DNA of 64,000 nt from Candidatus Nitrosotalea sinensis (GTDB lineage Archaea; Thermoproteota; Nitrososphaeria; Nitrososphaerales; Nitrosopumilaceae): contig NZ_FRFC01000003.1 in NCBI RefSeq assembly GCF_900143675.1, positions 186,001-250,000 of the forward strand, read 5' to 3'. Shown in pieces: positions 1 to 64,000 of this stretch (the stretch's first letter is position 1; each line of letters opens with the position of its first letter). Made by a program: the position numbers and the translations under genes. Below the pieces are notes generated by a model. It did no database searches and had not been told where the DNA came from. It saw only the letters and a list, made by a program, of their open reading frames with translations.

Positions 1-1
1 A

Positions 2-610
2 TCTGGAAGTGATATTGATTATTCTTTTGCTGATCCTGATCACAAAATAATCAACTATCTACAAACACAATTTGCATCTGAACTTGTAGATCAACAAGGT
101 GGAAAAATGATAACCAAAGAAATATCTCCTGATATGACAAATAATGGTACATTTACTATCAAAGTGCTTAGCTTTACAGACTATCCCTCATTTGGAAGTG
201 GTACAAAGATAACTCTTAGAACAAATAACATATCTGAAGATTCATTCTTTCAGATAAAAAATGATGTATTTCTTAGTGGATATCTCAAAGATATAACAAA
301 ATCAGGAATTGCATGGTTCTACATCTTTAATTCTGAGAAAACACATGATACGCCAGAGCCTGTTCCTGTCTGGGTAAAACGAATTGCTGGTTTGTGGTCA
401 AGTCAACAGGGACATGATGGTGATTTTAATGCTGCACTAAATTATATGATTGAACATAATATTGTAAATACCGATAATGGAAAAAATACCATATCTACAG
501 TACCCCATTGGTTACAAAAGAATGCCCACTTGTGGTTTACTGATGAGATTGGGGATAGCGTATTTGTTAATTCCATACAATATCTAATTACTAAAGGAAT
601 AATTTCTTAA
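2..610 (+). CDS. C-terminal part of a secreted-type repeat protein (5' end outside window)
   Basis: The reading frame is open from the first bases of the window, so this is the C-terminal part (about 200 residues) of a longer protein. The last 80 or so residues hold two related ~35-residue units. Each begins VP-x-W-(V/L) followed by a W a few residues on, and ends with a Y-(M/L)-I motif and NIV or GII. Units of this form recur in surface or secreted proteins of Nitrososphaerota; that comparison is from general knowledge. The upstream part is beta-rich and not recognised. No enzyme motif is visible. An internal Met at base 107 is unlikely to be the true start because the frame continues unbroken upstream of it. 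Confidence 0.7.
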   Translation, partial: SGSDIDYSFADPDHKIINYLQTQFASELVDQQGGKMITKEISPDMTNNGTFTIKVLSFTDYPSFGSGTKITLRTNNISEDSFFQIKNDVFLSGYLKDITKSGIAWFYIFNSEKTHDTPEPVPVWVKRIAGLWSSQQGHDGDFNAALNYMIEHNIVNTDNGKNTISTVPHWLQKNAHLWFTDEIGDSVFVNSIQYLITKGIIS

Positions 611-617
611 AATAAGA

Positions 618-691
618 TGCGGTCGCCGGGATTTGAACCCGGGTAACGGGCTTGGAAGGCCAGTGTACTAACCAAACTATACTACGACCGC
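618..691 (-). tRNA. tRNA-Gly (TCC)
   Basis: On the minus strand a 73-base cloverleaf plus discriminator A folds with a perfect 7-bp acceptor stem (GCGGTCG/CGACCGC), a 4-bp D stem with a GG-containing loop, and a 5-bp T stem with TTCAAAT loop. The anticodon loop CTTCCAA gives anticodon TCC, which reads GGA. One T/C mismatch lies in the anticodon stem. No CCA is encoded and no intron is needed. It lies 20 bases behind the Nep1 gene on the same strand and may share its transcript. Confidence 0.93.
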
Positions 692-711
692 TCACTCTGC
701 CAATCTTAGAC

Positions 712-1380
712 CTACATAATAATTCTTTTTTCATACTCATAAAGTACACGTGAAATTATGATATGGGCTTCAAGAGCCATCTTGTCAACTGATAGAACTT
801 TATCAAAATACTGTGCATTATTTTCGAAAAATTGACCTTTAGGAAATCCTCCAACCACAATACATGTATCATCACACATTTCTTCTGATAATTTTTGATA
901 TGAACTTTTGATGCCTTTGCTTGATAATGCAATTGTTTTTGTAGGATTGATTTTTTTAACGAGACTACCAAAATTCATACTTTCTATTTCAAGAAGTGTA
1001 TTTTCATTTTCTATTATTTTTCCAGTTGCATACAATTTTTCAACGAGTCCTGTGAATCTATGATATGATTTTGGTAGCCGTACATTTTGTCCCAATGTAA
1101 TCACTTTATCATCAATTGTATGAACAAACACATTCAATTTGTTCTCAAAATATAGGGGTATACTACAAGCTTCAAGAAGAGAAAAATGAATCAGATCTGG
1201 CCTGCCACGTTTTATCTCATTTTTGATTCCCTTCATTGCCGCAAAATGCCATGAAATATCAAGCAAAATCTCTGCTGGTCTTTTTCCAATTCTTCTGGCA
1301 TGTGATATTACTGAATTATGTCTCTGTAATTCTACAGGCACTAACTCTAGTGCAGCTTCAATTATTACAAGTGATAGCAA
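712..1380 (-). CDS. nep1: Nep1/Emg1 16S rRNA pseudouridine N1-methyltransferase
   Basis: This is a SPOUT-class methyltransferase that N1-methylates a pseudouridine in small-subunit rRNA and assists 30S assembly. The 222 residues match the family length. Visible signatures are GRPDLIH near residue 60, NVRLPKSYHRF-GL near residue 100, and GGFPKG near residue 178 in the SAM-binding trefoil knot. The likely start is TTG at 1380, because the N-terminal strand typical of Nep1 (VIIEAALELVP) follows at once and no ATG lies nearby. It diverges from the RNase P gene with only 34 bases between the starts, and the tRNA-Gly gene follows on the same strand. Confidence 0.9.
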   Translation of the reverse strand: MLSLVIIEAALELVPVELQRHNSVISHARRIGKRPAEILLDISWHFAAMKGIKNEIKRGRPDLIHFSLLEACSIPLYFENKLNVFVHTIDDKVITLGQNVRLPKSYHRFTGLVEKLYATGKIIENENTLLEIESMNFGSLVKKINPTKTIALSSKGIKSSYQKLSEEMCDDTCIVVGGFPKGQFFENNAQYFDKVLSVDKMALEAHIIISRVLYEYEKRIIM

Positions 1381-1414
1381 GATTGTAATTTAAGAGTGGG
1401 AATTATTAAACAAC

Positions 1415-1723
1415 ATGAAACCTGTCATTAAGGCCCTTTTAATAGAGAGAATGGGAATTCTAATTAAAAATGCTACTAGTAACGCAAGAGTTCATCCAGA
1501 ATTAGCACAAAGACAAGCCATGCTTGCAAAAAGACTTTCTACAAAATATCGTATTAGAATGCCATATGAATTACGAATTCACTACTGTAAGAGATGCAAA
1601 CAATTCATAGTACCAGGATTTACAGCAAGAATTAGAATAGGACGAAGTAATGTAAAATCAATACGTATTACCTGTAATTTCTGCAATCATACATATAGAA
1701 AGATAATAAAAAACAAATTCTAA
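1415..1723 (+). CDS. rnp4: RNase P protein component 4 (Rpp21/Rpr2)
   Basis: This is a protein subunit of archaeal RNase P, which trims tRNA 5' leaders. The 102-residue protein has the expected layout: a basic helical N-terminus (ERMGILIKNATSNA, then an RQAMLAKRLS helix) followed by a zinc ribbon built from a CKRC pair near residue 58 and a CNFC pair near residue 89. The length is normal for archaeal Rpp21. It heads a short run of RNA and ribosome genes with S19e and PDCD5, a common archaeal neighbourhood. Confidence 0.9.
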   Translation: MKPVIKALLIERMGILIKNATSNARVHPELAQRQAMLAKRLSTKYRIRMPYELRIHYCKRCKQFIVPGFTARIRIGRSNVKSIRITCNFCNHTYRKIIKNKF

Positions 1724-1730
1724 TAGGTCA

Positions 1731-1741
1731 ATGATTTATAA
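1731..1741 (+). promoter_or_regulatory. TATA-like promoter of rps19e
   Basis: The sequence gatttataaga lies about 30 bases before the ATG at 1766, the spacing expected for a leaderless archaeal transcript. This supports use of that ATG. Inferred from sequence and spacing only. Confidence 0.5.
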
Positions 1742-1765
1742 GACGAACTTTGAATTTTGGTTTTT

Positions 1766-2218
1766 ATGGCAAAGGCATATGATGTACCAGCCGATTTACT
1801 GATTAGTAAATTAACCGAGACTCTGAAAAACGAGGATATAGTACAACCAAGCTGGATTCCATTTGTTAAGACTGGAGCTCATGCAGTAAAACCTCCACAA
1901 CAGAGTGATTGGTATTATACAAGATGTGCCTCCCTCTTAAGAAAAATTTACTTACACGGACCTATAGGCATAAATGATTTACGATCAATGTATGGAAGTA
2001 CCAAGCCAGTTGGTTATGGAGGTGCTCATCATAGAGATGCAGGAGGTGCAATAATAAGAACTGCAATACATAGCTTAGAAAAATTAGGTTATCTTGATAA
2101 AGTTGAAGGAAAAGGAAGAACAATATCTCATGAAGGTATGAAGAAACTTGACAGACTTTCAACTGAGATCTTAAATGAATTAATTGCAAAGAATCCAAAT
2201 CTAAAGAAATATTCTTAA
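1766..2218 (+). CDS. rps19e: 30S ribosomal protein S19e
   Basis: Small-subunit ribosomal protein found in archaea and eukaryotes. The 150-residue winged-helix protein shows the family core: VKTGAHA near residue 35, then DWYYTRCASLLRKIY near 50, and the YGG-x2-HR loop near 90. The reading frame also offers a TTG nine bases upstream, but the ATG at 1766 gives the usual MAKAYDVPAD N-terminus and sits the right distance from a TATA-like box. The PDCD5 gene follows after a short gap, so the two are probably co-transcribed. Confidence 0.93.
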   Translation: MAKAYDVPADLLISKLTETLKNEDIVQPSWIPFVKTGAHAVKPPQQSDWYYTRCASLLRKIYLHGPIGINDLRSMYGSTKPVGYGGAHHRDAGGAIIRTAIHSLEKLGYLDKVEGKGRTISHEGMKKLDRLSTEILNELIAKNPNLKKYS

Positions 2219-2225
2219 TAAAATC

Positions 2226-2504
2226 ATGAGCTCTTCTAATCCAAACGATGATAGAAATCCAAGTGATGCTGAAGTTTCCGCTTTAAAGGAAAATGCTTTA
2301 AAAACTCTACTTTCTGCAGATGCAAGATTAAGACTAAATAACGTGCGAATGGTGAAACCTGATCTTGCAGCTATGGTTGAAAACTACTTGTTAGGATTAG
2401 CATCTCAGGGACGTCTGCATTCACAAATATCAGACGATCAACTAAAACAAATTTTATTATCTACTCAACAACCAAAACGAGATTTCAAGATAAATCGCAA
2501 ATAG
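2226..2504 (+). CDS. PDCD5-family DNA-binding protein
   Basis: A 92-residue helical protein of the PDCD5 family, archaeal relatives of the human apoptosis-linked protein. It has the three-helix core (ALKTLLSADARLRLNNVRMVKPDLA) and the charged C-terminus typical of the family. The usual archaeal role is described only as DNA or nucleic-acid binding. It lies 7 bases behind rps19e, the conserved archaeal order, which strongly supports the call. Confidence 0.88.
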   Translation: MSSSNPNDDRNPSDAEVSALKENALKTLLSADARLRLNNVRMVKPDLAAMVENYLLGLASQGRLHSQISDDQLKQILLSTQQPKRDFKINRK

Positions 2505-2546
2505 TATAGGGAAAATATATTAGGGGTAAACAGATCGATTATCGAT

Positions 2547-3596
2547 ATGAAAGCAGTTGTTTATGACAAATATGCTCCAAACGATGATTACAAATCCATT
2601 CTAAGTGTAAAAGATATCCCTGAACCAACTCCAAAGCCAAATGAAGTTGTTTTTCGTGTCAGAGCAGCAGCTCTGAATTATAATGATATCTGGGGTATGA
2701 GAGGTCAACCAGTACCAGTGCCATTACCACACATATCAGGTTCTGATGCTGCAGGAGAAGTTGTTGCAGTAGGGGCAGATGTTACTAATTTCAAGGTTGG
2801 AGATCGTGTCGTTTCACATTCTAACATGTCATGTAGAGTATGTGAAGCATGTACTGATGGTCGTGAATATGATTGCACAAAGAGAACCATTTGGGGATTC
2901 CAGACAGGACCTTTATGGGGTGCATATTCTGAGTTTACACATCTTCCAGAAGTCAATGTTGCAAAAGTTCCAGATAGTGTAAGTTTTGATGAAGCTGCAG
3001 CAGCTTCCATGACATTGCTTACTTCATGGCACATGCTGGTAGGAAGAGCAAGAATTCGTCCTGGTCAAACAGTACTCATTATGGGAGGAGGTTCTGGTGT
3101 TGGAAGTTTTGGAATTCAAATTGCTAAACTATACAATTGTAATGTTATTGCTACTGGAAGTCCAGATAAGCTTGACAAGTTGAAAGAACTCGGAGCTGAT
3201 TTTGCCGTAGATCATAGAAAACCAGATTGGAGCAAAGAAGTCAGACAGATTGCCAAGCCTTTTGGCGGTATTGATATAGCCTTTGATCACATCGGTCAAA
3301 CTCACTGGAATGATCAACTAACCTTGCTAAAATATGGCGGAACACTAGTAACTTGTGGAGCAACTACTGGATATGACGCAAAGACAGACTTGAGACATAT
3401 CTTTTTCAAAGGTACTAATATCTTGGGTTCTACACAGGGAACAAAAGCAGAACTAGAACAAGGCCTGTACTGGATGGGTAAGAAGAAAATTAAATCCATT
3501 ATAGATTCTGTATATAGCTTCGAAAATGCTGCTGAAGCACACACCAAGATGCTTACTGGTAAAGGATTAGTAGGTAAAATCCTCCTCAAACCATAA
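2547..3596 (+). CDS. MDR-family enoyl-CoA/quinone-type reductase (zinc-binding alcohol dehydrogenase fold)
   Basis: A 349-residue medium-chain reductase with GroES-like N-terminal and Rossmann C-terminal domains; the nucleotide loop MGGGSGVGSFG starts near residue 179. The structural zinc loop (four Cys in CRVCEACTDGREYDC) is intact. At the position of the catalytic zinc Cys the protein reads NYND, as in crotonyl-CoA carboxylase/reductase and quinone-oxidoreductase relatives, so it is probably a hydride-transferring enoyl-type reductase rather than a true alcohol dehydrogenase. Acryloyl-CoA reductase of the 3-hydroxypropionate/4-hydroxybutyrate cycle belongs to this superfamily, which makes that role a reasonable guess. 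A CitE-like lyase follows 12 bases downstream. Confidence 0.75.
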   Translation: MKAVVYDKYAPNDDYKSILSVKDIPEPTPKPNEVVFRVRAAALNYNDIWGMRGQPVPVPLPHISGSDAAGEVVAVGADVTNFKVGDRVVSHSNMSCRVCEACTDGREYDCTKRTIWGFQTGPLWGAYSEFTHLPEVNVAKVPDSVSFDEAAAASMTLLTSWHMLVGRARIRPGQTVLIMGGGSGVGSFGIQIAKLYNCNVIATGSPDKLDKLKELGADFAVDHRKPDWSKEVRQIAKPFGGIDIAFDHIGQTHWNDQLTLLKYGGTLVTCGATTGYDAKTDLRHIFFKGTNILGSTQGTKAELEQGLYWMGKKKIKSIIDSVYSFENAAEAHTKMLTGKGLVGKILLKP

Positions 3597-3608
3597 TCTT
3601 TTCTATTT

Positions 3609-4460
3609 ATGGCAAGACTCTTGCGTAGTCTTTTGTTTGTACCGGGTAATAACAATCGTTTCTTAGAAAAAGCAAAATCTCTTGTGGCAGACATTGTTTG
3701 TTTTGATTTAGAAGATTCTGTTCCATTGGAAGAAAAAAAATCTGCAAGAAACTTGATAAAAAATGCATTGAAAAACAGATCTGAATATGTCTCAGAAATT
3801 TATGTACGAACCAATTCTCCTGTTTCCGGAATGATACCTGAGGATCTGTCCGAAATTGTGCAATCCGGGATTGATGGAATAGTAATTCCTAAGGTGAATA
3901 CCGAAGATGAAATAAGAAAGATTGAAAAAATAATGACAAGTTTAGAAAAAAAACGTTCCCTTAAACCAATAGAATTGATAGCATCGATAGAATCAACACA
4001 AGGTGTTGTAAATGCATATTCTATTGCTTCATGCAATAGAGTTTCAGCACTAGTTTTTGGTGTATTTGATTTACTAAATGACCTAGGTGTGGAATATTCA
4101 AAGAACCCTGAAGGTGCAATATACTCTAGATCAAAAATTCCAATTGATGCAAGAGCAGCAGGAAAATATGCAATAGATGCAATATGGCAAGATCTCGACG
4201 ATACAAAAGGATTAGAAAAAGACTCTATATCTGCAAAAAATCTTGGATATGTAGGAAAAAGCATAATTCATCCTAATCAAATTGATGTTGTTCATCGGAT
4301 ATTCTATCCCACCCCTCAAGAAGTAGAATGGGCAAAAAAAGTCATTAATGCCTATACTTTAGCCAAGAAAAAGAAAAAAGGAGCTACTACTGTTGATGGA
4401 AAAATGATTGATGAAGTACATTACAAAAGGGCTATGGCTTTGATTAATTCTATAAAATGA
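3609..4460 (+). CDS. HpcH/HpaI aldolase, CitE-like (malyl-/citryl-CoA lyase type)
   Basis: A 283-residue TIM-barrel lyase of the CitE/malyl-CoA lyase family. The family N-terminus RSLLFVPGNN, the metal-binding FDLEDSVP near residue 33, the arginine in YVRTNSP near 65, and the IESTQGV segment near 120 with its metal-ligand Glu are all present. The C-terminal GKSIIHPNQI signature is also there. Such enzymes cleave or form CoA-linked hydroxy acids; the substrate cannot be told from sequence. It is close behind the MDR reductase, suggesting joint action on CoA thioesters. Confidence 0.8.
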   Translation: MARLLRSLLFVPGNNNRFLEKAKSLVADIVCFDLEDSVPLEEKKSARNLIKNALKNRSEYVSEIYVRTNSPVSGMIPEDLSEIVQSGIDGIVIPKVNTEDEIRKIEKIMTSLEKKRSLKPIELIASIESTQGVVNAYSIASCNRVSALVFGVFDLLNDLGVEYSKNPEGAIYSRSKIPIDARAAGKYAIDAIWQDLDDTKGLEKDSISAKNLGYVGKSIIHPNQIDVVHRIFYPTPQEVEWAKKVINAYTLAKKKKKGATTVDGKMIDEVHYKRAMALINSIK

Positions 4461-4517
4461 GTATCTTGATCATATTTGATAAACATAAATCATCTCAATG
4501 TGAATGAAAAACCAGTA

Positions 4518-5108
4518 ATGTTTACCGGAATAATTGAAGGTCTTGGAAAGATTGTCAAATTTGGTACAACAACAAATAGCCGTAGTGCAGCAAAAATGCA
4601 CATTGATCTTGGTAGAATTTCTAGGGGTCTCAAAGTAGGAGATAGTGTAGCTATTAATGGCGTTTGTCTTACAGCAATCAAAATTTCAAAAGGAATAACA
4701 GAATTTGAAATGATTGGTGAAACGATCAAAAAAACTAATCTAGGATCATTGCAACGTGGTGATAAAGTAAACATAGAACGAAGCTTAAAAATTGGTCAAC
4801 GATTAGAAGGTCATTTTGTACTAGGACATGTTGATGGAGTTGGTATTATCTCTAAAATTGAAAAACAATCTAATCAAATACAACTTTGGATAAAAATTCC
4901 ACAAGAATTATCAAAGTATGTCATCAAAAAGGGTTCAATTACTGTTGATGGAATTAGTTTAACAGTAGTAGATGTGTTGAAAAACCAATTCTCTGTTTCT
5001 TTAATACCACACACTGTGAAAATAACTAATCTTAGTTACAAAAAAATTGGCGATAAAGTTAATATTGAAACTGACATCCTTGGAAAATACATTTTATCTG
5101 ATGATTAA
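4518..5108 (+). CDS. ribE: Riboflavin synthase, bacterial two-domain type
   Basis: Converts two 6,7-dimethyl-8-ribityllumazine molecules into riboflavin. Two lumazine-binding barrels are visible: the first starts MFTGIIEGLG and contains VGDSVAINGVCLTA, the second contains GHFVLGHVDGVG and KGSITVDGISLTV. The ATG at 4518 is preferred over an upstream TTG because MFTGI is the conserved enzyme N-terminus. Many archaea use an unrelated one-domain riboflavin synthase, so a bacterial-type enzyme beside archaeal-type GTP cyclohydrolase III is a mosaic pathway. It is followed by ribB after a promoter-bearing 74-base gap. Confidence 0.93.
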   Translation: MFTGIIEGLGKIVKFGTTTNSRSAAKMHIDLGRISRGLKVGDSVAINGVCLTAIKISKGITEFEMIGETIKKTNLGSLQRGDKVNIERSLKIGQRLEGHFVLGHVDGVGIISKIEKQSNQIQLWIKIPQELSKYVIKKGSITVDGISLTVVDVLKNQFSVSLIPHTVKITNLSYKKIGDKVNIETDILGKYILSDD

Positions 5109-5111
5109 TCT

Positions 5112-5136
5112 ATTACCATTATAGTGGTAATTACCA
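5112..5136 (+). promoter_or_regulatory. Palindromic candidate operator before ribB
   Basis: Three copies of the half-site TTACCA/TGGTAA lie here. One pair forms ATTACCA-(6)-TGGTAAT, and the second and third join as the perfect 12-base palindrome TGGTAATTACCA (5125-5136). The block ends 14 bases before the TATA-like element of ribB, a good place for a regulator. A riboflavin regulator such as RbkR is a natural candidate, but that is inference. Confidence 0.5.
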
Positions 5137-5148
5137 ATTTTCGAGTAA

Positions 5149-5159
5149 GATTTATAACA
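5149..5159 (+). promoter_or_regulatory. TATA-like promoter of ribB operon
   Basis: The element gatttataaca is centred 29 bases before the ribB ATG at 5183, consistent with a leaderless transcript starting near the ATG. It implies that ribB and the genes behind it can be transcribed separately from ribE. Confidence 0.55.
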
Positions 5160-5182
5160 TTAGTGAAAAGCTGATCATATGT

Positions 5183-5863
5183 ATGTCTCTAGATGAAGCA
5201 CTAACATCACTTCGTAGAGGTGATTTTATTTTGCTCCATGATGGAGGAAAACGTGAAAATGAGGTAGATATGGTTGTTGCAGCAGAATTTGTAACTCCTG
5301 AGCATATTGCACGTATGAGAAAAGATGCAGGGGGTCTAATTTGCATGTCTATCAATCATGGATTTGCATCTAATTTAGGATTGAACTATATGCATGAAAT
5401 TCTTTCTACATCACAAAATTTTGACTCTGGATTAAAAAAGATGATTATTGGTACTGCACCTTATGGGGATAGGCCATCATTTTCAATTTCAATTAATCAC
5501 AAGGATACATTTACCGGGATTACCGACAAAGATAGGGCACTTACTATTTACGAAATGTCTCAACTATTCAAAAATAACAAACCTGACAAAAAAGAAATTT
5601 TCAATTCAAATTTTAGAACACCTGGTCATGTGCCATTACTTATAGCATCAGAAGGATTGTTGTCCAATAGGCTTGGGCATACTGAAATGTCGATTTATCT
5701 AATGAAACTTGCAGGACTCTCACCAGTTACAGCAATATGTGAAATGTTAGATTCTCAAACATATGCCGCATTATCCACTAAAAAAGCACAAGAATACGCA
5801 AAAAATAATGCTATACCATATTTTGATGGTACTGAACTTGTCAAACTTGCTAGGGGGAATTAA
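5183..5863 (+). CDS. ribB: 3,4-dihydroxy-2-butanone 4-phosphate synthase
   Basis: Makes the four-carbon unit of riboflavin from ribulose 5-phosphate, with formate released. The 226-residue protein carries the acidic active-site segment RENEVDMVVAAE (residues 24-35), the TPEHIARMRKDAGGLIC helix, and a C-terminal region with RTPGHVPLL and GLSPVTAICEM. It is a stand-alone RibB, not fused to GTP cyclohydrolase II, in keeping with the separate GTP cyclohydrolase III two genes downstream. ribH begins two bases after the stop. Confidence 0.93.
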   Translation: MSLDEALTSLRRGDFILLHDGGKRENEVDMVVAAEFVTPEHIARMRKDAGGLICMSINHGFASNLGLNYMHEILSTSQNFDSGLKKMIIGTAPYGDRPSFSISINHKDTFTGITDKDRALTIYEMSQLFKNNKPDKKEIFNSNFRTPGHVPLLIASEGLLSNRLGHTEMSIYLMKLAGLSPVTAICEMLDSQTYAALSTKKAQEYAKNNAIPYFDGTELVKLARGN

Positions 5864-5865
5864 AA

Positions 5866-6282
5866 TTGAATATTGCAATTGTTGCTGCTGAGTTTAATAG
5901 TGAAGTGACTTCAAAAATGCTTGAACTTGCTAGAGAAAAAGCACATGCATTGAAAATAAATGTCAACCACATATGTAGAGTACCTGGAGTATTTGATATG
6001 CCTCTTTTGATTGATGTATTGCTACAAAGAAAAGATATTGATGCGATAGTGACTATTGGAGCAGTAATTAAAGGACAAACCAAACATGATGAACTAATCT
6101 CAAATGTAACTGCAAAGATATTATCGGATCTTTCTATAAAATATCAAAAACCAGTAACTTTGGGAATAACTGGTCCTGGAATGAGTGATAGACAAGCACA
6201 TCAAAGAATCAGGCCTGTATCTGAAAGGGCTGTAGAAGCTGCTAAGAAATTATTTGATGAATTGGAAAAGATTAGAAAATGA
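5866..6282 (+). CDS. ribH: 6,7-dimethyl-8-ribityllumazine synthase
   Basis: Condenses the RibB product with 5-amino-6-ribitylamino-uracil to give the lumazine that RibE uses. The 138-residue length fits the family. Visible features are the VAAEFNSEVT N-terminus with the substrate-binding aromatic residue, the PGVFDMPL segment near residue 45, and the ITIGAVIKGQT-H-type loop (VTIGAVIKGQTKHDE) with its catalytic His. The start is TTG, two bases after ribB. The stop overlaps the ATG of the next gene. Confidence 0.92.
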   Translation: MNIAIVAAEFNSEVTSKMLELAREKAHALKINVNHICRVPGVFDMPLLIDVLLQRKDIDAIVTIGAVIKGQTKHDELISNVTAKILSDLSIKYQKPVTLGITGPGMSDRQAHQRIRPVSERAVEAAKKLFDELEKIRK

Positions 6283-7031
6283 TACAGATAACTATAATCA
6301 AGATTACTGGATATGGTCCATGGACCCTAACTCTTGGTAGCGATAGAGAACACAGGCTACAGATACTCCAAGCACAATTATACAAAGAGATTCAAAATTT
6401 ATTTTCTCAAAAGAATTGCCTTGCATTTCCAAATAGATTCGATGAAATATTTGTGATAACAAATGGCCTTTCAATAGATGATCATACTGAAATACAAAAA
6501 CAATTGATAAAATTATTTGATTTGGGATTATCCATGTCTATAGGGCAAGGAAATACCCCTCTGGAGGCAAGTGTAAATGCAGACAAGGCAAGACGATCTA
6601 AAACAAGCCTGAACAAGGATTATGATATCTTTGGATTACCTATGAAAGAAGATGCGGATTTAGTTCAAATTATACATATGGATGTGGATGGCTCTACATC
6701 AGTTTCTGCAAAAAAATCTCCTTATGAGGTGTCATCACTTGTCATAAAACTATATTCCGAAATGTCTGAATTTTTCTTACAAAAAAATTCACTTGCATTT
6801 TTTATGGGTGGAGATAATTTTATGATAATAAATTCTCAAGCAAATAAAAATGACATAACTCAATTTCTTGAAATTATTAAACAAAAATATGATATCTCAT
6901 TTAACTGTGGAATTGGAACTGCAAAGACAGGAAGAGATGCAGCAAGATTAGCTACTCAATCATTAGATAAGATTCGCCAACTCCGTGATTCTGGAAAAAA
7001 AGATACACGAATTCTTGAATTAACATGCTGA
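6279..7031 (+). CDS. arfA: GTP cyclohydrolase III (ArfA, formylamino-pyrimidine forming)
   Basis: First enzyme of archaeal riboflavin synthesis: opens GTP to a 2-amino-5-formylamino pyrimidine nucleotide. The protein is 250 residues and has the family N-terminus KITGYGPWTLTLGSDREH and the FPNRFDE motif. HMDVDGST near residue 130 carries metal-binding acids in a cyclase-like fold, and FFMGGDNFM lies near 175. It starts with ATG overlapping the ribH stop. No bacterial GTP cyclohydrolase II is present here, so the pathway entry is archaeal. Confidence 0.93.
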   Translation: MIQITIIKITGYGPWTLTLGSDREHRLQILQAQLYKEIQNLFSQKNCLAFPNRFDEIFVITNGLSIDDHTEIQKQLIKLFDLGLSMSIGQGNTPLEASVNADKARRSKTSLNKDYDIFGLPMKEDADLVQIIHMDVDGSTSVSAKKSPYEVSSLVIKLYSEMSEFFLQKNSLAFFMGGDNFMIINSQANKNDITQFLEIIKQKYDISFNCGIGTAKTGRDAARLATQSLDKIRQLRDSGKKDTRILELTC

Positions 7032-8215
7032 TAAAAAACATCAGTCTTCTTTATGGTGTAGAACTAACTTATATACAAAATACAAACGTACGAATTTCAG
7101 GAAAAAACATTGAACAGATAGGTGTAAAGATCACTCCTAAAAAAAATGAGATCGTTCTTGATTGTGAGGGAATTTTAATGATGCCTGGGCTTATCAATTC
7201 TCATACTCATATTGGTGATTCAATAGCAAAAGATATTGGAATAGATTCTGATGTTGAAGAAAAAATACATCCGGTAAGTGGATTCAAACAAAAAGTATTG
7301 AAAAATTCTACTAAATCACATCTTACAAGTTTTATAAAAAATTCTTGTATCTCAATGATGAAGAAGGGTATAACCTCTTTCATTGATTTTAGAGAAGGTG
7401 GATTAGATGGAGTTAGTCTGTTGAAAAATTCATCTACTGATATTCCTATACGATCAATTATTCTAGGAAGGGCAGAATATTATCAAGATGTACAATCTAT
7501 CAAAAAGAATACTCCTATACCACCATATCATATACAACATATTCAAAATCTCCTCATGAATTGTGATGGACTTGGAATCAGTGGTCCAAATGAATTTAGT
7601 AATTCTGCATTGACCTCTTTTGCCAAAACAACAAAGATTCGTGCAATACATTCTGCTGAAACTGAAGAAAGTAATCAAATATCAAAAAAAATTACTGGAA
7701 AAACCGAGACTCAGAGAGCACTACTGGTAAAACCTAACTTTCTTGTTCATATGACATATGCCTCAAAAAAAGATCTAGCAATGGCTGTACGAAATAAGGC
7801 AAGTATTGTTGTGTGTCCACGAGCAAACGGATCTCTTGCAGAAGGTATTCCTGATGTAGATCTAATGCTTGAGGCTGGATGTAATGTTGCAATTGGAACT
7901 GATAACGTCATGATAAACTCACCTGATGTGTTTAGAGAAATGGATTATTTGTGGAAGGTTTCAATGGGCATGAAGAAAAAAAGATTGGAAGCAAAAGATA
8001 TACTCAAAATGGCTACCACTAATGCCTCAAACATCTTAGGTAAGAAAATAGGAGTTGTACAAAATAACAAAATAGCTGATTGCATATTTATAGAAAAACA
8101 CTCTATTGATCTAGAGCCTATGCATAATCCACATGCATCAATAGTGCAAAGAGCCTCAGAAAATACCATAAGAGCAGTAATGTATGAAGGAGAAATAGTG
8201 TATGGTAAAATCTAG
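7025..8215 (+). CDS. Cytosine-deaminase-like amidohydrolase in the riboflavin operon
   Basis: A 396-residue metal-dependent hydrolase of the COG0402 deaminase branch. Visible residues: SHTHIG with metal ligands H60 and H62, IHSAETE with H209 and the deaminase proton-shuttle Glu E212 (HxxE), H242 in VHMTYA, and D293 in IGTDN. The fold acts on C-N bonds in purine or pyrimidine rings. It overlaps arfA by 7 bases and arfC by 14 bases, so it belongs to this operon. The archaeal pathway still needs a formamide hydrolase (ArfB) and a pyrimidine deaminase, neither of which is otherwise seen here. A deaminase role is favoured by E212, but unproven. Confidence 0.8.
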   Translation: MLIKNISLLYGVELTYIQNTNVRISGKNIEQIGVKITPKKNEIVLDCEGILMMPGLINSHTHIGDSIAKDIGIDSDVEEKIHPVSGFKQKVLKNSTKSHLTSFIKNSCISMMKKGITSFIDFREGGLDGVSLLKNSSTDIPIRSIILGRAEYYQDVQSIKKNTPIPPYHIQHIQNLLMNCDGLGISGPNEFSNSALTSFAKTTKIRAIHSAETEESNQISKKITGKTETQRALLVKPNFLVHMTYASKKDLAMAVRNKASIVVCPRANGSLAEGIPDVDLMLEAGCNVAIGTDNVMINSPDVFREMDYLWKVSMGMKKKRLEAKDILKMATTNASNILGKKIGVVQNNKIADCIFIEKHSIDLEPMHNPHASIVQRASENTIRAVMYEGEIVYGKI

Positions 8216-8846
8216 ACCTTATGTGATAATTAGTGCTGCAATTAGTATTGATGGAAAGATAGCAACTAACACTGGTAGATCAAATCTCTCATCCAAGAAA
8301 GATTTGATTCGAATTCATGGTTTACGAAAGAGTGTTGATGCAATACTTGTAGGAAAAAATACTGTACAAACAGATGACCCATTACTTACAGTACGTTATG
8401 TAAAGGGGAAAAGCCCGATTAGAATTATTCTTGATCCTAGAGGGAAATCATCCGCTAAATCAAAAGTAATAATGACTGCAACCAAAATTCCGACTATTAT
8501 TGTAACATTAGAAAATGTTTCAAAAAATGATGAAAAATTTATTGCACATGGAGTTCAGATGATAAAATGCGGAAAAAAAATAATTAATTTAAAAAAACTA
8601 TTGCAAATTCTAAAAAAACAAGGAATAAACAAAATACTAGTAGAAGGAGGTGGAACTACGAATTGGTATTTTCTCAAACAACAACTTGTAGATGAAATTA
8701 TAGTTACTGTTGCACCATATATTGTTGGAGGTAGAACTGCAATCTCTTTTGTAGAAGGTAAAGGCTTTACAAAAATATCAAATTCATTTAAACTAAAAAA
8801 AATACAGAGAATGCAAAATGAGCTAGTTTTATACTATGTTACCTAG
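8202..8846 (+). CDS. arfC: 2,5-diamino-6-ribosylamino-pyrimidinone 5'-phosphate reductase
   Basis: Reduces the ribosyl side chain of the riboflavin pyrimidine intermediate to ribityl using NAD(P)H. The 214-residue DHFR-like protein has SAAISIDGKIAT near residue 11, the GKNTVQTDDPLLTVR nucleotide-site segment near 51, and VEGGGTTNW near 147. It corresponds to the RibD C-terminal (Rib7) domain with no attached deaminase domain, which leaves the deaminase step to another protein. It converges on the TFE gene, with a few bases of overlap at the stops. Confidence 0.92.
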   Translation: MVKSRPYVIISAAISIDGKIATNTGRSNLSSKKDLIRIHGLRKSVDAILVGKNTVQTDDPLLTVRYVKGKSPIRIILDPRGKSSAKSKVIMTATKIPTIIVTLENVSKNDEKFIAHGVQMIKCGKKIINLKKLLQILKKQGINKILVEGGGTTNWYFLKQQLVDEIIVTVAPYIVGGRTAISFVEGKGFTKISNSFKLKKIQRMQNELVLYYVT

Positions 8847-9352
8847 TGTTTCAGATCATCACGTAGCTGATCTATCTTTCCTTGTAATGCTTTCTTGAGT
8901 TTTTCATTCTTTGATAGATTGACTAATTTTCCACAAGTAGGACATTTGAATGAAAGATCAAGAGCTTTTTCAAAAGTTAATTTTTGACAGTCCTCATTAC
9001 CACAATGATAAAAGTCTGCTGAATTTTCATAATCTAATCTTTGTTGTAATCTTTCCACAATTTTCTTTTTTTGATTCTCAATGAAATTATCTACTTCATC
9101 TTTTCTTGCTCTCCACCTATAAACAAACCATCCTTTCTTTTCATCCTTGACTCGTATACCTGTTATCAGTGCTTTTCCAAAAAGGTCATACAATACTTTT
9201 CTAACTATGTTTATTCTCAGTCCTGTAGAACTTGCTATCTCTTCGTCTGTAGCATCCTCTGTATTGAGAAGAGAACGTGCAACCTTTAGGTATTCATCTC
9301 CACCAATTAAAGCAGCAATTTTTACAAAGGGATCTTCATGTTCAACTGACAT
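8843..9352 (-). CDS. tfe: Transcription initiation factor E, alpha subunit (TFE)
   Basis: General transcription factor that helps open the promoter with TBP, TFB and RNA polymerase. The 169-residue protein has the winged-helix N-terminal half (ATDEEIASSTGLRINIVRKVL) and a C-terminal zinc ribbon formed by a C-x4-C pair (CGNEDC) and a CPTC pair. ATG start at 9352. It is the last gene of a minus-strand run with aTrm56, HflX and the PhoU regulator, 67 bases behind aTrm56. Confidence 0.92.
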   Translation of the reverse strand: MSVEHEDPFVKIAALIGGDEYLKVARSLLNTEDATDEEIASSTGLRINIVRKVLYDLFGKALITGIRVKDEKKGWFVYRWRARKDEVDNFIENQKKKIVERLQQRLDYENSADFYHCGNEDCQKLTFEKALDLSFKCPTCGKLVNLSKNEKLKKALQGKIDQLRDDLKH

Positions 9353-9419
9353 AGTATACTTTCTTCCTAATCTCTATATTTAATCAAATGGTTTTAAACT
9401 TGTTTTTTGTGTTGATAAT

Positions 9420-9950
9420 TTAGATTGTAGTTTTGTCTATTACTTTTTTTCCTTTTTTTGTAGGTATTATTTCACGTTCTCCACCTGAATACTTTTTCTG
9501 AAGTTGGTGCCCTTGTGATACCCTGTCAAGTAATATCGCAAGAGCGGAAATCTCTGAATGAGGTTGATTTCCTATTGCAACATTATAATCAGCCATATCG
9601 TATGCCTCTCTAGGAACTTTTTCTGCACCTACTACAACTAGAAGTTTCTCTTCTTTTCTTATTTGTTCTTGTACATCGTTGATATTTTCACCATACATTG
9701 TTAAATGAATCACTTTGTAACCATCTTTTTTTCTTAATTTTATGACATCTTTCCAATTCTCGATGATTTCTACTTCAAAATCACCACCCCACATCTTGTT
9801 TACTTTGGAAACAGTTTCTTTAATCTCCGGATTTGCATCATACATGTATATCTTTGATGCTCCAAATGCTCTTGATACAAGAGTAACATGTGTAGTTACC
9901 CTGTCATCTCTGACAAGTCGTGTTCCTATACGAAGAACTTCAATCATCAT
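9420..9950 (-). CDS. trm56: tRNA (cytidine(56)-2'-O)-methyltransferase, aTrm56
   Basis: Archaea-specific SPOUT enzyme that 2'-O-methylates C56 in the tRNA T-loop. The 176-residue protein begins [18 protein letters not shown], the conserved entry of the family, and has [12 protein letters not shown] near residue 110 and a C-terminal knot segment [18 protein letters not shown]. Two Met codons are adjacent at the start; either could be used. The 5' end overlaps the end of hflX by 11 bases, indicating co-transcription. Confidence 0.9.
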
Positions 9951-11070
9951 AATCTATTCTAATTTTTGGCTTTGATATTTCATTTTTCTGCTCAAATAAT
10001 GGTGTGTTATCTAATGCTTGATAAATCAATGTCTTTAACTGTGAAATATTAAATCCTGTTGTTGATGATATTGCTAGCCATCTCTTATTGTCTGATAGAC
10101 CCAATAGATTTGCCTTTTCCATGATTTCTTCTTTTGATGTCAAATCTGATTTGTTAAGAGCAAAAATCATTTTGTCTTTATTGACACCGATTTCATCTAA
10201 TGTCGATATACAACTTTTAAATTTTTTTCGTAATTCCAAACTTGTATCACTAACATCTATAACCACTATGACAACATCTGTATAAACAAGTTCTTCAAGA
10301 GTTGACTTGAATGCTTGTACCATGTATGCCGGAAGTCTACTAATGAAACCTACTGTATCTGAAATCAAGACCTCCAAGTTTTTCAGAGTAATCTTTCTTG
10401 TAGTTGTAGAAAGAGTAGTGAAAAGTTTTGGGCTTTCTTCTCTTTCTTCTCCTGTAAGAACATTAAAGAGAGTGGTTTTTCCTGCAGATGTATATCCTGC
10501 AAGAGAAACTGTCCTGAACCCAAATCTCTTTCTTGCTTGTCTGTGAAGAGCTCGTTGTGTTGATGATTTTGCTAATTTTGTTTTTACATTGTTCATTCTA
10601 TTTTTAATGTCGTTAAAATAAATGTCCACCTCAAATTTTCCTATGCCCATAAATCCTGGTTGTTCCCCCATCTTTGCCAACCTCACTTTCTCTTTGGCCC
10701 TTGACATTTCATATCTGAGTTGAGCCATCTTTACCTGTAAGGTGGATTCTGAACTTTTTGCTCTACGCTCAAAGATCTCAAGAATTAGAGCTTCTCTATC
10801 TAGAATATTCGTCTTTAAAGTGGATGCTAAATTGTAATTTTGGCTTGGCTTGAGTATTTCATCAAATATTATGACATCGGGTTTAATGCTGCCTAGCATC
10901 TCCTTTATTTCTTCTACTTTGCCTTCTCCAAGTCCATACTTTGATTTGTTTAAAATTCTCTGTTGTATGATTTTGCGCACTTCATAACCTGCCGCATCAC
11001 ATAATCCTAGTGCTTCTTTTAGTGAATCTTTGTTATCATAAGTAATGAGAATTGCAGAATCTTTCAACAT
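9940..11070 (-). CDS. hflX: Ribosome-associated GTPase HflX
   Basis: GTPase that binds the large ribosomal subunit and can split stalled or stressed ribosomes. The 376-residue protein has the HflX N-terminal nucleotide-binding domain, the coiled linker, and a G domain. G1 (GYTSAGKTT) is at residues 192-200, DTVGF at 238-242, and NKSD near 307. The linker motif [16 protein letters not shown] is typical. ATG at 11070; the PhoU-type regulator lies 22 bases upstream on the same strand. Confidence 0.93.
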
Positions 11071-11092
11071 TTTATTGACATTCCTGACTATC

Positions 11093-12136
11093 TTATTGCT
11101 TTCGCAGAGTTTTCTCTATTGTTACATCTAGTACAATTTCTGCTATATCACTTGCATATTCTGATATCCTTCGTATATTCTCACTCATTCTTCTAACTCT
11201 GTAGATTTCCTCGGTGTCCTTTAATGATCTGAGACTATCTTGAATCTTTTTCTCATATTTTACAATTTCTGATGATTTCTGTACTGTTTGTTCTGCTTGA
11301 TTAGCATCTTTTTTAAATAAAGATAAGCATGCTTCATCTAAGACTGTTAAGGTAAAGTGATTCATCTCATGTATTGGTTCTAATACTGTTTTCTTGATAG
11401 GTTTCTTATATCCTAGTAAATCTTTTGCTATCTCTGTAGCATGATCTCCTACTCGCTCAATATTTTTTACTATTAGTCTATATCCTAAGCAGTGATATGG
11501 ACTTTCCATTCCCATTTCACTTAACATATGTTCATTCTGTATAGCTATCTTTAGTTGTCGCATTATGTAAAAACTGAATCTATCAACTTCATCATCACTG
11601 TTTATGACTTCTTTTGCTAAATCAAAATTTGCTTCTTCTTGAGAAAGTAATGCATCATTTAACATGGATTTTGCTATTATCAACATTCTCTTTAATGCAC
11701 CATCTACTGAAAGCTCAAACAAATTAATGAGTACTTGAATAGTTATGCCTTCAATAGAATCTGCAGTGATCTCAGTTCCCATCAAAATGCTCTTTACTGC
11801 ATCTTTTATGGAATTTCTTTGAGAAGGTTTCAGTCTTCCAATTTTTGATTTTACATTGATTATGGTAAATCCCAACAGGTAAAGTGATATTAACTTCCTA
11901 ACAATTGTGGAATCTTCATCTTCTGGTTTAATCTCAATTGTAGCTTCTTCAGTACCTATTGGTTTGTTGTGATGTTTCAATGGTACTATTTGTAAATTTG
12001 AAACTCCTTGTCTTACTACAGAAACCTGGTCTCCTTGTTTCAAACCCATTTCCATTATCCATTGTTTTGGTAATGAAACAATGTACGAAGACTTGCCTGT
12101 GAATTGTATTTTTCGCATTTCTTCATTTACTACCAT
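11093..12136 (-). CDS. AbrB-PhoU phosphate-uptake-type regulator
   Basis: Two parts are visible. An N-terminal SpoVT/AbrB DNA-binding domain ([20 protein letters not shown], then [11 protein letters not shown]) covers about residues 5-55. It is followed by two helical PhoU repeats that in this family bind metal clusters and usually tie phosphate transport to regulation. The combined architecture is common in archaea. The ATG at 12136 is preferred over a TTG 9 bases upstream, because a CTATATAG box lies about 26 bases before it. No phosphate transporter is nearby, so the target is unknown. Confidence 0.85.
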
Positions 12137-12158
12137 TGATAACAAATAGAGATTTATT

Positions 12159-12187
12159 CTATATAGTTGTTAGGACTTACTATATAG
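12159..12187. promoter_or_regulatory. Symmetric divergent promoter region
   Basis: Perfect 9-base inverted repeat CTATATAGT (12159-12167) and ACTATATAG (12179-12187) separated by 11 bases. Each arm contains a self-palindromic TATA box. The left arm is spaced correctly for the minus-strand regulator starting at 12136; the right arm faces the plus-strand PUA gene, 48 bases from its ATG. The symmetry could also serve as a protein-binding site. Confidence 0.5.
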
Positions 12188-12235
12188 GTTAATTTTATTG
12201 CAAAAATAATTAACAGGCTAAACTAGTCAAACTGT

Positions 12236-12703
12236 ATGGATTCTGTACTAAAAATCAAGTGTACTCTTGATGCGCTCTTTGGACAGGGAGTCTCAAAATG
12301 TCTTCCGAAAGATGTAACTATTTCTTATTCTAAAAATACAGGACGAATAAAGCATGTATTTCAAAATGATGTACTACTCTGTACTCTTAGAACCGATGGG
12401 GGACTTGCTATTACGCCTTATTTCGCACAAATTTTGTTAAAAAGCAAGAAATTCAAAGAAAATTGTCTTGAAATTGATGATGAATCAAAGGCATTTGTTC
12501 AACAGGGGAGCTCTGTTTTCTGTAAGCATGTTACTTGGTGTGGAAAAAATATACTGATTGGAGGAGATGTGCCTATTCTGCATAACGGCAAAGTAATTGC
12601 GGTTGGTAAAGCAGTATTATCCACAAGAATGATCAAGTCATTTAAGAAAGGTGTAGCAATAAAGATCAGAGATAGTTTAAAAAGTCTAGACAGCGGAGTA
12701 TGA
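12236..12703 (+). CDS. PUA-domain RNA-binding protein
   Basis: A 155-residue protein ending in a PUA domain (about residues 75-150: KAFVQQGSSVFCKHV, then GGDVPILHNGKVIAVGKA). This arrangement resembles the C-terminal part of archaeal pseudouridine synthases and archaeosine transglycosylases, but no catalytic domain is attached. It probably binds tRNA or rRNA; the partner is unknown. The next gene, NAC, starts 6 bases downstream, the common archaeal order. Confidence 0.82.
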   Translation: MDSVLKIKCTLDALFGQGVSKCLPKDVTISYSKNTGRIKHVFQNDVLLCTLRTDGGLAITPYFAQILLKSKKFKENCLEIDDESKAFVQQGSSVFCKHVTWCGKNILIGGDVPILHNGKVIAVGKAVLSTRMIKSFKKGVAIKIRDSLKSLDSGV

Positions 12704-12709
12704 TGTAAT

Positions 12710-13051
12710 ATGATGCGTGGCGGAAATCGCGAAATGCGAAGAATGTTGGACAAAATGGGTCTTGAAATGAAGGATATCCAAAATGTTCAAGAAGTCATAA
12801 TAAAAACAGACACAAAAGAGATTATCATTGTAAAACCGTCTGTCACAGAAATGAAAGCAAAAGATAATTCTATTTTTCAAGTAATTGCAGAAAGCTATGA
12901 AGAAAGAGAACTTGAAGTGCCTATCTTTAGTCAGGATGACATAATGCTTGTTGCACAACAAGCCAACGTGTCTCCTGAAAAAGCAACTCAAGCTCTGACT
13001 GAAGCAAAAGGAGATCTTGCAAGAGCAATACTTCTATTGACGACTAAATGA
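12710..13051 (+). CDS. nac: Nascent polypeptide-associated complex protein
   Basis: Homodimeric archaeal NAC that binds emerging chains at the ribosome exit. The 113-residue protein has a basic ribosome-binding N-terminus (RGGNREMRRMLDKMG), the NAC beta-barrel to about residue 65, and a C-terminal UBA domain (DDIMLVAQQANVSPEKATQ, then LARAILLL). It fits the usual length. It is likely co-transcribed with the PUA-protein gene. Confidence 0.93.
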   Translation: MMRGGNREMRRMLDKMGLEMKDIQNVQEVIIKTDTKEIIIVKPSVTEMKAKDNSIFQVIAESYEERELEVPIFSQDDIMLVAQQANVSPEKATQALTEAKGDLARAILLLTTK

Positions 13052-13103
13052 AATTTATTGATAAAAAACAACACGAAACAATCTTTAAATTTTCAATAGA
13101 GTA

Positions 13104-13766
13104 TTGTTAATCATATCATACCCACCACAAAATAATATAGCAGTGGCAACGGTATCAGGAAGATCATATTATAAATTCATAAATATATTACGAAGACTTG
13201 ATCTTTCATACGATTCTATACTTCCAGAAGAAATAACAAGTTCTGATAAGAGATTGATACTTACTACCACTGATGAATCTTCTAGGATACCAACAAGTCT
13301 AGTTCTTTTGGATGATGAATTTAATTATCATCCTACAATAATACGTGCAAAAATAGTTGAAAAATTGCAATCAGGAATCAACGACAATTCTCTAATAATT
13401 GGAATTGATCCTGGAAATAGAATTGGATTGTCAATATTTTATCATGAAAAAGAGATAGAGAGCTCTATCTATACGTCAGTTGATGAACTAGTATCACATA
13501 TTGTCAAGATCATGGTAGGAATTAATGCTCCTCGAAAAATTGTCAAGGTGGGTAATGGTAACATGAAAATTGCTATACATATAACAAACTCTCTGAACCT
13601 AAGGTTCTGTTCGCATTTTGAGTTAGAATTTGTGGATGAACGTAAAACATCATTGAAGATAAAAAAATACAACAAACGCGGTGCGCGAGACAAGATATCT
13701 GCTAGATATATTACACAAAGAGAAGGTTACCGGCATCTTGTTCTACCACTTTCTAGAATTGGTTGA
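13104..13766 (+). CDS. RuvC/YqgF-like RNase H-fold protein, function unknown
   Basis: A 220-residue protein starting with TTG. The first ~90 residues are unrecognised. From residue 97 an RNase H-like fold is suggested: IIGIDPGNRIGLSIF gives strand 1 with D102, KVGNGN (148-153) matches the middle strand, FVDERKTS (177-184) matches the YqgF/RuvC second acidic motif, and RGARDKISARYI (192-203) with D196 matches the last acidic helix. The acids needed for metal catalysis are therefore present. Candidate roles are a Holliday-junction resolvase or an RNA nuclease. This is inference from motifs; archaea normally use Hjc for junctions. Confidence 0.65.
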   Translation: MLIISYPPQNNIAVATVSGRSYYKFINILRRLDLSYDSILPEEITSSDKRLILTTTDESSRIPTSLVLLDDEFNYHPTIIRAKIVEKLQSGINDNSLIIGIDPGNRIGLSIFYHEKEIESSIYTSVDELVSHIVKIMVGINAPRKIVKVGNGNMKIAIHITNSLNLRFCSHFELEFVDERKTSLKIKKYNKRGARDKISARYITQREGYRHLVLPLSRIG

Positions 13767-13876
13767 AAAATGCGAAAATCGTTAAAAAACTTGGGATCTT
13801 TCATTTAAAGATGATCATTTTTGTAAGATGTGAAATATAGGTAGATATTTATACTGTTTTTCATTTTTTTCTTGAA

Positions 13877-13894
13877 AACCTCTCAATAGAGGTT
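13877..13894. repeat. Inverted repeat (hairpin) in intergenic region
   Basis: A perfect 7-bp stem AACCTCT/AGAGGTT with a CAAT loop, 105 bases before the zinc-ribbon gene. A second, weaker stem (ATCTTT/AAAGAT, 13796-13812) follows the RuvC-like gene and may help terminate it. The rest of this 232-base gap is AT-rich with no other recognised feature. Confidence 0.4.
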
Positions 13895-13956
13895 GTAGAT
13901 CAATGATAATTATTTCAATAAGATTGAATTAAAATTATAAAAATTTTAGATCCATG

Positions 13957-13968
13957 CTTAAATATTTA
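13957..13968 (+). promoter_or_regulatory. TATA-like promoter of zinc-ribbon gene
   Basis: The element gcttaaatattt lies about 36 bases before the ATG at 13999, giving a short leader of around ten bases. The gene has its own 232-base upstream region, in contrast to its tightly packed neighbours, suggesting independent control. Confidence 0.5.
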
Positions 13969-13998
13969 CTATTACTATATGGTTGCAGGTAACAACAT

Positions 13999-14373
13999 AT
14001 GACATGTAAAGGCATATGCACAAGATACAAGGCACAGAAGCCAGTAGGAACTGGTCGTTACGCATCAGGACAAAAAAGATGCCAAATTTGTGAAATTTTC
14101 ATAAAATGGGAGGGTCTTTGGTGTCCCTGCTGTGGATACAGACTAAGAACTAAACCACGAAACCTCAAGTACAAAGCAAAACTAAGAGCTAGAGTCGAAG
14201 CTGATCAACTAGAAGCTGTTGCTGTTAAGGCTGCAGAAGTAGAAGAAATAGAGCTAGAGCCAATAGCAGTCAAGTCTGCAAAGAAGACAAAAACTGCCAA
14301 GGCAAAGACTACAAAAGCTAAGACGGTCAAGGCTGCTGCAAAAAAAGTAGCAGTTACGCCGGTAGCAATATAG
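13999..14373 (+). CDS. Small zinc-ribbon protein with Lys/Ala-rich histone-H1-like tail
   Basis: Of 124 residues, the first 55 form a Cys-rich module: C3 and C7, the CQIC pair C28/C31, and WCPCC with C42, C44 and C45, ending RLRTKPRN. Modules of this form are a recognisable small-protein type in Nitrososphaerota (general knowledge). The rest is low-complexity: an acidic linker (VEEIELEP), then a Lys/Ala/Thr-rich tail of AK and TKA steps like the C-terminus of histone H1 or bacterial HU tails. A nucleic-acid-binding role is plausible. Function is not established. Confidence 0.75.
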   Translation: MTCKGICTRYKAQKPVGTGRYASGQKRCQICEIFIKWEGLWCPCCGYRLRTKPRNLKYKAKLRARVEADQLEAVAVKAAEVEEIELEPIAVKSAKKTKTAKAKTTKAKTVKAAAKKVAVTPVAI

Positions 14374-14396
14374 GTCTAGTAAGCTGAAGTAAACTG

Positions 14397-14735
14397 TTGA
14401 TATCACAAGTCGGTTATGTAAAAAAAACCGTCAAGGTGAATCATCGAGATTTTCTGGTACAGACAGTTCCCTATGATAATGGGAATTTTATTTCTATATC
14501 AGAGGGAAAAGAAAAGATAGGATCGCTAATAGTTTCTATTGGTTCAACTGGCAGAGTTAGCACTGCTACTGTTATACCATCAAAATTTGATACACTTTTT
14601 CTAAAAATGGTTTCAGAGCGTGTAGCTTCAACCATAAATGGAATCACTATATTTTCATTAAATATTGAAAAAGATTTAGATCTGGATAGTATGAAGATTC
14701 TAATGAACGAACTAATGGAGATTATTAAGAAATGA
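14397..14735 (+). CDS. Small conserved protein, possible PAC3/PAC4-like fold
   Basis: A 112-residue protein with a TTG start and no enzyme motif. It begins with alternating strands (KKTVKVNHRDFLVQTVPYDN, then GNFISISEGKEKIGSLIVSI), followed by a long helix (TLFLKMVSERVASTI), another strand and a C-terminal helix. The order and spacing recall eukaryotic proteasome assembly chaperone PAC3 (Pba3), including a K-x-GSL/GTL strand turn. This likeness is by eye and tentative. Its stop overlaps the ubiD-family start, so it is at least co-transcribed with that gene. Confidence 0.45.
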   Translation: MISQVGYVKKTVKVNHRDFLVQTVPYDNGNFISISEGKEKIGSLIVSIGSTGRVSTATVIPSKFDTLFLKMVSERVASTINGITIFSLNIEKDLDLDSMKILMNELMEIIKK

Positions 14736-16066
14736 CTTGGGATATGAGGGGCTATCTAGATATTCTGGACAAAAAGGGTGAATTGGCAGTAATAAAAAAG
14801 AAAGTCTCAACTAAATTTGAGATTGCTGCTGTGACTTCCAAGGTGGACGGTTCAAAAGCACTTTTGTTTGAAAATGTCCGAGATACTAAATTTCGTGTGG
14901 TCTCAAACTTGGTTGGAACCAGAAAAAGATTTGCATATGCAGTAGGTTCTACCGAAGACAAAATACACACAAAAGTAATTTCTGCTATAAAACATGCATC
15001 AAAACCGAAACTTATCCCAAAAGCAAAGTTCATGGAAAACCAATCACGAGATCTATTTACACTTCCAATAATCACACATTTTGAAAAGGAACCTGGTCCC
15101 TTTATCACATCTTCAATCATATATACAAAAAACCAAGAAATGGGTACACAGAACTCTTCATTTAACAGATTATTGAGAATTGATGAAAAACACTTCTCAA
15201 TAAGAATGGTTGAAGGTAGGCATCTTCACAGGACTTTTGTTCATGCAAAAGAACATGGTGAAGACCTGAAAGTTGCCATATCTATAGGTGTACATCCAGC
15301 AATTTCAATAGCGGGAGCATATCAAGCAGATTGGGGAAAAGATGAACTTGAGATTGCAAATGAATTGCTTGACAAAAAACTTACTCTCTCAAAATTACCA
15401 TATTCCCAAATGAGTGTACCTTCAGAATCTGAAATAATAATTGAGGGAAAAATTCTCCAGGACAAGACTCACAAAGAATGGATGGTAGAAATGCTTCGTA
15501 CATATGATTTCAAAAGAGAACAACCTGTTTTTGAACTTGAGAGAATTTACTTTAGAGATAATCCTATATTTCATGATATATTGGCAGGTTTTGGAGAACA
15601 TCAATTACTCATGGGAATGCCTATTGAAGCAAAAATAAACAAGGAACTAAAACATGTCCTACCACAAACCAAGAATGTAGTTCTCACAGAAGGTGGCTGT
15701 AAATGGCTACATGCAGTAATTCAAATCTCAAAGAAACACGAATCTGATCCAAAAAAAGCAATTGATGCTACTTTTGCAGCCCACCGTTCACTTAAGAATG
15801 TGGTAGTTGTAGATGATGACATTGATCCGTCAGATCCTGTTGCTGTAGAATATGCAATGGCTACAAGGTTTCAAGCGGATACAGATCTAGTGATAATACC
15901 AAAAGTACGAGGTTCGAGCCTAGATCCATCAAGTGATCAAAAAAATCTTCTTACTACTAAAATGGGTGTAGATGCAACAAAATCATTCTCAAAGAGATCA
16001 GAAGGATTTGAGATTGCAAAGATTCCCGGTGCTGATAAATTATCATTAAAAAATTACATTAAATAA
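14732..16066 (+). CDS. UbiD-family prenylated-FMN decarboxylase
   Basis: A 444-residue UbiD-type decarboxylase that uses prenylated FMN. The family N-terminus (MRGYLDILDKKGEL), an E-R containing central region, and the C-terminal VVVDDDIDPSDP segment are present. In archaea one UbiD homolog, anhydromevalonate phosphate decarboxylase, serves the modified mevalonate route to isoprenoids. That is a likely role here because archaeal lipids require it, but a quinone role is possible since quinone-type electron carriers also exist in this phylum. The UbiX partner is not in the window. It converges on ctaB. Confidence 0.8.
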   Translation: MTWDMRGYLDILDKKGELAVIKKKVSTKFEIAAVTSKVDGSKALLFENVRDTKFRVVSNLVGTRKRFAYAVGSTEDKIHTKVISAIKHASKPKLIPKAKFMENQSRDLFTLPIITHFEKEPGPFITSSIIYTKNQEMGTQNSSFNRLLRIDEKHFSIRMVEGRHLHRTFVHAKEHGEDLKVAISIGVHPAISIAGAYQADWGKDELEIANELLDKKLTLSKLPYSQMSVPSESEIIIEGKILQDKTHKEWMVEMLRTYDFKREQPVFELERIYFRDNPIFHDILAGFGEHQLLMGMPIEAKINKELKHVLPQTKNVVLTEGGCKWLHAVIQISKKHESDPKKAIDATFAAHRSLKNVVVVDDDIDPSDPVAVEYAMATRFQADTDLVIIPKVRGSSLDPSSDQKNLLTTKMGVDATKSFSKRSEGFEIAKIPGADKLSLKNYIK

Positions 16067-16071
16067 AAAAT

Positions 16072-16977
16072 TCAAAGTGCAGAATCAATCATTAATGCAA
16101 TAAACAATATTGCAAGATATGGGCTTGAAAATTTGAATAGTGTCCATGATGCTTTCTCTGATGGTTTTACAAGAAGCCAAACACTTAGTGCAAACATTAT
16201 TGCGCCTGACACAATTGCAGTGTACAGGTATACCTCATGAAAGAGATGTTTTCCAGATGTCCCTACCATGAAAAATGGAAGTATGCTGAAGAGAACCATC
16301 ATTAACGTAGTTCCTGCAATTACACGAACTGACGTCTTTTCTGATTCGACTGCGGTCAACATTGGCACATTAACTTTGTTATAATCTTCTTTTACATGTA
16401 ATGTAAGGCTCCATATGTGCATAGGAATCCAGACAAAAACTAATCCTGCCATTACTAATCCCAAATCCCATAGTCCAGTGGTTGTCACAGCAACATATCC
16501 AATCATTGCAGGAGCTCCTCCAGAAAATCCTCCTAGAACAATATTTGTTCTACTTCTTCTTTTGAGAAGTTTACTGTAAACCAAAATGTTATCTGCTAAT
16601 CCAAATGCCATAAAAATTCCCGCCCATGTATTAATGGCAAAGGCGCATACTAGAGAAATTGCAGCAAGTATTAATCCGAAATATAATGCCTTTTTGGCTG
16701 GGTAAATTCTTCTACTTGGAATGGGTCTTTCCTTAGTTCGTTCCATTATTGCATCTATGTCTCTATCATTGTAGTTTGTTAGCGTATTTGCTGCTGCAGA
16801 ACCTGCAATTACACCCCCTGTAACCAAAATCCAAGTTAGAGGTGATATTGGAATATGATACAAATTCGATGCCGTGAGGGCTGCTCCTATTGCAGTGAAA
16901 ACAAGGAGATACCATATCTTTGGTTTGGTAACCTCGTAGTATACCTTAATTCTTGAACTAGCTTTTGTTGTTAGCAC
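16072..16977 (-). CDS. ctaB: Protoheme IX farnesyltransferase (heme O synthase)
   Basis: Membrane prenyltransferase of the UbiA family that adds farnesyl to heme B for terminal oxidases. The 301-residue protein has about nine hydrophobic segments and the Asp-rich site NYNDRDIDAIMERTKERP (residues 68-85). The second motif VYSKLLKRRSRTNIVLGG and the HIWSLTLHVKEDYNKVN loop are specific to CtaB rather than other UbiA enzymes. Start is GTG at 16977. Presence implies a heme-copper oxidase elsewhere in the genome. Confidence 0.92.
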   Translation of the reverse strand: MLTTKASSRIKVYYEVTKPKIWYLLVFTAIGAALTASNLYHIPISPLTWILVTGGVIAGSAAANTLTNYNDRDIDAIMERTKERPIPSRRIYPAKKALYFGLILAAISLVCAFAINTWAGIFMAFGLADNILVYSKLLKRRSRTNIVLGGFSGGAPAMIGYVAVTTTGLWDLGLVMAGLVFVWIPMHIWSLTLHVKEDYNKVNVPMLTAVESEKTSVRVIAGTTLMMVLFSILPFFMVGTSGKHLFHEVYLYTAIVSGAIMFALSVWLLVKPSEKASWTLFKFSSPYLAILFIALMIDSAL

Positions 16978-17031
16978 ACTCTTACTTCCATTTGGATCTT
17001 ATTACTTATTTATAGGTTGAAAAGGCACCAG

Positions 17032-17490
17032 TTATTTTGCAGGTTTGTAAGGCATGGGTTTTGTAGTTCTTTTCATCTCAATAAAGCTCTCGGAACGCTG
17101 AACTCCTTGAATTCGCCCAAGTCTCTCAGATATCAGTCGGTGCATCTCATCTAGATTTTTAGCATACATGGTCACAATTATATCGAATCTACCCGTAACC
17201 TCGGAAATTTCTCTTACCTCTGGAATCTTCATTAATTCTTCGATTACATTATCTCTCATCTTAGAGTCCATGTTAATTCCGGTAAGTGCTTTTACCGTGT
17301 AACCTAATTCTCTATCATTTACTACTATGGTAAAACGTTCAATGAGTTTTCTCTTAATTAATCTCTTAATTCGACTGTATACTACAGATGAGTTTACATT
17401 GATCTTTTTTGAGATTCTCGGAACTGATATGTTGGCATCCTGTGATAATTCTGATAAAATTATCATATCTAAATCATCAACTTTTGTCAT
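17032..17490 (-). CDS. Lrp/AsnC-family transcriptional regulator
   Basis: The 152-residue protein has an N-terminal winged helix (LDMIILSELSQDANIS, then INVNSSVVYSRIKRL) and a C-terminal RAM ligand-binding domain (from about residue 65; VREISEVTGRFDIIVTM). This is the full two-domain form. ATG at 17490 is preferred to the TTG before it. A TTAATAAG element lies about 33 bases upstream on the minus strand. Its targets and effector are unknown; the asd-family gene upstream on the same strand is a possible one. Confidence 0.88.
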   Translation of the reverse strand: MTKVDDLDMIILSELSQDANISVPRISKKINVNSSVVYSRIKRLIKRKLIERFTIVVNDRELGYTVKALTGINMDSKMRDNVIEELMKIPEVREISEVTGRFDIIVTMYAKNLDEMHRLISERLGRIQGVQRSESFIEMKRTTKPMPYKPAK

Positions 17491-17564
17491 CAAAATACAG
17501 ATTATTGTGAATAAATGGATCTTATTAAGTTATTAGTGTAAAATTTCTATAATTTTAGAAGTTT

Positions 17565-18641
17565 CTATATGTAGCCTTTCTTGTATAGCATTTCCGCTAA
17601 GAGAACTGCTCCTTTTGCAGAACCCATTTTTTCATTATGTGAGAATAATACATACTTGATTCCATTATCAAATACTGTATCTTCTCTTAATCTTCCTACC
17701 ACTGTAGTCATTCCTTCGTTTATCTCTCTATCAAGTCTTGGCTGTGGCCTTGTGGGATCTTCATTTACCATCAAGTACTCTTTTGGGGCTGATGGTAAAC
17801 CTGTTACACTCACGCTGTTTGAGAATTCTTTCATTGCTTTCTTTACTGTTTCAGGATCCACATGTGTGGCAGTTTCAACGAAAACACTCTCAGTATGACC
17901 ATCTAATACTGGAACCCTTGTACATGTACAACTTACCTTCATCTTTGCTGGATCAATCTTTCCATCTACCAGTTTACCAAGTATCTTTCCCGTTTCTAGT
18001 CTAACCTTGTCCTCTTCTTTTGGTATGTATGGAATGATGTTATCAGTAATGTCTAATGCTGATACACCAGGTGATCTACCTGCTCCTGACATTGCTTGCA
18101 TAGATGTCATGATTATCTTTTGAGCGCCAAATTTGTCCAAAAGTGGTTTCATTGTGATTGCAAGTCCTGTTGTTGTACAATTTGGTAATGGTGCAACAAA
18201 TCCCTTCCAACCTCTATTCTTTTTTTGAATATCTAGCAATCCTATATGATCATCATTTATTCCTGGAATTAATATTGGTACATCTGCTTCGTATCTGTAA
18301 GCGGCAGAAGTACTTATGACTGGTACATGCTTTGCAAATTTTGTTTCAATGTCTCTTGCCGCTTCGCTTTCTACAGAACTGAAGATTAAATCAAAATTCT
18401 CTGGATTAATGTCATCTACTGCGTCTATTGTCATGTTTTTTACATAATCTGGAATAGGCTCACGCAAGTGCCATCTCAAGATGCCGGTATTTGGGTCTCT
18501 TATTGCATCCTCAAACTTTTTCTTGGCTGATCTCTCTGATGCCGCTATCTGCTTAACCTCAAACCATGGATGTTTATTTAATGCAAGAACAAATTCCTGG
18601 CCTACTGCGCCAGTAACTCCTATTATCGCTACACGTTTCAT
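17565..18641 (-). CDS. asd: Aspartate-semialdehyde dehydrogenase family (possible malonyl-/succinyl-CoA reductase)
   Basis: A 358-residue NADP-dependent acyl reductase. GVTGAVG at residues 8-14 binds nucleotide, and PNCTTTGL holds the catalytic Cys C155. The archaeal-type Asd C-terminus (DREINEGMTTVVGRLRED) is present. Aspartate-semialdehyde dehydrogenase feeds lysine, threonine and methionine synthesis. In Sulfolobales a paralog reduces malonyl-CoA in the 3-hydroxypropionate/4-hydroxybutyrate cycle, and a similar duty has been proposed for an Asd-like gene in ammonia oxidisers. Sequence alone does not separate the two. It is divergent from the cobalamin operon. Confidence 0.85.
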   Translation of the reverse strand: MKRVAIIGVTGAVGQEFVLALNKHPWFEVKQIAASERSAKKKFEDAIRDPNTGILRWHLREPIPDYVKNMTIDAVDDINPENFDLIFSSVESEAARDIETKFAKHVPVISTSAAYRYEADVPILIPGINDDHIGLLDIQKKNRGWKGFVAPLPNCTTTGLAITMKPLLDKFGAQKIIMTSMQAMSGAGRSPGVSALDITDNIIPYIPKEEDKVRLETGKILGKLVDGKIDPAKMKVSCTCTRVPVLDGHTESVFVETATHVDPETVKKAMKEFSNSVSVTGLPSAPKEYLMVNEDPTRPQPRLDREINEGMTTVVGRLREDTVFDNGIKYVLFSHNEKMGSAKGAVLLAEMLYKKGYI

Positions 18642-18712
18642 GAAGAAAATAGCCCTTTATACAATTAATATTCTTTTAGCAACAAAGCACAACTAAATAC
18701 CGTTATGCGTAT

Positions 18713-19798
18713 TTGAAAAACGTGAAAATTCGGGTACCAGAAGCTATAACAAATCATAAAGTAGCCTCTCACGGAGGTATCTTTTCAATTGGACCAAAAC
18801 ATAATCCTAAGTTGCTAGATTTTAGCTCAAATGTAAATCCACTTGGATTTCCACCCTCAGTGAAAAATGCATTCAAAAATCTTTCGCAGATATCGATCTA
18901 TCCTGATCCTGACTCAAATGAACTGAGAACTGCTTTGCAAAAATTCATTGGTATTTCAAAAAATCAAATCGTGGTGGGTAATGGTGCCACTGAAATAATC
19001 TACAATTATTGTACGGCATTTTTGAAAAACCAAAATGTACTAATTCCTATTCCTACGTTTAGTGAATACGAATCTGCTGCAAAACTACACAATGCTAAAC
19101 TCTATTTCTTCAAAACGATGGATCTGAATAAAGACTTGGATGAATTTAACAACATGATTTCTGAGAAAAATTGTGTTTTTTTATGTAACCCTAATAATCC
19201 TACTGGATCTATTTTGAAAAAACAAAATGTATTGCGCATTATAGAATCTGCATATAATAAATCCGCAATGGTGTTTCTTGATGAATGCTTTATTGAGCTT
19301 GTACCAGATACAAATGAGAGTGTCATATCATACCTTCGAGAATTTGACAATCTCTTTATCCTAAGATCACTTACAAAATCTTTTGGGCTTGCAGGACTAC
19401 GGATTGGATATGGCATTGGAAATAAAAAAATCATTGAAATTTTACAAAAAATAAAAATTCCGTGGAATGTCAGTGGAACTGCACAACAATCTGCAATAAT
19501 GGCATTGTCTGATAAATCACACATACCAAAAACGCTTAATCTAATAAAAAAAGAATCAAAATTTCTAATAAACTCAATATCTAACATTCCTGGATTTACC
19601 TGTTACAATTCTGCAACCAATTTTATTTTGATACGATCCGATATTCCATCAAGTAAATTACAAAGTAAATTGTTGAAGAAAAATATTCTTGTACGTGATT
19701 GTAGTACATTTAGAGGATTGAATAGTAGTTTTATACGAATTGCAATCAGAACTCATAAAGAAAATATCAGGCTCATAGAGGCACTAAAAGAACAATGA
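18713..19798 (+). CDS. cobD: Threonine-phosphate decarboxylase-like / HisC-like aminotransferase (cobalamin cluster)
   Basis: A 361-residue PLP enzyme of fold type I. GNGATE (89-94), NPNNPTG (159-165), and the Schiff-base lysine K222 in LTKSFGLAGLRIGY are visible. The family includes histidinol-phosphate aminotransferase and CobD, which decarboxylates threonine phosphate to the aminopropanol linker of B12. A separate hisC sits in the his operon at 44209, and this gene overlaps cobQ, so CobD is the better call. Start is TTG at 18713, with a GTG nine bases later as an alternative. Confidence 0.82.
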   Translation: MKNVKIRVPEAITNHKVASHGGIFSIGPKHNPKLLDFSSNVNPLGFPPSVKNAFKNLSQISIYPDPDSNELRTALQKFIGISKNQIVVGNGATEIIYNYCTAFLKNQNVLIPIPTFSEYESAAKLHNAKLYFFKTMDLNKDLDEFNNMISEKNCVFLCNPNNPTGSILKKQNVLRIIESAYNKSAMVFLDECFIELVPDTNESVISYLREFDNLFILRSLTKSFGLAGLRIGYGIGNKKIIEILQKIKIPWNVSGTAQQSAIMALSDKSHIPKTLNLIKKESKFLINSISNIPGFTCYNSATNFILIRSDIPSSKLQSKLLKKNILVRDCSTFRGLNSSFIRIAIRTHKENIRLIEALKEQ

Positions 19799-20640
19799 CT
19801 GCATCAACTTTGATGATACAAGGTACCTCGTCAGGAGCTGGTAAAACAACTCTTGTAACTGCGCTTTGCAGAATTCTCTCTGATGAAGGCTACAAAGTAG
19901 CCCCATTCAAATCACAAAATATGTCTTCCTATTCATATGTAGGTGAAAAATTTGAAATTTCACGGGCACAGGCTATTCAGGCAATTGCAGCAAGAACAGA
20001 GATAACTCCTATGATTAACCCTATTCTTCTAAAACCTCTTGGAAACTACAACAGCCATGTCTTTGTCAAAGGCATCTCTTATGGTAAGATGCATGCACAA
20101 GATTATTACAAAAAATTTGCGTTATACAAGGGTCTTACAGAATCAAAAAACTCACTTGATCATCTATTACAAACAAATGACATTGTAATACTGGAAGGGG
20201 CAGGTTCTCCTGCTGAGATAAATCTACAGCAATATGACATTGCTAATATGAAAATGGCAGAATATTGTAAAGCGCCTGTAATTCTTGTTACTGATATTGA
20301 CAAGGGAGGAAGTTTTGCAAGCATTGTAGGAACTCTAACACTTCTTGAAAAAAGGCATCAGAAATTTATCAAGGGATTTGTAATAAACAAATTTCGAGGA
20401 GATGTGACTATATTGTATCCTAGCTATTCTGTACTAAAAAAGAAAACCGGAAAACCTGTTTTTGGGACAATTCCATTGATTGACTTTGATATACCTGATG
20501 AAGACTCATTACACTCAAATCCAAAACAAATCTCATGGTCTACCAAATATCTTAACGTACTAGATAAGGAAATAAACCATCTATCTAAAATTGTGGAAAA
20601 AAACCTTGACATGAAAAAAATACGAGGTCTACTTCATTGA
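19795..20640 (+). CDS. cobQ: Cobyric acid synthase lacking the glutaminase domain
   Basis: The 281 residues cover only the ATP-dependent synthetase half of CobQ. The P-loop GTSSGAGKTT lies at residues 10-19, KSQNMSSYSY near 40, then LEGAGSPAEINL near 139, DIDKGGSFASIVGT near 165 and INKFRGD near 200. CobQ amidates four side chains of the corrin ring and is normally about 480-500 residues with a C-terminal GATase triad domain. That domain is absent, and the gene ends in a clean overlap with cbiB, so it is not obviously a frameshift. Ammonia or a separate glutaminase would have to supply nitrogen. Confidence 0.85.
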   Translation: MTASTLMIQGTSSGAGKTTLVTALCRILSDEGYKVAPFKSQNMSSYSYVGEKFEISRAQAIQAIAARTEITPMINPILLKPLGNYNSHVFVKGISYGKMHAQDYYKKFALYKGLTESKNSLDHLLQTNDIVILEGAGSPAEINLQQYDIANMKMAEYCKAPVILVTDIDKGGSFASIVGTLTLLEKRHQKFIKGFVINKFRGDVTILYPSYSVLKKKTGKPVFGTIPLIDFDIPDEDSLHSNPKQISWSTKYLNVLDKEINHLSKIVEKNLDMKKIRGLLH

Positions 20641-21626
20641 TGTTTGTACCTATAATTGCAGTCATCATTGCACTTGTGCTTGATCTTGTTTTTGGTGATC
20701 CAAAAAATAGATATCATCCTACAGTATGGATTGGTAGAATAATTGGGAAAATTATTCCATACACAAGATCACAAAATCCTACAAATGAGAAAATCAATGG
20801 AACACTTGGAATTGTTTTCATTGTTATTCTTATCTCTGTTTTAATATCTTTATTCTCGTCATCCATGAATCAAATATACAATCTTGATTCTAATATCTAC
20901 AAGACATTACTTGTTATAACAGGAGTGATCGCTACAGGTATTCTTCTTAAAACTACTATTGCAATCAAGGGAATGGAAAGCCATGCTTCTGCCATTATGG
21001 ATTCTTTATCTAAAAATGATCTAGAAGGGGCACGAGTAAAACTATCTATGATAGTAAAACGTGATACTATGAATCTGGACAAACAGCACGTAATTTCTGC
21101 TACTCTTGAGAGCATAAGTGAGAATATTGTTGACGGAATAACTGGACCGCTTTTTTATTTTTCATTTTTTGGTCTAATCGGTGCGTTTGTTTACAGGACT
21201 ATAAACACAGCAGACTCTATGGTTGGATATAAGACAGATATATTTAGAAACGTCGGCTGGTTTGCTGCCAATTGTGATAAGGCATTAAACTTTCTTCCAT
21301 CTAGGCTTACCAGTCTTGTAATGATACTTTCTTGTATTATTCTAAAGAAAGACTGGAGACATTCTATACATATAATGAAAAGAGATGGCCCAAAGACTGA
21401 GAGTCCTAATGCTGGATACCCTATGGCTACATTGGCAGGTGCATTGGGAATCAAGTTTGAAAAGATAGAGCATTATGTATTAGGTGATGGAAATTCAGTA
21501 ATTACTGAAATGCATTTCAAGTCTGCAATCTCTATAATGAAACTAACTAGTATTATGTTTACTTTATGTTTCACAATACCTGTAATTATTATCTTGTCAT
21601 CTATTGGCTGGTGGTTCAATGTTTAA
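20640..21626 (+). CDS. cbiB: Adenosylcobinamide-phosphate synthase
   Basis: Integral membrane enzyme attaching aminopropanol phosphate to adenosylcobyric acid. The 328-residue protein has several hydrophobic segments and the family N-terminus LDLVFGDPKNRYHPTVWIGR; SENIVDGITGPLFYF and the NTADSMVGYKT segment are also typical. The ATG at 20640 overlaps the cobQ stop (ATGA), preferred over the adjacent TTG. It is the third gene of the B12 run. Confidence 0.92.
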   Translation: MFVPIIAVIIALVLDLVFGDPKNRYHPTVWIGRIIGKIIPYTRSQNPTNEKINGTLGIVFIVILISVLISLFSSSMNQIYNLDSNIYKTLLVITGVIATGILLKTTIAIKGMESHASAIMDSLSKNDLEGARVKLSMIVKRDTMNLDKQHVISATLESISENIVDGITGPLFYFSFFGLIGAFVYRTINTADSMVGYKTDIFRNVGWFAANCDKALNFLPSRLTSLVMILSCIILKKDWRHSIHIMKRDGPKTESPNAGYPMATLAGALGIKFEKIEHYVLGDGNSVITEMHFKSAISIMKLTSIMFTLCFTIPVIIILSSIGWWFNV

Positions 21627-22344
21627 GGCAATTTCATCTGTAGTTTCATTTCTTACAATCATACCTTCTAAGAATAGTGAACTGGACACTGTTGCAAAAA
21701 ATATGTATCTATTTCCAGTTGCTGGTTCTTTGATAGGATTGATAATTGGTGCTGCAGGTTACGGCCTATCTTTATTTGCTCATCCATTAATCACAGGTCT
21801 TGTATTGACTGGTGCTATTACTATAATCACAGGAATACATCACACAGATGCACTTTGTGATTTTGCAGATGGAATAATGGCAAAAGGAACAAAAGAAAAA
21901 AAACTCAAAGCAATGAGGGATCCAGCAGTTGGCTCCGCAGGAGTGATCACAATTGTGCTGTATGCAGCAGGAATGATAATTGGTATTTCAATGATGAAAG
22001 GTCTTGTATTGTTTGAAGCAATCTTACTAAGTGAATTAATGGCCAAACTTTCAATGGTTATCCAAGCAAATAGGGGCATGTCTGCCTGGCCAGGACTAAG
22101 CTCTCCATTTACTCAATTTATGAAGGATCCGAAAAAACTTGCTACTGCAATGGTTCTTGCAATAACACCAACATTGGTTTTGGGAGGGGTTACAGGCATA
22201 ATTGTAGTAATATCTTGTATTGGACTGTCTTTTTTGATGCTTGCTATTGCAAAGAAAAGTTTTGGAGGAATCTCAGGCGATGTCTTTGGGGCAAGTAATG
22301 AACTAGTACGATTAGCGTCTCTTTTGATCTTTGCATCGACATGA
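21619..22344 (+). CDS. cobS: Cobalamin (adenosylcobinamide-GDP ribazoletransferase) synthase
   Basis: Membrane enzyme joining activated cobinamide to the lower-ligand ribazole. The 241-residue protein has several transmembrane segments and the acidic HHTDALCDFADGIMA motif near residue 78, followed by MRDPAVGSAGV. The ATG at 21619 gives the usual short N-terminus; an upstream TTG is less likely. It overlaps cbiB by 8 bases and cobY by 4, consistent with one transcript. Confidence 0.92.
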   Translation: MFKAISSVVSFLTIIPSKNSELDTVAKNMYLFPVAGSLIGLIIGAAGYGLSLFAHPLITGLVLTGAITIITGIHHTDALCDFADGIMAKGTKEKKLKAMRDPAVGSAGVITIVLYAAGMIIGISMMKGLVLFEAILLSELMAKLSMVIQANRGMSAWPGLSSPFTQFMKDPKKLATAMVLAITPTLVLGGVTGIIVVISCIGLSFLMLAIAKKSFGGISGDVFGASNELVRLASLLIFAST

Positions 22345-22925
22345 TTGGGCTTGTGATGTGCGGTGGTAAAGGCACTAGAATGCAATCTAGAGAAGAAAAG
22401 CTTCTTCTAAAATATAAAAAACCACTGATAGAACATGTGATAAATGCACTCGATAATTCTAAATTATTTTCCAAGATTGTATGCGTTACAAGTAATAATG
22501 CACCAAAAACAAGAGAATTTGTTTCTAGTCTAGGAATTGAGATCTTTGATGCCAAAGGTGATGGGTATTCTAATGATCTTGGAGAATCATTATCCAAATT
22601 TGATGAACTAGTTTTTGTAACCTCTGGAGACCTACCTCTCTTAGATTCTGAAATTATTAAAAAAATCATTAATTTGGTAAATATAAAAAATGTGTGGACA
22701 AGCATACTTGTACGAAAAGATTTTCTAAAATCGCTGGGTCTTGATTCTGAATTTTTTATAGAATACAATGGAGAAAATTGTGCTTATACTGGAATATCTA
22801 TAGTAAATCCAGTACAAACAAAAAAAATGCAATCTGTACCTGAATCATATGTGATTCTTGATGATAAGAGAATATCTGTTAATCTTAATACTGAAAAAGA
22901 ATATGACTTAATCTGCACTACCTAA
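22341..22925 (+). CDS. cobY: GTP:adenosylcobinamide-phosphate guanylyltransferase, archaeal type
   Basis: Archaeal non-orthologous replacement for bacterial CobU; activates cobinamide phosphate with GTP. The 194-residue nucleotidyltransferase has the MCGGKGTRM loop at residues 6-14, with E-E-K-x-L and KPLIEHV behind it, and the acidic TSGDLPLL near residue 93. It closes the B12 operon. Its 3' end converges on and overlaps rps27e by 18 bases. Confidence 0.9.
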   Translation: MIGLVMCGGKGTRMQSREEKLLLKYKKPLIEHVINALDNSKLFSKIVCVTSNNAPKTREFVSSLGIEIFDAKGDGYSNDLGESLSKFDELVFVTSGDLPLLDSEIIKKIINLVNIKNVWTSILVRKDFLKSLGLDSEFFIEYNGENCAYTGISIVNPVQTKKMQSVPESYVILDDKRISVNLNTEKEYDLICTT

Positions 22926-23105
22926 AACTTTGCCATTTATTTTTGCAACAGATCCTGTAGGTTCTGCTAGTGTGTTGCCACATGCTTTACATGTTACTGT
23001 TGAAGAAACATGTGAATATACAACGCTCTCTTCTCCGCATTCCTTGCATTGAACTCTCTGGAACTTGCTTCCGGGCTTTGGTATCCAAATGTGTGCTTTC
23101 TTCAT
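22908..23105 (-). CDS. rps27e: 30S ribosomal protein S27e
   Basis: 65-residue zinc-ribbon ribosomal protein. A CKEC pair and a CKAC pair frame the ribbon, with VQCKECGEESVVYSH and VTCKACGNTLAEPTG typical of S27e. It directly follows L44e on the minus strand, with stop and start sharing one base. This L44e-S27e order is conserved in archaea. Confidence 0.94.
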   Translation of the reverse strand: MKKAHIWIPKPGSKFQRVQCKECGEESVVYSHVSSTVTCKACGNTLAEPTGSVAKINGKVLGSAD

Positions 23106-23383
23106 TATGCAACAAGCTCCAATTTTCTTAATCTAATACCTGATACATTCCATTTTTTCTTGCATTCTGGACATGTCATGATTGGTGTAAGTTTTTTAGT
23201 TGTTTTTGCTGGCTTTGCCAATTTGGGGAATTTCTGACCACCATATCCCTTCTTATCCTCGGCGTGTCTTCTTTCACCTATTGCAGAACCTCTTCTCTTC
23301 CCTGCCTTGTATATGGAGACCTTGTGTAAAGTATGCTTTTTACACTTAGGGCAATACCTGTTGATCTCCTTTGGCATATTCAT
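23105..23383 (-). CDS. rpl44e: 50S ribosomal protein L44e
   Basis: 92-residue zinc-binding ribosomal protein with a CPKC pair near the N-terminus and a CPEC pair near residue 74. The basic middle (YKAGKRRGSAIGERRH) and GGQKFPKLAKP are typical. The frame extends further upstream, but the ATG at 23383 yields MNMPKEINRYCPKC, aligning with the usual family N-terminus (M-x-x-PKE). Confidence 0.93.
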   Translation of the reverse strand: MNMPKEINRYCPKCKKHTLHKVSIYKAGKRRGSAIGERRHAEDKKGYGGQKFPKLAKPAKTTKKLTPIMTCPECKKKWNVSGIRLRKLELVA

Positions 23384-23450
23384 AAAAAATGAGCTGCGTT
23401 GACCGTAATTTAAACATCGCTTTAATAGTATAGTCAATTACATCTTTTCT

Positions 23451-25223
23451 ATGAAGGCCAATTCACTTGCCTCCATGATTTCATCACTTAATGCAGTAGC
23501 CATGGGTGAGAGCAAAGCAGACATTGTTCTAAAGAACTGTAAACTAGTAAATGTCTATTCAAGAGAAATTGTACCTGAAATTCATGTAGCAATAAAAAAA
23601 GATAGAATTGCATATGTGGGAAAAGATGCATCGCATACTGCAGGAGAAGGTACTGTAATTATGGATCTACAGGGCAAATATATCGCGCCTGGATTTGTAG
23701 ATCCTCATATACACATAGATCAGTATTTGCTTCCGTCGGAGCTTGCAAAAAAATCACTCCTGTCAGGAACTACCTCTTTGTTTGCAGACCCAATAGACAT
23801 TGTCAGTGTTTGTGGTTTTAGAGGATTCAAAGAATTTGTTAAATTAACCCAAGGATTGCCAATGCGATTCTACCATGTAGTTCCCGGTGGATTACCAGTT
23901 GATAGAAAATTCAGCCACGCAAGAACATTGACAAAAAAAGAAGAACTTGATGGACTAAAAATAGAAAATGTGATAGGCCTTGGAGAAGTATTTTCATGGA
24001 CTAGAGTTACGACCCAAGACCCTAGTACAATTACAAGTATAACTAACATGTTGAAAAATGGCGGAATCATTAATGGTCATACTGCAGGTGCAAGTGACAA
24101 AAAACTAAATGCATACATTGCCTCTGGAATATTTTCTTGTCATGAACCAATCGACTATGACCAAGTCCTGGAAAGACTACGACTTGGAATGTGGGTCATG
24201 ATGAGAGAGGGTTCCATAAGACGTGATCTTGATAAAATTCTGCCTAGTGTATTATCTAATAAAACATACTTGGATAGACTCATGTTCTGCACTGACGGTG
24301 TTACACCAAAGGACATTGTAGAATATGGCCTAATTGATCATTGTGTAAGAAAAGCCATCTCTCTGGGTATGGATCCAATTGATGCTATTACAATTGCTTC
24401 AAAGAACTCCTTTGAATATTATGGAATGGGCAAAGATTTGGGAGCAATTGCTCCAGGTAAATTAGCCGATATTCTTGTGCTAGATGATCTGGAAAGAATA
24501 ATGCCTGACAAAGTCTTTGTTGGAGGAAAATTGGTGGTTGCACACAACCGCGTGGTGACAGACTTGCCAAGAGTTGTTATTCCAAACTGGATGAAAAAAA
24601 CTGTAAAAACTGGAACCAAATTTAAGGAAAAGGACTTTATCATAAAAAGCAAGAACAACTCTGAACAAGTGCTAGTCATAAGACTTGATACTGAAATCAT
24701 AACAAAGATGGATAATGAAGAATTACGAGTACAAGATGGTAATGTTGCATCATCATATGACAAGGATATTTGGAAAGTAGCTGCAATAGATAGAACTTAT
24801 GGAACTGGAAAAAAAACAGTGGCATTTTTGAGAAATCTTGGTGCTGACATAGGAGCATTTGGATGCACTCAGAGTTTCCATGAAAATGACATGATTGTGA
24901 TTGGATCAAATGAAAGTGATATGGCATTTGTTGCAAACAATCTAGTAAAGATGCAGGGAGGTATGTTGGTTGCAAAGGATAACAAAATTCTAAGTAAATT
25001 TTCATTGCCTCTTGCTGGTCTGATTTCTATATCTCCATTTGAAAAAACACTAGATGAATATTCTGACATTGATTCAAAATTGGCAGATAATGGCTGTAAA
25101 TTCAGGAATCCTCACCTGATACCTCTTTTCTTACCCTTTCTTGCATTGCCTGAGATACGAATCTTGTATACAGGTGTGGTTGATGTTAAAAATAGAAAAT
25201 ATCTGAAGATTCTTAACCGATAA
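23451..25223 (+). CDS. Adenine-deaminase-like amidohydrolase
   Basis: A 590-residue protein with the two-part architecture of Ade: a metal-binding TIM barrel plus a C-terminal domain ending in ALPEIRILYTGVVDV. Metal ligands H86 and H88 are in DPHIHID, and GLGEVFSW and NGHTAGA resemble Ade landmarks. Two canonical positions differ: Ade usually reads HIES where this has HIDQ, and SDDRHP-type residues are replaced by CTDGVTP. It may deaminate adenine or a related base, or act on something else. It is divergent from L44e with a 67-base gap. Confidence 0.75.
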   Translation: MKANSLASMISSLNAVAMGESKADIVLKNCKLVNVYSREIVPEIHVAIKKDRIAYVGKDASHTAGEGTVIMDLQGKYIAPGFVDPHIHIDQYLLPSELAKKSLLSGTTSLFADPIDIVSVCGFRGFKEFVKLTQGLPMRFYHVVPGGLPVDRKFSHARTLTKKEELDGLKIENVIGLGEVFSWTRVTTQDPSTITSITNMLKNGGIINGHTAGASDKKLNAYIASGIFSCHEPIDYDQVLERLRLGMWVMMREGSIRRDLDKILPSVLSNKTYLDRLMFCTDGVTPKDIVEYGLIDHCVRKAISLGMDPIDAITIASKNSFEYYGMGKDLGAIAPGKLADILVLDDLERIMPDKVFVGGKLVVAHNRVVTDLPRVVIPNWMKKTVKTGTKFKEKDFIIKSKNNSEQVLVIRLDTEIITKMDNEELRVQDGNVASSYDKDIWKVAAIDRTYGTGKKTVAFLRNLGADIGAFGCTQSFHENDMIVIGSNESDMAFVANNLVKMQGGMLVAKDNKILSKFSLPLAGLISISPFEKTLDEYSDIDSKLADNGCKFRNPHLIPLFLPFLALPEIRILYTGVVDVKNRKYLKILNR

Positions 25224-25267
25224 GGTATTAAAAGGGGCAATTAATTACACGAAATAAGGGATTAATT

Positions 25268-26890
25268 TTGGCGTCTATTCAACAAACACCACAAGGACCA
25301 GTACTAGTGTTAAAAGAAAGTGCATTGCAGCAAAAGGGAAGAGATGCACAAAAGAATAACATTGCTGCAGCAAAGCTAGTTGCAGAACTTGTAAGGACAA
25401 GTCTTGGTCCACGAGGAATGGACAAGATGCTTGTTGATTCACTAGGTGATGTTACGATTACAAATGATGGTGCTACGATACTAAAAGAAATTGATGTTCA
25501 ACATCCTGCTGCAAAAATGATGGTTGAGATTTCAAAGACTGTTGATAATGAAGTAGGCGATGGTACTACATCTTCTGTAGTATTTGGTGGATCATTGTTG
25601 GCAAAAGCTGAAGAGCTTCTGGAAAAGGATGTTCATGCAACGGTAATAATTGAAGGATATCAAGCAGCTGCAGAAAAAGCTCTTTTACTTCTTACAGAAA
25701 TGGCCAAACAAGTTAGTCCAAATGAAAAAGAAATTTTGCTCAAGATTGCAAAAACCAGCATGCAATCAAAACTTATCTCAGAAGATAGTGATCTATTATC
25801 AAAACTTGTAGTTGACTCTATATTGCAAGTTGTAGAAAAAGAAACAGAAGGACACAAGGTAGACCTTGACAACATCAAGGTAGAAAAGAAAGCAGGCGGA
25901 TCTATTAGAAATACTCAATTTATCAAAGGTATAGTACTTGACAAAGAGGTCGTACACAGTGGCATGCCAACTAAGATTGAAAAGGCAAAGATTGCTCTAC
26001 TAAACTCTGCACTAGAGATTGAAAAGACAGAGATGAGTGCAGAAATAAGAATCAGTGATCCTACTCAAATGCAAATGTTCCTTGAAGAAGAAAATAGAAT
26101 GCTAAAGTCAATGGTAGACAAGATTCATCAAATTGGTGCAAATGTGCTTGTATGCCAAAAAGGTATTGATGACATCGCACAACACTATTTGGCTAAACAA
26201 GGAATACTTGCAGTTCGAAGAGTAAAAGAAAGTGATATGACAAAACTTTCCAAGGCAACGGGAGGAAGAATAAGCAGCAATATTGATGACATGACTGCAA
26301 AAGACCTTGGCGCCGCAGAACTTGTAGAACAAAGAAAAGTAGAGACAGACAAATGGGTATTCATTGAAGGTTGTAAGAATCCGAAAGCTATTACATTATT
26401 GCTAAGGGGAGGCTCCCAAAGAGTTGTTGATGAGGTTGATAGATCCATGCACGACTCATTGATGGTTGTAAAGGATGTCATTGAAAAACCAGCAGTAGTA
26501 GCTGGTGGTGGTGCTCCTGAAGAATTCCTTGCTTCAAACCTAAAGGAATGGGCAGATAAATTTGAGGGAAGAGAACAACTTGCAATTAAAAAATATGCGG
26601 AGGCACTTGAGGTTATTCCATTGACAATTGCAGAAAATGCAGGAATGGATCCAATCAATACTATGGTTACAATCCGTGCCAAACATAGTCAAGGAAAGAA
26701 ATGGACAGGTATAGATGCAAGAAATACTAGAGTTGCAGACATGTTTTCAATTGATATCATCGAACCAGTTGCAGTAAAAGAGCAGATAATAAAATCTGCA
26801 ACAGAGGCAGCATGTATGATACTCCGAATTGATGATGTCATTGCTTCATCTGGAGCCAAGGGCGGACGTGGTCCTCCACCAATGGGCTAA
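25268..26890 (+). CDS. thsA: Thermosome subunit (group II chaperonin)
   Basis: ATP-driven folding chamber subunit. At 540 residues the length is typical. The ATP site is visible in [16 protein letters not shown] near residue 46, TNDGATIL near 64 and GDGTTSSVV near 98; the GGGAPE motif lies near 416. The C-terminus ends GGRGPPPMG rather than a GGM repeat. The start is TTG, supported by the conserved N-terminal segment (residues 6-18). A TATA-like gtattaaaagg lies about 38 bases upstream. Confidence 0.95.
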
Positions 26891-26898
26891 ATCTCTTC

Positions 26899-27912
26899 AT
26901 GTTTGAAGAACTACAAAATCTAAAACAAGTTCATCCTGTTGTTGTTCTAAATGATTTTTTCTTGGATAGAATAATCAGGATAAAAAATCCTGATCTACTC
27001 TACAAACAAGTTTTGGAAAAAAGTAATCTTGGTGGAAGCATTCGTGGAATACCGCAAACAGATCTAAAAGGAGGGAATGCAACAAATGTGGCGTATGCTC
27101 TTGCAAGACTTGGTTGTCCAGTATCACTAATCACAATTGCAGACAAGACAGGACAAAATATCATCAAAGAAAGTTTTTCACAATTTGATACTGCATCTCT
27201 TTTTGTACTTGAGGGAAGACCAGGACGCACAACATCCCTTGAGCTTGATAATGGTAAAGATATTGCAAATGTAATGATCTCTGATCTTGGAGACAATGAA
27301 AACTTTGGACCTGAAAAACTCGGACAAAAAGAACAAGATGAAATTACGAATGCATCTGCAGTGATTGTAACAAATTGGGCAAGCAACAAAAAAGGAACTG
27401 ATCTTTCAGAATTTGTATTTTCCAAGTCTGTTTCTGCACTTCATTTTCTGGATCCTGCCGATATTCAAACAAGAGCAAAGGAGTTTGCAAGTGCATTGCC
27501 AAGACTCTCAACTTATTTGGATTCTCTATGTCTAAATGAGAATGAATGCAATATCCTCCTACAGCAGTCTGGTCTTGGCATGGTCTCAGGAGAAGAAAAG
27601 ACAAAAAGACTTATACAAAAACTTGCCAAGTCTTACTCTGTATCAATAGATCTTCACACCACAAATGGATCATACTGGTCAGATGGGGATCATGTAGAGT
27701 TTGCTACCTCTTTTCTGGTAGAGCCAAAATTTGTTACTGGTGCAGGAGATGTATGGGATGCTGCAAACATTGCTGGGTATCTTGTAGGACTTGATGCTTG
27801 TACAAGGCTCCAATTTGCAAATGGGGCTGCCTCGTTATATGTAAGAAATCCCCTTGGTATTCCACCTACAATTGATCAAATTTTGTCGCTTGTTAGTTCT
27901 AATCCCTGTTAA
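26899..27912 (+). CDS. PfkB-family sugar/nucleoside kinase
   Basis: A 337-residue ribokinase-fold protein. The sugar-side GGNATNVAYALARLG lies near residue 58 and the catalytic anion-hole motif TGAGDVWDAANIAG near 281. The substrate is not evident: archaeal members phosphorylate nucleosides, fructose derivatives or others. It follows the thermosome by 8 bases. Confidence 0.82.
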   Translation: MFEELQNLKQVHPVVVLNDFFLDRIIRIKNPDLLYKQVLEKSNLGGSIRGIPQTDLKGGNATNVAYALARLGCPVSLITIADKTGQNIIKESFSQFDTASLFVLEGRPGRTTSLELDNGKDIANVMISDLGDNENFGPEKLGQKEQDEITNASAVIVTNWASNKKGTDLSEFVFSKSVSALHFLDPADIQTRAKEFASALPRLSTYLDSLCLNENECNILLQQSGLGMVSGEEKTKRLIQKLAKSYSVSIDLHTTNGSYWSDGDHVEFATSFLVEPKFVTGAGDVWDAANIAGYLVGLDACTRLQFANGAASLYVRNPLGIPPTIDQILSLVSSNPC

Positions 27913-27995
27913 GTCCATTTATTTGCAAAATTGATGAAATTATCATGTCAAATCGTAAATTTAGATCAAAAAACTGATCAGACCAATACTACAAA

Positions 27996-29441
27996 TTGAG
28001 AGAAAGGTTTTTTAATAATCTAAAATTTAGGACTCACAAGTTGAATTACAAATTTTTTGTTGCTATACTAGCAGCAATGATCTTTTCTGCAGTGGTACCA
28101 ACAATGTCTGCACATGCTCAAACTAGTGCAGGTGACCTTGGTGCACAACAGTATCTACAACAATGTATTCAGCAATTCCAAGGTACCGATCACATTTACT
28201 GTTCTAAATTCTATACCACAGATGTTGCTAGATCTGGCACATTGAACCAATACTTTTTGCAGGGTTCTCTTGCAAATAGCATTGTAGTATATGAAAATAC
28301 AAAAGTTACACTTTCCGGTCTAAAATCAACAACTCCTGATGCAGGTAAAAAGTTAACCTATCAATGGGGCCAAGTCTCAGGAGACAAGATAACATTTACC
28401 CCAAGTTCTACTGAACCTGTAATATCCTTCATCGCACCATCAGTTCCAGCAAATCAAGTCAAGTCACTAAAGATATCATTAACAGTTGATGATGGGTATA
28501 AACTAGAAGATTCCACAACCTTTGATGTCATAGTATTACACGTAAATCATCCACCGGTTGTTACAGTAAACCCAGACCAGGTTGTCGATGAGGGAACAGT
28601 AGTTTCACTCAAAGGTACTGCAACAGACCCAGACAATGATCCGTTAACCTTATCATGGGGACAATATTCTGGTACCGCAGTACAGTTATCCTCTACCACA
28701 ACAACTGATACATCATTTGTTGCACCAGCGGTAACACCTGGCCAGACTTCAGTTTTGTTATTCGTATTTACTGCAGATGATGGACATGGAGGCAAATCTG
28801 CTGCCATGACCAAAGTCACCGTCAAGAGCACCCACCAAGATCCAACCGTGGCATGCCAAGACGCTTCTGTATATGCTAACTCACTAGTGAGATTACCAGT
28901 ATCAGTCGCTAACCCAAGTGGTGACACAATATCATACTATTGGAGACAAATATCTGGAGAACCAGTAAAATTGTCTTCTAGCACTGACATGAGTCCATCA
29001 TTTGTAGCACCTACTCCAGTTGGTTCAAGCAGCACATTGAGATTTACACTAGATGTATCTGACAACATGGTAGATATCCCATCATGCTCTGTAACTATCA
29101 AGGTAAGCAACTTGCCAGCAACCGGACAACCACCAGTTGCTAATGCAGGTCCAGACCAAGTAGTTTCACCAAACAGTAGAGTTGTGTTGGATGGAAGCGC
29201 CAGTACTGGTGACAACATCACATACAAGTGGGAACAGACAAGCGGTGACCCAGTTACTCTGATACTCAGAGGTACTGCACACCCAGCATTCTACTCGCCA
29301 GCAGTTGACTATGGTCAACAGAAGGTGTTAGAATTCAAGCTCACTGTAACCAACCAATATGGTTCAAGCAGCAGCACAGTCAAAGTAACAGTGATTCAGG
29401 ACCAGAATCCACCAACTGCAAGAATTACAGTGGTGCCCTAG
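27996..29441 (+). CDS. Secreted protein with four Ig-like (PKD/REJ-type) domains
   Basis: A signal peptide is visible: basic start, then FFVAILAAMIFSAVVPTMSAHA. After a ~50-residue N-terminal part come four tandem beta-domains of ~90 residues. Each carries a W-x-Q-x-SG-x2-(V/I)-x-(L/F) strand and an F-x-(A/S)P strand; the last contains PPVANAGPDQVV, a PKD/K319L-like signature. No transmembrane tail is seen, and no catalytic residues. Likely a cell-surface or extracellular adhesion or binding protein. The start is TTG at 27996, with another TTG 45 bases on. Confidence 0.8.
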   Translation: MRERFFNNLKFRTHKLNYKFFVAILAAMIFSAVVPTMSAHAQTSAGDLGAQQYLQQCIQQFQGTDHIYCSKFYTTDVARSGTLNQYFLQGSLANSIVVYENTKVTLSGLKSTTPDAGKKLTYQWGQVSGDKITFTPSSTEPVISFIAPSVPANQVKSLKISLTVDDGYKLEDSTTFDVIVLHVNHPPVVTVNPDQVVDEGTVVSLKGTATDPDNDPLTLSWGQYSGTAVQLSSTTTTDTSFVAPAVTPGQTSVLLFVFTADDGHGGKSAAMTKVTVKSTHQDPTVACQDASVYANSLVRLPVSVANPSGDTISYYWRQISGEPVKLSSSTDMSPSFVAPTPVGSSSTLRFTLDVSDNMVDIPSCSVTIKVSNLPATGQPPVANAGPDQVVSPNSRVVLDGSASTGDNITYKWEQTSGDPVTLILRGTAHPAFYSPAVDYGQQKVLEFKLTVTNQYGSSSSTVKVTVIQDQNPPTARITVVP

Positions 29442-29480
29442 TCACTTTTCTTGTAATTTTCCTTTAAAATACAAAATTTT

Positions 29481-29490
29481 ACTTTAAAGT
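29481..29490. repeat. 10-base palindrome ACTTTAAAGT
   Basis: Perfect palindrome in the convergent 101-base gap between the PKD protein and guaA. Related CTTTAAA stretches flank it at 29462 and 29519. It may take part in termination; no promoter is expected here because both genes end at this gap. Confidence 0.3.
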
Positions 29491-29542
29491 AACTTATCTT
29501 TATTCTAGTCATATCTTTCTTTAAAGGGTGTTAATGGACTTT

Positions 29543-31066
29543 TTATTGTGGTTCTATTGTAGCAGGCGGCTTGCTTGAAATTACATAGCTAACCCAGGCC
29601 ACATCTTCTACCTCATTTGTAATCCTGTTACTTATTCTCTCTAAAATTTCAGAGGGAAGCCTTGTCCAATCTGCAGTCATGGCATCAATTGAATCCACTA
29701 CCCTTACAAGTACAACATGTCCATATTTTCTTTCATCTCCCACTACTCCTACTGCTCTGTCATCGCCAACTGCAGCATAGGCTTGCCATACTTTGTCGTA
29801 CCAGCCTGATACAACAAGTTCGTTCTCCACAATCTTGCTTGCTTGTTTTGCAATCTGAAGCTTCTCTGGAGTAAGTTCACCCATTACTCTTACTGCAAGC
29901 CCGGGTCCTGGAAATGGGTGGCGGTATAGTAACTTGTCTGGTACTCCTAATATCTTGCCTACTCTCCTTACCTCGTCTTTGTAGAGGAATCTGAGAGGTT
30001 CTAGAACCTGTAGGTGTAGCCATGATGGAAGTCCACCTACATTATGATGAGTCTTTATTACTGCTGCAGGGCCTTTTGATACACCACTTTCTATGACATC
30101 AGGATACAAAGTTCCTTGGGCAAGCCACTTGAAGGGACCATTTTTCTCCGCAAATTCTGTAAATACCTTGACAAATTCTTCTCCTACGATCTTTCGTTTT
30201 TGTTCAGGATCAGTTACTCCCTTTAATCTTGAAAGAAATCTGTCTTTTGCATTTATCATTGTAAAGTTCATTCCAAAATTATTCTCAAACATATTATTTA
30301 CCTCCATTTCCTCATCAAGTCGCAAAAGCCCATTGTCTACAAAGACACACTTGAGCTTGTCCCCGATTGCTTTTTGAATTAGTACTGCAGCTACTGTGGA
30401 ATCAACACCTCCACTAATACCACACAAAACGTTGCCATCAATTTTTGAAATCTCAGATATTGTATTCTCTATAAAGTTCTCTAATGTCCAGTCCTGTTTT
30501 GCTTTGCATATGTTTAATACAAAATTTTTGAGCACTTGGACTCCATTTTCTGTATGTATTACCTCTGGATGAAATTGTATTCCATATACCATTTTTTGCT
30601 TGTTTGCAATCGCAGCTGCAAAAGAATTCTCAGTATGTCCTATGACATTAAATCCTTCAGGTAAACTTTCTGCTGCATCACCATGGCTCATCCATGCTCT
30701 TGTAGATTTACCCATCCCTGAAAGCAAGTCAGAGTCATTGTCTATGCTTAATACCGATGAACCATATTCCTTGTGAGCTCGCCTTACTTTTCCGCCAAAC
30801 TTGTTTACGATCAACTGATGACCATAACATATGCCAAGCACTGGAAGGCCTATCTCAAATATTCCACTTGATGGTTGTGGCGAATCTTTGTTGTAAACAC
30901 TTGCAGGACCTCCACTAAAGACGATTCCTTTTGGATTCATCTTTTTTAATTCTTCAAGTGATATGTCATATGGAACAAGTTCTGAATAAACTGAAAACTC
31001 TCTGATTCTTCTACAAATCAGATGGCTATATTGCGAACCAAAATCTAGAACAATAATTTTGTCCAT
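29543..31066 (-). CDS. guaA: GMP synthase (glutamine-hydrolysing)
   Basis: Converts XMP to GMP. One chain of 507 residues contains both halves. The glutaminase has C80 in GICYG and the FHPE His-Glu pair near residue 172. The synthetase has the PP-loop GISGGVDST near 221 and the C-terminal dimerisation domain. The ATG at 31066 gives the usual MDKIIVLDFGSQY N-terminus. A coiled-coil protein ends four bases upstream, so the two genes share a transcript. IMPDH (guaB), the preceding enzyme, is 2.3 kb away. Confidence 0.95.
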   Translation of the reverse strand: MDKIIVLDFGSQYSHLICRRIREFSVYSELVPYDISLEELKKMNPKGIVFSGGPASVYNKDSPQPSSGIFEIGLPVLGICYGHQLIVNKFGGKVRRAHKEYGSSVLSIDNDSDLLSGMGKSTRAWMSHGDAAESLPEGFNVIGHTENSFAAAIANKQKMVYGIQFHPEVIHTENGVQVLKNFVLNICKAKQDWTLENFIENTISEISKIDGNVLCGISGGVDSTVAAVLIQKAIGDKLKCVFVDNGLLRLDEEMEVNNMFENNFGMNFTMINAKDRFLSRLKGVTDPEQKRKIVGEEFVKVFTEFAEKNGPFKWLAQGTLYPDVIESGVSKGPAAVIKTHHNVGGLPSWLHLQVLEPLRFLYKDEVRRVGKILGVPDKLLYRHPFPGPGLAVRVMGELTPEKLQIAKQASKIVENELVVSGWYDKVWQAYAAVGDDRAVGVVGDERKYGHVVLVRVVDSIDAMTADWTRLPSEILERISNRITNEVEDVAWVSYVISSKPPATIEPQ

Positions 31067-31070
31067 CGTA

Positions 31071-31622
31071 TCACTTTTGAGAATTCTCAAGCATTCTGGA
31101 AAATGACCATGTTACTGTATTTATTATCTCGCTGACTCTTTCTTTTTGCCTATAATTTTTGATGAGTATCTCCCTTATTTTACCGCCATCCTTGTTTACA
31201 AGACATGATATCATAGTATTTTGTGGAATTTTGCCATTTTGGGCATCAAGCCTATCTTGATTCTCCATACCTCCTATGATTCTTCCAAGAAAGAATGACT
31301 TGAAGGGATTTGTCTCCACATCTAATGTTATATCTTCTGATGGAATGATTACCATTTCATCTGACGTTACATGTGCATTTGCCAAGATTCTATCTTGGGA
31401 TTTGATTGGAATTACCGAAGATTCTTGTTTTGATTGTGTAACTGGCTTGTTTGATGATGATACCAACGAAGACGCCTTGCTAAAGCTTGATTGTTTTACG
31501 ATAGAATCAAGAATCCTGATATTTTGTCTAAACTTGTCTATCTCTTTTTCTCTTTTTTCAATCTCTTCTGAGATCCACTCTCTTAACTCTAAAATGTCAC
31601 GGAGATGTTCTTCAGAATCCAT
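31071..31622 (-). CDS. Coiled-coil protein of unknown function, linked to guaA
   Basis: A 183-residue protein starting MDSEEHLRDI. The first ~45 residues form a charged heptad-rich helix (ELREWISEEIEKREKEID), followed by a Ser/Lys-rich linker and a folded C-terminal part from about residue 80 (VTSDEMVIIPSED, then FFLGRIIGGMENQD). The tail contains KIREILIKNYRQKERVSEI. I do not recognise the family. The frame extends upstream, but the ATG at 31622 is the first with a natural start. It is co-transcribed with guaA. Confidence 0.6.
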   Translation of the reverse strand: MDSEEHLRDILELREWISEEIEKREKEIDKFRQNIRILDSIVKQSSFSKASSLVSSSNKPVTQSKQESSVIPIKSQDRILANAHVTSDEMVIIPSEDITLDVETNPFKSFFLGRIIGGMENQDRLDAQNGKIPQNTMISCLVNKDGGKIREILIKNYRQKERVSEIINTVTWSFSRMLENSQK

Positions 31623-31738
31623 GTTTTTCCTATTGTAAAATGGATAATAAATATTAAAACAAGCTGAAAGTTGGTTCAAGCATTGTTCTTGATGCATGGT
31701 TATTCTTAATTAGAAACTAGAATGAGAATTTCATTATT

Positions 31739-32473
31739 TTACGATATGATTCTTCGAAGATCGGAAATTCTCATATTTTCAAATCCCTTGATTGGGTAGG
31801 TTGTGGTATACAATTTTGCGTTGGTATTTGAGGCAAGCCACTCCAATAGAGATTTTGCTTTTTCAAGTTTTCTTATCTTTGTAGACCTGTCTGAAACAAC
31901 TTGCTTTGAGTATCTCCCTATCTTGGTCCCAAAATCCATCCCAATTAGAATGATTTTCTTTGCACCAAAATGTTCTGCAAGAAAAACACATCTGTCTCCG
32001 TCAGTAAAACCTCCAAAATTCTTTACCATTCCAACTTGTTTGTCTTCTGTAGTTCCAATACAATTTTGAAACAATGTAGAATATGGAAGTCTTGGTATGT
32101 TGTCTCCATGTGCATGTACTACCATGATTGATCCTAATTCTGAAGCTTTCCTAAGAGAATCAATGTCACCATCAAGATCAGTTACTATGATATCTGGAAC
32201 TATGTCATGCTCAAGTAATGCCTGGGCAGAACCGTCTGCAACAATCTTTGTTATATTTTTGAATTTTTTGATATGTGATATTGCAGAATCAAGAGATGGT
32301 CCTGCGCCTATGACAAAAACAGCCTTACCGCTGATCTTTTTTCTAATACTGTATGGTTGTGATTTCTTTTCAAGCAACCAGTCAAGTACATTGGCGGCTT
32401 GTATCTCTTTTATTCTATCATAATGAAATTCTTTTAAAATTTCTAAATACTTTTCATGCCATCCTTTAATCAT
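31739..32473 (-). CDS. mptE: MptE-like 6-hydroxymethyl-7,8-dihydropterin pyrophosphokinase
   Basis: Archaeal replacement for FolK (DUF115 fold). The 244-residue protein has FVIGAGPSLDSAI near residue 57, VADGSAQALLEHDI near 84, TDLDGD near 104, then HGDN and GFTDGDRCVFLAEHFGAKKIILIGMD toward the C-terminus. The ATG at 32473 (MIKGWHEKYLEIL) fits the family; an ATG at 32500 is possible. It diverges from dihydropteroate synthase, which uses its product, across only 34 bases. Confidence 0.85.
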   Translation of the reverse strand: MIKGWHEKYLEILKEFHYDRIKEIQAANVLDWLLEKKSQPYSIRKKISGKAVFVIGAGPSLDSAISHIKKFKNITKIVADGSAQALLEHDIVPDIIVTDLDGDIDSLRKASELGSIMVVHAHGDNIPRLPYSTLFQNCIGTTEDKQVGMVKNFGGFTDGDRCVFLAEHFGAKKIILIGMDFGTKIGRYSKQVVSDRSTKIRKLEKAKSLLEWLASNTNAKLYTTTYPIKGFENMRISDLRRIIS

Positions 32474-32507
32474 AAGTCTAAATGATCCTGGGTTAATCAT
32501 AAACCAT

Positions 32508-33374
32508 ATGCATAATCTTGCCAGTGTCAAAGTAGGAGGCTCCAATCCTGTAAGGATAATGGGCATTATCAACACCAGTCCAGAGTCATTTTATAAAAAA
32601 TCGATATTTACAGAAAAAAGAATTATCTCAAAAACTGCCAAATCAATGGAAGAAGATGGTGCAGATTTTATCGATGTTGGCGGTATGTCCACTGCGCCAT
32701 ATATCAGGACCTTAATCTCGGAGGAAAAAGAGATTGGAAGAGTCACAAATGCGATTGAAGCGATACAAAAGGTTTCACGATTGCCAATCTCCATTGATAC
32801 CTGTAGAGCAGCTGTGGCAAAAGCTGCACTTGACCTAGGTGTTGAGATAGTAAATGATGTCTCTGGATTGAAATATGATGAAAAAATGATTCATGTGTTG
32901 GAAGAATATACTCCATCAGTAATTTTATGTGCATTTGGAGAACAACCTATCAGAGGAAATCATATCATCCAAACACAAAAGTTGATTGATCAAAGTGTCA
33001 AAATCGCATTAAGGTCTGGGGTTTCAAAAAGAAATATTGTGGTAGATCCTGCAATTGGGTTTTTTAGAAAAAAGGCACAAGGTGTATTATTTACCAGGAT
33101 AAGTTCTGATTGGTTACAAAGAGATCTTGTAATTTTAAACAATTTGAATATTGTAAGAGGAAAATATCCAATTCTTGTCTCTGTCTCACGTAAATCCTTC
33201 TTGGGAGAACTTCTAAGTGAACCTGATCCACAAAAGCGACTCTATGGTTCCTTGGCCGCAGAAACTTTTGCTGTTTTGCATGGTGCTGATATAATACGCA
33301 CACACCATGTCAAGGCTACATCTGATGCAACAAAGATCGCATCAGATCTAAAAAATATCAAGAAAGGCTTATAA
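32508..33374 (+). CDS. folP: Dihydropteroate synthase
   Basis: Joins 6-hydroxymethyl-dihydropterin pyrophosphate with p-aminobenzoate (or a related arylamine). The 288-residue TIM barrel has MGIINTSPESFY near residue 18, DGADFIDVGG near 49, and PISIDTCRA near 93. VNDVSG lies near 116, DPAIGF near 182 and the SRKSF loop near 226. It may act in folate or tetrahydromethanopterin synthesis; the MptE neighbour supports a pterin cofactor either way. IMPDH follows 30 bases downstream. Confidence 0.92.
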   Translation: MHNLASVKVGGSNPVRIMGIINTSPESFYKKSIFTEKRIISKTAKSMEEDGADFIDVGGMSTAPYIRTLISEEKEIGRVTNAIEAIQKVSRLPISIDTCRAAVAKAALDLGVEIVNDVSGLKYDEKMIHVLEEYTPSVILCAFGEQPIRGNHIIQTQKLIDQSVKIALRSGVSKRNIVVDPAIGFFRKKAQGVLFTRISSDWLQRDLVILNNLNIVRGKYPILVSVSRKSFLGELLSEPDPQKRLYGSLAAETFAVLHGADIIRTHHVKATSDATKIASDLKNIKKGL

Positions 33375-33404
33375 CAGATTTTCATACAATTCAAGAAGGT
33401 TTCA

Positions 33405-34844
33405 TTGGAAATAAGGGAAGGACTAACATTTGATGATGTGCTCCTTGTTCCCAAACGTTCATCTATTGTTACAAGATCTCAAACCAATCTACAAACAAAA
33501 CTTTCCAAAAATATCTCACTCAACATACCTATCATAAGTGCTAACATGGATACAGTTACCGAGTCTGCTATGGCAGTAGCAATAGCAAGGGAAGGAGGAA
33601 TAGGTATCATACATAGATTTCTTACTATATCTGAGCAGGTAACCGAGGTTCTCAAGACAAAGCGTTCAGGTAGTATATTGATAGAAAATCCGTATACAAT
33701 CAAGCCAGAACAAACTGTCCGTGATGCAATAGAATCAATGAGAGAAAAAGGTGCATCAGGACTTCTTGTCACTGATGATCAAGGAAAACTTGTTGGAATA
33801 TTGACAAGACGAGATATTGTTATGCTCGAAGCAAAAGATGAAACTAAAAAGGTTACAGAAGTCATGACGAATGATGTCATTACGGCAAAATTTGGAATAG
33901 ATGTTGTTTCTGCAAAAGACATTCTACGAGAGAATTGCATTGAGAAACTTCCACTTCTTGACGAAAGAGGACATGTCAAGGGCTTGATAACAAGTAAAGA
34001 CATCATAAATGCAGGAAATTATCCTCAGGCCTCAAAGGACAAGAAAGGTAGACCTCTTGTTGGAGCTGCAGTTGGAGTAAAGGGAGATTTCATGGAAAGA
34101 ACAGAGGCTCTACTTGATGCAGGAGCAGATGCCATAGTTGTAGATATAGCACATGGACACAGTGAAAATGCTATCAATACAGTTCGATTGATAAAAAAAG
34201 CATTTCCAAACTGTGAATTAATTGCAGGAAATGTAGCTACTGCCCAAGGTACGGAGGATCTCATTCAGGCTGGTGTTGATGCAGTAAAGGTAGGTGTAGG
34301 TTCTGGTTCTATTTGTATCACTAGAGTTATCACAGGTTCTGGAGTGCCGCAACTAACTGCTGTTATGGATTGTGCCCAAGTTGGCAAAAAATATGGTATT
34401 CCGATAATATCTGACGGGGGTGTACGAACATCAGGTGATGCAACAAAAGCACTTGCTGCAGGAGCATCTACTGTAATGGTTGGCAGTTTACTTGGTGGAA
34501 CCGATGAAAGTCCAGGTTCATTTATGATGAAAAATGGTAAACGATACAAAATTTACAGAGGAATGGCGTCATTTTATGCTGCATTAGGAAGAAAATCTAA
34601 AGAGACTAGTAATGCTTCAATGGTGGAAGATCTTAATGATTATGTGGCAGAAGGAGTTGAAGCAATGGTTCCATACAAGGGAAGTGTAACTGATATCATT
34701 AAACAATTAACAGGAGGAATTCGCTCAGGCCTTAGCTATTGTGGTGCAAATACAATTCCTCAAATGCAACAGAATGCAGAATTTATAAAAATGTCAACAG
34801 CAGGATATGCAGAAAGTCAACCCCATGATGTGGAATTGATGTAA
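33405..34844 (+). CDS. guaB: IMP dehydrogenase
   Basis: Oxidises IMP to XMP, the committed step to GMP. The 479-residue barrel starts LTFDDVLLVPKRSS and contains two CBS domains inserted at about residues 95-205. The catalytic Cys C304 is in GSGSICITR, and the flap has R-Y-R-G-M (KIYRGMASF). The start is TTG at 33405; no ATG precedes the conserved N-terminal strand. guaA is nearby on the opposite strand. Confidence 0.95.
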   Translation: MEIREGLTFDDVLLVPKRSSIVTRSQTNLQTKLSKNISLNIPIISANMDTVTESAMAVAIAREGGIGIIHRFLTISEQVTEVLKTKRSGSILIENPYTIKPEQTVRDAIESMREKGASGLLVTDDQGKLVGILTRRDIVMLEAKDETKKVTEVMTNDVITAKFGIDVVSAKDILRENCIEKLPLLDERGHVKGLITSKDIINAGNYPQASKDKKGRPLVGAAVGVKGDFMERTEALLDAGADAIVVDIAHGHSENAINTVRLIKKAFPNCELIAGNVATAQGTEDLIQAGVDAVKVGVGSGSICITRVITGSGVPQLTAVMDCAQVGKKYGIPIISDGGVRTSGDATKALAAGASTVMVGSLLGGTDESPGSFMMKNGKRYKIYRGMASFYAALGRKSKETSNASMVEDLNDYVAEGVEAMVPYKGSVTDIIKQLTGGIRSGLSYCGANTIPQMQQNAEFIKMSTAGYAESQPHDVELM

Positions 34845-34880
34845 TTTACTTTAAATAATATCAAGAATTAATTTTTCACA

Positions 34881-35345
34881 ATGTTGACAAAAAAATCCAT
34901 TGCTGGAATTGCAATTGGCTCAATTGCAGTAGTTCTGGGAACATTTTTCCTTTTACAAACTATATCCACCAATGTGCATGATGTTAGCGATACAGTAGAT
35001 ATTGGAAAAAGTGACGTATTTGCATTTGATGCAGAAAAACATTATCATGAATCTCTCAATGTTACAGGCAGTTCATTTCATGTATTGATGAAGACTCCTG
35101 GAGATGGGCTTCAGGTTGACAGAGACTTTGAAAAGGAGATAAGTTTTGATTGGTACAGCCTTGTCAGTGGAAGACACTTTATCAATGTGACAAATACTGG
35201 AGGCTCTACACTTCATGTAGTAGGTAAGCTAGAGGCAGTGACAAATCCTATAATATTTACATCTCACCTCATAGTAATATCCTCTGGAGTTCTAATAATT
35301 GGAATTAGTGCCGCATTTTCAATACGGAAGCCAAAAGGATTCTAA
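34881..35345 (+). CDS. Two-transmembrane-segment protein with external beta-domain
   Basis: A 154-residue protein with an N-terminal membrane segment (IAGIAIGSIAVVLGTFFLL) and a C-terminal one (SHLIVISSGVLIIGISAAF) ending in basic KPKGF. The ~90 residues between look like a small beta-sandwich on the outer face, with one GSTLHVVG strand near the end. I do not recognise the family. The stop overlaps pheA, which runs the other way. Confidence 0.6.
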   Translation: MLTKKSIAGIAIGSIAVVLGTFFLLQTISTNVHDVSDTVDIGKSDVFAFDAEKHYHESLNVTGSSFHVLMKTPGDGLQVDRDFEKEISFDWYSLVSGRHFINVTNTGGSTLHVVGKLEAVTNPIIFTSHLIVISSGVLIIGISAAFSIRKPKGF

Positions 35346-36157
35346 TTTAGTTCGGCTCGTGGGTATGAACCAACTATCTTCAAGAATGTAGTGTTTGTCT
35401 TTATCTTTTCTAATGTATCTTGAATATTCTTATCGTCCTGATGACCCTCAAAGTCTACGTAAAAATTGTACTCCCAGGGAGTACTCTTTGTAGGGCGAGA
35501 TTCAATTTTTGTCAGATTAATTTTGTTTGCATTGAATTTTTCAAGAATGTTATACAATGCACCTGGAACATGCTTTATTGCAAAAATTATTGATGTCTTG
35601 TCTTTTGTAGTTCTTTCTTTTTTATTGTTTGCCATAACAAGAAATCTTGTATAATTATTTGAGTTGTCTTCTATACCTTCTCTTATTATTGGAACATTGT
35701 ATATCTCTGCAGCCTTTCTGCTAGCAATACACGCTATGTTGTCCTTATTTAGCTCTAAGAGAATTTTTACACTTCCTGCAGTATCATAGGTTGGTATGGG
35801 CTTGAGATGATTTTCTTGTATAAATTTCCTGCATTGACCAAGTGCCTGAGGGTGTGAATATACAGTATCAATCTTTCCAAGATTCTGTAAACCAATTAAG
35901 CAGTGTGATATTCTATGATATGTCTCTCCAATGGCATTGAGTTTGGTTGTAAGTAGTAAATCATAGCTTTCACCCACACTTCCCTCAAGAGAATTTTCTA
36001 CAGGAAGTATGGTACAGTCAGTATTTCCGCTTTCTGTTGACCCAAGAGCATCATAAAACGTGGAATATGGAACAGTCTCAATTTGTTCTTTGAAAAATCC
36101 TATTGCTGCTGCCTGACTATAAGCTCCCGGTTCTCCTTGAAATGCTACTTTTAACAT
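35342..36157 (-). CDS. pheA: Prephenate dehydratase
   Basis: Makes phenylpyruvate for phenylalanine synthesis. The 271-residue protein has the catalytic domain (VAFQGEPGAYSQAAA near residue 4, LPVENSLEGSVGESYDLL near 51, NYTRFLV with the TRF motif near 167) and a C-terminal ACT domain for feedback control (KHVPGALYNILEKF, then ESRP). No chorismate mutase is fused. It follows csl4 by 5 bases on the minus strand. Confidence 0.94.
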   Translation of the reverse strand: MLKVAFQGEPGAYSQAAAIGFFKEQIETVPYSTFYDALGSTESGNTDCTILPVENSLEGSVGESYDLLLTTKLNAIGETYHRISHCLIGLQNLGKIDTVYSHPQALGQCRKFIQENHLKPIPTYDTAGSVKILLELNKDNIACIASRKAAEIYNVPIIREGIEDNSNNYTRFLVMANNKKERTTKDKTSIIFAIKHVPGALYNILEKFNANKINLTKIESRPTKSTPWEYNFYVDFEGHQDDKNIQDTLEKIKTNTTFLKIVGSYPRAELN

Positions 36158-36162
36158 GTTTC

Positions 36163-36723
36163 TTAGTTGGAATTGAATTTTATAAAATCGCTGTTTCCAA
36201 ACCTGGTTGATAGTTTTCTCTCTTCAATATATCCACAGTCTATGCATTTTATGTTGTTACTCATTGCTATTACCTTTGCGCCACACTTGATACACTGTGT
36301 AAATAAAACCCCTAATTCAGGTTCACTAATTGTGGCATGTATTACTCCATTGAGAAGACTGAGTATTTTTGCAGTCACTATGTCACCTACTCTTACAAGA
36401 ATTCTCTTCTTTGCCCCCTTGGCCTGGCATATGCATTCAAGGCCAGCATGTGTGGGCTTGCCATTTATGTACAAGATATTTATCGCAAACATGTTATTCA
36501 TGAGGGCTGCAACACTGCCTGTTACCACGTCTCCTGACTTGGCAACTGCTGGTCTGCGCATACCACTAATTCTAGCTATTCTACTAGTCTTGTCAAATTC
36601 TGGTGTGCCTACAACTAGTGATCTTATTGATTGACCATCATCAAATGTATTCTCACCTGTTTCGAATTCTTCAATTATTGCAATTTTATCCCCTGGAAGA
36701 GCTGGTTTTTGAGACAATGTCAT
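36163..36723 (-). CDS. csl4: Exosome complex RNA-binding protein Csl4
   Basis: Cap subunit of the archaeal RNA exosome. The 186-residue protein has an N-terminal domain (PALPGDKIAIIEEF), a central S1 domain (VRVGDIVTAKILSLLNG, residues ~105-135), and a C-terminal zinc ribbon with a CIKC pair and a CIDC pair. The three-part layout is diagnostic. It is in line with dph2 (27 bases upstream) and pheA. Confidence 0.92.
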   Translation of the reverse strand: MTLSQKPALPGDKIAIIEEFETGENTFDDGQSIRSLVVGTPEFDKTSRIARISGMRRPAVAKSGDVVTGSVAALMNNMFAINILYINGKPTHAGLECICQAKGAKKRILVRVGDIVTAKILSLLNGVIHATISEPELGVLFTQCIKCGAKVIAMSNNIKCIDCGYIEERKLSTRFGNSDFIKFNSN

Positions 36724-36750
36724 AAGTTGAGTTCTGATGATTATAATTGT

Positions 36751-37746
36751 TTATAGCCAATGGGAAATCTGCAAGAATTCTTCCATACCTTCCTTCCTTA
36801 GTATCTTCAACAATGCATTTGCCTGTGGTGTAGATAAAACTGGCTTGTGGAAATGATTGTCAGTCGATATTCTTGGACATGCAACCTGGATGAATGCATC
36901 AATTCCTTTTAGATTACGCAATCTTTCATCTGTGATATCTGTTATTGCAAATAGTTGTACTTTTTTCCCCATCTTTTCTAATTCTTTTTTGAATTTTATT
37001 GCAGTGACTTTTGAGAACTGACCTTCTTTTAGGCCTACAATTATTCCAAATGTCTCAGCCTCTGCTGCCTTGTAAACTGTCAATATTGCAGACTTTTGCA
37101 GTTTTCTTGCAAATTCTGTAACTTCTCTAATCTCATTAAAGTATGGATCAAGAACATATGTTGGCAAGTTAGTAGACAATGCAATCCCGGCTGCATGAAA
37201 ATTGCTTTGTCCTAAGAATACGTTTGCCTCTACCACATTCTTTGTTTCTGCTACTGGATAAAACTCACAACCAAATACTTGACCGTCGTTTAGCTGCCCC
37301 TTGCCTTTTCCAATCTTTACTGTCATTCCGCCTTCTTCAAGTATCTCACGCACCTTGTCTACCTCGTGCAAATGTTGGCTGTCTGTAACAAGTGAAACTG
37401 TTCTCTCCTTGATTTCTTTAGCACATTTTCTGGCAATTTTTTCAAATGACATGTTATCAAATGCGTCTATTAGGACTATGTTGTCCCCAAAACTCATTGA
37501 ATTAATCGTGTGACCTATGTGAAATAGAATTTCTGCTCCCAAAACTTTTGCACCATTAGAGTTGAGATCGCATGTACCAAAACAACTGTCTGCCATAACA
37601 TAGGCTGGAATTCCAAACTTCTCCATTATTCTTGATGCAGTCTCCTGGATCTTTGGTATTATTCCATCTGGACCGTTTAATGCCACCGAAGCAGGTTTTC
37701 TTTTTTCTATTTCCTGGAAAATCTTTTCCTCATCTATTACTATCAA
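36751..37746 (-). CDS. dph2: Diphthamide synthase subunit Dph2 (radical SAM-like)
   Basis: Transfers the 3-amino-3-carboxypropyl group of SAM to a histidine of elongation factor 2 using a 4Fe-4S cluster. The 331-residue protein has one candidate cluster Cys in each third: C59 in SCFGTCD, one in FGCEFYP near residue 164, and one in VACPRIS near 289. This three-Cys pattern defines the family. The start is TTG at 37746. Confidence 0.92.
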   Translation of the reverse strand: MIVIDEEKIFQEIEKRKPASVALNGPDGIIPKIQETASRIMEKFGIPAYVMADSCFGTCDLNSNGAKVLGAEILFHIGHTINSMSFGDNIVLIDAFDNMSFEKIARKCAKEIKERTVSLVTDSQHLHEVDKVREILEEGGMTVKIGKGKGQLNDGQVFGCEFYPVAETKNVVEANVFLGQSNFHAAGIALSTNLPTYVLDPYFNEIREVTEFARKLQKSAILTVYKAAEAETFGIIVGLKEGQFSKVTAIKFKKELEKMGKKVQLFAITDITDERLRNLKGIDAFIQVACPRISTDNHFHKPVLSTPQANALLKILRKEGMEEFLQISHWL

Positions 37747-37827
37747 TCGTTATCAACAATTGTTTTTTTAATTTAAATCAAACGAACCTCCACAATATTT
37801 AATATTGTACATTCCAAAGAGCTATCA

Positions 37828-38058
37828 ATGCCCATTGCTTTTGTATTGATAAACACTGAACTGGGAGCAGAAAGTGAATTGCTAAATCAGCTAAAAAATA
37901 TGCCTAGTGTCAAGTATGTCTATGTTCTCTATGGTGCATATGATCTAGTAGTAAAGGTTGAAGCACCAGACAATGAAACACTCAAGAAAACAATATCCAA
38001 TAACATAAGGCAACTCAAAAATGTACGCTCTACACTTACAATGACTGTAATCGAATGA
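37828..38058 (+). CDS. Stand-alone RAM-domain protein (Lrp/AsnC ligand-binding domain)
   Basis: 76 residues forming only the alpha-beta RAM domain, with no DNA-binding part. The core YVLYGAYDLVVKVEA near residue 31 is typical. Such proteins bind amino acids and form rings, or partner with full Lrp regulators. The stop overlaps the tiaS ATG, so the two are translated from one transcript. Role unknown. Confidence 0.85.
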   Translation: MPIAFVLINTELGAESELLNQLKNMPSVKYVYVLYGAYDLVVKVEAPDNETLKKTISNNIRQLKNVRSTLTMTVIE

Positions 38059-39374
38059 AAGAAAGCTCAATTCTCCATATTGGTTTTGATGATACAGACT
38101 CTAGAAAGGGAATGTGCACAACTTTTCTTGCCTATAAAATTGTAGAATATCTGAAAAAAGAACAAGTACAATTTCTTGATTATCCATATCTAATTAGATT
38201 CAACCCTAATGTCCCCTGGAAAACTCGTGGAAATGGTGCCGTTGCATTAAAAATAAAGACTGGCAATCCTGGTCTGATCAAAAAAAATATTGTGAAATTT
38301 ATCCAAAAATATTCTGCAGTAGGTGATGGTGCGAATCCAGGCCTTGTTTTTTATGAAAAAAAAGAGATCCCTGCAAATTTTTCTGAATTTGGAAAAATGG
38401 CACTACATCGCCTAGTAAGTAGAAAAGAAACAAAAAAATTTGTTCAAGACAATGAACTTGAGACATATCATCTAGGAAATGGCCAAGGATTAATTGGAGC
38501 AATAGGTGCAATAGGATACGATTTTAGAGATCATACTTTTGAGCTAATCTCCTACAGAAACAAAACAAATCTTGGTAAAAAAAGAGAAATATCCAAAATC
38601 AGTGTAGCTAAAATGCAGCACCATACATTTCCAAAAACATTTAACAGCTTTGATGAATCAAAAAATAGAATTCTTATAGCACCACACGGTCCAGATCCAG
38701 TTCTTTTTGGAGTACGTGGAGAAGATCCCGATTCTGTAATTAAAGGTGCATCAATGGTACAATCAAAGGAAAAATTTTGTGGTTACATGGTATTTCGTTC
38801 AAATCAAGGTACAGGTGATCATCTACAAAATCAACTTGATGTAAGACATCTTCGACCATTTTCTTCTGGTTACTTGGTTGGAAATATAATTCAAAAACCA
38901 CAAACAACTTTGGGCGGACATGTATTTTTTTCCATATCTGTAAACAATTCTATCATCAAGTGTGCGATATACAAACCGACAAAGCTTGGCTCTATTGCAG
39001 AAAATCTGATAGAAGGAGATTTAGTAAAAGTTGGAGGCGGAATTAGAAAATCTTCAAAAAAACATGGTCAGGTTCTAAATGTAGAATTTCTTGAAATACT
39101 TGATTTAAAAAAACATGTAATAATAGTGAATCCTTCCTGCACAAAATGCAATAAACGAATGAAATCAAAGGGAGTAAAACAAGGCTATCAATGTATCAAA
39201 TGTGGAAATACTGCCAGAGAAAAAGTTGAACAAGAAGTCTTACGTAACATCAGCAAACAATTCTATCTTCCTGTGATCTCTGCACATCGTCATTTGACAC
39301 GCCCAATGCAACGTATCAATAAAATCAATGCCAAAATCGAATTTGACAACTCTAAAAGATGGTTCTCAAATTAA
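38055..39374 (+). CDS. tiaS: tRNA(Ile2) 2-agmatinylcytidine synthetase TiaS
   Basis: Modifies C34 of tRNA-Ile(CAT) with agmatine so that it reads AUA. The 439-residue protein begins IGFDDTDSRKGMCTT, the TCKD kinase-like motif. An FGVRGEDPD segment lies near residue 218. There follow an OB-type region (ENLIEGDLVKVGGGIR) and a C-terminal zinc ribbon with a CTKC pair and a CIKC pair. It overlaps the RAM-protein stop by 4 bases. Confidence 0.93.
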   Translation: MKESSILHIGFDDTDSRKGMCTTFLAYKIVEYLKKEQVQFLDYPYLIRFNPNVPWKTRGNGAVALKIKTGNPGLIKKNIVKFIQKYSAVGDGANPGLVFYEKKEIPANFSEFGKMALHRLVSRKETKKFVQDNELETYHLGNGQGLIGAIGAIGYDFRDHTFELISYRNKTNLGKKREISKISVAKMQHHTFPKTFNSFDESKNRILIAPHGPDPVLFGVRGEDPDSVIKGASMVQSKEKFCGYMVFRSNQGTGDHLQNQLDVRHLRPFSSGYLVGNIIQKPQTTLGGHVFFSISVNNSIIKCAIYKPTKLGSIAENLIEGDLVKVGGGIRKSSKKHGQVLNVEFLEILDLKKHVIIVNPSCTKCNKRMKSKGVKQGYQCIKCGNTAREKVEQEVLRNISKQFYLPVISAHRHLTRPMQRINKINAKIEFDNSKRWFSN

Positions 39375-39385
39375 TATCTTGAAGA

Positions 39386-39490
39386 TAGCGGGGAGTAGAT
39401 TTGAACTACTGACTTGCGGGTATCTCATCGGTATAGATTATGAGCCCGCCGGGATGACTTAGCCCATTAGTCTGACTTCCCCACCCCGCT
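39386..39490 (-). tRNA. Initiator tRNA-Met (CAT) with anticodon-loop intron and enlarged D-loop
   Basis: On the minus strand the acceptor stem AGCGGGG/CCCCGCT starts with the A1:T72 pair typical of archaeal initiators. The anticodon stem GCGGG/CCCGC supplies the three G:C pairs that mark initiators. The T arm (AGTAG-TTCAAAT-CTACT) is intact, and the discriminator is A. A 17-base intron lies after position 37. Without it the molecule is still 88 bases because the D-loop is 23 bases instead of the usual 8-11. The cause is unclear. Confidence 0.9.
39422..39438 (-). other. BHB intron in initiator tRNA-Met
   Basis: 17-base intron between A37 and A38. It folds as a strict bulge-helix-bulge: outer helix GCGGG/CCCGC, 4-bp central helix CTCA/TGAG made by pairing part of the anticodon region with the intron, 3-base bulges TAA and ATA, and a short inner helix TC/GA. 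Cutting at the canonical bulge positions restores the loop CTCATAA. Confidence 0.88.
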
Positions 39491-39511
39491 AAGTGAAGAA
39501 AGGCCTCAAGG

Positions 39512-39526
39512 GTGATATATACTCTT
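39512..39526 (-). promoter_or_regulatory. TATA-like promoter of initiator tRNA
   Basis: On the minus strand an AGAGTATATATCACC element lies about 28 bases before the tRNA 5' end, suited to direct transcription of the tRNA gene. Inferred from spacing. Confidence 0.5.
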
Positions 39527-39573
39527 TAAACGAATTTAGAAATAATTAATAGGATTTCTCAAGTCTCAGACCT

Positions 39574-40671
39574 GTGGATAAAAAAACTAGAATATTGGCG
39601 ATAGTAGCTGCTATTGCAGCTTCCATTTTGATTGTCACATCTCCTTCAGGATCAATTGTAATTCCACAACCCAATACTAGTACAACTACTGGAAGTGATG
39701 CAGTACAAGTTATTGCAACACATCTACAGAAACCTTGGGCAATGGCATTTGGTGATGGGAAAATATTTTTCACTGAAAAAATTGGTAAACTACGAGTTGT
39801 AGATAATGGTATACTTGTAAATGACTCTGTTGCTGATCTTCATGCATCTGATATTTCTGATGCAGGTCTTCTTGGAGTAGCAACACATCCAAATTTTGCA
39901 AAAAATCACTGGATCTATGTCTATTACACCTATAAAGATGGAGACAAATTGTGGAACAAGGTTCTTCGAATAACTGAATCTAATAATAAAATATCTGATG
40001 CAACTGTCATACTTGATAAAATTCCTGGCGCAGAATTTGATGATGGAGGAGTGATAAAATTTGGTCCTGATGGAAAACTCTACATTGGTACTGGAGATGC
40101 AACAGATGAAAATGCCGCTCAAGATTTGACCTCTCTTGCAGGAAAGATATTGAGATTAAACGATGATGGCTCTATTCCAAATGACAATCCTTATCCAAAT
40201 TCCCCAGTTTATTCATCAGGTCACAGGAATCCTCAAGGTCTTACATGGGATAGTAAAGGAATCTTGTATGAAACTGAGGAAGGCCCAACCAAAAATGATG
40301 AACTTAATGTAATACAAAAAGGAAAAAACTATGGATGGCCAAATCAAGAATGTACTGGTTCTCCAGGATACCAGCCTGCACTTTTGTGTTATAATATTAG
40401 TGTAGAACCTGCAGGTATTGCATATTATGGTTCAGGACCTCTTGATTTCAAGGATAGTTTGCTGATGACTACCCTTCGTGGAAACATACTGTATCAACTC
40501 CATGTCTCTGATGGTAACATGACATCACAAAAGATCATATTAGATGGTCTTGGACGAATTCGTGAGGTTGGGGTGGGACCTGATGGTTATGCATATGTTC
40601 TTACTGCTAATACCGATGGACAAGGATTTCCAGACAAAAATGATGATAAACTATTGAGGATTGTGAAGTAA
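39574..40671 (+). CDS. PQQ-dependent sugar dehydrogenase-like protein (Gdh/aldose dehydrogenase fold)
   Basis: A 365-residue exported protein: N-terminal hydrophobic segment (ILAIVAAIAASILIVT), then a Ser/Thr-rich spacer and a six-bladed propeller of the soluble glucose dehydrogenase type. Landmarks are LQKPWAMAFGDGKIFFTEK near residue 50, LLGVATHPNF near 92, FGPDGKLYIGTGDATDE near 155, and YSSGHRNPQGLTWD near 212. These include the His and Arg that normally contact PQQ. The true substrate and whether PQQ is made are unknown. GTG start. HMGR follows almost at once. Confidence 0.85.
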   Translation: MDKKTRILAIVAAIAASILIVTSPSGSIVIPQPNTSTTTGSDAVQVIATHLQKPWAMAFGDGKIFFTEKIGKLRVVDNGILVNDSVADLHASDISDAGLLGVATHPNFAKNHWIYVYYTYKDGDKLWNKVLRITESNNKISDATVILDKIPGAEFDDGGVIKFGPDGKLYIGTGDATDENAAQDLTSLAGKILRLNDDGSIPNDNPYPNSPVYSSGHRNPQGLTWDSKGILYETEEGPTKNDELNVIQKGKNYGWPNQECTGSPGYQPALLCYNISVEPAGIAYYGSGPLDFKDSLLMTTLRGNILYQLHVSDGNMTSQKIILDGLGRIREVGVGPDGYAYVLTANTDGQGFPDKNDDKLLRIVK

Positions 40672-40672
40672 A

Positions 40673-41926
40673 TTGACTGATTCTTCTATCTCAAAATTTC
40701 ATGAAAAAACAAGAGATGAAAAAATAAAAACACTAGAATCATTTTCTAATCTTTCAAAAGAAGAAGTAGAAATCCTGAAAGGAAATGGAGGAATAACTTT
40801 TGATCAAGCAAATACGATGGTTGAAAACGCTGTAGGAATTGTCTCATTTCCACTTGGTATTGCAACCAATTTCAAAATAAATGGAAATGACTATCTTGTC
40901 CCAATGGTAATAGAGGAACCCTCTGTAATCGCTGCTGCATCCAAGGCTGCCAAGATTGCAAGAAAACATGGTGGGTTTACAATGGAAGCAGACGAATCAT
41001 ACAGTATTGGACAGATCCAAATAGTCGATGTTGATGTGAAATCTGTAACTCGAAAAATCTTGGCCAAGTCTGATGATATCATTACTCTTGCAAATTCAAA
41101 AAGTAATACATTATCAAAAATGGGAAAAGGGGCGAAACAAGTTCTGTGTAAAGAAATCTCGACAAGATCTGGTCCTATGCTTGTAGTTGAAATTCTAATA
41201 GATGTTGGTGATGCAATGGGTGCTAATGTTACAAATACCATGTGCGAAGCAGTTGCACCTATGATAGAAGAAATAACTGGAGGCAGGGCAGTACTAAAAA
41301 TATTATCAAACTATTCTACTAGAAGACTAGTCAGAGGAAGAGCCACGTTTGATAAAGAAGAGTTGGGTGGCAGTAATGTTGTAGATAATATAATTTTGGC
41401 ATATGAATTTGCAGCAAATGACCCATACCGAGCTGTTACTCATAACAAAGGAATAATGAATGGAATCATTGCAGTTGCAAATTCTACTGGACAGGATACA
41501 CGAGCAATTGAGGCTGCAGCTCATGCATATGCCTCAAAGGATGGTCATTATACATCACTCACAAAGTGGAAAAAAGACCGAGATGGGAATCTAGTTGGAG
41601 AAATAGAAATGCCCATGTCTGTAGGAATTGTTGGTGGGATAATCAACATTCATCCTGTAATGAAAACCTGTTTGAAAATCCTAGGCGTAAAATCTGCTCG
41701 TGAATTGTCATGTATTATAGGTGCAGCAGGACTTGCACAAAATCTCAGTGCAATGAGAGCCCTGGCTTCCGAGGGAATACAGAAGGGCCACATGAAGCTT
41801 CATGCTAAAAACATCGCTGCCAGTGCAGGAGTCCCACCTGAAAAGATTGCTCAAGTAATAGCCCAAATGACAAAGGAAGGAAATATCTCTGTTACTAGAG
41901 CACGAGAGATTCTGGAAAATCTCTAG
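40673..41926 (+). CDS. hmgA: Hydroxymethylglutaryl-CoA reductase, class II type
   Basis: Makes mevalonate for isoprenoid lipids. The 417-residue protein has MVENAVGIVSFPLGIATNF near residue 50, VIEEPSVIAAASKAAK with the catalytic Glu near 82, DVGDAMGANVTNTM with the catalytic Asp near 178, and GHMKLHAKNIA with the catalytic His near 373. The ENAVG and EEPSVIAAAS forms match class II (bacterial-type) enzymes rather than the class I form seen in eukaryotes and many archaea. TTG start one base after the preceding stop. Confidence 0.9.
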   Translation: MTDSSISKFHEKTRDEKIKTLESFSNLSKEEVEILKGNGGITFDQANTMVENAVGIVSFPLGIATNFKINGNDYLVPMVIEEPSVIAAASKAAKIARKHGGFTMEADESYSIGQIQIVDVDVKSVTRKILAKSDDIITLANSKSNTLSKMGKGAKQVLCKEISTRSGPMLVVEILIDVGDAMGANVTNTMCEAVAPMIEEITGGRAVLKILSNYSTRRLVRGRATFDKEELGGSNVVDNIILAYEFAANDPYRAVTHNKGIMNGIIAVANSTGQDTRAIEAAAHAYASKDGHYTSLTKWKKDRDGNLVGEIEMPMSVGIVGGIINIHPVMKTCLKILGVKSARELSCIIGAAGLAQNLSAMRALASEGIQKGHMKLHAKNIAASAGVPPEKIAQVIAQMTKEGNISVTRAREILENL

Positions 41927-41932
41927 GCGACT

Positions 41933-41942
41933 AAATATATAT
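41933..41942 (+). promoter_or_regulatory. TATA-like promoter of the his operon
   Basis: AAATATATAT centred 29 bases before the hisG TTG at 41967, so the operon transcript is probably leaderless. It lies just after the HMGR stop. Confidence 0.55.
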
Positions 41943-41966
41943 CCAAAGAAGTTTGTTAGGTCTACA

Positions 41967-42944
41967 TTGACTTTGGTAAAATTTGCCGTTCCTAAGGGAA
42001 GCATAGAAGAAGCTACCTTCAAGATACTTGAAAGATCATGGACACGTGTAGTAAAAAGAGACAGAACTTACCGTGTCTTGCTTGATGATCCCCTCATCTC
42101 AGTAAAAATGCTACGCCCACAAGAAATTCCTAATCTTGTATTTGCAGGATTGTATGATGTAGGTATAACTGGAAGAGATTGGGTCAAGGAAACAAATTCT
42201 GATGTAGAGATACTTCTTGATCTAGAGTATGGAAAAATAAAACTTGTAGTTGCAATTCCTGACTCTTATCACTTTAAATCACTCGATGAAATGATATTGG
42301 CATACGCAAAGAAAAAGAAAATACTGAGAATATCTTCTGAGTATCTTAACACAACTGCCAAATTTATCATGCAATGCAAGAACTACAAGAAACTCTATGG
42401 TACTAAAACCCCTGTTATAGTTACACCATGGTTGAGTCAAGGTTCGAACAAAAATGTTCAGATCTTCCTCTCTTTTGGAGCAACAGAAGCAAAACCTCCG
42501 GAGGATGTTGATGCTATAGTTGATGTAACAGAAACTGGTACTACTCTGACACAAAATCAACTAAAAATTGTTGAGACTGTGGTGGAATCAACTGCAGTTC
42601 TGATAGCAAACAAAGTATCTCTAAAGGACAAATCCAAACGAGGAAAAATATATGACATTGTAACAATGTTGAGAGGTGCGGTAGAAGGAAAGAAGCATCT
42701 ACATCTGTTCTTAAATGTTAAAGAAGAAAATCTAGACAAACTGTTGCATGAGTTACCATCGCTCAAACAACCTACAATAAGTCCATTGAGTGAAAAAGGC
42801 TGGTATGGAATCAACACAGTTATTCCAAAATCTGAATTCCATAAGATGATTCCAAAACTACGAAAGATTGCACAGGGTCTAGTGGTACATGAGCCAAAAC
42901 AAATTTTGGCACTTGAGGAGATAAAACGTGATGAGGAAAGTTGA
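41967..42944 (+). CDS. hisG: ATP phosphoribosyltransferase, long form
   Basis: First enzyme of histidine synthesis. The 325 residues include the periplasmic-binding-like catalytic part (FAVPKGSIEEATF at the start, AGLYDVGITGRDWV near residue 65, VDVTETGTTLTQN near 186) and a C-terminal ACT-like regulatory domain from about 230, so this is the HisZ-independent long form, open to histidine feedback. Start is TTG. It opens the operon hisG-D-C-HAD-B-H-A-F-I. Confidence 0.94.
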   Translation: MTLVKFAVPKGSIEEATFKILERSWTRVVKRDRTYRVLLDDPLISVKMLRPQEIPNLVFAGLYDVGITGRDWVKETNSDVEILLDLEYGKIKLVVAIPDSYHFKSLDEMILAYAKKKKILRISSEYLNTTAKFIMQCKNYKKLYGTKTPVIVTPWLSQGSNKNVQIFLSFGATEAKPPEDVDAIVDVTETGTTLTQNQLKIVETVVESTAVLIANKVSLKDKSKRGKIYDIVTMLRGAVEGKKHLHLFLNVKEENLDKLLHELPSLKQPTISPLSEKGWYGINTVIPKSEFHKMIPKLRKIAQGLVVHEPKQILALEEIKRDEES

Positions 42945-44212
42945 TGAAAATCATCAATGTTTACAATGTGGATTCAATCATAGAGTCCACAAGGCCAAAA
43001 ATAGATAGCACTGCAAGGCAAAAAGTACTAGATATCATTTCTGATGTACAAAAAAGAAAGGATAAAGCTCTACAAGAATATGAAACAAAATTTAGCGGAG
43101 CTAAAATCCGCTCTCTGAAAGTTACTAGACGGGAAATAAAGTCTGCCTATTCCAAGGTGACAAAAGAACAAATTGATGGAATTAAACTTGCCAAATTTCG
43201 CCTAGAAAAATCTGAAAATGCGGTACGAAAGAAACTGGGAAATGTTTCTATAGTGATGGATGGAATTGTTATAAAAAAAACGTTTTTACCAATTGATACT
43301 GTTGGCTGTTACATTCCTGGTGGAAAGGCTCGATATCCGAGTACTGTGATAATGTCAACTGTTCCTGCAAAAGTCGCAGGAGTAAAAAAAATAGTTGCCG
43401 TATCTCCATCTTATCGAGGAAAAATAGATCCACTTACACTTGTTGCAGCAGATATCTGTGGAGTAGATGAATTCTATAAAATAGGGGGTGCTCAGGCCAT
43501 TGCAGCCCTTGCATATGGAACACAATCCATCCCCCAAGTAGACAAGATAGTGGGTCCAGGGGGTTCATTTGTTACTCTTGCCAAGTCATTACTAAGTGAA
43601 GTTGTTTCAATTGACATGATAGCAGGTCCTACAGAGCTAGCAATTGTAGCAGATGATACATCTAATGCCGATCTTGTAGCGCTTGATCTTATCTCTCAGG
43701 CAGAACACAGCCCTGATACAATGTGTTGCCTGATAACAAACTCTATACAATTGAAAAATTTAGTATTAAAATCACTTGAACAAAGGCTCTCATTTGTTAA
43801 GAGGTCTTCCATTGTAAGGGAAAGCTTGCAGCAAAATGGGTTTATTGCAATATGTAAAACTACTCAACAAATGGTTGATTTTGCAAACAAGCTTGCACCT
43901 GAACACCTTGAACTTGTGACAAGGAATTCCAGAAGACTTGCACAAGATATAAAGTCAGCTGGATTGATATTGTTGGGAGAAAATACTCCTTCATCTGCAA
44001 GCGATTATCTGTTAGGATCAAATCATGTTCTTCCAACTAATAGGTTTGGAAGAACTAGGGGCTCTCTAGGTGTACTTGATTATATGAAAATAAAAACTCA
44101 GGTAGAATCATCAAAAACCTCATTGAAAAAAATCTCAAAATATATGAAAGCCCTAACAGATGCAGAAGACTTGCCAAACCACTATGAAGCAGTAAAGGGA
44201 AGGTTGCTATGA
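42944..44212 (+). CDS. hisD: Histidinol dehydrogenase
   Basis: Oxidises histidinol to histidine in two steps. The 422-residue protein has CYIPGGKARYPSTVIMSTVPAK near residue 124 (split here: CYIPGGKARYPS then TVIMSTVPAK), KIVGPGGSFVTLAK near 203, a zinc-ligand QAEHSPDT near 256, and the C-terminal APEHLEL. The ATG at 42944 overlaps the hisG stop; the adjacent TTG is unlikely. Confidence 0.94.
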   Translation: MKIINVYNVDSIIESTRPKIDSTARQKVLDIISDVQKRKDKALQEYETKFSGAKIRSLKVTRREIKSAYSKVTKEQIDGIKLAKFRLEKSENAVRKKLGNVSIVMDGIVIKKTFLPIDTVGCYIPGGKARYPSTVIMSTVPAKVAGVKKIVAVSPSYRGKIDPLTLVAADICGVDEFYKIGGAQAIAALAYGTQSIPQVDKIVGPGGSFVTLAKSLLSEVVSIDMIAGPTELAIVADDTSNADLVALDLISQAEHSPDTMCCLITNSIQLKNLVLKSLEQRLSFVKRSSIVRESLQQNGFIAICKTTQQMVDFANKLAPEHLELVTRNSRRLAQDIKSAGLILLGENTPSSASDYLLGSNHVLPTNRFGRTRGSLGVLDYMKIKTQVESSKTSLKKISKYMKALTDAEDLPNHYEAVKGRLL

Positions 44213-45279
44213 AAAAAGATTGGTTTGTAAGAGAACTTGAGGGATATTCCAAACTTACAGGATACAAAAAACCGGAAAAATACACAGGTGCAATAAAGCT
44301 TGATTCCAATGAAAATTATGCAGTACCAAAAGAATTTCTTGAATCTATGATGAGTAAGGCAAGAGAGCGTATTGATATTAGAGAATATCCATTGGGGGGA
44401 ACAGAAAAACTAGTAGAAGAAATTTCAAAGTATCTCAAGATGCCTAAAGAAATGATTGGAGTTGGAAACGGTTCTGATCAAATAATTGATCTTTTCCTCA
44501 GTAATTTCGCATCCAAGGCCACAAAAATTCTGACCTCAGATCCAACTTTTGGATTCTTTGAAGAACGCTGTAAATTATATGGAATTTCTACAATAAAAAT
44601 TCCCTTTGACAAAAACATGATGCTTGATCTGGACAAGTTTTTGTCAAACTCAAAGAAAGCTGATATTTTGTATCTTGATACGCCTAACAATCCAACTGGA
44701 TTCCAATTCCCAAGAAAAGACCTGGAAAAACTAGTGCGGGAATTCAAAGGCCTTGTAATAATAGATGAAGCATATGTGGAATTTTCTGATTATTCGATTG
44801 TTGAATTGACTAGAAAAGTGAACAATCTCATTGTGCTTAGAACACTATCCAAGTCATTTGGCCTGGCAGGGTTGAGAATAGGATATTTTGTTGCAAATGC
44901 ACGAATAATTGACACATTCACAAGAGTAATTCAGTACCCTTATCCACTAAACACATTTGCAATAGAAGTTGGCATATTATCTCTTAAACAATCAAAGTAT
45001 TTTGAAGATGTAGCATGTCTTATTAAGAAAGAACGTTCAAGAATCATCTCAAATCTTCAGCAAATGAAAATATTCTCGGTATTTGATTCGAAAGCAAATT
45101 TTGTTCTCTTTGCAACTGGTGGTTCTGGTCAACGAATCTACAAGGCTTTACTTGAACAAGGTATTTCGATAAAGAATCTTGGTAAAATTGGAAAATACGA
45201 TGGATGTCTACGAGTTACCGTGGGATCAGAAGAAATGAACTCTAGATTTCTCACAGCCATACGGGATTTGCTAAATTGA
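44209..45279 (+). CDS. hisC: Histidinol-phosphate aminotransferase
   Basis: PLP aminotransferase acting on imidazole-acetol phosphate. The 356-residue protein has LDSNENYAVP near residue 31, GVGNGSDQII at 84-93, TPNNPTG near 158, and the Schiff-base lysine K215 in LSKSFGLAGLRIGY. It overlaps hisD and the HAD gene by 4 bases each. The paralog at 18713 belongs to the B12 cluster. Confidence 0.94.
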   Translation: MKKDWFVRELEGYSKLTGYKKPEKYTGAIKLDSNENYAVPKEFLESMMSKARERIDIREYPLGGTEKLVEEISKYLKMPKEMIGVGNGSDQIIDLFLSNFASKATKILTSDPTFGFFEERCKLYGISTIKIPFDKNMMLDLDKFLSNSKKADILYLDTPNNPTGFQFPRKDLEKLVREFKGLVIIDEAYVEFSDYSIVELTRKVNNLIVLRTLSKSFGLAGLRIGYFVANARIIDTFTRVIQYPYPLNTFAIEVGILSLKQSKYFEDVACLIKKERSRIISNLQQMKIFSVFDSKANFVLFATGGSGQRIYKALLEQGISIKNLGKIGKYDGCLRVTVGSEEMNSRFLTAIRDLLN

Positions 45280-46256
45280 CTCTACAGGAGATTGCAGAGG
45301 GAATGATGATAAATCCAGAAAAAATTCCAGTAATGAAAAAACTAGATTCTATAGTGTTTGATTGTGATGGAGTTCTTATTGATATCACAAAATCATATGA
45401 TCTAGCCATACAAAAAACTGTAGACTATATAGTACAAAAGATGGCTCACATAAACCAATCAGGTCTTGTTACAAAACAGATGATAGAAGGATTCAAAGCT
45501 AGTGGTGGCTTTAATGATGAAATTGATGTTACATATGCATTAATACTTGGTGTAGTTGCAGCACAAAAAAGAAACGAACCATTCCACAAATTTGTTTGCC
45601 AATTAATTGAGAATGCAGATCAAACTGGTATCAAATCAGTTGAAAAATATCTTGATTCTATAAATGCAGATGTTTCAGATATTAGAAAGACACTGTCATA
45701 TCCAAGCCCAAAATTTCAAAACCCTCTATCCTCAATCTTTGATGAGATTTTTTATGGTTCTGAGCTATATCTACAACTCTATAAGAGAAAACCTCAATTC
45801 TTTGATGGTCCTGGACTAATTGAAAATGATGTAGTTCTTTTGAGCAGAGACCTTGTACAGAAACTTCATGTAAAATTTGGTAACAAATTAGCAATTGTAA
45901 CAGGGCGCGGTCACTTGTCTGCAAAATATTCACTAAAGGGTCTTTTTGATGCGTTTGATCTACACAACTCGAAATTTCTTGAGGATGAGCCTCGTGAAAT
46001 GGCAAAACCAAATCCCCAATCCCTTATATCTGCAATAAAGGGCATGAATGGAAAAAACGCGCTATATGTAGGTGACTCCATGGAAGACTATATCATGGCC
46101 CATAAAGCCAATGAACATGGTGTATCAACAATATTCTGTGGGATATATGGCACTAGTAAAGATCCTCAGGCAAAAAGAACACTATTTGAGAGCATAAATG
46201 CAGATATCATAATAAAATCAATAGATCTAATTCCGAATACATTAAATCTGGTCTAG
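45276..46256 (+). CDS. HAD-superfamily phosphatase in the his operon, candidate histidinol-phosphatase
   Basis: A 326-residue HAD hydrolase. FDCDGVLID gives nucleophile D29 and acid D31, VTGRG gives T209, a lysine follows in MAKPNPQ, and VGDSMEDY gives D267, so all four HAD motifs are present. A large helical cap (about residues 40-190) sits between motifs 1 and 2. The operon has no HisB-N-type or PHP-type histidinol phosphatase, and this gene sits between hisC (which makes histidinol phosphate) and hisB, overlapping hisC by 4 bases. That supports the role, but it is inference. TTG start. Confidence 0.78.
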
Positions 46257-46287
46257 GCATAAATCCATTCTCTACTCGGGGATTTTA

Positions 46288-46875
46288 ATGAAGTCTAGAA
46301 AAGCACACGTTAATAGAAAAACTAAGGAAACCGAGGTACTAGTCGAGGTAGATCTTGATGGAACTGGAAAGATATCTGTAAAGACAGGACTAGCGTTTCT
46401 TGATCACCTCATTATATCGATGTCAAAACATGCCATGATGGACTTGAAATTAATTGCCAAATCAATGGATGGGATAGACCACCACCTAATAGAGGATACA
46501 GCTATTACACTTGGAGCTGCAATGGACCAATCACTGGGTGATAGAGCTGGTATTGTGAGATTTGGTCATGCTTCAGTACCTATGGATGAGTCACTTGCAG
46601 AAGCATCACTTGATCTAGTAAAAAGACAATATCAACAAATTGAACTATCTATAAAAAGAAATCAAATCGAAGAGATTTCTAGAGAAGATCTTGAACATTT
46701 TTTCAGATCACTTGCTCAGAATCTAAACATCTGTATGCACGTATCTGTAAAGTACGGAGAAAATGATCACCACAAGATAGAATCTGCAATAAAGGCATTT
46801 GCAGTAGCCTGGCGAACTGCAGCAGGATATGATTCCAAACAAAAAGGAATACCTAGTACAAAAGGTGCCATGTGA
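46288..46875 (+). CDS. hisB: Imidazoleglycerol-phosphate dehydratase
   Basis: Dehydrates imidazoleglycerol phosphate. The 195-residue mono-functional enzyme has the manganese-site motifs [15 protein letters not shown] near residue 61 and [13 protein letters not shown] near 157, and the conserved FLDHL near 33. No phosphatase domain is fused. The 3' end overlaps hisH (ATGA). Confidence 0.94.
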
Positions 46876-47480
46876 TGGTCAAGGTAGCTATATTTGATTA
46901 TGGGGCAGGGAACATATTCAGCCTAAAATCATCACTTGAAAAAAATGAAGCAGAAGTTGACATCATAACTAATCTCAAAAAAATAAAAAACTATTCGGGA
47001 TTACTCTTGCCTGGAGTTGGAAACTTTGATCCTGCGATAACCAGTTTGAATACATCAAAGGTGGCATTTCAAGATCTGGTTAAGGATCAAATCCCAATAC
47101 TTGGAATATGTCTTGGAATGGAGATGTTCTTTGAGAAGAGTGAGGAAGGAAAGTTATCAGGACTGGGAGTCTTTGATGGAGAGGTAGTTATTCTTCCAAA
47201 TAAATTCAAGATTCCACATATGGGATGGAATGATCTACAAATCAAAAAACCCAGTGTCTTGTTAGATGGAGTGAAGGAGGGTTCATGGGTTTATTTTGTC
47301 CATTCCTATAGAGTAAAACCGAAAAATGAAGACATCATAAAGGCAGACTCTGATTACGGAATAAATGTACCTGCAGTGATTGAAGACAACACCCTATTTG
47401 GAACACAATTTCATCCTGAAAAATCAGGAAAAGTTGGTTCTATGATGATAAAGAACTTTTTACGAGTGTGTAAAAAGTGA
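46875..47480 (+). CDS. hisH: Imidazole glycerol phosphate synthase, glutaminase subunit
   Basis: Supplies ammonia to HisF. The 201-residue class I glutaminase has FDYGAGN near residue 7, LPGVGNF near 46, the nucleophile Cys in GICLGMEMF near 80, and the FHPEKSG His-Glu pair near 184. The ATG at 46875 is preferred over the GTG just before it because of the overlapping stop-start. Confidence 0.94.
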   Translation: MVKVAIFDYGAGNIFSLKSSLEKNEAEVDIITNLKKIKNYSGLLLPGVGNFDPAITSLNTSKVAFQDLVKDQIPILGICLGMEMFFEKSEEGKLSGLGVFDGEVVILPNKFKIPHMGWNDLQIKKPSVLLDGVKEGSWVYFVHSYRVKPKNEDIIKADSDYGINVPAVIEDNTLFGTQFHPEKSGKVGSMMIKNFLRVCKK

Positions 47481-48184
47481 AAATAATTCCAGCAATTGAC
47501 ATTATGGACAATAAGGTAGTACGACTTGTAAAAGGAGATCCTAAAAACAAGACCGTGTACAGCTCAGACCCTGTTAGCATAGCAAAAAAATGGGAAAAAT
47601 CTGGTGCAGATATGCTTCATGTAGTAGACTTGGATGCCACACTTGGCATTGGTTCTAACCTTCAAACAATCAAAAAGATCGCCGAGTCTGTTTCAATACC
47701 TATAGAATCTGCAGGAGGACTGCGTACTAAAGAAACAATAGAAAACGCACTTGAATTCTCCTCAAGAGTAGTTCTAGGAACTGTTGCCTTTAAGAATAAA
47801 CAAATTTTGGATGAAATATCTGCAAAATATCGAAAAGAGAGAATTGTAATATCAGCAGATCAGATGGGAGGAAAAATAGTAGTAAGTGGTTGGACGGAAA
47901 GTACTGGTATAGAACTTGAACAAGGACTTCAAAATTTTATAAATCAAGGATATTCTCATTTTCTTATAACAACTGTGGAACGAGATGGAACACTCAATGG
48001 CCCAGATCTTGATACGCTAACAAAATCATGCAAGTTACCAAATACACATGTTATTGCCAGCGGAGGAATTTCTAGTCTACATGATATAACAAACGTTAAG
48101 AAGTGTGGGGCCTTTGGTGTAATTCTTGGTAAGGCATTATATGATGGAAAAATATCTGTGGGGGAGGCCAAGGCTCTAGCATGA
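47477..48184 (+). CDS. hisA: ProFAR isomerase
   Basis: TIM-barrel isomerase of the histidine pathway. The 235-residue protein has the catalytic Asp in [16 protein letters not shown] near residue 5, VVDLDATLG near 52, ESAGGLR near 77 and the second phosphate site ASGGISS near 194. GTG start overlapping the hisH stop. Confidence 0.94.
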
Positions 48185-48984
48185 CTTTAACCAAGAGAGT
48201 AATTCCATGTCTTGATGTTGATAACGGCAGAGTAGTAAAAGGAATGCATTTTAAATCAATAAAAGATGCGGGAGACCCAGTGTTGCTTGCAGAAAAATAT
48301 AGTCAAGAAGGTGCTGACGAACTGGTCTTTCTTGATATTACTGCATCAGAACAGCAACGAGAGACAATCAAAAGCCTTGTTAAAAAAGTAGCACAAGTCA
48401 TTGATATACCATTTACTGTAGGTGGAGGAGTAAAGACACTACAGGACGCGCGTGACATTCTTCTCAGTGGTGCTGATAAAGTTGCTATAAACACGGGAGC
48501 AGTAAAAAATCCAGAAATAATAACAAAATTGATGGAAATTTTTGGAAAACAGTGCATAGTAATAGCTATGGATGTACGACGTAATTTTGAGATAAAAGAA
48601 GGCAAACATATCTTCGAATCTGATTCAAAAAAATTCTGGTTCGAAGTTTTCATCTATGGAGGGAAAACTCCTACAGGTCTTGATGCTATAGAGTGGGCAA
48701 AAGAAGTAGAAAGACGTGGTGCAGGAGAAATTCTACTGACAAGCATCGACATGGATGGAACAAAAGAGGGTTATGATGTTCAACTGATTCAAGAAATAGT
48801 AAATACTGTAAACATACCTGTTGTGGCATCAGGGGGATGTGGAAAACCAAAACACATGCTTGACGTATTTTTACAAACTAATGTAGATGCCGCTCTTGCC
48901 GCATCCATATTTCACTACAAGACTCACTCAGTAGATAGGGTAAAAGAATATCTAAAAGAGAATGGGGTACCTGTAAGACTATAA
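48181..48984 (+). CDS. hisF: Imidazole glycerol phosphate synthase, cyclase subunit
   Basis: Forms imidazoleglycerol phosphate and AICAR with HisH. The 267-residue TIM barrel has the catalytic [12 protein letters not shown] near residue 10, LVFLDITAS near 48, PFTVGGGV near 79, [15 protein letters not shown] near 181, and ASGGCGKP near 215. It overlaps hisA by 4 bases. Confidence 0.95.
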
Positions 48985-49018
48985 CAGAAAAATAGGGCAT
49001 ACAAGAAGAGATGGTGTG

Positions 49019-49348
49019 ATGAATAAAAAAATAGGCGATATTGATTTTGCAAAAAGTGATGGTCTTGTGCCTGTAATAGTGCAAGATGTAAATTCTAAAG
49101 AGGTCTTGACTCTTGCATATGCAAATAAAGAATCACTTGAGCTTACACAAAAAACTGGTAATTCATGGTTCTGGAGTAGATCCAGAAATAAATTGTGGAT
49201 GAAAGGAGAAGAATCTGGAAATGTACAAAAAGTAAAAGAGGTACTAGTTGACTGTGACTCTGATGCTATCATATATCTTGTGGAACCGAGTGGACCTGCA
49301 TGCCATACTGGAGATCGTGTATGCTTTCACAATATCCTTGAAAAATAA
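49019..49348 (+). CDS. hisI: Phosphoribosyl-AMP cyclohydrolase
   Basis: Opens the purine ring of phosphoribosyl-AMP. The 109-residue protein has [15 protein letters not shown] near residue 57, the metal-binding VDCDSDA near 82, and [12 protein letters not shown] near 95. It carries no HisE (pyrophosphatase) domain, and no separate hisE is seen in the operon. ATG at 49019; GTG three bases earlier is possible. Confidence 0.93.
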
Positions 49349-49350
49349 TT

Positions 49351-49854
49351 TTAGCAGGGACTTAATCCTTTAGGAACTGGAGCCAAGCCTGAACTTTTCT
49401 CTTCTCCTGGTATGTACTCGTTTACGATCTCAAATGGTATTGCTTTGTAAGGCACTCCTCTAAATACTACATTCCATGTGCCAACCAAATCTGTTGCATT
49501 GCATAATGCTATACTTCTCTCAGTTGTAGGTTTGAAGAATTGTTTAAAGTTAGACTTGAGCGTACCATTAAATGGGATCTTTGTAAACGTGTCTCCCTTT
49601 GGATCAACAATATCAATTTCTCCAGCTTCGGTTGGTTGTAATCCGCTTACTATCATGAAAATATTTTCTCCTAATTTGTACTGATTCTTATTGATTGAGA
49701 ATGGTCCTGATACCACCCATTTCCACTGTCTAGATTCTATTTCTTGTTGTTGATAATAAGAATAAACTGAAATTGCAACTATGCCTACAACTATAGCTAA
49801 AGCAATTATTTTTCCAGTATGCTTCTTCTTTTTCGCTCTCTCTCTTATCTTCAA
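49351..49854 (-). CDS. Membrane-anchored protein with external domain, unknown
   Basis: A 167-residue protein: a very basic start (KIRERAKKKKHTGK), one membrane segment (IIALAIVVGIVAISVYSYY), then an external beta-rich domain with GENIFMIVSGLQP near residue 63 and WNVVFRGVPYKAIPFEI near 127. Two Cys, one in ALCNAT and one at the C-terminus, could form a disulphide. I do not recognise the function. Start TTG. It converges on hisI. Confidence 0.6.
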   Translation of the reverse strand: MKIRERAKKKKHTGKIIALAIVVGIVAISVYSYYQQQEIESRQWKWVVSGPFSINKNQYKLGENIFMIVSGLQPTEAGEIDIVDPKGDTFTKIPFNGTLKSNFKQFFKPTTERSIALCNATDLVGTWNVVFRGVPYKAIPFEIVNEYIPGEEKSSGLAPVPKGLSPC

Positions 49855-50001
49855 TTTTTAATTTTCATTCTTACTATATCATTAATATTTCTTCTAATTC
49901 TAAAAAATTTATAAAATTCTATAATTCCAAAAATTTCTATATTGTTCTCTCTCTTACTTTTTGATCTTTTTGCAATTAAAGTTAGATTTGTATTAATTTT
50001 T

Positions 50002-50030
50002 ACTTAATTATAGTATTTTAGAAATTAAGT
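50002..50030. repeat. Inverted repeat in AT-rich intergenic region
   Basis: ACTTAAT (50002-50008) and ATTAAGT (50024-50030) form a 7-bp inverted repeat about 60 bases before the thrC start. The surrounding 233-base gap (49855-50087) is extremely AT-rich and holds two near-copies of TAATTC(T/C)AAAAA-type sequence at 49896 and 49922. I see no gene in it. Confidence 0.35.
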
Positions 50031-50087
50031 ATAGCTTAAATTAATATTAGGATTTTTTATCTACTATTTTACAAAGTCAGAATTATC

Positions 50088-51305
50088 TTGGGAAAAATCA
50101 AGTTTCTACAATGTAGGGAATGCAAAAAAGAATACGCACCTACCTTCAAGTATATCTGTGAAGAATGTTTTGGTCCTCTTGATGTATGCTATGATTTTCC
50201 ATCTGTGAACAAGGATTCATTTTCAAATCGTGAGCACACATACTGGAGATATCATGAACTACTACCAATTGAATCAAAATCTAACATTGTAAGCATAGGT
50301 GCAGGTATGACGCCTTTGATTAGGGCAGAAAAACTTGGTAAATCTCTTGGACTAAATAATCTCTACATAAAAAATGACTCGGTAAATCCCACTTTTTCAT
50401 TCAAAGATAGACCTGCAGGTGTTGCTGTTTCAAAAGCAAAAGAATTTGGTTTATCTGCAGTAGGATGTGCATCCACTGGAAACTTGGCATCTGCCACTGC
50501 AGCACATGCAGCTAAAGGAGATTTTCCATGTTATATTTTTGCACCAAGTGATATAGAACATGCAAAGATCACTCAAGCTCTCTCTTATGGTGCTAATTTC
50601 ATCTCAGTTGACGGTACATATGATGATGCAAATAGAATTGCTGCACAGATAGGAGATAGTAAAGGAATAGGAATAGTAAACATAAACATGCGTTCCTACT
50701 ATGTTGAGGGATCAAAAACATTGGCATATGAAGTAGCAGAACAACTTGGATGGAAAGTACCGGATCAATTGATTGTCCCTGTGGGAAGCGGTGCAATGTT
50801 AAATGCCATCTGTAAAGGATTTGAAGAACTGGAAAGTGTTTCATTACTGAATAATGTATCTAATATGCACATGATTGCAGCTCAGCCACATGGATGTGCA
50901 CCAATCGTTGATGCTTTCAAGAAACATCTCTCAGAAGTAACTCCTGTTGAAGCTCCTGATACAATTGCAAAAAGCTTGGCAATAGGAGATCCTGGTGATG
51001 GCCAATACGTATTACGACGTCTAAAACAATATAATGGATTTGCAGAAGAATCTAATAACAAAGAAATCTTGGATGCTATACTGTTGCTTGCCAAGACTGA
51101 AGGTATATTCACAGAACCTGCAGGAGGTGTCTCTGTTGCTGTTCTGAAAAAAATGGTTGATGAAGGAAAAATTGACAAAAATGACCACACTGTATGCTAT
51201 GTAACAGGTAACGGACTAAAAACAACAGAGGTTATGATGGATGTATTGTCAAAACCCCAAGTGATGCAGGCCGACGTTGGAAAAATATTGGCATTGGTGA
51301 GATAA
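50088..51305 (+). CDS. thrC: Threonine synthase-type PLP enzyme
   Basis: A 405-residue fold-type II PLP enzyme with an N-terminal zinc ribbon (C9, C12, C24, C27) seen in archaeal threonine synthases. The PLP lysine K106 is in NPTFSFKDRPAG, and STGNLASATAAHAA near residue 125 binds the cofactor phosphate. Threonine synthase turns homoserine phosphate into threonine. The related enzymes CysM and MetY-type partners take sulphur from ThiS-like carriers; the ThiS-ThiF fusion directly downstream makes a sulphur link worth considering. TTG start. Confidence 0.88.
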   Translation: MGKIKFLQCRECKKEYAPTFKYICEECFGPLDVCYDFPSVNKDSFSNREHTYWRYHELLPIESKSNIVSIGAGMTPLIRAEKLGKSLGLNNLYIKNDSVNPTFSFKDRPAGVAVSKAKEFGLSAVGCASTGNLASATAAHAAKGDFPCYIFAPSDIEHAKITQALSYGANFISVDGTYDDANRIAAQIGDSKGIGIVNINMRSYYVEGSKTLAYEVAEQLGWKVPDQLIVPVGSGAMLNAICKGFEELESVSLLNNVSNMHMIAAQPHGCAPIVDAFKKHLSEVTPVEAPDTIAKSLAIGDPGDGQYVLRRLKQYNGFAEESNNKEILDAILLLAKTEGIFTEPAGGVSVAVLKKMVDEGKIDKNDHTVCYVTGNGLKTTEVMMDVLSKPQVMQADVGKILALVR

Positions 51306-52622
51306 ATGGCAAATATCAAATTCACAATTCCTTCAGTATTAAACAAGGGGGGCGGCGAAAAGAAAGTGGAATTAGCAGCTGGTACGCTCTCTGAGGCATT
51401 TGTTAATATTGCAGAACAATTAGGAGATGAATTTAAGAGACGAGTTCTAAATCCGGATGGATCTCCACGATCTCTTATCAACATATACGTAAATGGAAAA
51501 AACATGAGATTTTCTGGAGGTATGACTACTGTATTAAAAGACGGTGATGAAATTTACATATTGCCTGCAGTAGCCGGTGGTTCTGATCTTTCAAGTAAAG
51601 ATCTTGAGAGATATTCTAGACAAGTGATGTTGGAAGAAATCGGTTATGAGGGTCAGCTTAAACTAAAAAAATCAAAGGCATGTGTTGTTGGAGTAGGTGG
51701 ACTAGGTAATCCTATAGTAACGCGATTAGTTGCGATGGGAATAGGGACAATAAGGATTGTTGACAGAGATGTGGTGGAGATATCTAATTTACATAGACAA
51801 ACAATGTTTGACGAGTCTGATATTGGTCAAGTCAAAGTAGAAGCAGCTGCAAAAAAACTCAAAAAAATGAATTCAGATGTAATAATAGAAGCATTACCAG
51901 TGTCTGTAAATGACTATACTGCTTTAGATGTAGTAGAGGGATGTGACGTGGTAATTGATGCGCTTGATAGTGTTAATGCCAGATATTCTCTTAACAAGGC
52001 ATGTATTAAGAAAAACATACCATTTGTAACAGGAGCAGCGGTAGGAGTTTCTGGACAGGTGTTTACTATTCTTCCTCACAACACTGCATGCTACCATTGT
52101 ATTTTCCCATCACTTGATGAAAATTCAATGCCTACATGTAGTACAGAGGGAGTTCATCCTTCAATACTTTCTATCGTTGGGGGAATTGAGGTTGCAGAAG
52201 CAGTAAAAATCATGATAGGAAGAACTCCTACACTGGCAAACAAACTGTTGTACATTGATTTGGATAATCTTGATTTCAATACTACTGTATTTAGTAGAGT
52301 AGATGAATGTCCGGAATGCGGTTCGGGAAAACATGAAGAAATGCCTGCTCAGGAACTTATTATTGAGGAGCTATGTGGACGCAATAGAGGGAAGAGAACG
52401 TTCTCAATAACTCCAACAACCATGTTCGAGATTGATGTTCCAAAAATAACTAGCATAGCATCTGAAAAAGGATTTAAGGTACAAAATCAAGGTGAACTCG
52501 GATTGTCTATATCTTCTAATGATATCTATGTAAGCTTCTTAAAACGTGGATCTGCTGTAATTGTTGGCGAAAAAGATGAAAGCTCTGCAATTACATTGTA
52601 TAAAAAACTAATAAATGCATAA
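51306..52622 (+). CDS. MoaD/ThiS ubiquitin-like domain fused to ThiF/MoeB E1-like enzyme
   Basis: The 438 residues combine three parts. Residues 1-92 form a MoaD-type beta-grasp ending AVAGG (G91, G92). Residues 97-340 form a ThiF/MoeB adenylation domain with ERYSRQVMLEEIG, the GVGGLGNP nucleotide loop at 129-136, DALDSVNARY near 218, and zinc pairs C262/C265 and C335/C338. About 95 extra C-terminal residues include C357 in EELCGRNRGK and a small alpha/beta domain. A carrier with its GG inside the chain cannot be adenylated unless cut, so it may need a protease or may have a different use. It follows thrC with no gap. Confidence 0.85.
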   Translation: MANIKFTIPSVLNKGGGEKKVELAAGTLSEAFVNIAEQLGDEFKRRVLNPDGSPRSLINIYVNGKNMRFSGGMTTVLKDGDEIYILPAVAGGSDLSSKDLERYSRQVMLEEIGYEGQLKLKKSKACVVGVGGLGNPIVTRLVAMGIGTIRIVDRDVVEISNLHRQTMFDESDIGQVKVEAAAKKLKKMNSDVIIEALPVSVNDYTALDVVEGCDVVIDALDSVNARYSLNKACIKKNIPFVTGAAVGVSGQVFTILPHNTACYHCIFPSLDENSMPTCSTEGVHPSILSIVGGIEVAEAVKIMIGRTPTLANKLLYIDLDNLDFNTTVFSRVDECPECGSGKHEEMPAQELIIEELCGRNRGKRTFSITPTTMFEIDVPKITSIASEKGFKVQNQGELGLSISSNDIYVSFLKRGSAVIVGEKDESSAITLYKKLINA

Positions 52623-52636
52623 ACGCTTTCTAATGT

Positions 52637-53656
52637 CTACAAAGTCTTTATTGTTTTGACTAATTTGATGTATGGATCTTCCATTGTTGCCAACACATTT
52701 TTTGCTTTTTTCTTATTGCCTATTTTTTCTGTCATCTCTTTGATCAAAGGAAGAATTCTATTTGGTTCTGTTTCCCTCTTTACTAATCCTGTACGTACAA
52801 GATATTTTTCAATGTGATTTGGTACTGCATCATATGATATAGTGGGAACTCCCATCAATGCAGCCTCTGCAGTCATGGTACCTCCAGAACCAATGAAAAG
52901 ATCCGTAATACTGAGAAGCGATTTACCGTCAACTACTTTATCCATTATTGTAATTTTTTTACCAAATTTTTCTTTGAGCCTTTTTTGTTGTGGCGTATAT
53001 CTTGCTAAAACTAGTATGTTGTAGAGATTACTTACCTTACTTACCTTCTCAATAATTTCGTCACTTCTAGTTTTTCCTTGGACGTATGCAGCCTCTGATT
53101 CTTCAGGCCTGATAACGATTGTCTTCTTTGTCTTCTCTATGTTTATTTTTTTAATTTTTGTCTTTTCTTTTACTATTACTGCTGCATCAATTGATTTGTA
53201 TTGAATAATGTCTTTTTCTGTAATACCATATTTGATAAATTCACTTTTTGGTATTATCCATGGAATGAGAAGTTTTTGTACAAATGGAACTGCAAGTCTC
53301 ATCACAGCTTCTGCATGAGGAGAATCTGAAAATGCTATGTGTTTTATGCCCATCCCAAATGCAATTCTTGCTGCTTCTGGAGAACAAAAGCTTATGGTCA
53401 AGTCGGGGGAAAACCTAGTAATTTCACCCAAAAGATCATTCATTCTTTGTATACTGGAGTGGAGTTTTCCTTCTCTTTCAGATCCTCCATGTTTGCCAAT
53501 TAATCTTAGATTCACATTTTTTATCTTGGATAATTCAACAACTTCGCGATAATTTCTTGAAGTGCATAATATTTTATGATTTTTACTTAGTTTGCTTACC
53601 ATTGGGGCAAAAAAAAGCAATTGTTTAGGCGTTAAGATGTCAAACCAGATTTTCAA
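52637..53656 (-). CDS. DUF354 (glycosyltransferase-like) protein
   Basis: A 339-residue GT-B-fold protein. KIWFDILTPKQLLFF starts the N-terminal Rossmann half, and FIGSGGTMTAEAALMGVPTISYD near residue 267 (split: FIGSGGTMTAEAALM, GVPTISYD) is the UDP-sugar epimerase/transferase-like C-terminal motif. The TTG at 53656 is preferred because DUF354 proteins begin right at this K-I-W segment. A longer ATG-start frame would overlap the divergent gene. Possible role in surface glycan synthesis; not proven. Confidence 0.78.
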   Translation of the reverse strand: MKIWFDILTPKQLLFFAPMVSKLSKNHKILCTSRNYREVVELSKIKNVNLRLIGKHGGSEREGKLHSSIQRMNDLLGEITRFSPDLTISFCSPEAARIAFGMGIKHIAFSDSPHAEAVMRLAVPFVQKLLIPWIIPKSEFIKYGITEKDIIQYKSIDAAVIVKEKTKIKKINIEKTKKTIVIRPEESEAAYVQGKTRSDEIIEKVSKVSNLYNILVLARYTPQQKRLKEKFGKKITIMDKVVDGKSLLSITDLFIGSGGTMTAEAALMGVPTISYDAVPNHIEKYLVRTGLVKRETEPNRILPLIKEMTEKIGNKKKAKNVLATMEDPYIKLVKTIKTL

Positions 53657-53721
53657 ACATTTTTGGTATAATCTGAGGGTGGAAAAAGTTTTTCTTAGCC
53701 CGTACTCATAGTCCGGTTGAT

Positions 53722-54858
53722 TTGGCTGCAACGAAAATTGTAGTTTATGGTTTGAGTACCGAAGGTTACGCTATTGCATGCCAAATGGCAATAAAGGGAG
53801 CTGATGTTTTTATTGTAGACGAGTCTGCTCATATGGCAATATCCCTAAAAGCTGAGATTGCAAAGACTTACCCTAATGTCACATCTCTAAAAGAAGACGA
53901 GCCCCTGTTGGGTGTTGAACCAATCGATGTGGCAATATCTCATGCAGAATATCTTTTCTTTGCACCCCGAGTACGAAAAACAGGCCAAGAAGCAAAGATG
54001 GAAATTCATTCAAAATTCAAAGATGCTACATCATCTATAAAAAAAGGCGGATCTGTAATTTACAATCTCCCAACTGGAATAGGTGGTAACAATGAAACTA
54101 TTTCCTTACTGGAACATGTTTCAGGCCTTGAGATGGGAAAAGGCATATCTTACTTTTATTATCCTCTCTCAAAAAATAGCGTCCCAGAAATTATTGGCTC
54201 ATTTAATGCAAAAGATGATGAAAAACTTGCAAAACTATTAGAATCTGATAAAAAAGTAAAAAAATTTGTTTCTATATCATCTGCTGAAATTTTACATGCA
54301 ATCAAGGTTCTTACACAATTTGCAAGTCTGTCAAGTGTATTGGAGGTATCAAAATTTGCCCAGGATGTACAAACAAGAAATGATCTTGTTCAGACTGAAT
54401 ATAATGATCTATTTCTCGATGACATGACAAACAGGTTGTATGATTTGAGATCTCTTGGCACATCTGTGGAGGGGGCAGGCACTATGATGTATCTAGTCAA
54501 TGGAAGCATAAAGGGAATTGAAGGTTATGTGAAAAGGCTAATTGACGAAATTCGTTCCACTCTTAAGAAAAATGAACTAAAGGCTAGTAGGACAAAGGTT
54601 GTCTTGGTATGGACTCAAGATTCCTATGAAATGAGGGGGGATAAGGTGGATATGTTAAACTCTCTTGTTACCAAACTTCGTGACTACATAGGCGATGTTG
54701 AGATACATCAGGGTCCTGAATTAGATATATTCCACAGTGATAAAACAACTATAATTGTTGCATGTTCAAAATTTGATTATGATAAAATAACCAAAAATGG
54801 TAAAGATTCTGACGTTATAATAATTAAAACAAATCCTCTCTGTGAGATATTACAATAA
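53722..54858 (+). CDS. Rossmann-fold protein of unknown function (dehydrogenase-like)
   Basis: The 378-residue protein starts (TTG) with a nucleotide-type fold: IVVYGLSTEGYAIACQMA, then ADVFIVDE, with G-x4-G spacing. Next come ADYLFF-like strand residues (AEYLFFAPRVR), GGSVIYNLPTG near residue 113, and a helical region with SAEILHAIKVLTQFASL near 200. This order recalls nucleotide-sugar dehydrogenases or Hmd-like proteins, but catalytic Cys and Lys are not evident. The C-terminal 110 residues form another alpha/beta unit (KVVLVWTQDSYEMRGDK). I do not recognise the family. Confidence 0.55.
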   Translation: MAATKIVVYGLSTEGYAIACQMAIKGADVFIVDESAHMAISLKAEIAKTYPNVTSLKEDEPLLGVEPIDVAISHAEYLFFAPRVRKTGQEAKMEIHSKFKDATSSIKKGGSVIYNLPTGIGGNNETISLLEHVSGLEMGKGISYFYYPLSKNSVPEIIGSFNAKDDEKLAKLLESDKKVKKFVSISSAEILHAIKVLTQFASLSSVLEVSKFAQDVQTRNDLVQTEYNDLFLDDMTNRLYDLRSLGTSVEGAGTMMYLVNGSIKGIEGYVKRLIDEIRSTLKKNELKASRTKVVLVWTQDSYEMRGDKVDMLNSLVTKLRDYIGDVEIHQGPELDIFHSDKTTIIVACSKFDYDKITKNGKDSDVIIIKTNPLCEILQ

Positions 54859-54860
54859 GG

Positions 54861-54871
54861 CTAATATTTTC
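54861..54871 (+). promoter_or_regulatory. TATA-like promoter of grpE-dnaK-dnaJ
   Basis: CTAATATTTTC centred about 26 bases before the grpE ATG at 54892. No CIRCE-like repeat is apparent. Confidence 0.45.
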
Positions 54872-54891
54872 AACATAATACATTTCTTAGT

Positions 54892-55449
54892 ATGAGTGAT
54901 ATATCTGAAAATAATTTGGAAGAATTCTCACAAGAAAAAAACGGTGATATGCAATCTGAACAGGAATTGGCAAATTTAAAAAATCAATTAGAACAAGAAC
55001 AGGAAAAAGTCCTATTACAAGAAAAAAAAATCCAATACCTACTTGCTGATTTTGAAAATATTAAGAAACGATCGGAGATTGATGTACAAAATCGTGTAAA
55101 TTCAATCACTGATGGGATGATCCTGAAATTTCTTGGAATTTACGATGATTTTGCTCGTGCACGAGATGCTCTTTCAAAACAACATGTTAATTCACAAGGA
55201 CTCGATGCTATACTAAAAAACATGAATTCCTTTTTATCTGAATTCGGAGTCAAACCAATTGAAGCAACAGGGGAAATTTTTGATCCCAAGTTACATGAAG
55301 CAATATCTATCAAAGAAGATCCAACTCTGCATGATAATACCATAATTGCGGAGCTTCGTAAAGGATATATTTTAAAAGAGAGAGTTATTAGACCAAGTTT
55401 AGTAGAAATATCAAAAAGGAACGTAAAGGAGACAAATGTAAATGGCTAA
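54892..55449 (+). CDS. grpE: Nucleotide exchange factor GrpE
   Basis: Releases ADP from DnaK. The 185-residue protein has a long N-terminal coiled coil (residues ~15-75, rich in E, Q, K) and the C-terminal beta-domain with [16 protein letters not shown] near residue 123 and [16 protein letters not shown] near 158. It overlaps dnaK by 8 bases. Bacterial-type DnaK systems in this phylum are generally thought to have come from bacteria. Confidence 0.93.
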
Positions 55450-57286
55450 AATTATTGGTATTGATTTAGGAACAAGCAATTCTGCTGCTGCTGTCATGCT
55501 AGGAGGCAAACCTACCCTGATTCCAGCATCTGAGGGCACTACTGTTGGGGGAAAGGCATTTCCTTCCGTTGTCGGACTGACAAAAGACGGTCAACTCATA
55601 GTTGGTGAACCTGCAAGAAGGCAGGCAGTGACTAATCCAGAAGGTACTGTAGTTGCTGCAAAACGAAAGATGGGTACTGATCATGTTTTTAAAATATATG
55701 ATAAGGAATACAAACCTCAACAAATCTCTGCATTTATTCTACAGAAAATAAAACGAGATGCAGAAGCATTTACCGGTGATAAGGTTGAGAAAGCAGTAAT
55801 TACGGTTCCTGCATATTTTAATGATAATCAAAGACAAGCAACAAAAGATGCAGGACAAATTGCAGGTCTTGAGGTTGTAAGAATAATCAATGAACCTACT
55901 GCTGCAGCACTGGCATTTGGTCTTGACAAACTAAAACAAGACATGAAGATAATGGTATTTGATTTGGGAGGAGGTACACTAGATGTAACAATAATGGAGA
56001 TGGGAGGAGGTGTATTTGAAGTCATGAGTACTTCTGGAGATACACAACTTGGAGGCACAGATATGGACAAAGTCTTGATTGATTATATCGTAGACAGCTT
56101 TAGAAAAACATCTGGGATTGATATTTCTAAAGACAATGCAGCAATGGTACGAGTAAGAGAGGCAGCTGAAAAAGCAAAGATAGAGCTTTCTTCAATATTT
56201 GAAACTGACATAAATCTACCATTCATATCATATGATCCTTCTTCTGGTCCAAAGAATTTAGAGCTAAAAATAACTAGGGCAAAATTTGAAGAATTGATAA
56301 ATCCAATTGTGGAAAGATGCAGACCTTCTGTTATGAAATCACTAGAAGATGCAAAACTTTCTCCTGGTGATGTCAACAAAATTATCTTGGTTGGAGGTCC
56401 TACAAGAATTCCTCTAATCAAAAAATTTGTAGCGAATTTAATGGGAAAAGAACCTGAGGCAGGAATTGATCCTATGGAAGCAGTTGCATTAGGTGCAGCA
56501 GTTCAAGCAGGAATCATAGGAGGTGAAGTAACAAGTGATATTGTATTGTTAGATGTAACTCCTTTAACACTTGGATTAGAAGTGCTTGGAGGATTAAGAG
56601 AGCCTATAATTGACAGAAACACGACTATTCCTACATCAAAGAGCAAGGTTTTCACAACAGCTGCTGATAATCAAACTGCTGTAACAATACACGTGGTACA
56701 AGGTGAAAGACCTATGGCTGCAGATAACGTATCTCTTGGAAGCTTTAATCTTTCAGGAATTCTTCCTGCTCCACGTGGTATTCCACAAATTGAGGTCAAG
56801 TTTGATATTGATGCAAACGGTATACTGAATGTCACAGCTAAAGATTTAGCTACTCAAAAAGAGGCAAAAATCACAATCACTGCCAGTACAAAACTTGCCA
56901 AAGAAGACATAGAAAAAATGACAAAGGATGCAGAACTTTTTGCAGAACAAGACAAAAAGAAAAAAGAAGACGTGATGGTAAAAAATGAAGCACAGCAAGC
57001 TATCTATGCAGCAGAACATCTAATCAGTGAACAAAAAGACAAGATATCACAAGATCAAGGTATCAAAGTAAGTAATGCAATTAAGGAATTAAGGGATGTT
57101 CTTGATAAGAGCATTGATGAGATAAAACCTAAGCTTGACTTATTAACAAAATTGATAAACGAGGTAAGTACAGAACTTTACAAAAATGCTACTCCTCCAC
57201 CAGGTGGAGCAGGACAAGCTGGCCCAGAAGCTACACAAGGTGATCCTGGTACAACCAATCAGAATACAGGAAACACACAGAACTGA
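55442..57286 (+). CDS. dnaK: Chaperone DnaK (Hsp70)
   Basis: The 614-residue Hsp70 has [14 protein letters not shown] at residues 5-18, the [11 protein letters not shown] phosphate loop near 177, [10 protein letters not shown] near 317, and the substrate domain with [14 protein letters not shown] near 370. The C-terminal tail is Gly/Pro/Gln-rich ([10 protein letters not shown], then NQNTGNTQN). Length is normal. Next to GrpE and DnaJ it forms a complete machine. Confidence 0.96.
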
Positions 57287-57320
57287 TCTTTATACAAGGG
57301 AATAATCTAATTGATCCATT

Positions 57321-58427
57321 ATGAGTACTAAACGCGATTATTATGAGGTTTTGGGTGTTTCAAAGAACTCTGGTCCTGATGAGATAAAATCACAATATAG
57401 AAAACTTGCTTTAAAATTCCATCCTGACAAGAACAAATCTCCTGATGCTGCAGAGCACTTTAAGGAAATTTCAGAAGCTTATGCAGTTCTATCTGACTCG
57501 GAGAAAAGAAAACTCTATGATGCATATGGTCATGCTGGTGTGGATGGAAAATACAGTACTGATGATATCTTCCAAGGTTCAAAATCAAACTTTGAGGATA
57601 TCTTTGGTGGTGGTTTTGATTCTGTTTTCGAATCTATTTTTGGTAGAGGAGGTGGATTTCGATTTGGTGGTTTTGATTTTGGAGGATCTGGCAGAGCAAG
57701 GGGTTCTGATCTTATGTATGAAACTACATTGACATTAGAAGAAGCATTTCGTGGTAAAAAAGAAGAGATTGATCTTCCAAGGCTAGTAAGCTGTGATACT
57801 TGTAGTGGAACAGGCTGTACTCCTGGAACATCTGCAAGAACATGCTCTGTATGTAATGGCTATGGCCAGGTAAGAACGTCACGAAGCAGTGGATTTTCTA
57901 CATTTGTAACAGTACAACCGTGTAATACCTGTAAAGGTCAGGGAAAAATCATAGAAAGGCCATGTTCCAAATGTAAGGGTTCAGGAAAGCAAAAGACTAC
58001 GAAAAAGTTCTCGTTTGATATTCCACCTGGAGTAGAGGACGGAGAATATCGTATACCAGGTGAAGGTGAATCCATTCATAATGGCACCAATGGGGATCTA
58101 ATAGTTAGAATAAAAATAAAACCTCATGATAAATTCAAAAGAGACGGTTCTGACATCTTCTATGATGCAAATATCTCTATGATAGACGCAGCTCTTGGAA
58201 AAGATATACTAGTCGATACTCTAGAGGGACAAGAGAGACTCGAAGTAAAATCTGGAAGTCAGCCAAATACTATAATCAAACTAAAAGGCAAAGGACTTCC
58301 TCACCAACATGGAAGAGGTAGGGGGGATGAATATGTTCGAATTGTGGTGAATGTTCCCACAAAAATTGACAGACATCAACGAAAATTATTGGAAGAATTA
58401 AACGATACTCTTGATGGGAATTCATGA
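57321..58427 (+). CDS. dnaJ: Chaperone DnaJ (Hsp40)
   Basis: Co-chaperone that stimulates DnaK. The 368 residues include the J domain with the HPD triad in KFHPDKN near residue 34, a Gly/Phe-rich linker (residues ~85-130), and four CxxCxGxG zinc repeats between about 160 and 230 ([32 protein letters not shown]). The C-terminal substrate domains follow. Full-length class I DnaJ. The stop overlaps the next ATG. Confidence 0.95.
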
Positions 58428-58984
58428 AATTGAAGATAGCATTAGATGTAGATGGGGTTTTGGCAGATGTCATTGAATCTTGGTTATCTTACAATAATAA
58501 AATAAGATCAGTAATCTCAAAGTCTGAAATATCTGAGTGGGATTTCTGGAAAAATTATGATATTGACAAGTTTGATTTCTATACTGAGCTTTCAACTTGC
58601 TGGAGATCATGGAAAGATATTCCTCCAACTGAGAGTAATATTGGACTGACAACCACACGCCTGTCAAATCTAGGTACTGTTGATATTGTAACTGCAAGGG
58701 ATGAATCTACACACAATGATGTTAAAAAATGGCTTAAACTACACAAGGTAGATTTTAAAAATTATGTGGGAGTCTTGGAGGGTGTAGAAAAATCAAAACT
58801 TAATTACGATGTTTTTATTGATGATTCTCCACTTAATGCAAAAAGTATGTTGGAAAATGGTAAATCTGTTATATTGTATTCTCAACCTTGGAATCTATCT
58901 TTTGAAGACAAGAGAGCAACTAGAATTTATGAATTAAAAGATGCAGTACCTATAATTAACAAAATGATTAATTCTAATGAATAG
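58424..58984 (+). CDS. HAD-type 5'(3')-nucleotidase-like phosphatase
   Basis: A 186-residue HAD protein with the DxD nucleophile motif in [10 protein letters not shown] (D8, D10), a small cap region, VTARDEST near residue 88 and FIDDSPLNA near 132. The layout resembles short deoxyribonucleotidases (NT5C type). It overlaps dnaJ, so it is made from the same transcript; the reason for the link is unknown. Confidence 0.75.
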
Positions 58985-58996
58985 GTAATACGAATT

Positions 58997-59008
58997 AAAA
59001 ATATAAAA
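58997..59008 (+). promoter_or_regulatory. TATA-like promoter of tRNA-Leu
   Basis: AAAAATATAAAA lies about 40 bases before the tRNA 5' end, within the range seen for archaeal tRNA promoters. Confidence 0.45.
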
Positions 59009-59042
59009 GAACTTATTGTCGGATTTTAATTCTCACGTTGTT

Positions 59043-59130
59043 GCGGGGGTCGCCTAGCCTGGTCAACGGCGTAAGGCTCAGAACCTTATCTTTTAGGAGT
59101 TCGTGGGTTCAAATCCCACCTCCCGCACCA
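59043..59130 (+). tRNA. tRNA-Leu (CAG), CCA encoded
   Basis: Class II tRNA. The acceptor stem GCGGGGG/CTCCCGC has one G:T pair. The anticodon stem-loop TAAGG-CTCAGAA-CCTTA gives anticodon CAG (reads CUG). A 14-base variable arm follows, and the T arm GTGGG-TTCAAAT-CCCAC is intact. Discriminator A and a genomic CCA follow, and the gatE stop codon on the other strand starts at the next base. No intron. Confidence 0.95.
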
Positions 59131-61035
59131 TTATTTTGCAGATATCTTGCTTTTTATTCTAATTTCTAATAATTGATTTAATTTCTGGCCATCTACTTTT
59201 CCACGAAGTGTCTTCATCGCCAAACCCATCAGTGGTCCCATTGATCGTAGTCCTTGTTCTTGAATCATCTTGAGATTTGATTTTACTAACTCGTCTAGTA
59301 TCTTATCTAATTCCGAATCTTCTATGGTGCTCAATGCATTGGATTTGATTGCCTCTGAGATTGTTTTTGCTTTTGCACTCATAATGCTCTCAAATATCAT
59401 CTCAAGTGATTCCTTTGCTATCTTTCCTTCTGCAACTAAATTAAAAGACTCGATGATATCTTTGGCCTTTAGTAAACTTACATCCATTCCGCGTCGTTCT
59501 AAATTTGTTATAGTGCCAGAAAGTGTAGATGCAACAAAGTTGGGAGATGCTCTCTTATCCTTGCATATTGTTTCGAAAAGATCGAGATATTCTGAATCAA
59601 ATATTTGTGCTGAAAGCTGCTGATTCAAGTCGTATTGTTTCTGTAGGGCCATGAGATTCTCTTCCCATGATCTTGGGATTTTGTTTCTTGCTTGTTCTAT
59701 CTCTGTGTTTGTTACAATTATTGGTGGAATATCTGTCTCTGGATACATTCTAGAAGAACCAGGCCTTGGTCTTAAAAAGACTGTATCACCTGTCATCGTA
59801 GCAGCTCTTGTCTCTGCAGGAACTCCTTTTTTTGCATCTTCAATTCTTTTTATTATCGAATCTATTACAACATCTAATTTTCTTTCATTTCCAGCTATGA
59901 TGATGAATGCATCAGTAGGACCAATGCTTAGTACATTTTTTACTTGCTGGATTTCTTTTTCCTCTATGCCATAATTTGGAAGCTCATCTGAATGAAATAA
60001 TCCTCCCAAACCAAAAAATCTCACCAGTTCGCCTAATTGTTTTCCTAATCTTATTCCAGGATATGGTTCATAACCAAACATTCCTACAAATCCATTAATT
60101 TTTATTGCTTTGATCAAAGAGCCTTCTGCAAAAGATTTTTGGATTACTTTTGATTTGCACTCTTTGAATATTTCCGATACATCTTTTATGTCGTGTTCTT
60201 TGGATATCCTTGCATCGATTGTTTTTAATTTCTCTGCAATTATCTTCAGACCATGTTGTCTTTTTGCTTCATATTCGATAACCTTTTCAAGTTGATCTAA
60301 TTTTTGAACTCCTTTTACTTCTACTACTGAACCCCCTCCTTCTATTGACACATTGACATCTTGTCTGATTGATCCTATTCCTCTTCCGACTCTTTTTGTT
60401 GCACGTAACATTCTTCCTAGAGTCAGGGCGATGTTCTTTACTTCTTGGGGAGTTCCTGCTACTGGCTCTAGTGCTATCTCTACTAATGGTATTCCAAGTC
60501 TATCCAGGCTATATTCTCTTGTATCTTTTGAATCTTGGATTAGTTTTGCCGCATCTTCTTCAAGACAAATACTCTGAACCCCTATCTTTTTCCCATTGAC
60601 TTCAAGATTACCCCCAGCTGAGACAAGCATAGTTCTCTGAAAACCAGAAGTATTGGAACCATCAATTACCAGTTTTCTCATTACGTATATCTCATTGAAA
60701 ATAGTCGATTTCAGGGCAGCTGCCATAATTAAGACAGTTTCTTTTGCACTTAATTCCAAGTCATGTGGGGGTTCATCATCTTGTTCTACTAAACAACTAC
60801 TTTGAGGATTTCTATAATACAAAATGGTTTTTTCCTTACTCTTTTCAAAGATTGCACTAGGATCAAATTCTCCTAATTCACTGCTTGTTATTCTTAGTTT
60901 GCGAGAAAATTTGATGGGATACTCGTCAGATTCTATAGGTTTGCACCTGCAAAATAATTTGGAACCAGTTGCAAGCTGCTGATGAATCTCTAATCCAACC
61001 AAAAGGCCTATCTTATCGTGATCTATTTCAGTCAC
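59131..61035 (-). CDS. gatE: Glu-tRNA(Gln) amidotransferase subunit E
   Basis: Archaeal subunit that phosphorylates Glu on tRNA-Gln and amidates it with ammonia from GatD. The 634-residue protein has LLVGLEIHQQLATGSKLFCRC near residue 11 (split: LLVGLEIHQQLATG, SKLFCRC), VEQDDEPPHDL near 82, and RLGIPLVEIALEP near 177. The GAD domain characteristic of GatE is inserted around residues 270-400 (FVGMFGYEPYPGIRLG). The C-terminal YqeY-like tail binds tRNA. GTG start. GatD is 32 bases upstream on the same strand. Confidence 0.95.
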   Translation of the reverse strand: MTEIDHDKIGLLVGLEIHQQLATGSKLFCRCKPIESDEYPIKFSRKLRITSSELGEFDPSAIFEKSKEKTILYYRNPQSSCLVEQDDEPPHDLELSAKETVLIMAAALKSTIFNEIYVMRKLVIDGSNTSGFQRTMLVSAGGNLEVNGKKIGVQSICLEEDAAKLIQDSKDTREYSLDRLGIPLVEIALEPVAGTPQEVKNIALTLGRMLRATKRVGRGIGSIRQDVNVSIEGGGSVVEVKGVQKLDQLEKVIEYEAKRQHGLKIIAEKLKTIDARISKEHDIKDVSEIFKECKSKVIQKSFAEGSLIKAIKINGFVGMFGYEPYPGIRLGKQLGELVRFFGLGGLFHSDELPNYGIEEKEIQQVKNVLSIGPTDAFIIIAGNERKLDVVIDSIIKRIEDAKKGVPAETRAATMTGDTVFLRPRPGSSRMYPETDIPPIIVTNTEIEQARNKIPRSWEENLMALQKQYDLNQQLSAQIFDSEYLDLFETICKDKRASPNFVASTLSGTITNLERRGMDVSLLKAKDIIESFNLVAEGKIAKESLEMIFESIMSAKAKTISEAIKSNALSTIEDSELDKILDELVKSNLKMIQEQGLRSMGPLMGLAMKTLRGKVDGQKLNQLLEIRIKSKISAK

Positions 61036-61067
61036 TTGTAATTTTATTGTAATACTTGTTTTAAATC

Positions 61068-62351
61068 TTAGTCTGAAAATTCTAACGCAATATTTTCATT
61101 CATAAGGCTAGTTGCTTCTTCTGAATTTTTTGAATTTGCCAATGCCCACATTGTCTTTACAAGAGCTGTTTCAGGCAACATGTTTCCAAGTGGCACAACA
61201 CCAAGATTTAGCAGATCTCTTCCGCTGTCGTATACAGTCATTCTTACCATTCCGTCAATACATTGTGAAGTCATGCCTATGAACAATCCTTTCTTTCTTG
61301 CATTCTCTATTGCTTGATACATTGTTTTTCCTACATGCCCAAGTCCTGTACCCTCGATAATTATTCCTCTGCACCCAGAATCTATTGCATAATCAATTAT
61401 TTTGGGATTAAGACCTGGATAATATTTGATCAATAATACTCTGTTATCAAATTTGATTCTTGGATTGTATTCTCTCTGAGGAACTTCAAACAGTTTATCC
61501 TTTTCAATGGTTTCTGATTTTATAATGTATGCAGGTGGACCTCCTACTGTTTTGAAAGCGTCTCTTCTGCTAGTGTGGTTCTTTCTTACGCGAGTTGCCC
61601 AATTGCATGCAATTTCCTCATCGCTTGAATTATTGTGCATTGCCACAAATATTCCAGAAGAATGACTGTTTACCAAAAATCTTGTTGCTGCTATGAGATT
61701 GGATGCTGCATCTGAAGATGGTCTATCTGATGATCTCTGTGAACCCACTAGAACAATGGGTTTTGGAAATCCTGATAAAGAAAATGCCAAGGCTGATGCG
61801 GTATATTGCATTGTATCAGTACCATGTGCTACTATGATTCCAATATAGTCTGATCTTGCATAAGAGTCAAGTTTTTCTGCAATTTTTATCCAGTGTTCTG
61901 GAAGTAGATTTTCCGAATATTCAGAAAAGAGTACTTCGGCATCTATGTTAGCTATTTTTGCAAGTTCTGGAACACTTGCGTTAAGTTCAGATGCAGTAAG
62001 AGCAGGAGTGACAGCGCCCGTTCTGTAATCTATTCTGCTTGCGATAGTTCCTCCTGTTGATAAAAGCAGGATCTTGGGAAGTCTTTGATCTGGCTGAGCA
62101 TTGTATGTTGATCCTTTTTTTATTGCTGGTGATGCTTCTATCACTATCTCTTTGATTTTATCTAGATCTAGTCCTATGTTGTATCCATTTTTTAGTTTTA
62201 AAACAATATGCTGATCATCACTGTGTTCATATCTTGGCATTATTACTCCTGAGTAAACCAAGTCTGCGTGAATCTTGACTTGACTTCCCACCTCTATCTT
62301 ATTGTTTGTAAGAAACTCAAGGCCTTTACCCCTATATCCAAATTGCGACAT
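61068..62351 (-). CDS. gatD: Glu-tRNA(Gln) amidotransferase subunit D (asparaginase-like)
   Basis: Glutaminase half of archaeal GatDE. The 427 residues comprise a ~75-residue N-terminal beta-domain that docks GatE, and an asparaginase-like part with the catalytic Thr of LSTGGTIASR near residue 97 and the second Thr/Asp/Lys set in HGTDTMQYTA near 172. The LVGSQRSSDRPSSDAA segment near 203 is typical. ATG at 62351. Its presence implies that Gln-tRNA is made indirectly. Confidence 0.95.
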   Translation of the reverse strand: MSQFGYRGKGLEFLTNNKIEVGSQVKIHADLVYSGVIMPRYEHSDDQHIVLKLKNGYNIGLDLDKIKEIVIEASPAIKKGSTYNAQPDQRLPKILLLSTGGTIASRIDYRTGAVTPALTASELNASVPELAKIANIDAEVLFSEYSENLLPEHWIKIAEKLDSYARSDYIGIIVAHGTDTMQYTASALAFSLSGFPKPIVLVGSQRSSDRPSSDAASNLIAATRFLVNSHSSGIFVAMHNNSSDEEIACNWATRVRKNHTSRRDAFKTVGGPPAYIIKSETIEKDKLFEVPQREYNPRIKFDNRVLLIKYYPGLNPKIIDYAIDSGCRGIIIEGTGLGHVGKTMYQAIENARKKGLFIGMTSQCIDGMVRMTVYDSGRDLLNLGVVPLGNMLPETALVKTMWALANSKNSEEATSLMNENIALEFSD

Positions 62352-62439
62352 TTATTGGGATTAGTAACGTTATTTTATTAAAATTACCTATTAGCTATAA
62401 AGCTCGTTATTAAAATAATCAGAGGTCTATAGAATAGGC

Positions 62440-63528
62440 ATGGAAAAGAGCCTAGTTGTGTTTGAAAAGTTTGTCAGATCTGAGGCTACTAAAAAGATGT
62501 ATTTTTACTACTTTAACACATTTCTGAAATGGGCTCAAAATAGTGTTGAAAAGCTTCTCACCGCTGATGGGTTTTTACAGCTAAAAGATGAAAAACTTCA
62601 GGAAATTGTAGAAGACTATATGATGTATCTACGAAGGAGATTATCACCTAATTCCATGCCTGCAATAATAGCTGCCTTGGAACTGTTCTTCTCTATGAAT
62701 GACAAAAATCTCAATTTTAAGAAGATTCGGAGGATGGTTCCAGCATCAATAAAGAAGTCTGGTCATACTGCTTGGACTACAAACGATATACGAAAAATGC
62801 TTCAAAATGCTGTATCTGGTAGAGATAGGGCCTTCATTCACCTTCTCTCTTCCACAGGTTGCAGAATAGGTGCATTACAGGAGTTAAAGTTGAAGCATCT
62901 GACTAACATGTCTGATAACTGTAAAAGTGTGTTATTCTATGAGGGTTCAGAAGAAGAATATCTTGGATTTCTAACTCCTGAGGCAAGCAAGGCAGTGGAT
63001 GAGTATATTGATGAGAGAAGAAAGGATGGTGAACGTATAGACCAAGATTCTCCTGTATTACGTTCATCATATCAAGTAGGCATGCAAAAAGTAAAATCTA
63101 TGAGTACTGCTTCCGCCAAAATGATTGCTATACGTTTAGCTAAATCTGTAGCAAGGAACAAGCAAGGTAAAAGATACTCCGTAATGGCAGCACATGGTTT
63201 TAGAAAGAGATTCAATACTATTCTAAAAAATAACAAGGAAGGAAATATCTCACTAAAAGAAAAACTAATGGGTCATAAAGGTGTCTTTGTTTTAGATGGG
63301 GTTTATCATGATGCAGATGCACAAACTTTGTTTAATGAATTTAAAATTCATATTGTAAATCTAACTATAGATGAATCTGAAGCATTAAGAATGGAAAATC
63401 TAAAGCTTGCAGCAGAAAAATCTGAACTTGTAAAAACCAATGAAAAACTCTCAGATGCTCTTAGAAAGGTGGATGAGTTATGGGCAGACAAGCAACGAAT
63501 GGAAAACTCAAAACTATCAGGTAGCTGA
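62440..63528 (+). CDS. Tyrosine recombinase/integrase
   Basis: A 362-residue site-specific recombinase. The catalytic set can be placed: R142 in STGCRIGAL, H252 and R255 in AAHGFRKRF, H279 in LMGHKG, and Y289 in DGVYHDAD. The N-terminal ~100 residues resemble a SAM-like core-binding domain. The last ~50 residues form a charged coiled coil (LKLAAEKSELVKTNEKLSD) not usual in XerA, closer to mobile-element integrases of this phylum. Whether it is a domesticated Xer or part of an element cannot be told. A TATA-like ctataaag lies about 40 bases upstream. Confidence 0.85.
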   Translation: MEKSLVVFEKFVRSEATKKMYFYYFNTFLKWAQNSVEKLLTADGFLQLKDEKLQEIVEDYMMYLRRRLSPNSMPAIIAALELFFSMNDKNLNFKKIRRMVPASIKKSGHTAWTTNDIRKMLQNAVSGRDRAFIHLLSSTGCRIGALQELKLKHLTNMSDNCKSVLFYEGSEEEYLGFLTPEASKAVDEYIDERRKDGERIDQDSPVLRSSYQVGMQKVKSMSTASAKMIAIRLAKSVARNKQGKRYSVMAAHGFRKRFNTILKNNKEGNISLKEKLMGHKGVFVLDGVYHDADAQTLFNEFKIHIVNLTIDESEALRMENLKLAAEKSELVKTNEKLSDALRKVDELWADKQRMENSKLSGS

Positions 63529-64000
63529 CTTACCTGAATTATTCGGTTTTTCTTTTTTATCTCCTGTAGATTCTGGCAAGGAAATAGCTAATTTCATACT
63601 GACTTTATTCTGTTTTGTTCTATATTTTCTAGATCTTGTAAGTAAAGACAGAGTATATTGAATCGGACCTGATTCCAACTCATTCAAAAAATAGCTGAGG
63701 CGATAACCCCATGGTCCTTCGCCAAGATAATACCCGTGATGAAAATAGGGTGGCAATTTCACAAAGAATGAGCCATTCTTAAAAAATTTGGGAACATTTA
63801 CTTCTCCATTCTTCCTTGCCTGCTTCAATATTTTGTCATATTCTCTAATAATTTCTTGATTTGATTCATAGTACTCCTTTAGCTCAGCAAAACAAGTTGT
63901 AAGAAAATCAAAAAGTTCTCTATCTTTTACTATTGATTTTATCCAGTTATTCGCATAGGGTTGATTCAACCTGTAGGGAATTAGAAAATGTAATAAAATG
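63517..64000 (-). CDS. Unknown protein, 5' end outside window
   Basis: A minus-strand frame of at least 160 residues, open to the edge of the window. A TTG at 63969 could start it, but no ATG lies between there and the edge, so the true start may be beyond. The visible part is acidic-helical (KDRELFDFLTTCFAELKEYY), then has an aromatic-rich segment (LPPYFHHGYYLGEGPWGYR) and a basic C-terminal tail. No family is recognised. It overlaps the integrase stop by 12 bases, tail to tail. Confidence 0.5.
   Translation of the reverse strand, partial: ILLHFLIPYRLNQPYANNWIKSIVKDRELFDFLTTCFAELKEYYESNQEIIREYDKILKQARKNGEVNVPKFFKNGSFFVKLPPYFHHGYYLGEGPWGYRLSYFLNELESGPIQYTLSLLTRSRKYRTKQNKVSMKLAISLPESTGDKKEKPNNSGKSAT

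Follow-up and report, generated by a model that had tools for sequence, protein, structure and literature searches.

Deamination of the ArfC product is needed for the de novo synthesis of both flavins and F420 in archaea. The deaminase domain of RibD and Rib2 carries out the same pathway reaction, step order aside, as is proposed here for a COG0402-type amidohydrolase (AmH), but this domain has a CDA fold and is unrelated to AmH in fold and motifs. COG0402 contains many purine and nucleoside deaminases, and also hydrolases that are not deaminases. The MTA, SAH and 5'-deoxyadenosine deaminases of this group (MtaD/DadD, TM0936) have the fold and the catalytic residues in common with AmH but belong to another clade, carry mostly M, E, F and G at the positions of D65, K88, E124 and N294 of AmH, and are never linked to riboflavin genes in the genomes studied here. 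The isocytosine deaminase Vcz (7ww2, 8is4) is similar to AmH in fold, with a TM-score of about 0.85, and Vcz as well as guanine deaminase offer a similar chemistry, the removal of the 2-amino group from a 2-amino-4-oxo pyrimidine ring. However, these two enzymes show only 16-19% identity to AmH and act on free bases, whereas the substrate inferred for AmH is a ribityl-phosphate pyrimidine. The 2-amino-4-pyrimidinone ring found in the ArfC product is that of an isocytosine, and the chemistry proposed for AmH thus has a precedent in the COG0402 fold. AmH finds its best family match in PRK07213/NF005552, a model that carries no riboflavin or F420 function; strong members of PRK07213 occur in Methanocaldococcus jannaschii and Haloferax volcanii (E <= 1e-60) and in Methanosarcina acetivorans, and Sulfolobales-like AmH orthologs score under the NF005552 cut-off.

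For haloarchaeal riboflavin synthesis, PMC8305020 describes three gaps as left and gives candidates for two of them, citing Rodionova et al. (2017). That paper names HVO_1235 for ArfB and, in its Table 6, HVO_2483 (34% to MJ0699), and the phosphatase EC 3.1.3.104 is still listed as a gap. As this is the sole listed gap remaining, HVO_2483/MJ0699 would be the deaminase candidate, the main text naming no step. The gap inferred for AmH and for these candidates is the same, and MJ0699/HVO_2483 probably belong to the AmH family, since both organisms have strong PRK07213 members. A preliminary description of the locus, made from the DNA letters, had called the archaeal deaminase "not generally assigned". 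This holds at the experimental level, and in the literature searched no experimental test of the predicted family was found; it seems not to hold for predictions, as that of 2017 appears to name the family. In their pathway descriptions, two other papers (one being PMC13028884) name no archaeal deaminase gene, and some papers pass over the archaeal deamination enzyme by writing "RibD" or "conserved".

The riboflavin operon of Candidatus Nitrosotalea sinensis

The window, i.e., the whole stretch of DNA analysed, comprises 64,000 nucleotides (contig NZ_FRFC01000003.1, positions 186,001 to 250,000) of a genome of 1.6 Mb that is 99.9% complete. AmH forms part of a co-directional run, ribE-ribB-ribH-arfA-AmH-arfC, at positions 4476-8846 of the plus strand:

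4476..5108, + strand: ribE, bacterial-type riboflavin synthase (Lum_binding), from ORF, Pfam and NCBIfam
5183..5863, + strand: ribB, DHBP synthase, from Pfam and NCBIfam
5866..6282, + strand: ribH, lumazine synthase, from Pfam and NCBIfam
6279..7031, + strand: arfA, GTP cyclohydrolase III (GCH_III), PF05165 at 5e-53
7025..8215, + strand: AmH, COG0402-type amidohydrolase of the PRK07213/NF005552 family, from ORF, Pfam, NCBIfam, AF2 model and Foldseek
8202..8846, + strand: arfC, archaeal diaminopyrimidinone phosphate reductase, PF01872 (RibD_C) and TIGR01508

The AmH reading frame is intact, begins with ATG and encodes 396 amino acyl residues; it overlaps arfA (end at 7031) by 7 bp at its 5' end and arfC (start at 8202) by 14 bp at its 3' end. 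Pfam detects the TIM-barrel amidohydrolase domain (Amidohydro_1, PF01979, 7e-37) and not the creatininase fold (PF02633), and NCBIfam assigns the protein to NF005552/PRK07213, "chlorohydrolase", with 333.6 bits, above the curated cut-off of 294. ArfC obtains 195.4 bits with the model for archaeal ArfC (TIGR01508, cut-off 186.45) and consists of RibD_C only, the CDA fold (PF00383) being absent from both AmH and ArfC in the Pfam scan. The preliminary description had reported an amidohydrolase with H60, H62, H209, E212, H242 and D293 inside the riboflavin operon, overlapping arfA and arfC, next to an ArfC that lacks a RibD deaminase domain; all of this was recovered, including the residues at these very numbers. 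GTP cyclohydrolase II was not found in the genome.

The ribE reading frame begins at a TTG, and its domain match starts from residue 15, which corresponds to an ATG at 4518. Directly upstream of ribE lies a gene for an HpcH/HpaI (CitE-like) lyase (3609-4460, + strand), and such a neighbour of riboflavin genes recurs in other ammonia oxidisers (L062, L063, and L151). Riboflavin synthase in the ammonia oxidisers studied here is of the bacterial type (Lum_binding), and most other genomes with the pathway encode a second, weaker PF00885 protein, which may be an archaeal-type riboflavin synthase.

Gene order and co-occurrence in archaea

The order of genes around AmH recurs in the ammonia oxidisers examined, i.e., RibB-RibH-ArfA-AmH-ArfC, and far beyond them, which argues that the placement of AmH in the operon is not due to chance. 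When 300 sampled genomes of the phylum were scanned with NF005552, all those of the three ammonia-oxidiser families among the matches listed had scores above 300 bits. In family f21, whose genomes we read as Sulfolobales-like, the order is RibB-x-RibH-ArfA-AmH, and in f18 it is ArfC-ArfA-RibB-RibH-AmH; in f35, f30, f53 and others AmH adjoins ArfC, and in Bathyarchaeia-like metagenome-assembled genomes (MAGs) it adjoins riboflavin genes. The arrangement of the ammonia oxidisers, RibB-RibH-ArfA-AmH-ArfC, is also present in the Asgard-like Jordarchaeum (L091). Two contigs with bacterial titles, ES-bin-123 (L078) and Burkholderiales palsa_1002 (L104), carry archaeal-type AmH genes, the former within a full run of riboflavin genes; both are probably mis-binned.

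For co-occurrence, 80 genomes of the phylum, one per genus, were scanned with profiles for ArfC, AmH, PF00383, creatininase, ArfA, RibH, and CofG. AmH orthologs were called at a threshold of at least 190 bits, and those of G010 (161 bits) and G074 (140 bits, on a long branch) were added by tree position and signature. All 39 genomes with ArfA and RibH possess AmH, versus 3 of the 41 others (Fisher p about 1e-19, a value that ignores relatedness and therefore overstates independence). The presence of AmH follows the riboflavin/F420 pathway over 14 families, and within families f5, f16, and f24 both are present or absent together. One genome (G086) has AmH, ArfA, and RibH and no recognisable ArfC. 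Three others (G050, G052, and G218) have an ArfC-like protein, and AmH, ArfA, and RibH were not found in them; as they are without ArfA and RibH, they should not be riboflavin makers by the ArfA/RibH route. Their ArfC-like reductases (L157, L159, and L161, respectively) possibly have another function or are relics.

All three genomes that encode AmH outside the ArfA plus RibH set (G019, G109, and G234) have ArfC. In G109 (L052) and G019 (L054), AmH-ArfC is directly followed by CofG-CofH, both of which score above their NCBIfam cut-offs at the G019 locus, and neither ArfA (PF05165) nor GTP cyclohydrolase II (PF00925) nor an intact RibH was found in these two genomes. In G234, which is 62% complete, AmH adjoins a CofH-like gene, and G182 combines AmH-ArfC-creatininase-CofG-CofH on one strand. 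The routes to riboflavin and F420 are common only up to 5-amino-6-ribitylaminouracil (PMC8498797), and together with the cofG-cofH operons this places AmH in the shared pyrimidine branch, before the two routes split. Once ArfA, ArfC and the ArfB fold are assigned to their reactions, deamination and the phosphatase are the steps left, and of these two it is deamination that suits a COG0402 enzyme carrying the HxxE/H/D set.

Catalytic residues and proposed reaction

AmH has the full COG0402 deaminase set, consisting of HxH, HxxE, His, and Asp, and in an alignment of 58 AmH orthologs H60, H62, H209, E212, H242, and D293 are invariant. By COG0402 deaminase precedent, we take H209 to be a metal ligand and E212 to be the proton-shuttle Glu of deaminases. 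D65, E124, and N294 are also invariant in the 58 orthologs, and 22 paralogs mostly have M, F, and G there. The residues map as follows:

7202..7210, + strand: H60-T-H62, metal-binding motif, invariant in both the orthologs (58/58) and the paralogs (22/22)
7217..7219, + strand: D65, signature residue, Met in 20/22 paralogs
7286..7288, + strand: K88, signature residue, Lys in 57/58 orthologs and Glu in 21/22 MTA/SAH-deaminase paralogs
7394..7396, + strand: E124, signature residue, in 58/58 orthologs, mostly Phe in paralogs
7649..7660, + strand: H209-xx-E212, invariant in 58/58 orthologs
7748..7750, + strand: H242, catalytic His, invariant in 58/58
7820..7822, + strand: R266 in the CPRAN motif, in 54/58 orthologs, V/T/S/I in paralogs
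7901..7906, + strand: D293, metal/catalytic Asp, and N294, signature residue, Gly in 20/22 paralogs

The AlphaFold2 model of AmH has a mean pLDDT of 95.9 and matches COG0402 deaminases in Foldseek with E-values down to 1.7e-25, the nearest solved structures being those of adenosine/MTA deaminases, triazine hydrolases, the isocytosine deaminase Vcz, and guanine deaminases. The preliminary description had taken AmH for the missing deaminase, and this is supported by the co-occurrence, the riboflavin and F420 operon context, the gaps in the distribution of CDA-fold proteins (see below), the deaminase catalytic set, and the structural likeness to isocytosine and guanine deaminases. On this genomic and structural basis, AmH is very probably the enzyme that deaminates the pyrimidine in the riboflavin/F420 pathway of archaea.

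In the reaction that we propose, one divalent metal bound by H60, H62, H209, and D293 would activate a water molecule, E212 and H242 (with D293) would shuttle protons, and the water would attack C2 of the isocytosine-type ring in 2,5-diamino-6-ribitylamino-4(3H)-pyrimidinone 5'-phosphate, the ArfC product. K88, E124, R266, and N294 might recognise the pyrimidine and the ribityl-phosphate. The products would be ammonia and 5-amino-6-ribitylaminouracil 5'-phosphate, and after dephosphorylation by a phosphatase, 5-amino-6-ribitylaminouracil would be available to RibH for riboflavin and to CofH/CofG for F420. AmH would in this way be a non-homologous substitute for the deaminase domain with CDA fold that bacteria have in RibD. 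The order of deamination by AmH and reduction by ArfC cannot be fixed from sequence, and the gene order arfA-AmH-arfC is neutral in this respect; however, a scheme other than the one proposed here seems rather improbable, as the pathway descriptions in PMC13028884, citing Graupner et al. (2002), and in PMC3403918 put reduction before deamination in archaea.

Related enzymes and alternative assignments

As COG0402 includes so many purine-type enzymes, and as the nearest solved relatives of AmH by sequence profile are MTA/SAH and adenosine deaminases, AmH might be thought an ordinary purine or nucleoside deaminase, acting on MTA, SAH, 5'-deoxyadenosine, or guanine and present in the operon as a passenger. 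The phylogeny speaks against this. In a tree of 80 proteins (58 AmH and 22 paralogs; quick search with SH-aLRT support only), the 22 paralogs form one strongly supported clade apart from AmH, and the three of the 22 that were scanned match models for MTA/SAH/deoxyadenosine deaminases. None of the 22 paralogs is linked to riboflavin genes, versus 43 of the 58 AmH proteins, and AmH stays far under the cut-offs of the MtaD/DadD-type models PRK06038, PRK07228, and PRK15493. The two groups also differ at D65, E124, and N294, and at position 88 with Glu in the paralogs and Lys in AmH, and the distribution of AmH over the 14 families follows the pathway. We therefore discard an MTA/SAH-type deaminase by tree and signature, and the passenger reading as a whole appears very unlikely.

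As a fallback, the preliminary description had considered AmH to be a formamide hydrolase of the ArfB type, acting on the ArfA product as a deformylase in place of the creatininase-fold ArfB. The overlap of AmH with arfA and the ability of COG0402 folds to hydrolyse other C-N bonds could speak for it, as could one genome (G125, L047) in which AmH, ArfA, ArfC, and RibH are present and a creatininase was not found. The arfB homolog that the preliminary description wanted sought elsewhere may have a counterpart in the only creatininase-family protein of the Nitrosotalea genome (G000:C3:268653-269312, 18.7 kb past the end of the window), which reaches just 57 bits with the curated ArfB model (cut-off 180), also a point in favour of the fallback, and which is a candidate for ArfB. 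Nevertheless, the fallback is contradicted and very improbable. A creatininase is retained by 38 of the 39 pathway-positive genomes, and HxxE/H/D is the set of a deaminase. The PRK07213 family also occurs in M. jannaschii, for which ArfB is known from experiments as a pathway enzyme (Grochowski et al., 2009, as cited in PMC9478397). AmH and creatininase coexist in one run in G182 and in two MAGs (L073 and L074, RibH-ArfA-AmH-ArfC-creatininase), and the single run RibB-RibH-ArfA-AmH-ArfC-creatininase argues that AmH is not the deformylase. The gene for the ArfB candidate of Candidatus N. sinensis (L065:7618-8325, - strand) overlaps that of a PurU-like formyltetrahydrofolate deformylase by 4 bp.

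That a CDA-fold protein encoded elsewhere is the deaminase and AmH is otherwise employed is hardly credible and is rejected as a general answer: a PF00383 protein does occur in the Nitrosotalea genome and in 28 others of the 39, but none was found in 10 of these 39 pathway-positive genomes, including an ammonia oxidiser with the same operon (G197), its presence shows no association with the pathway in the 80 genomes (p = 0.16), and the single PF00383 protein that the check for a dedicated deaminase yielded in the Nitrosotalea genome (G000:C4:163607-163981) best resembles ComEB/dCMP deaminase, yet scores below the ComEB model cut-off. PF00383 was likewise not found in the controls M. jannaschii and Sulfolobus acidocaldarius.

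It is likely that the whole AmH subfamily of COG0402 is the archaeal riboflavin/F420 pyrimidine deaminase, resembling isocytosine deaminases and evolved independently of the CDA-fold domain of RibD/Rib2; in this likely reading the subfamily spans ammonia oxidisers, Sulfolobales-like archaea, Bathyarchaeia-like MAGs, and an Asgard-like MAG. It probably extends to methanogens and haloarchaea, and the AmH family is probably that of the candidate MJ0699/HVO_2483 of Rodionova et al. (2017). Beside this likely published prediction, the present analysis brings together the operons of ammonia oxidisers and of an Asgard-like archaeon, the cofG-cofH operons, the co-occurrence in one genome per genus with the absences of CDA-fold proteins, the arguments that set AmH apart from ArfB, and the signature residues. 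If the assignment is true, the phosphatase would be the main step remaining, and AmH would close a gap in both cofactor pathways, correct the label "chlorohydrolase", and represent a clean case in which a core enzyme of a vitamin pathway has been replaced by a non-homologous one.
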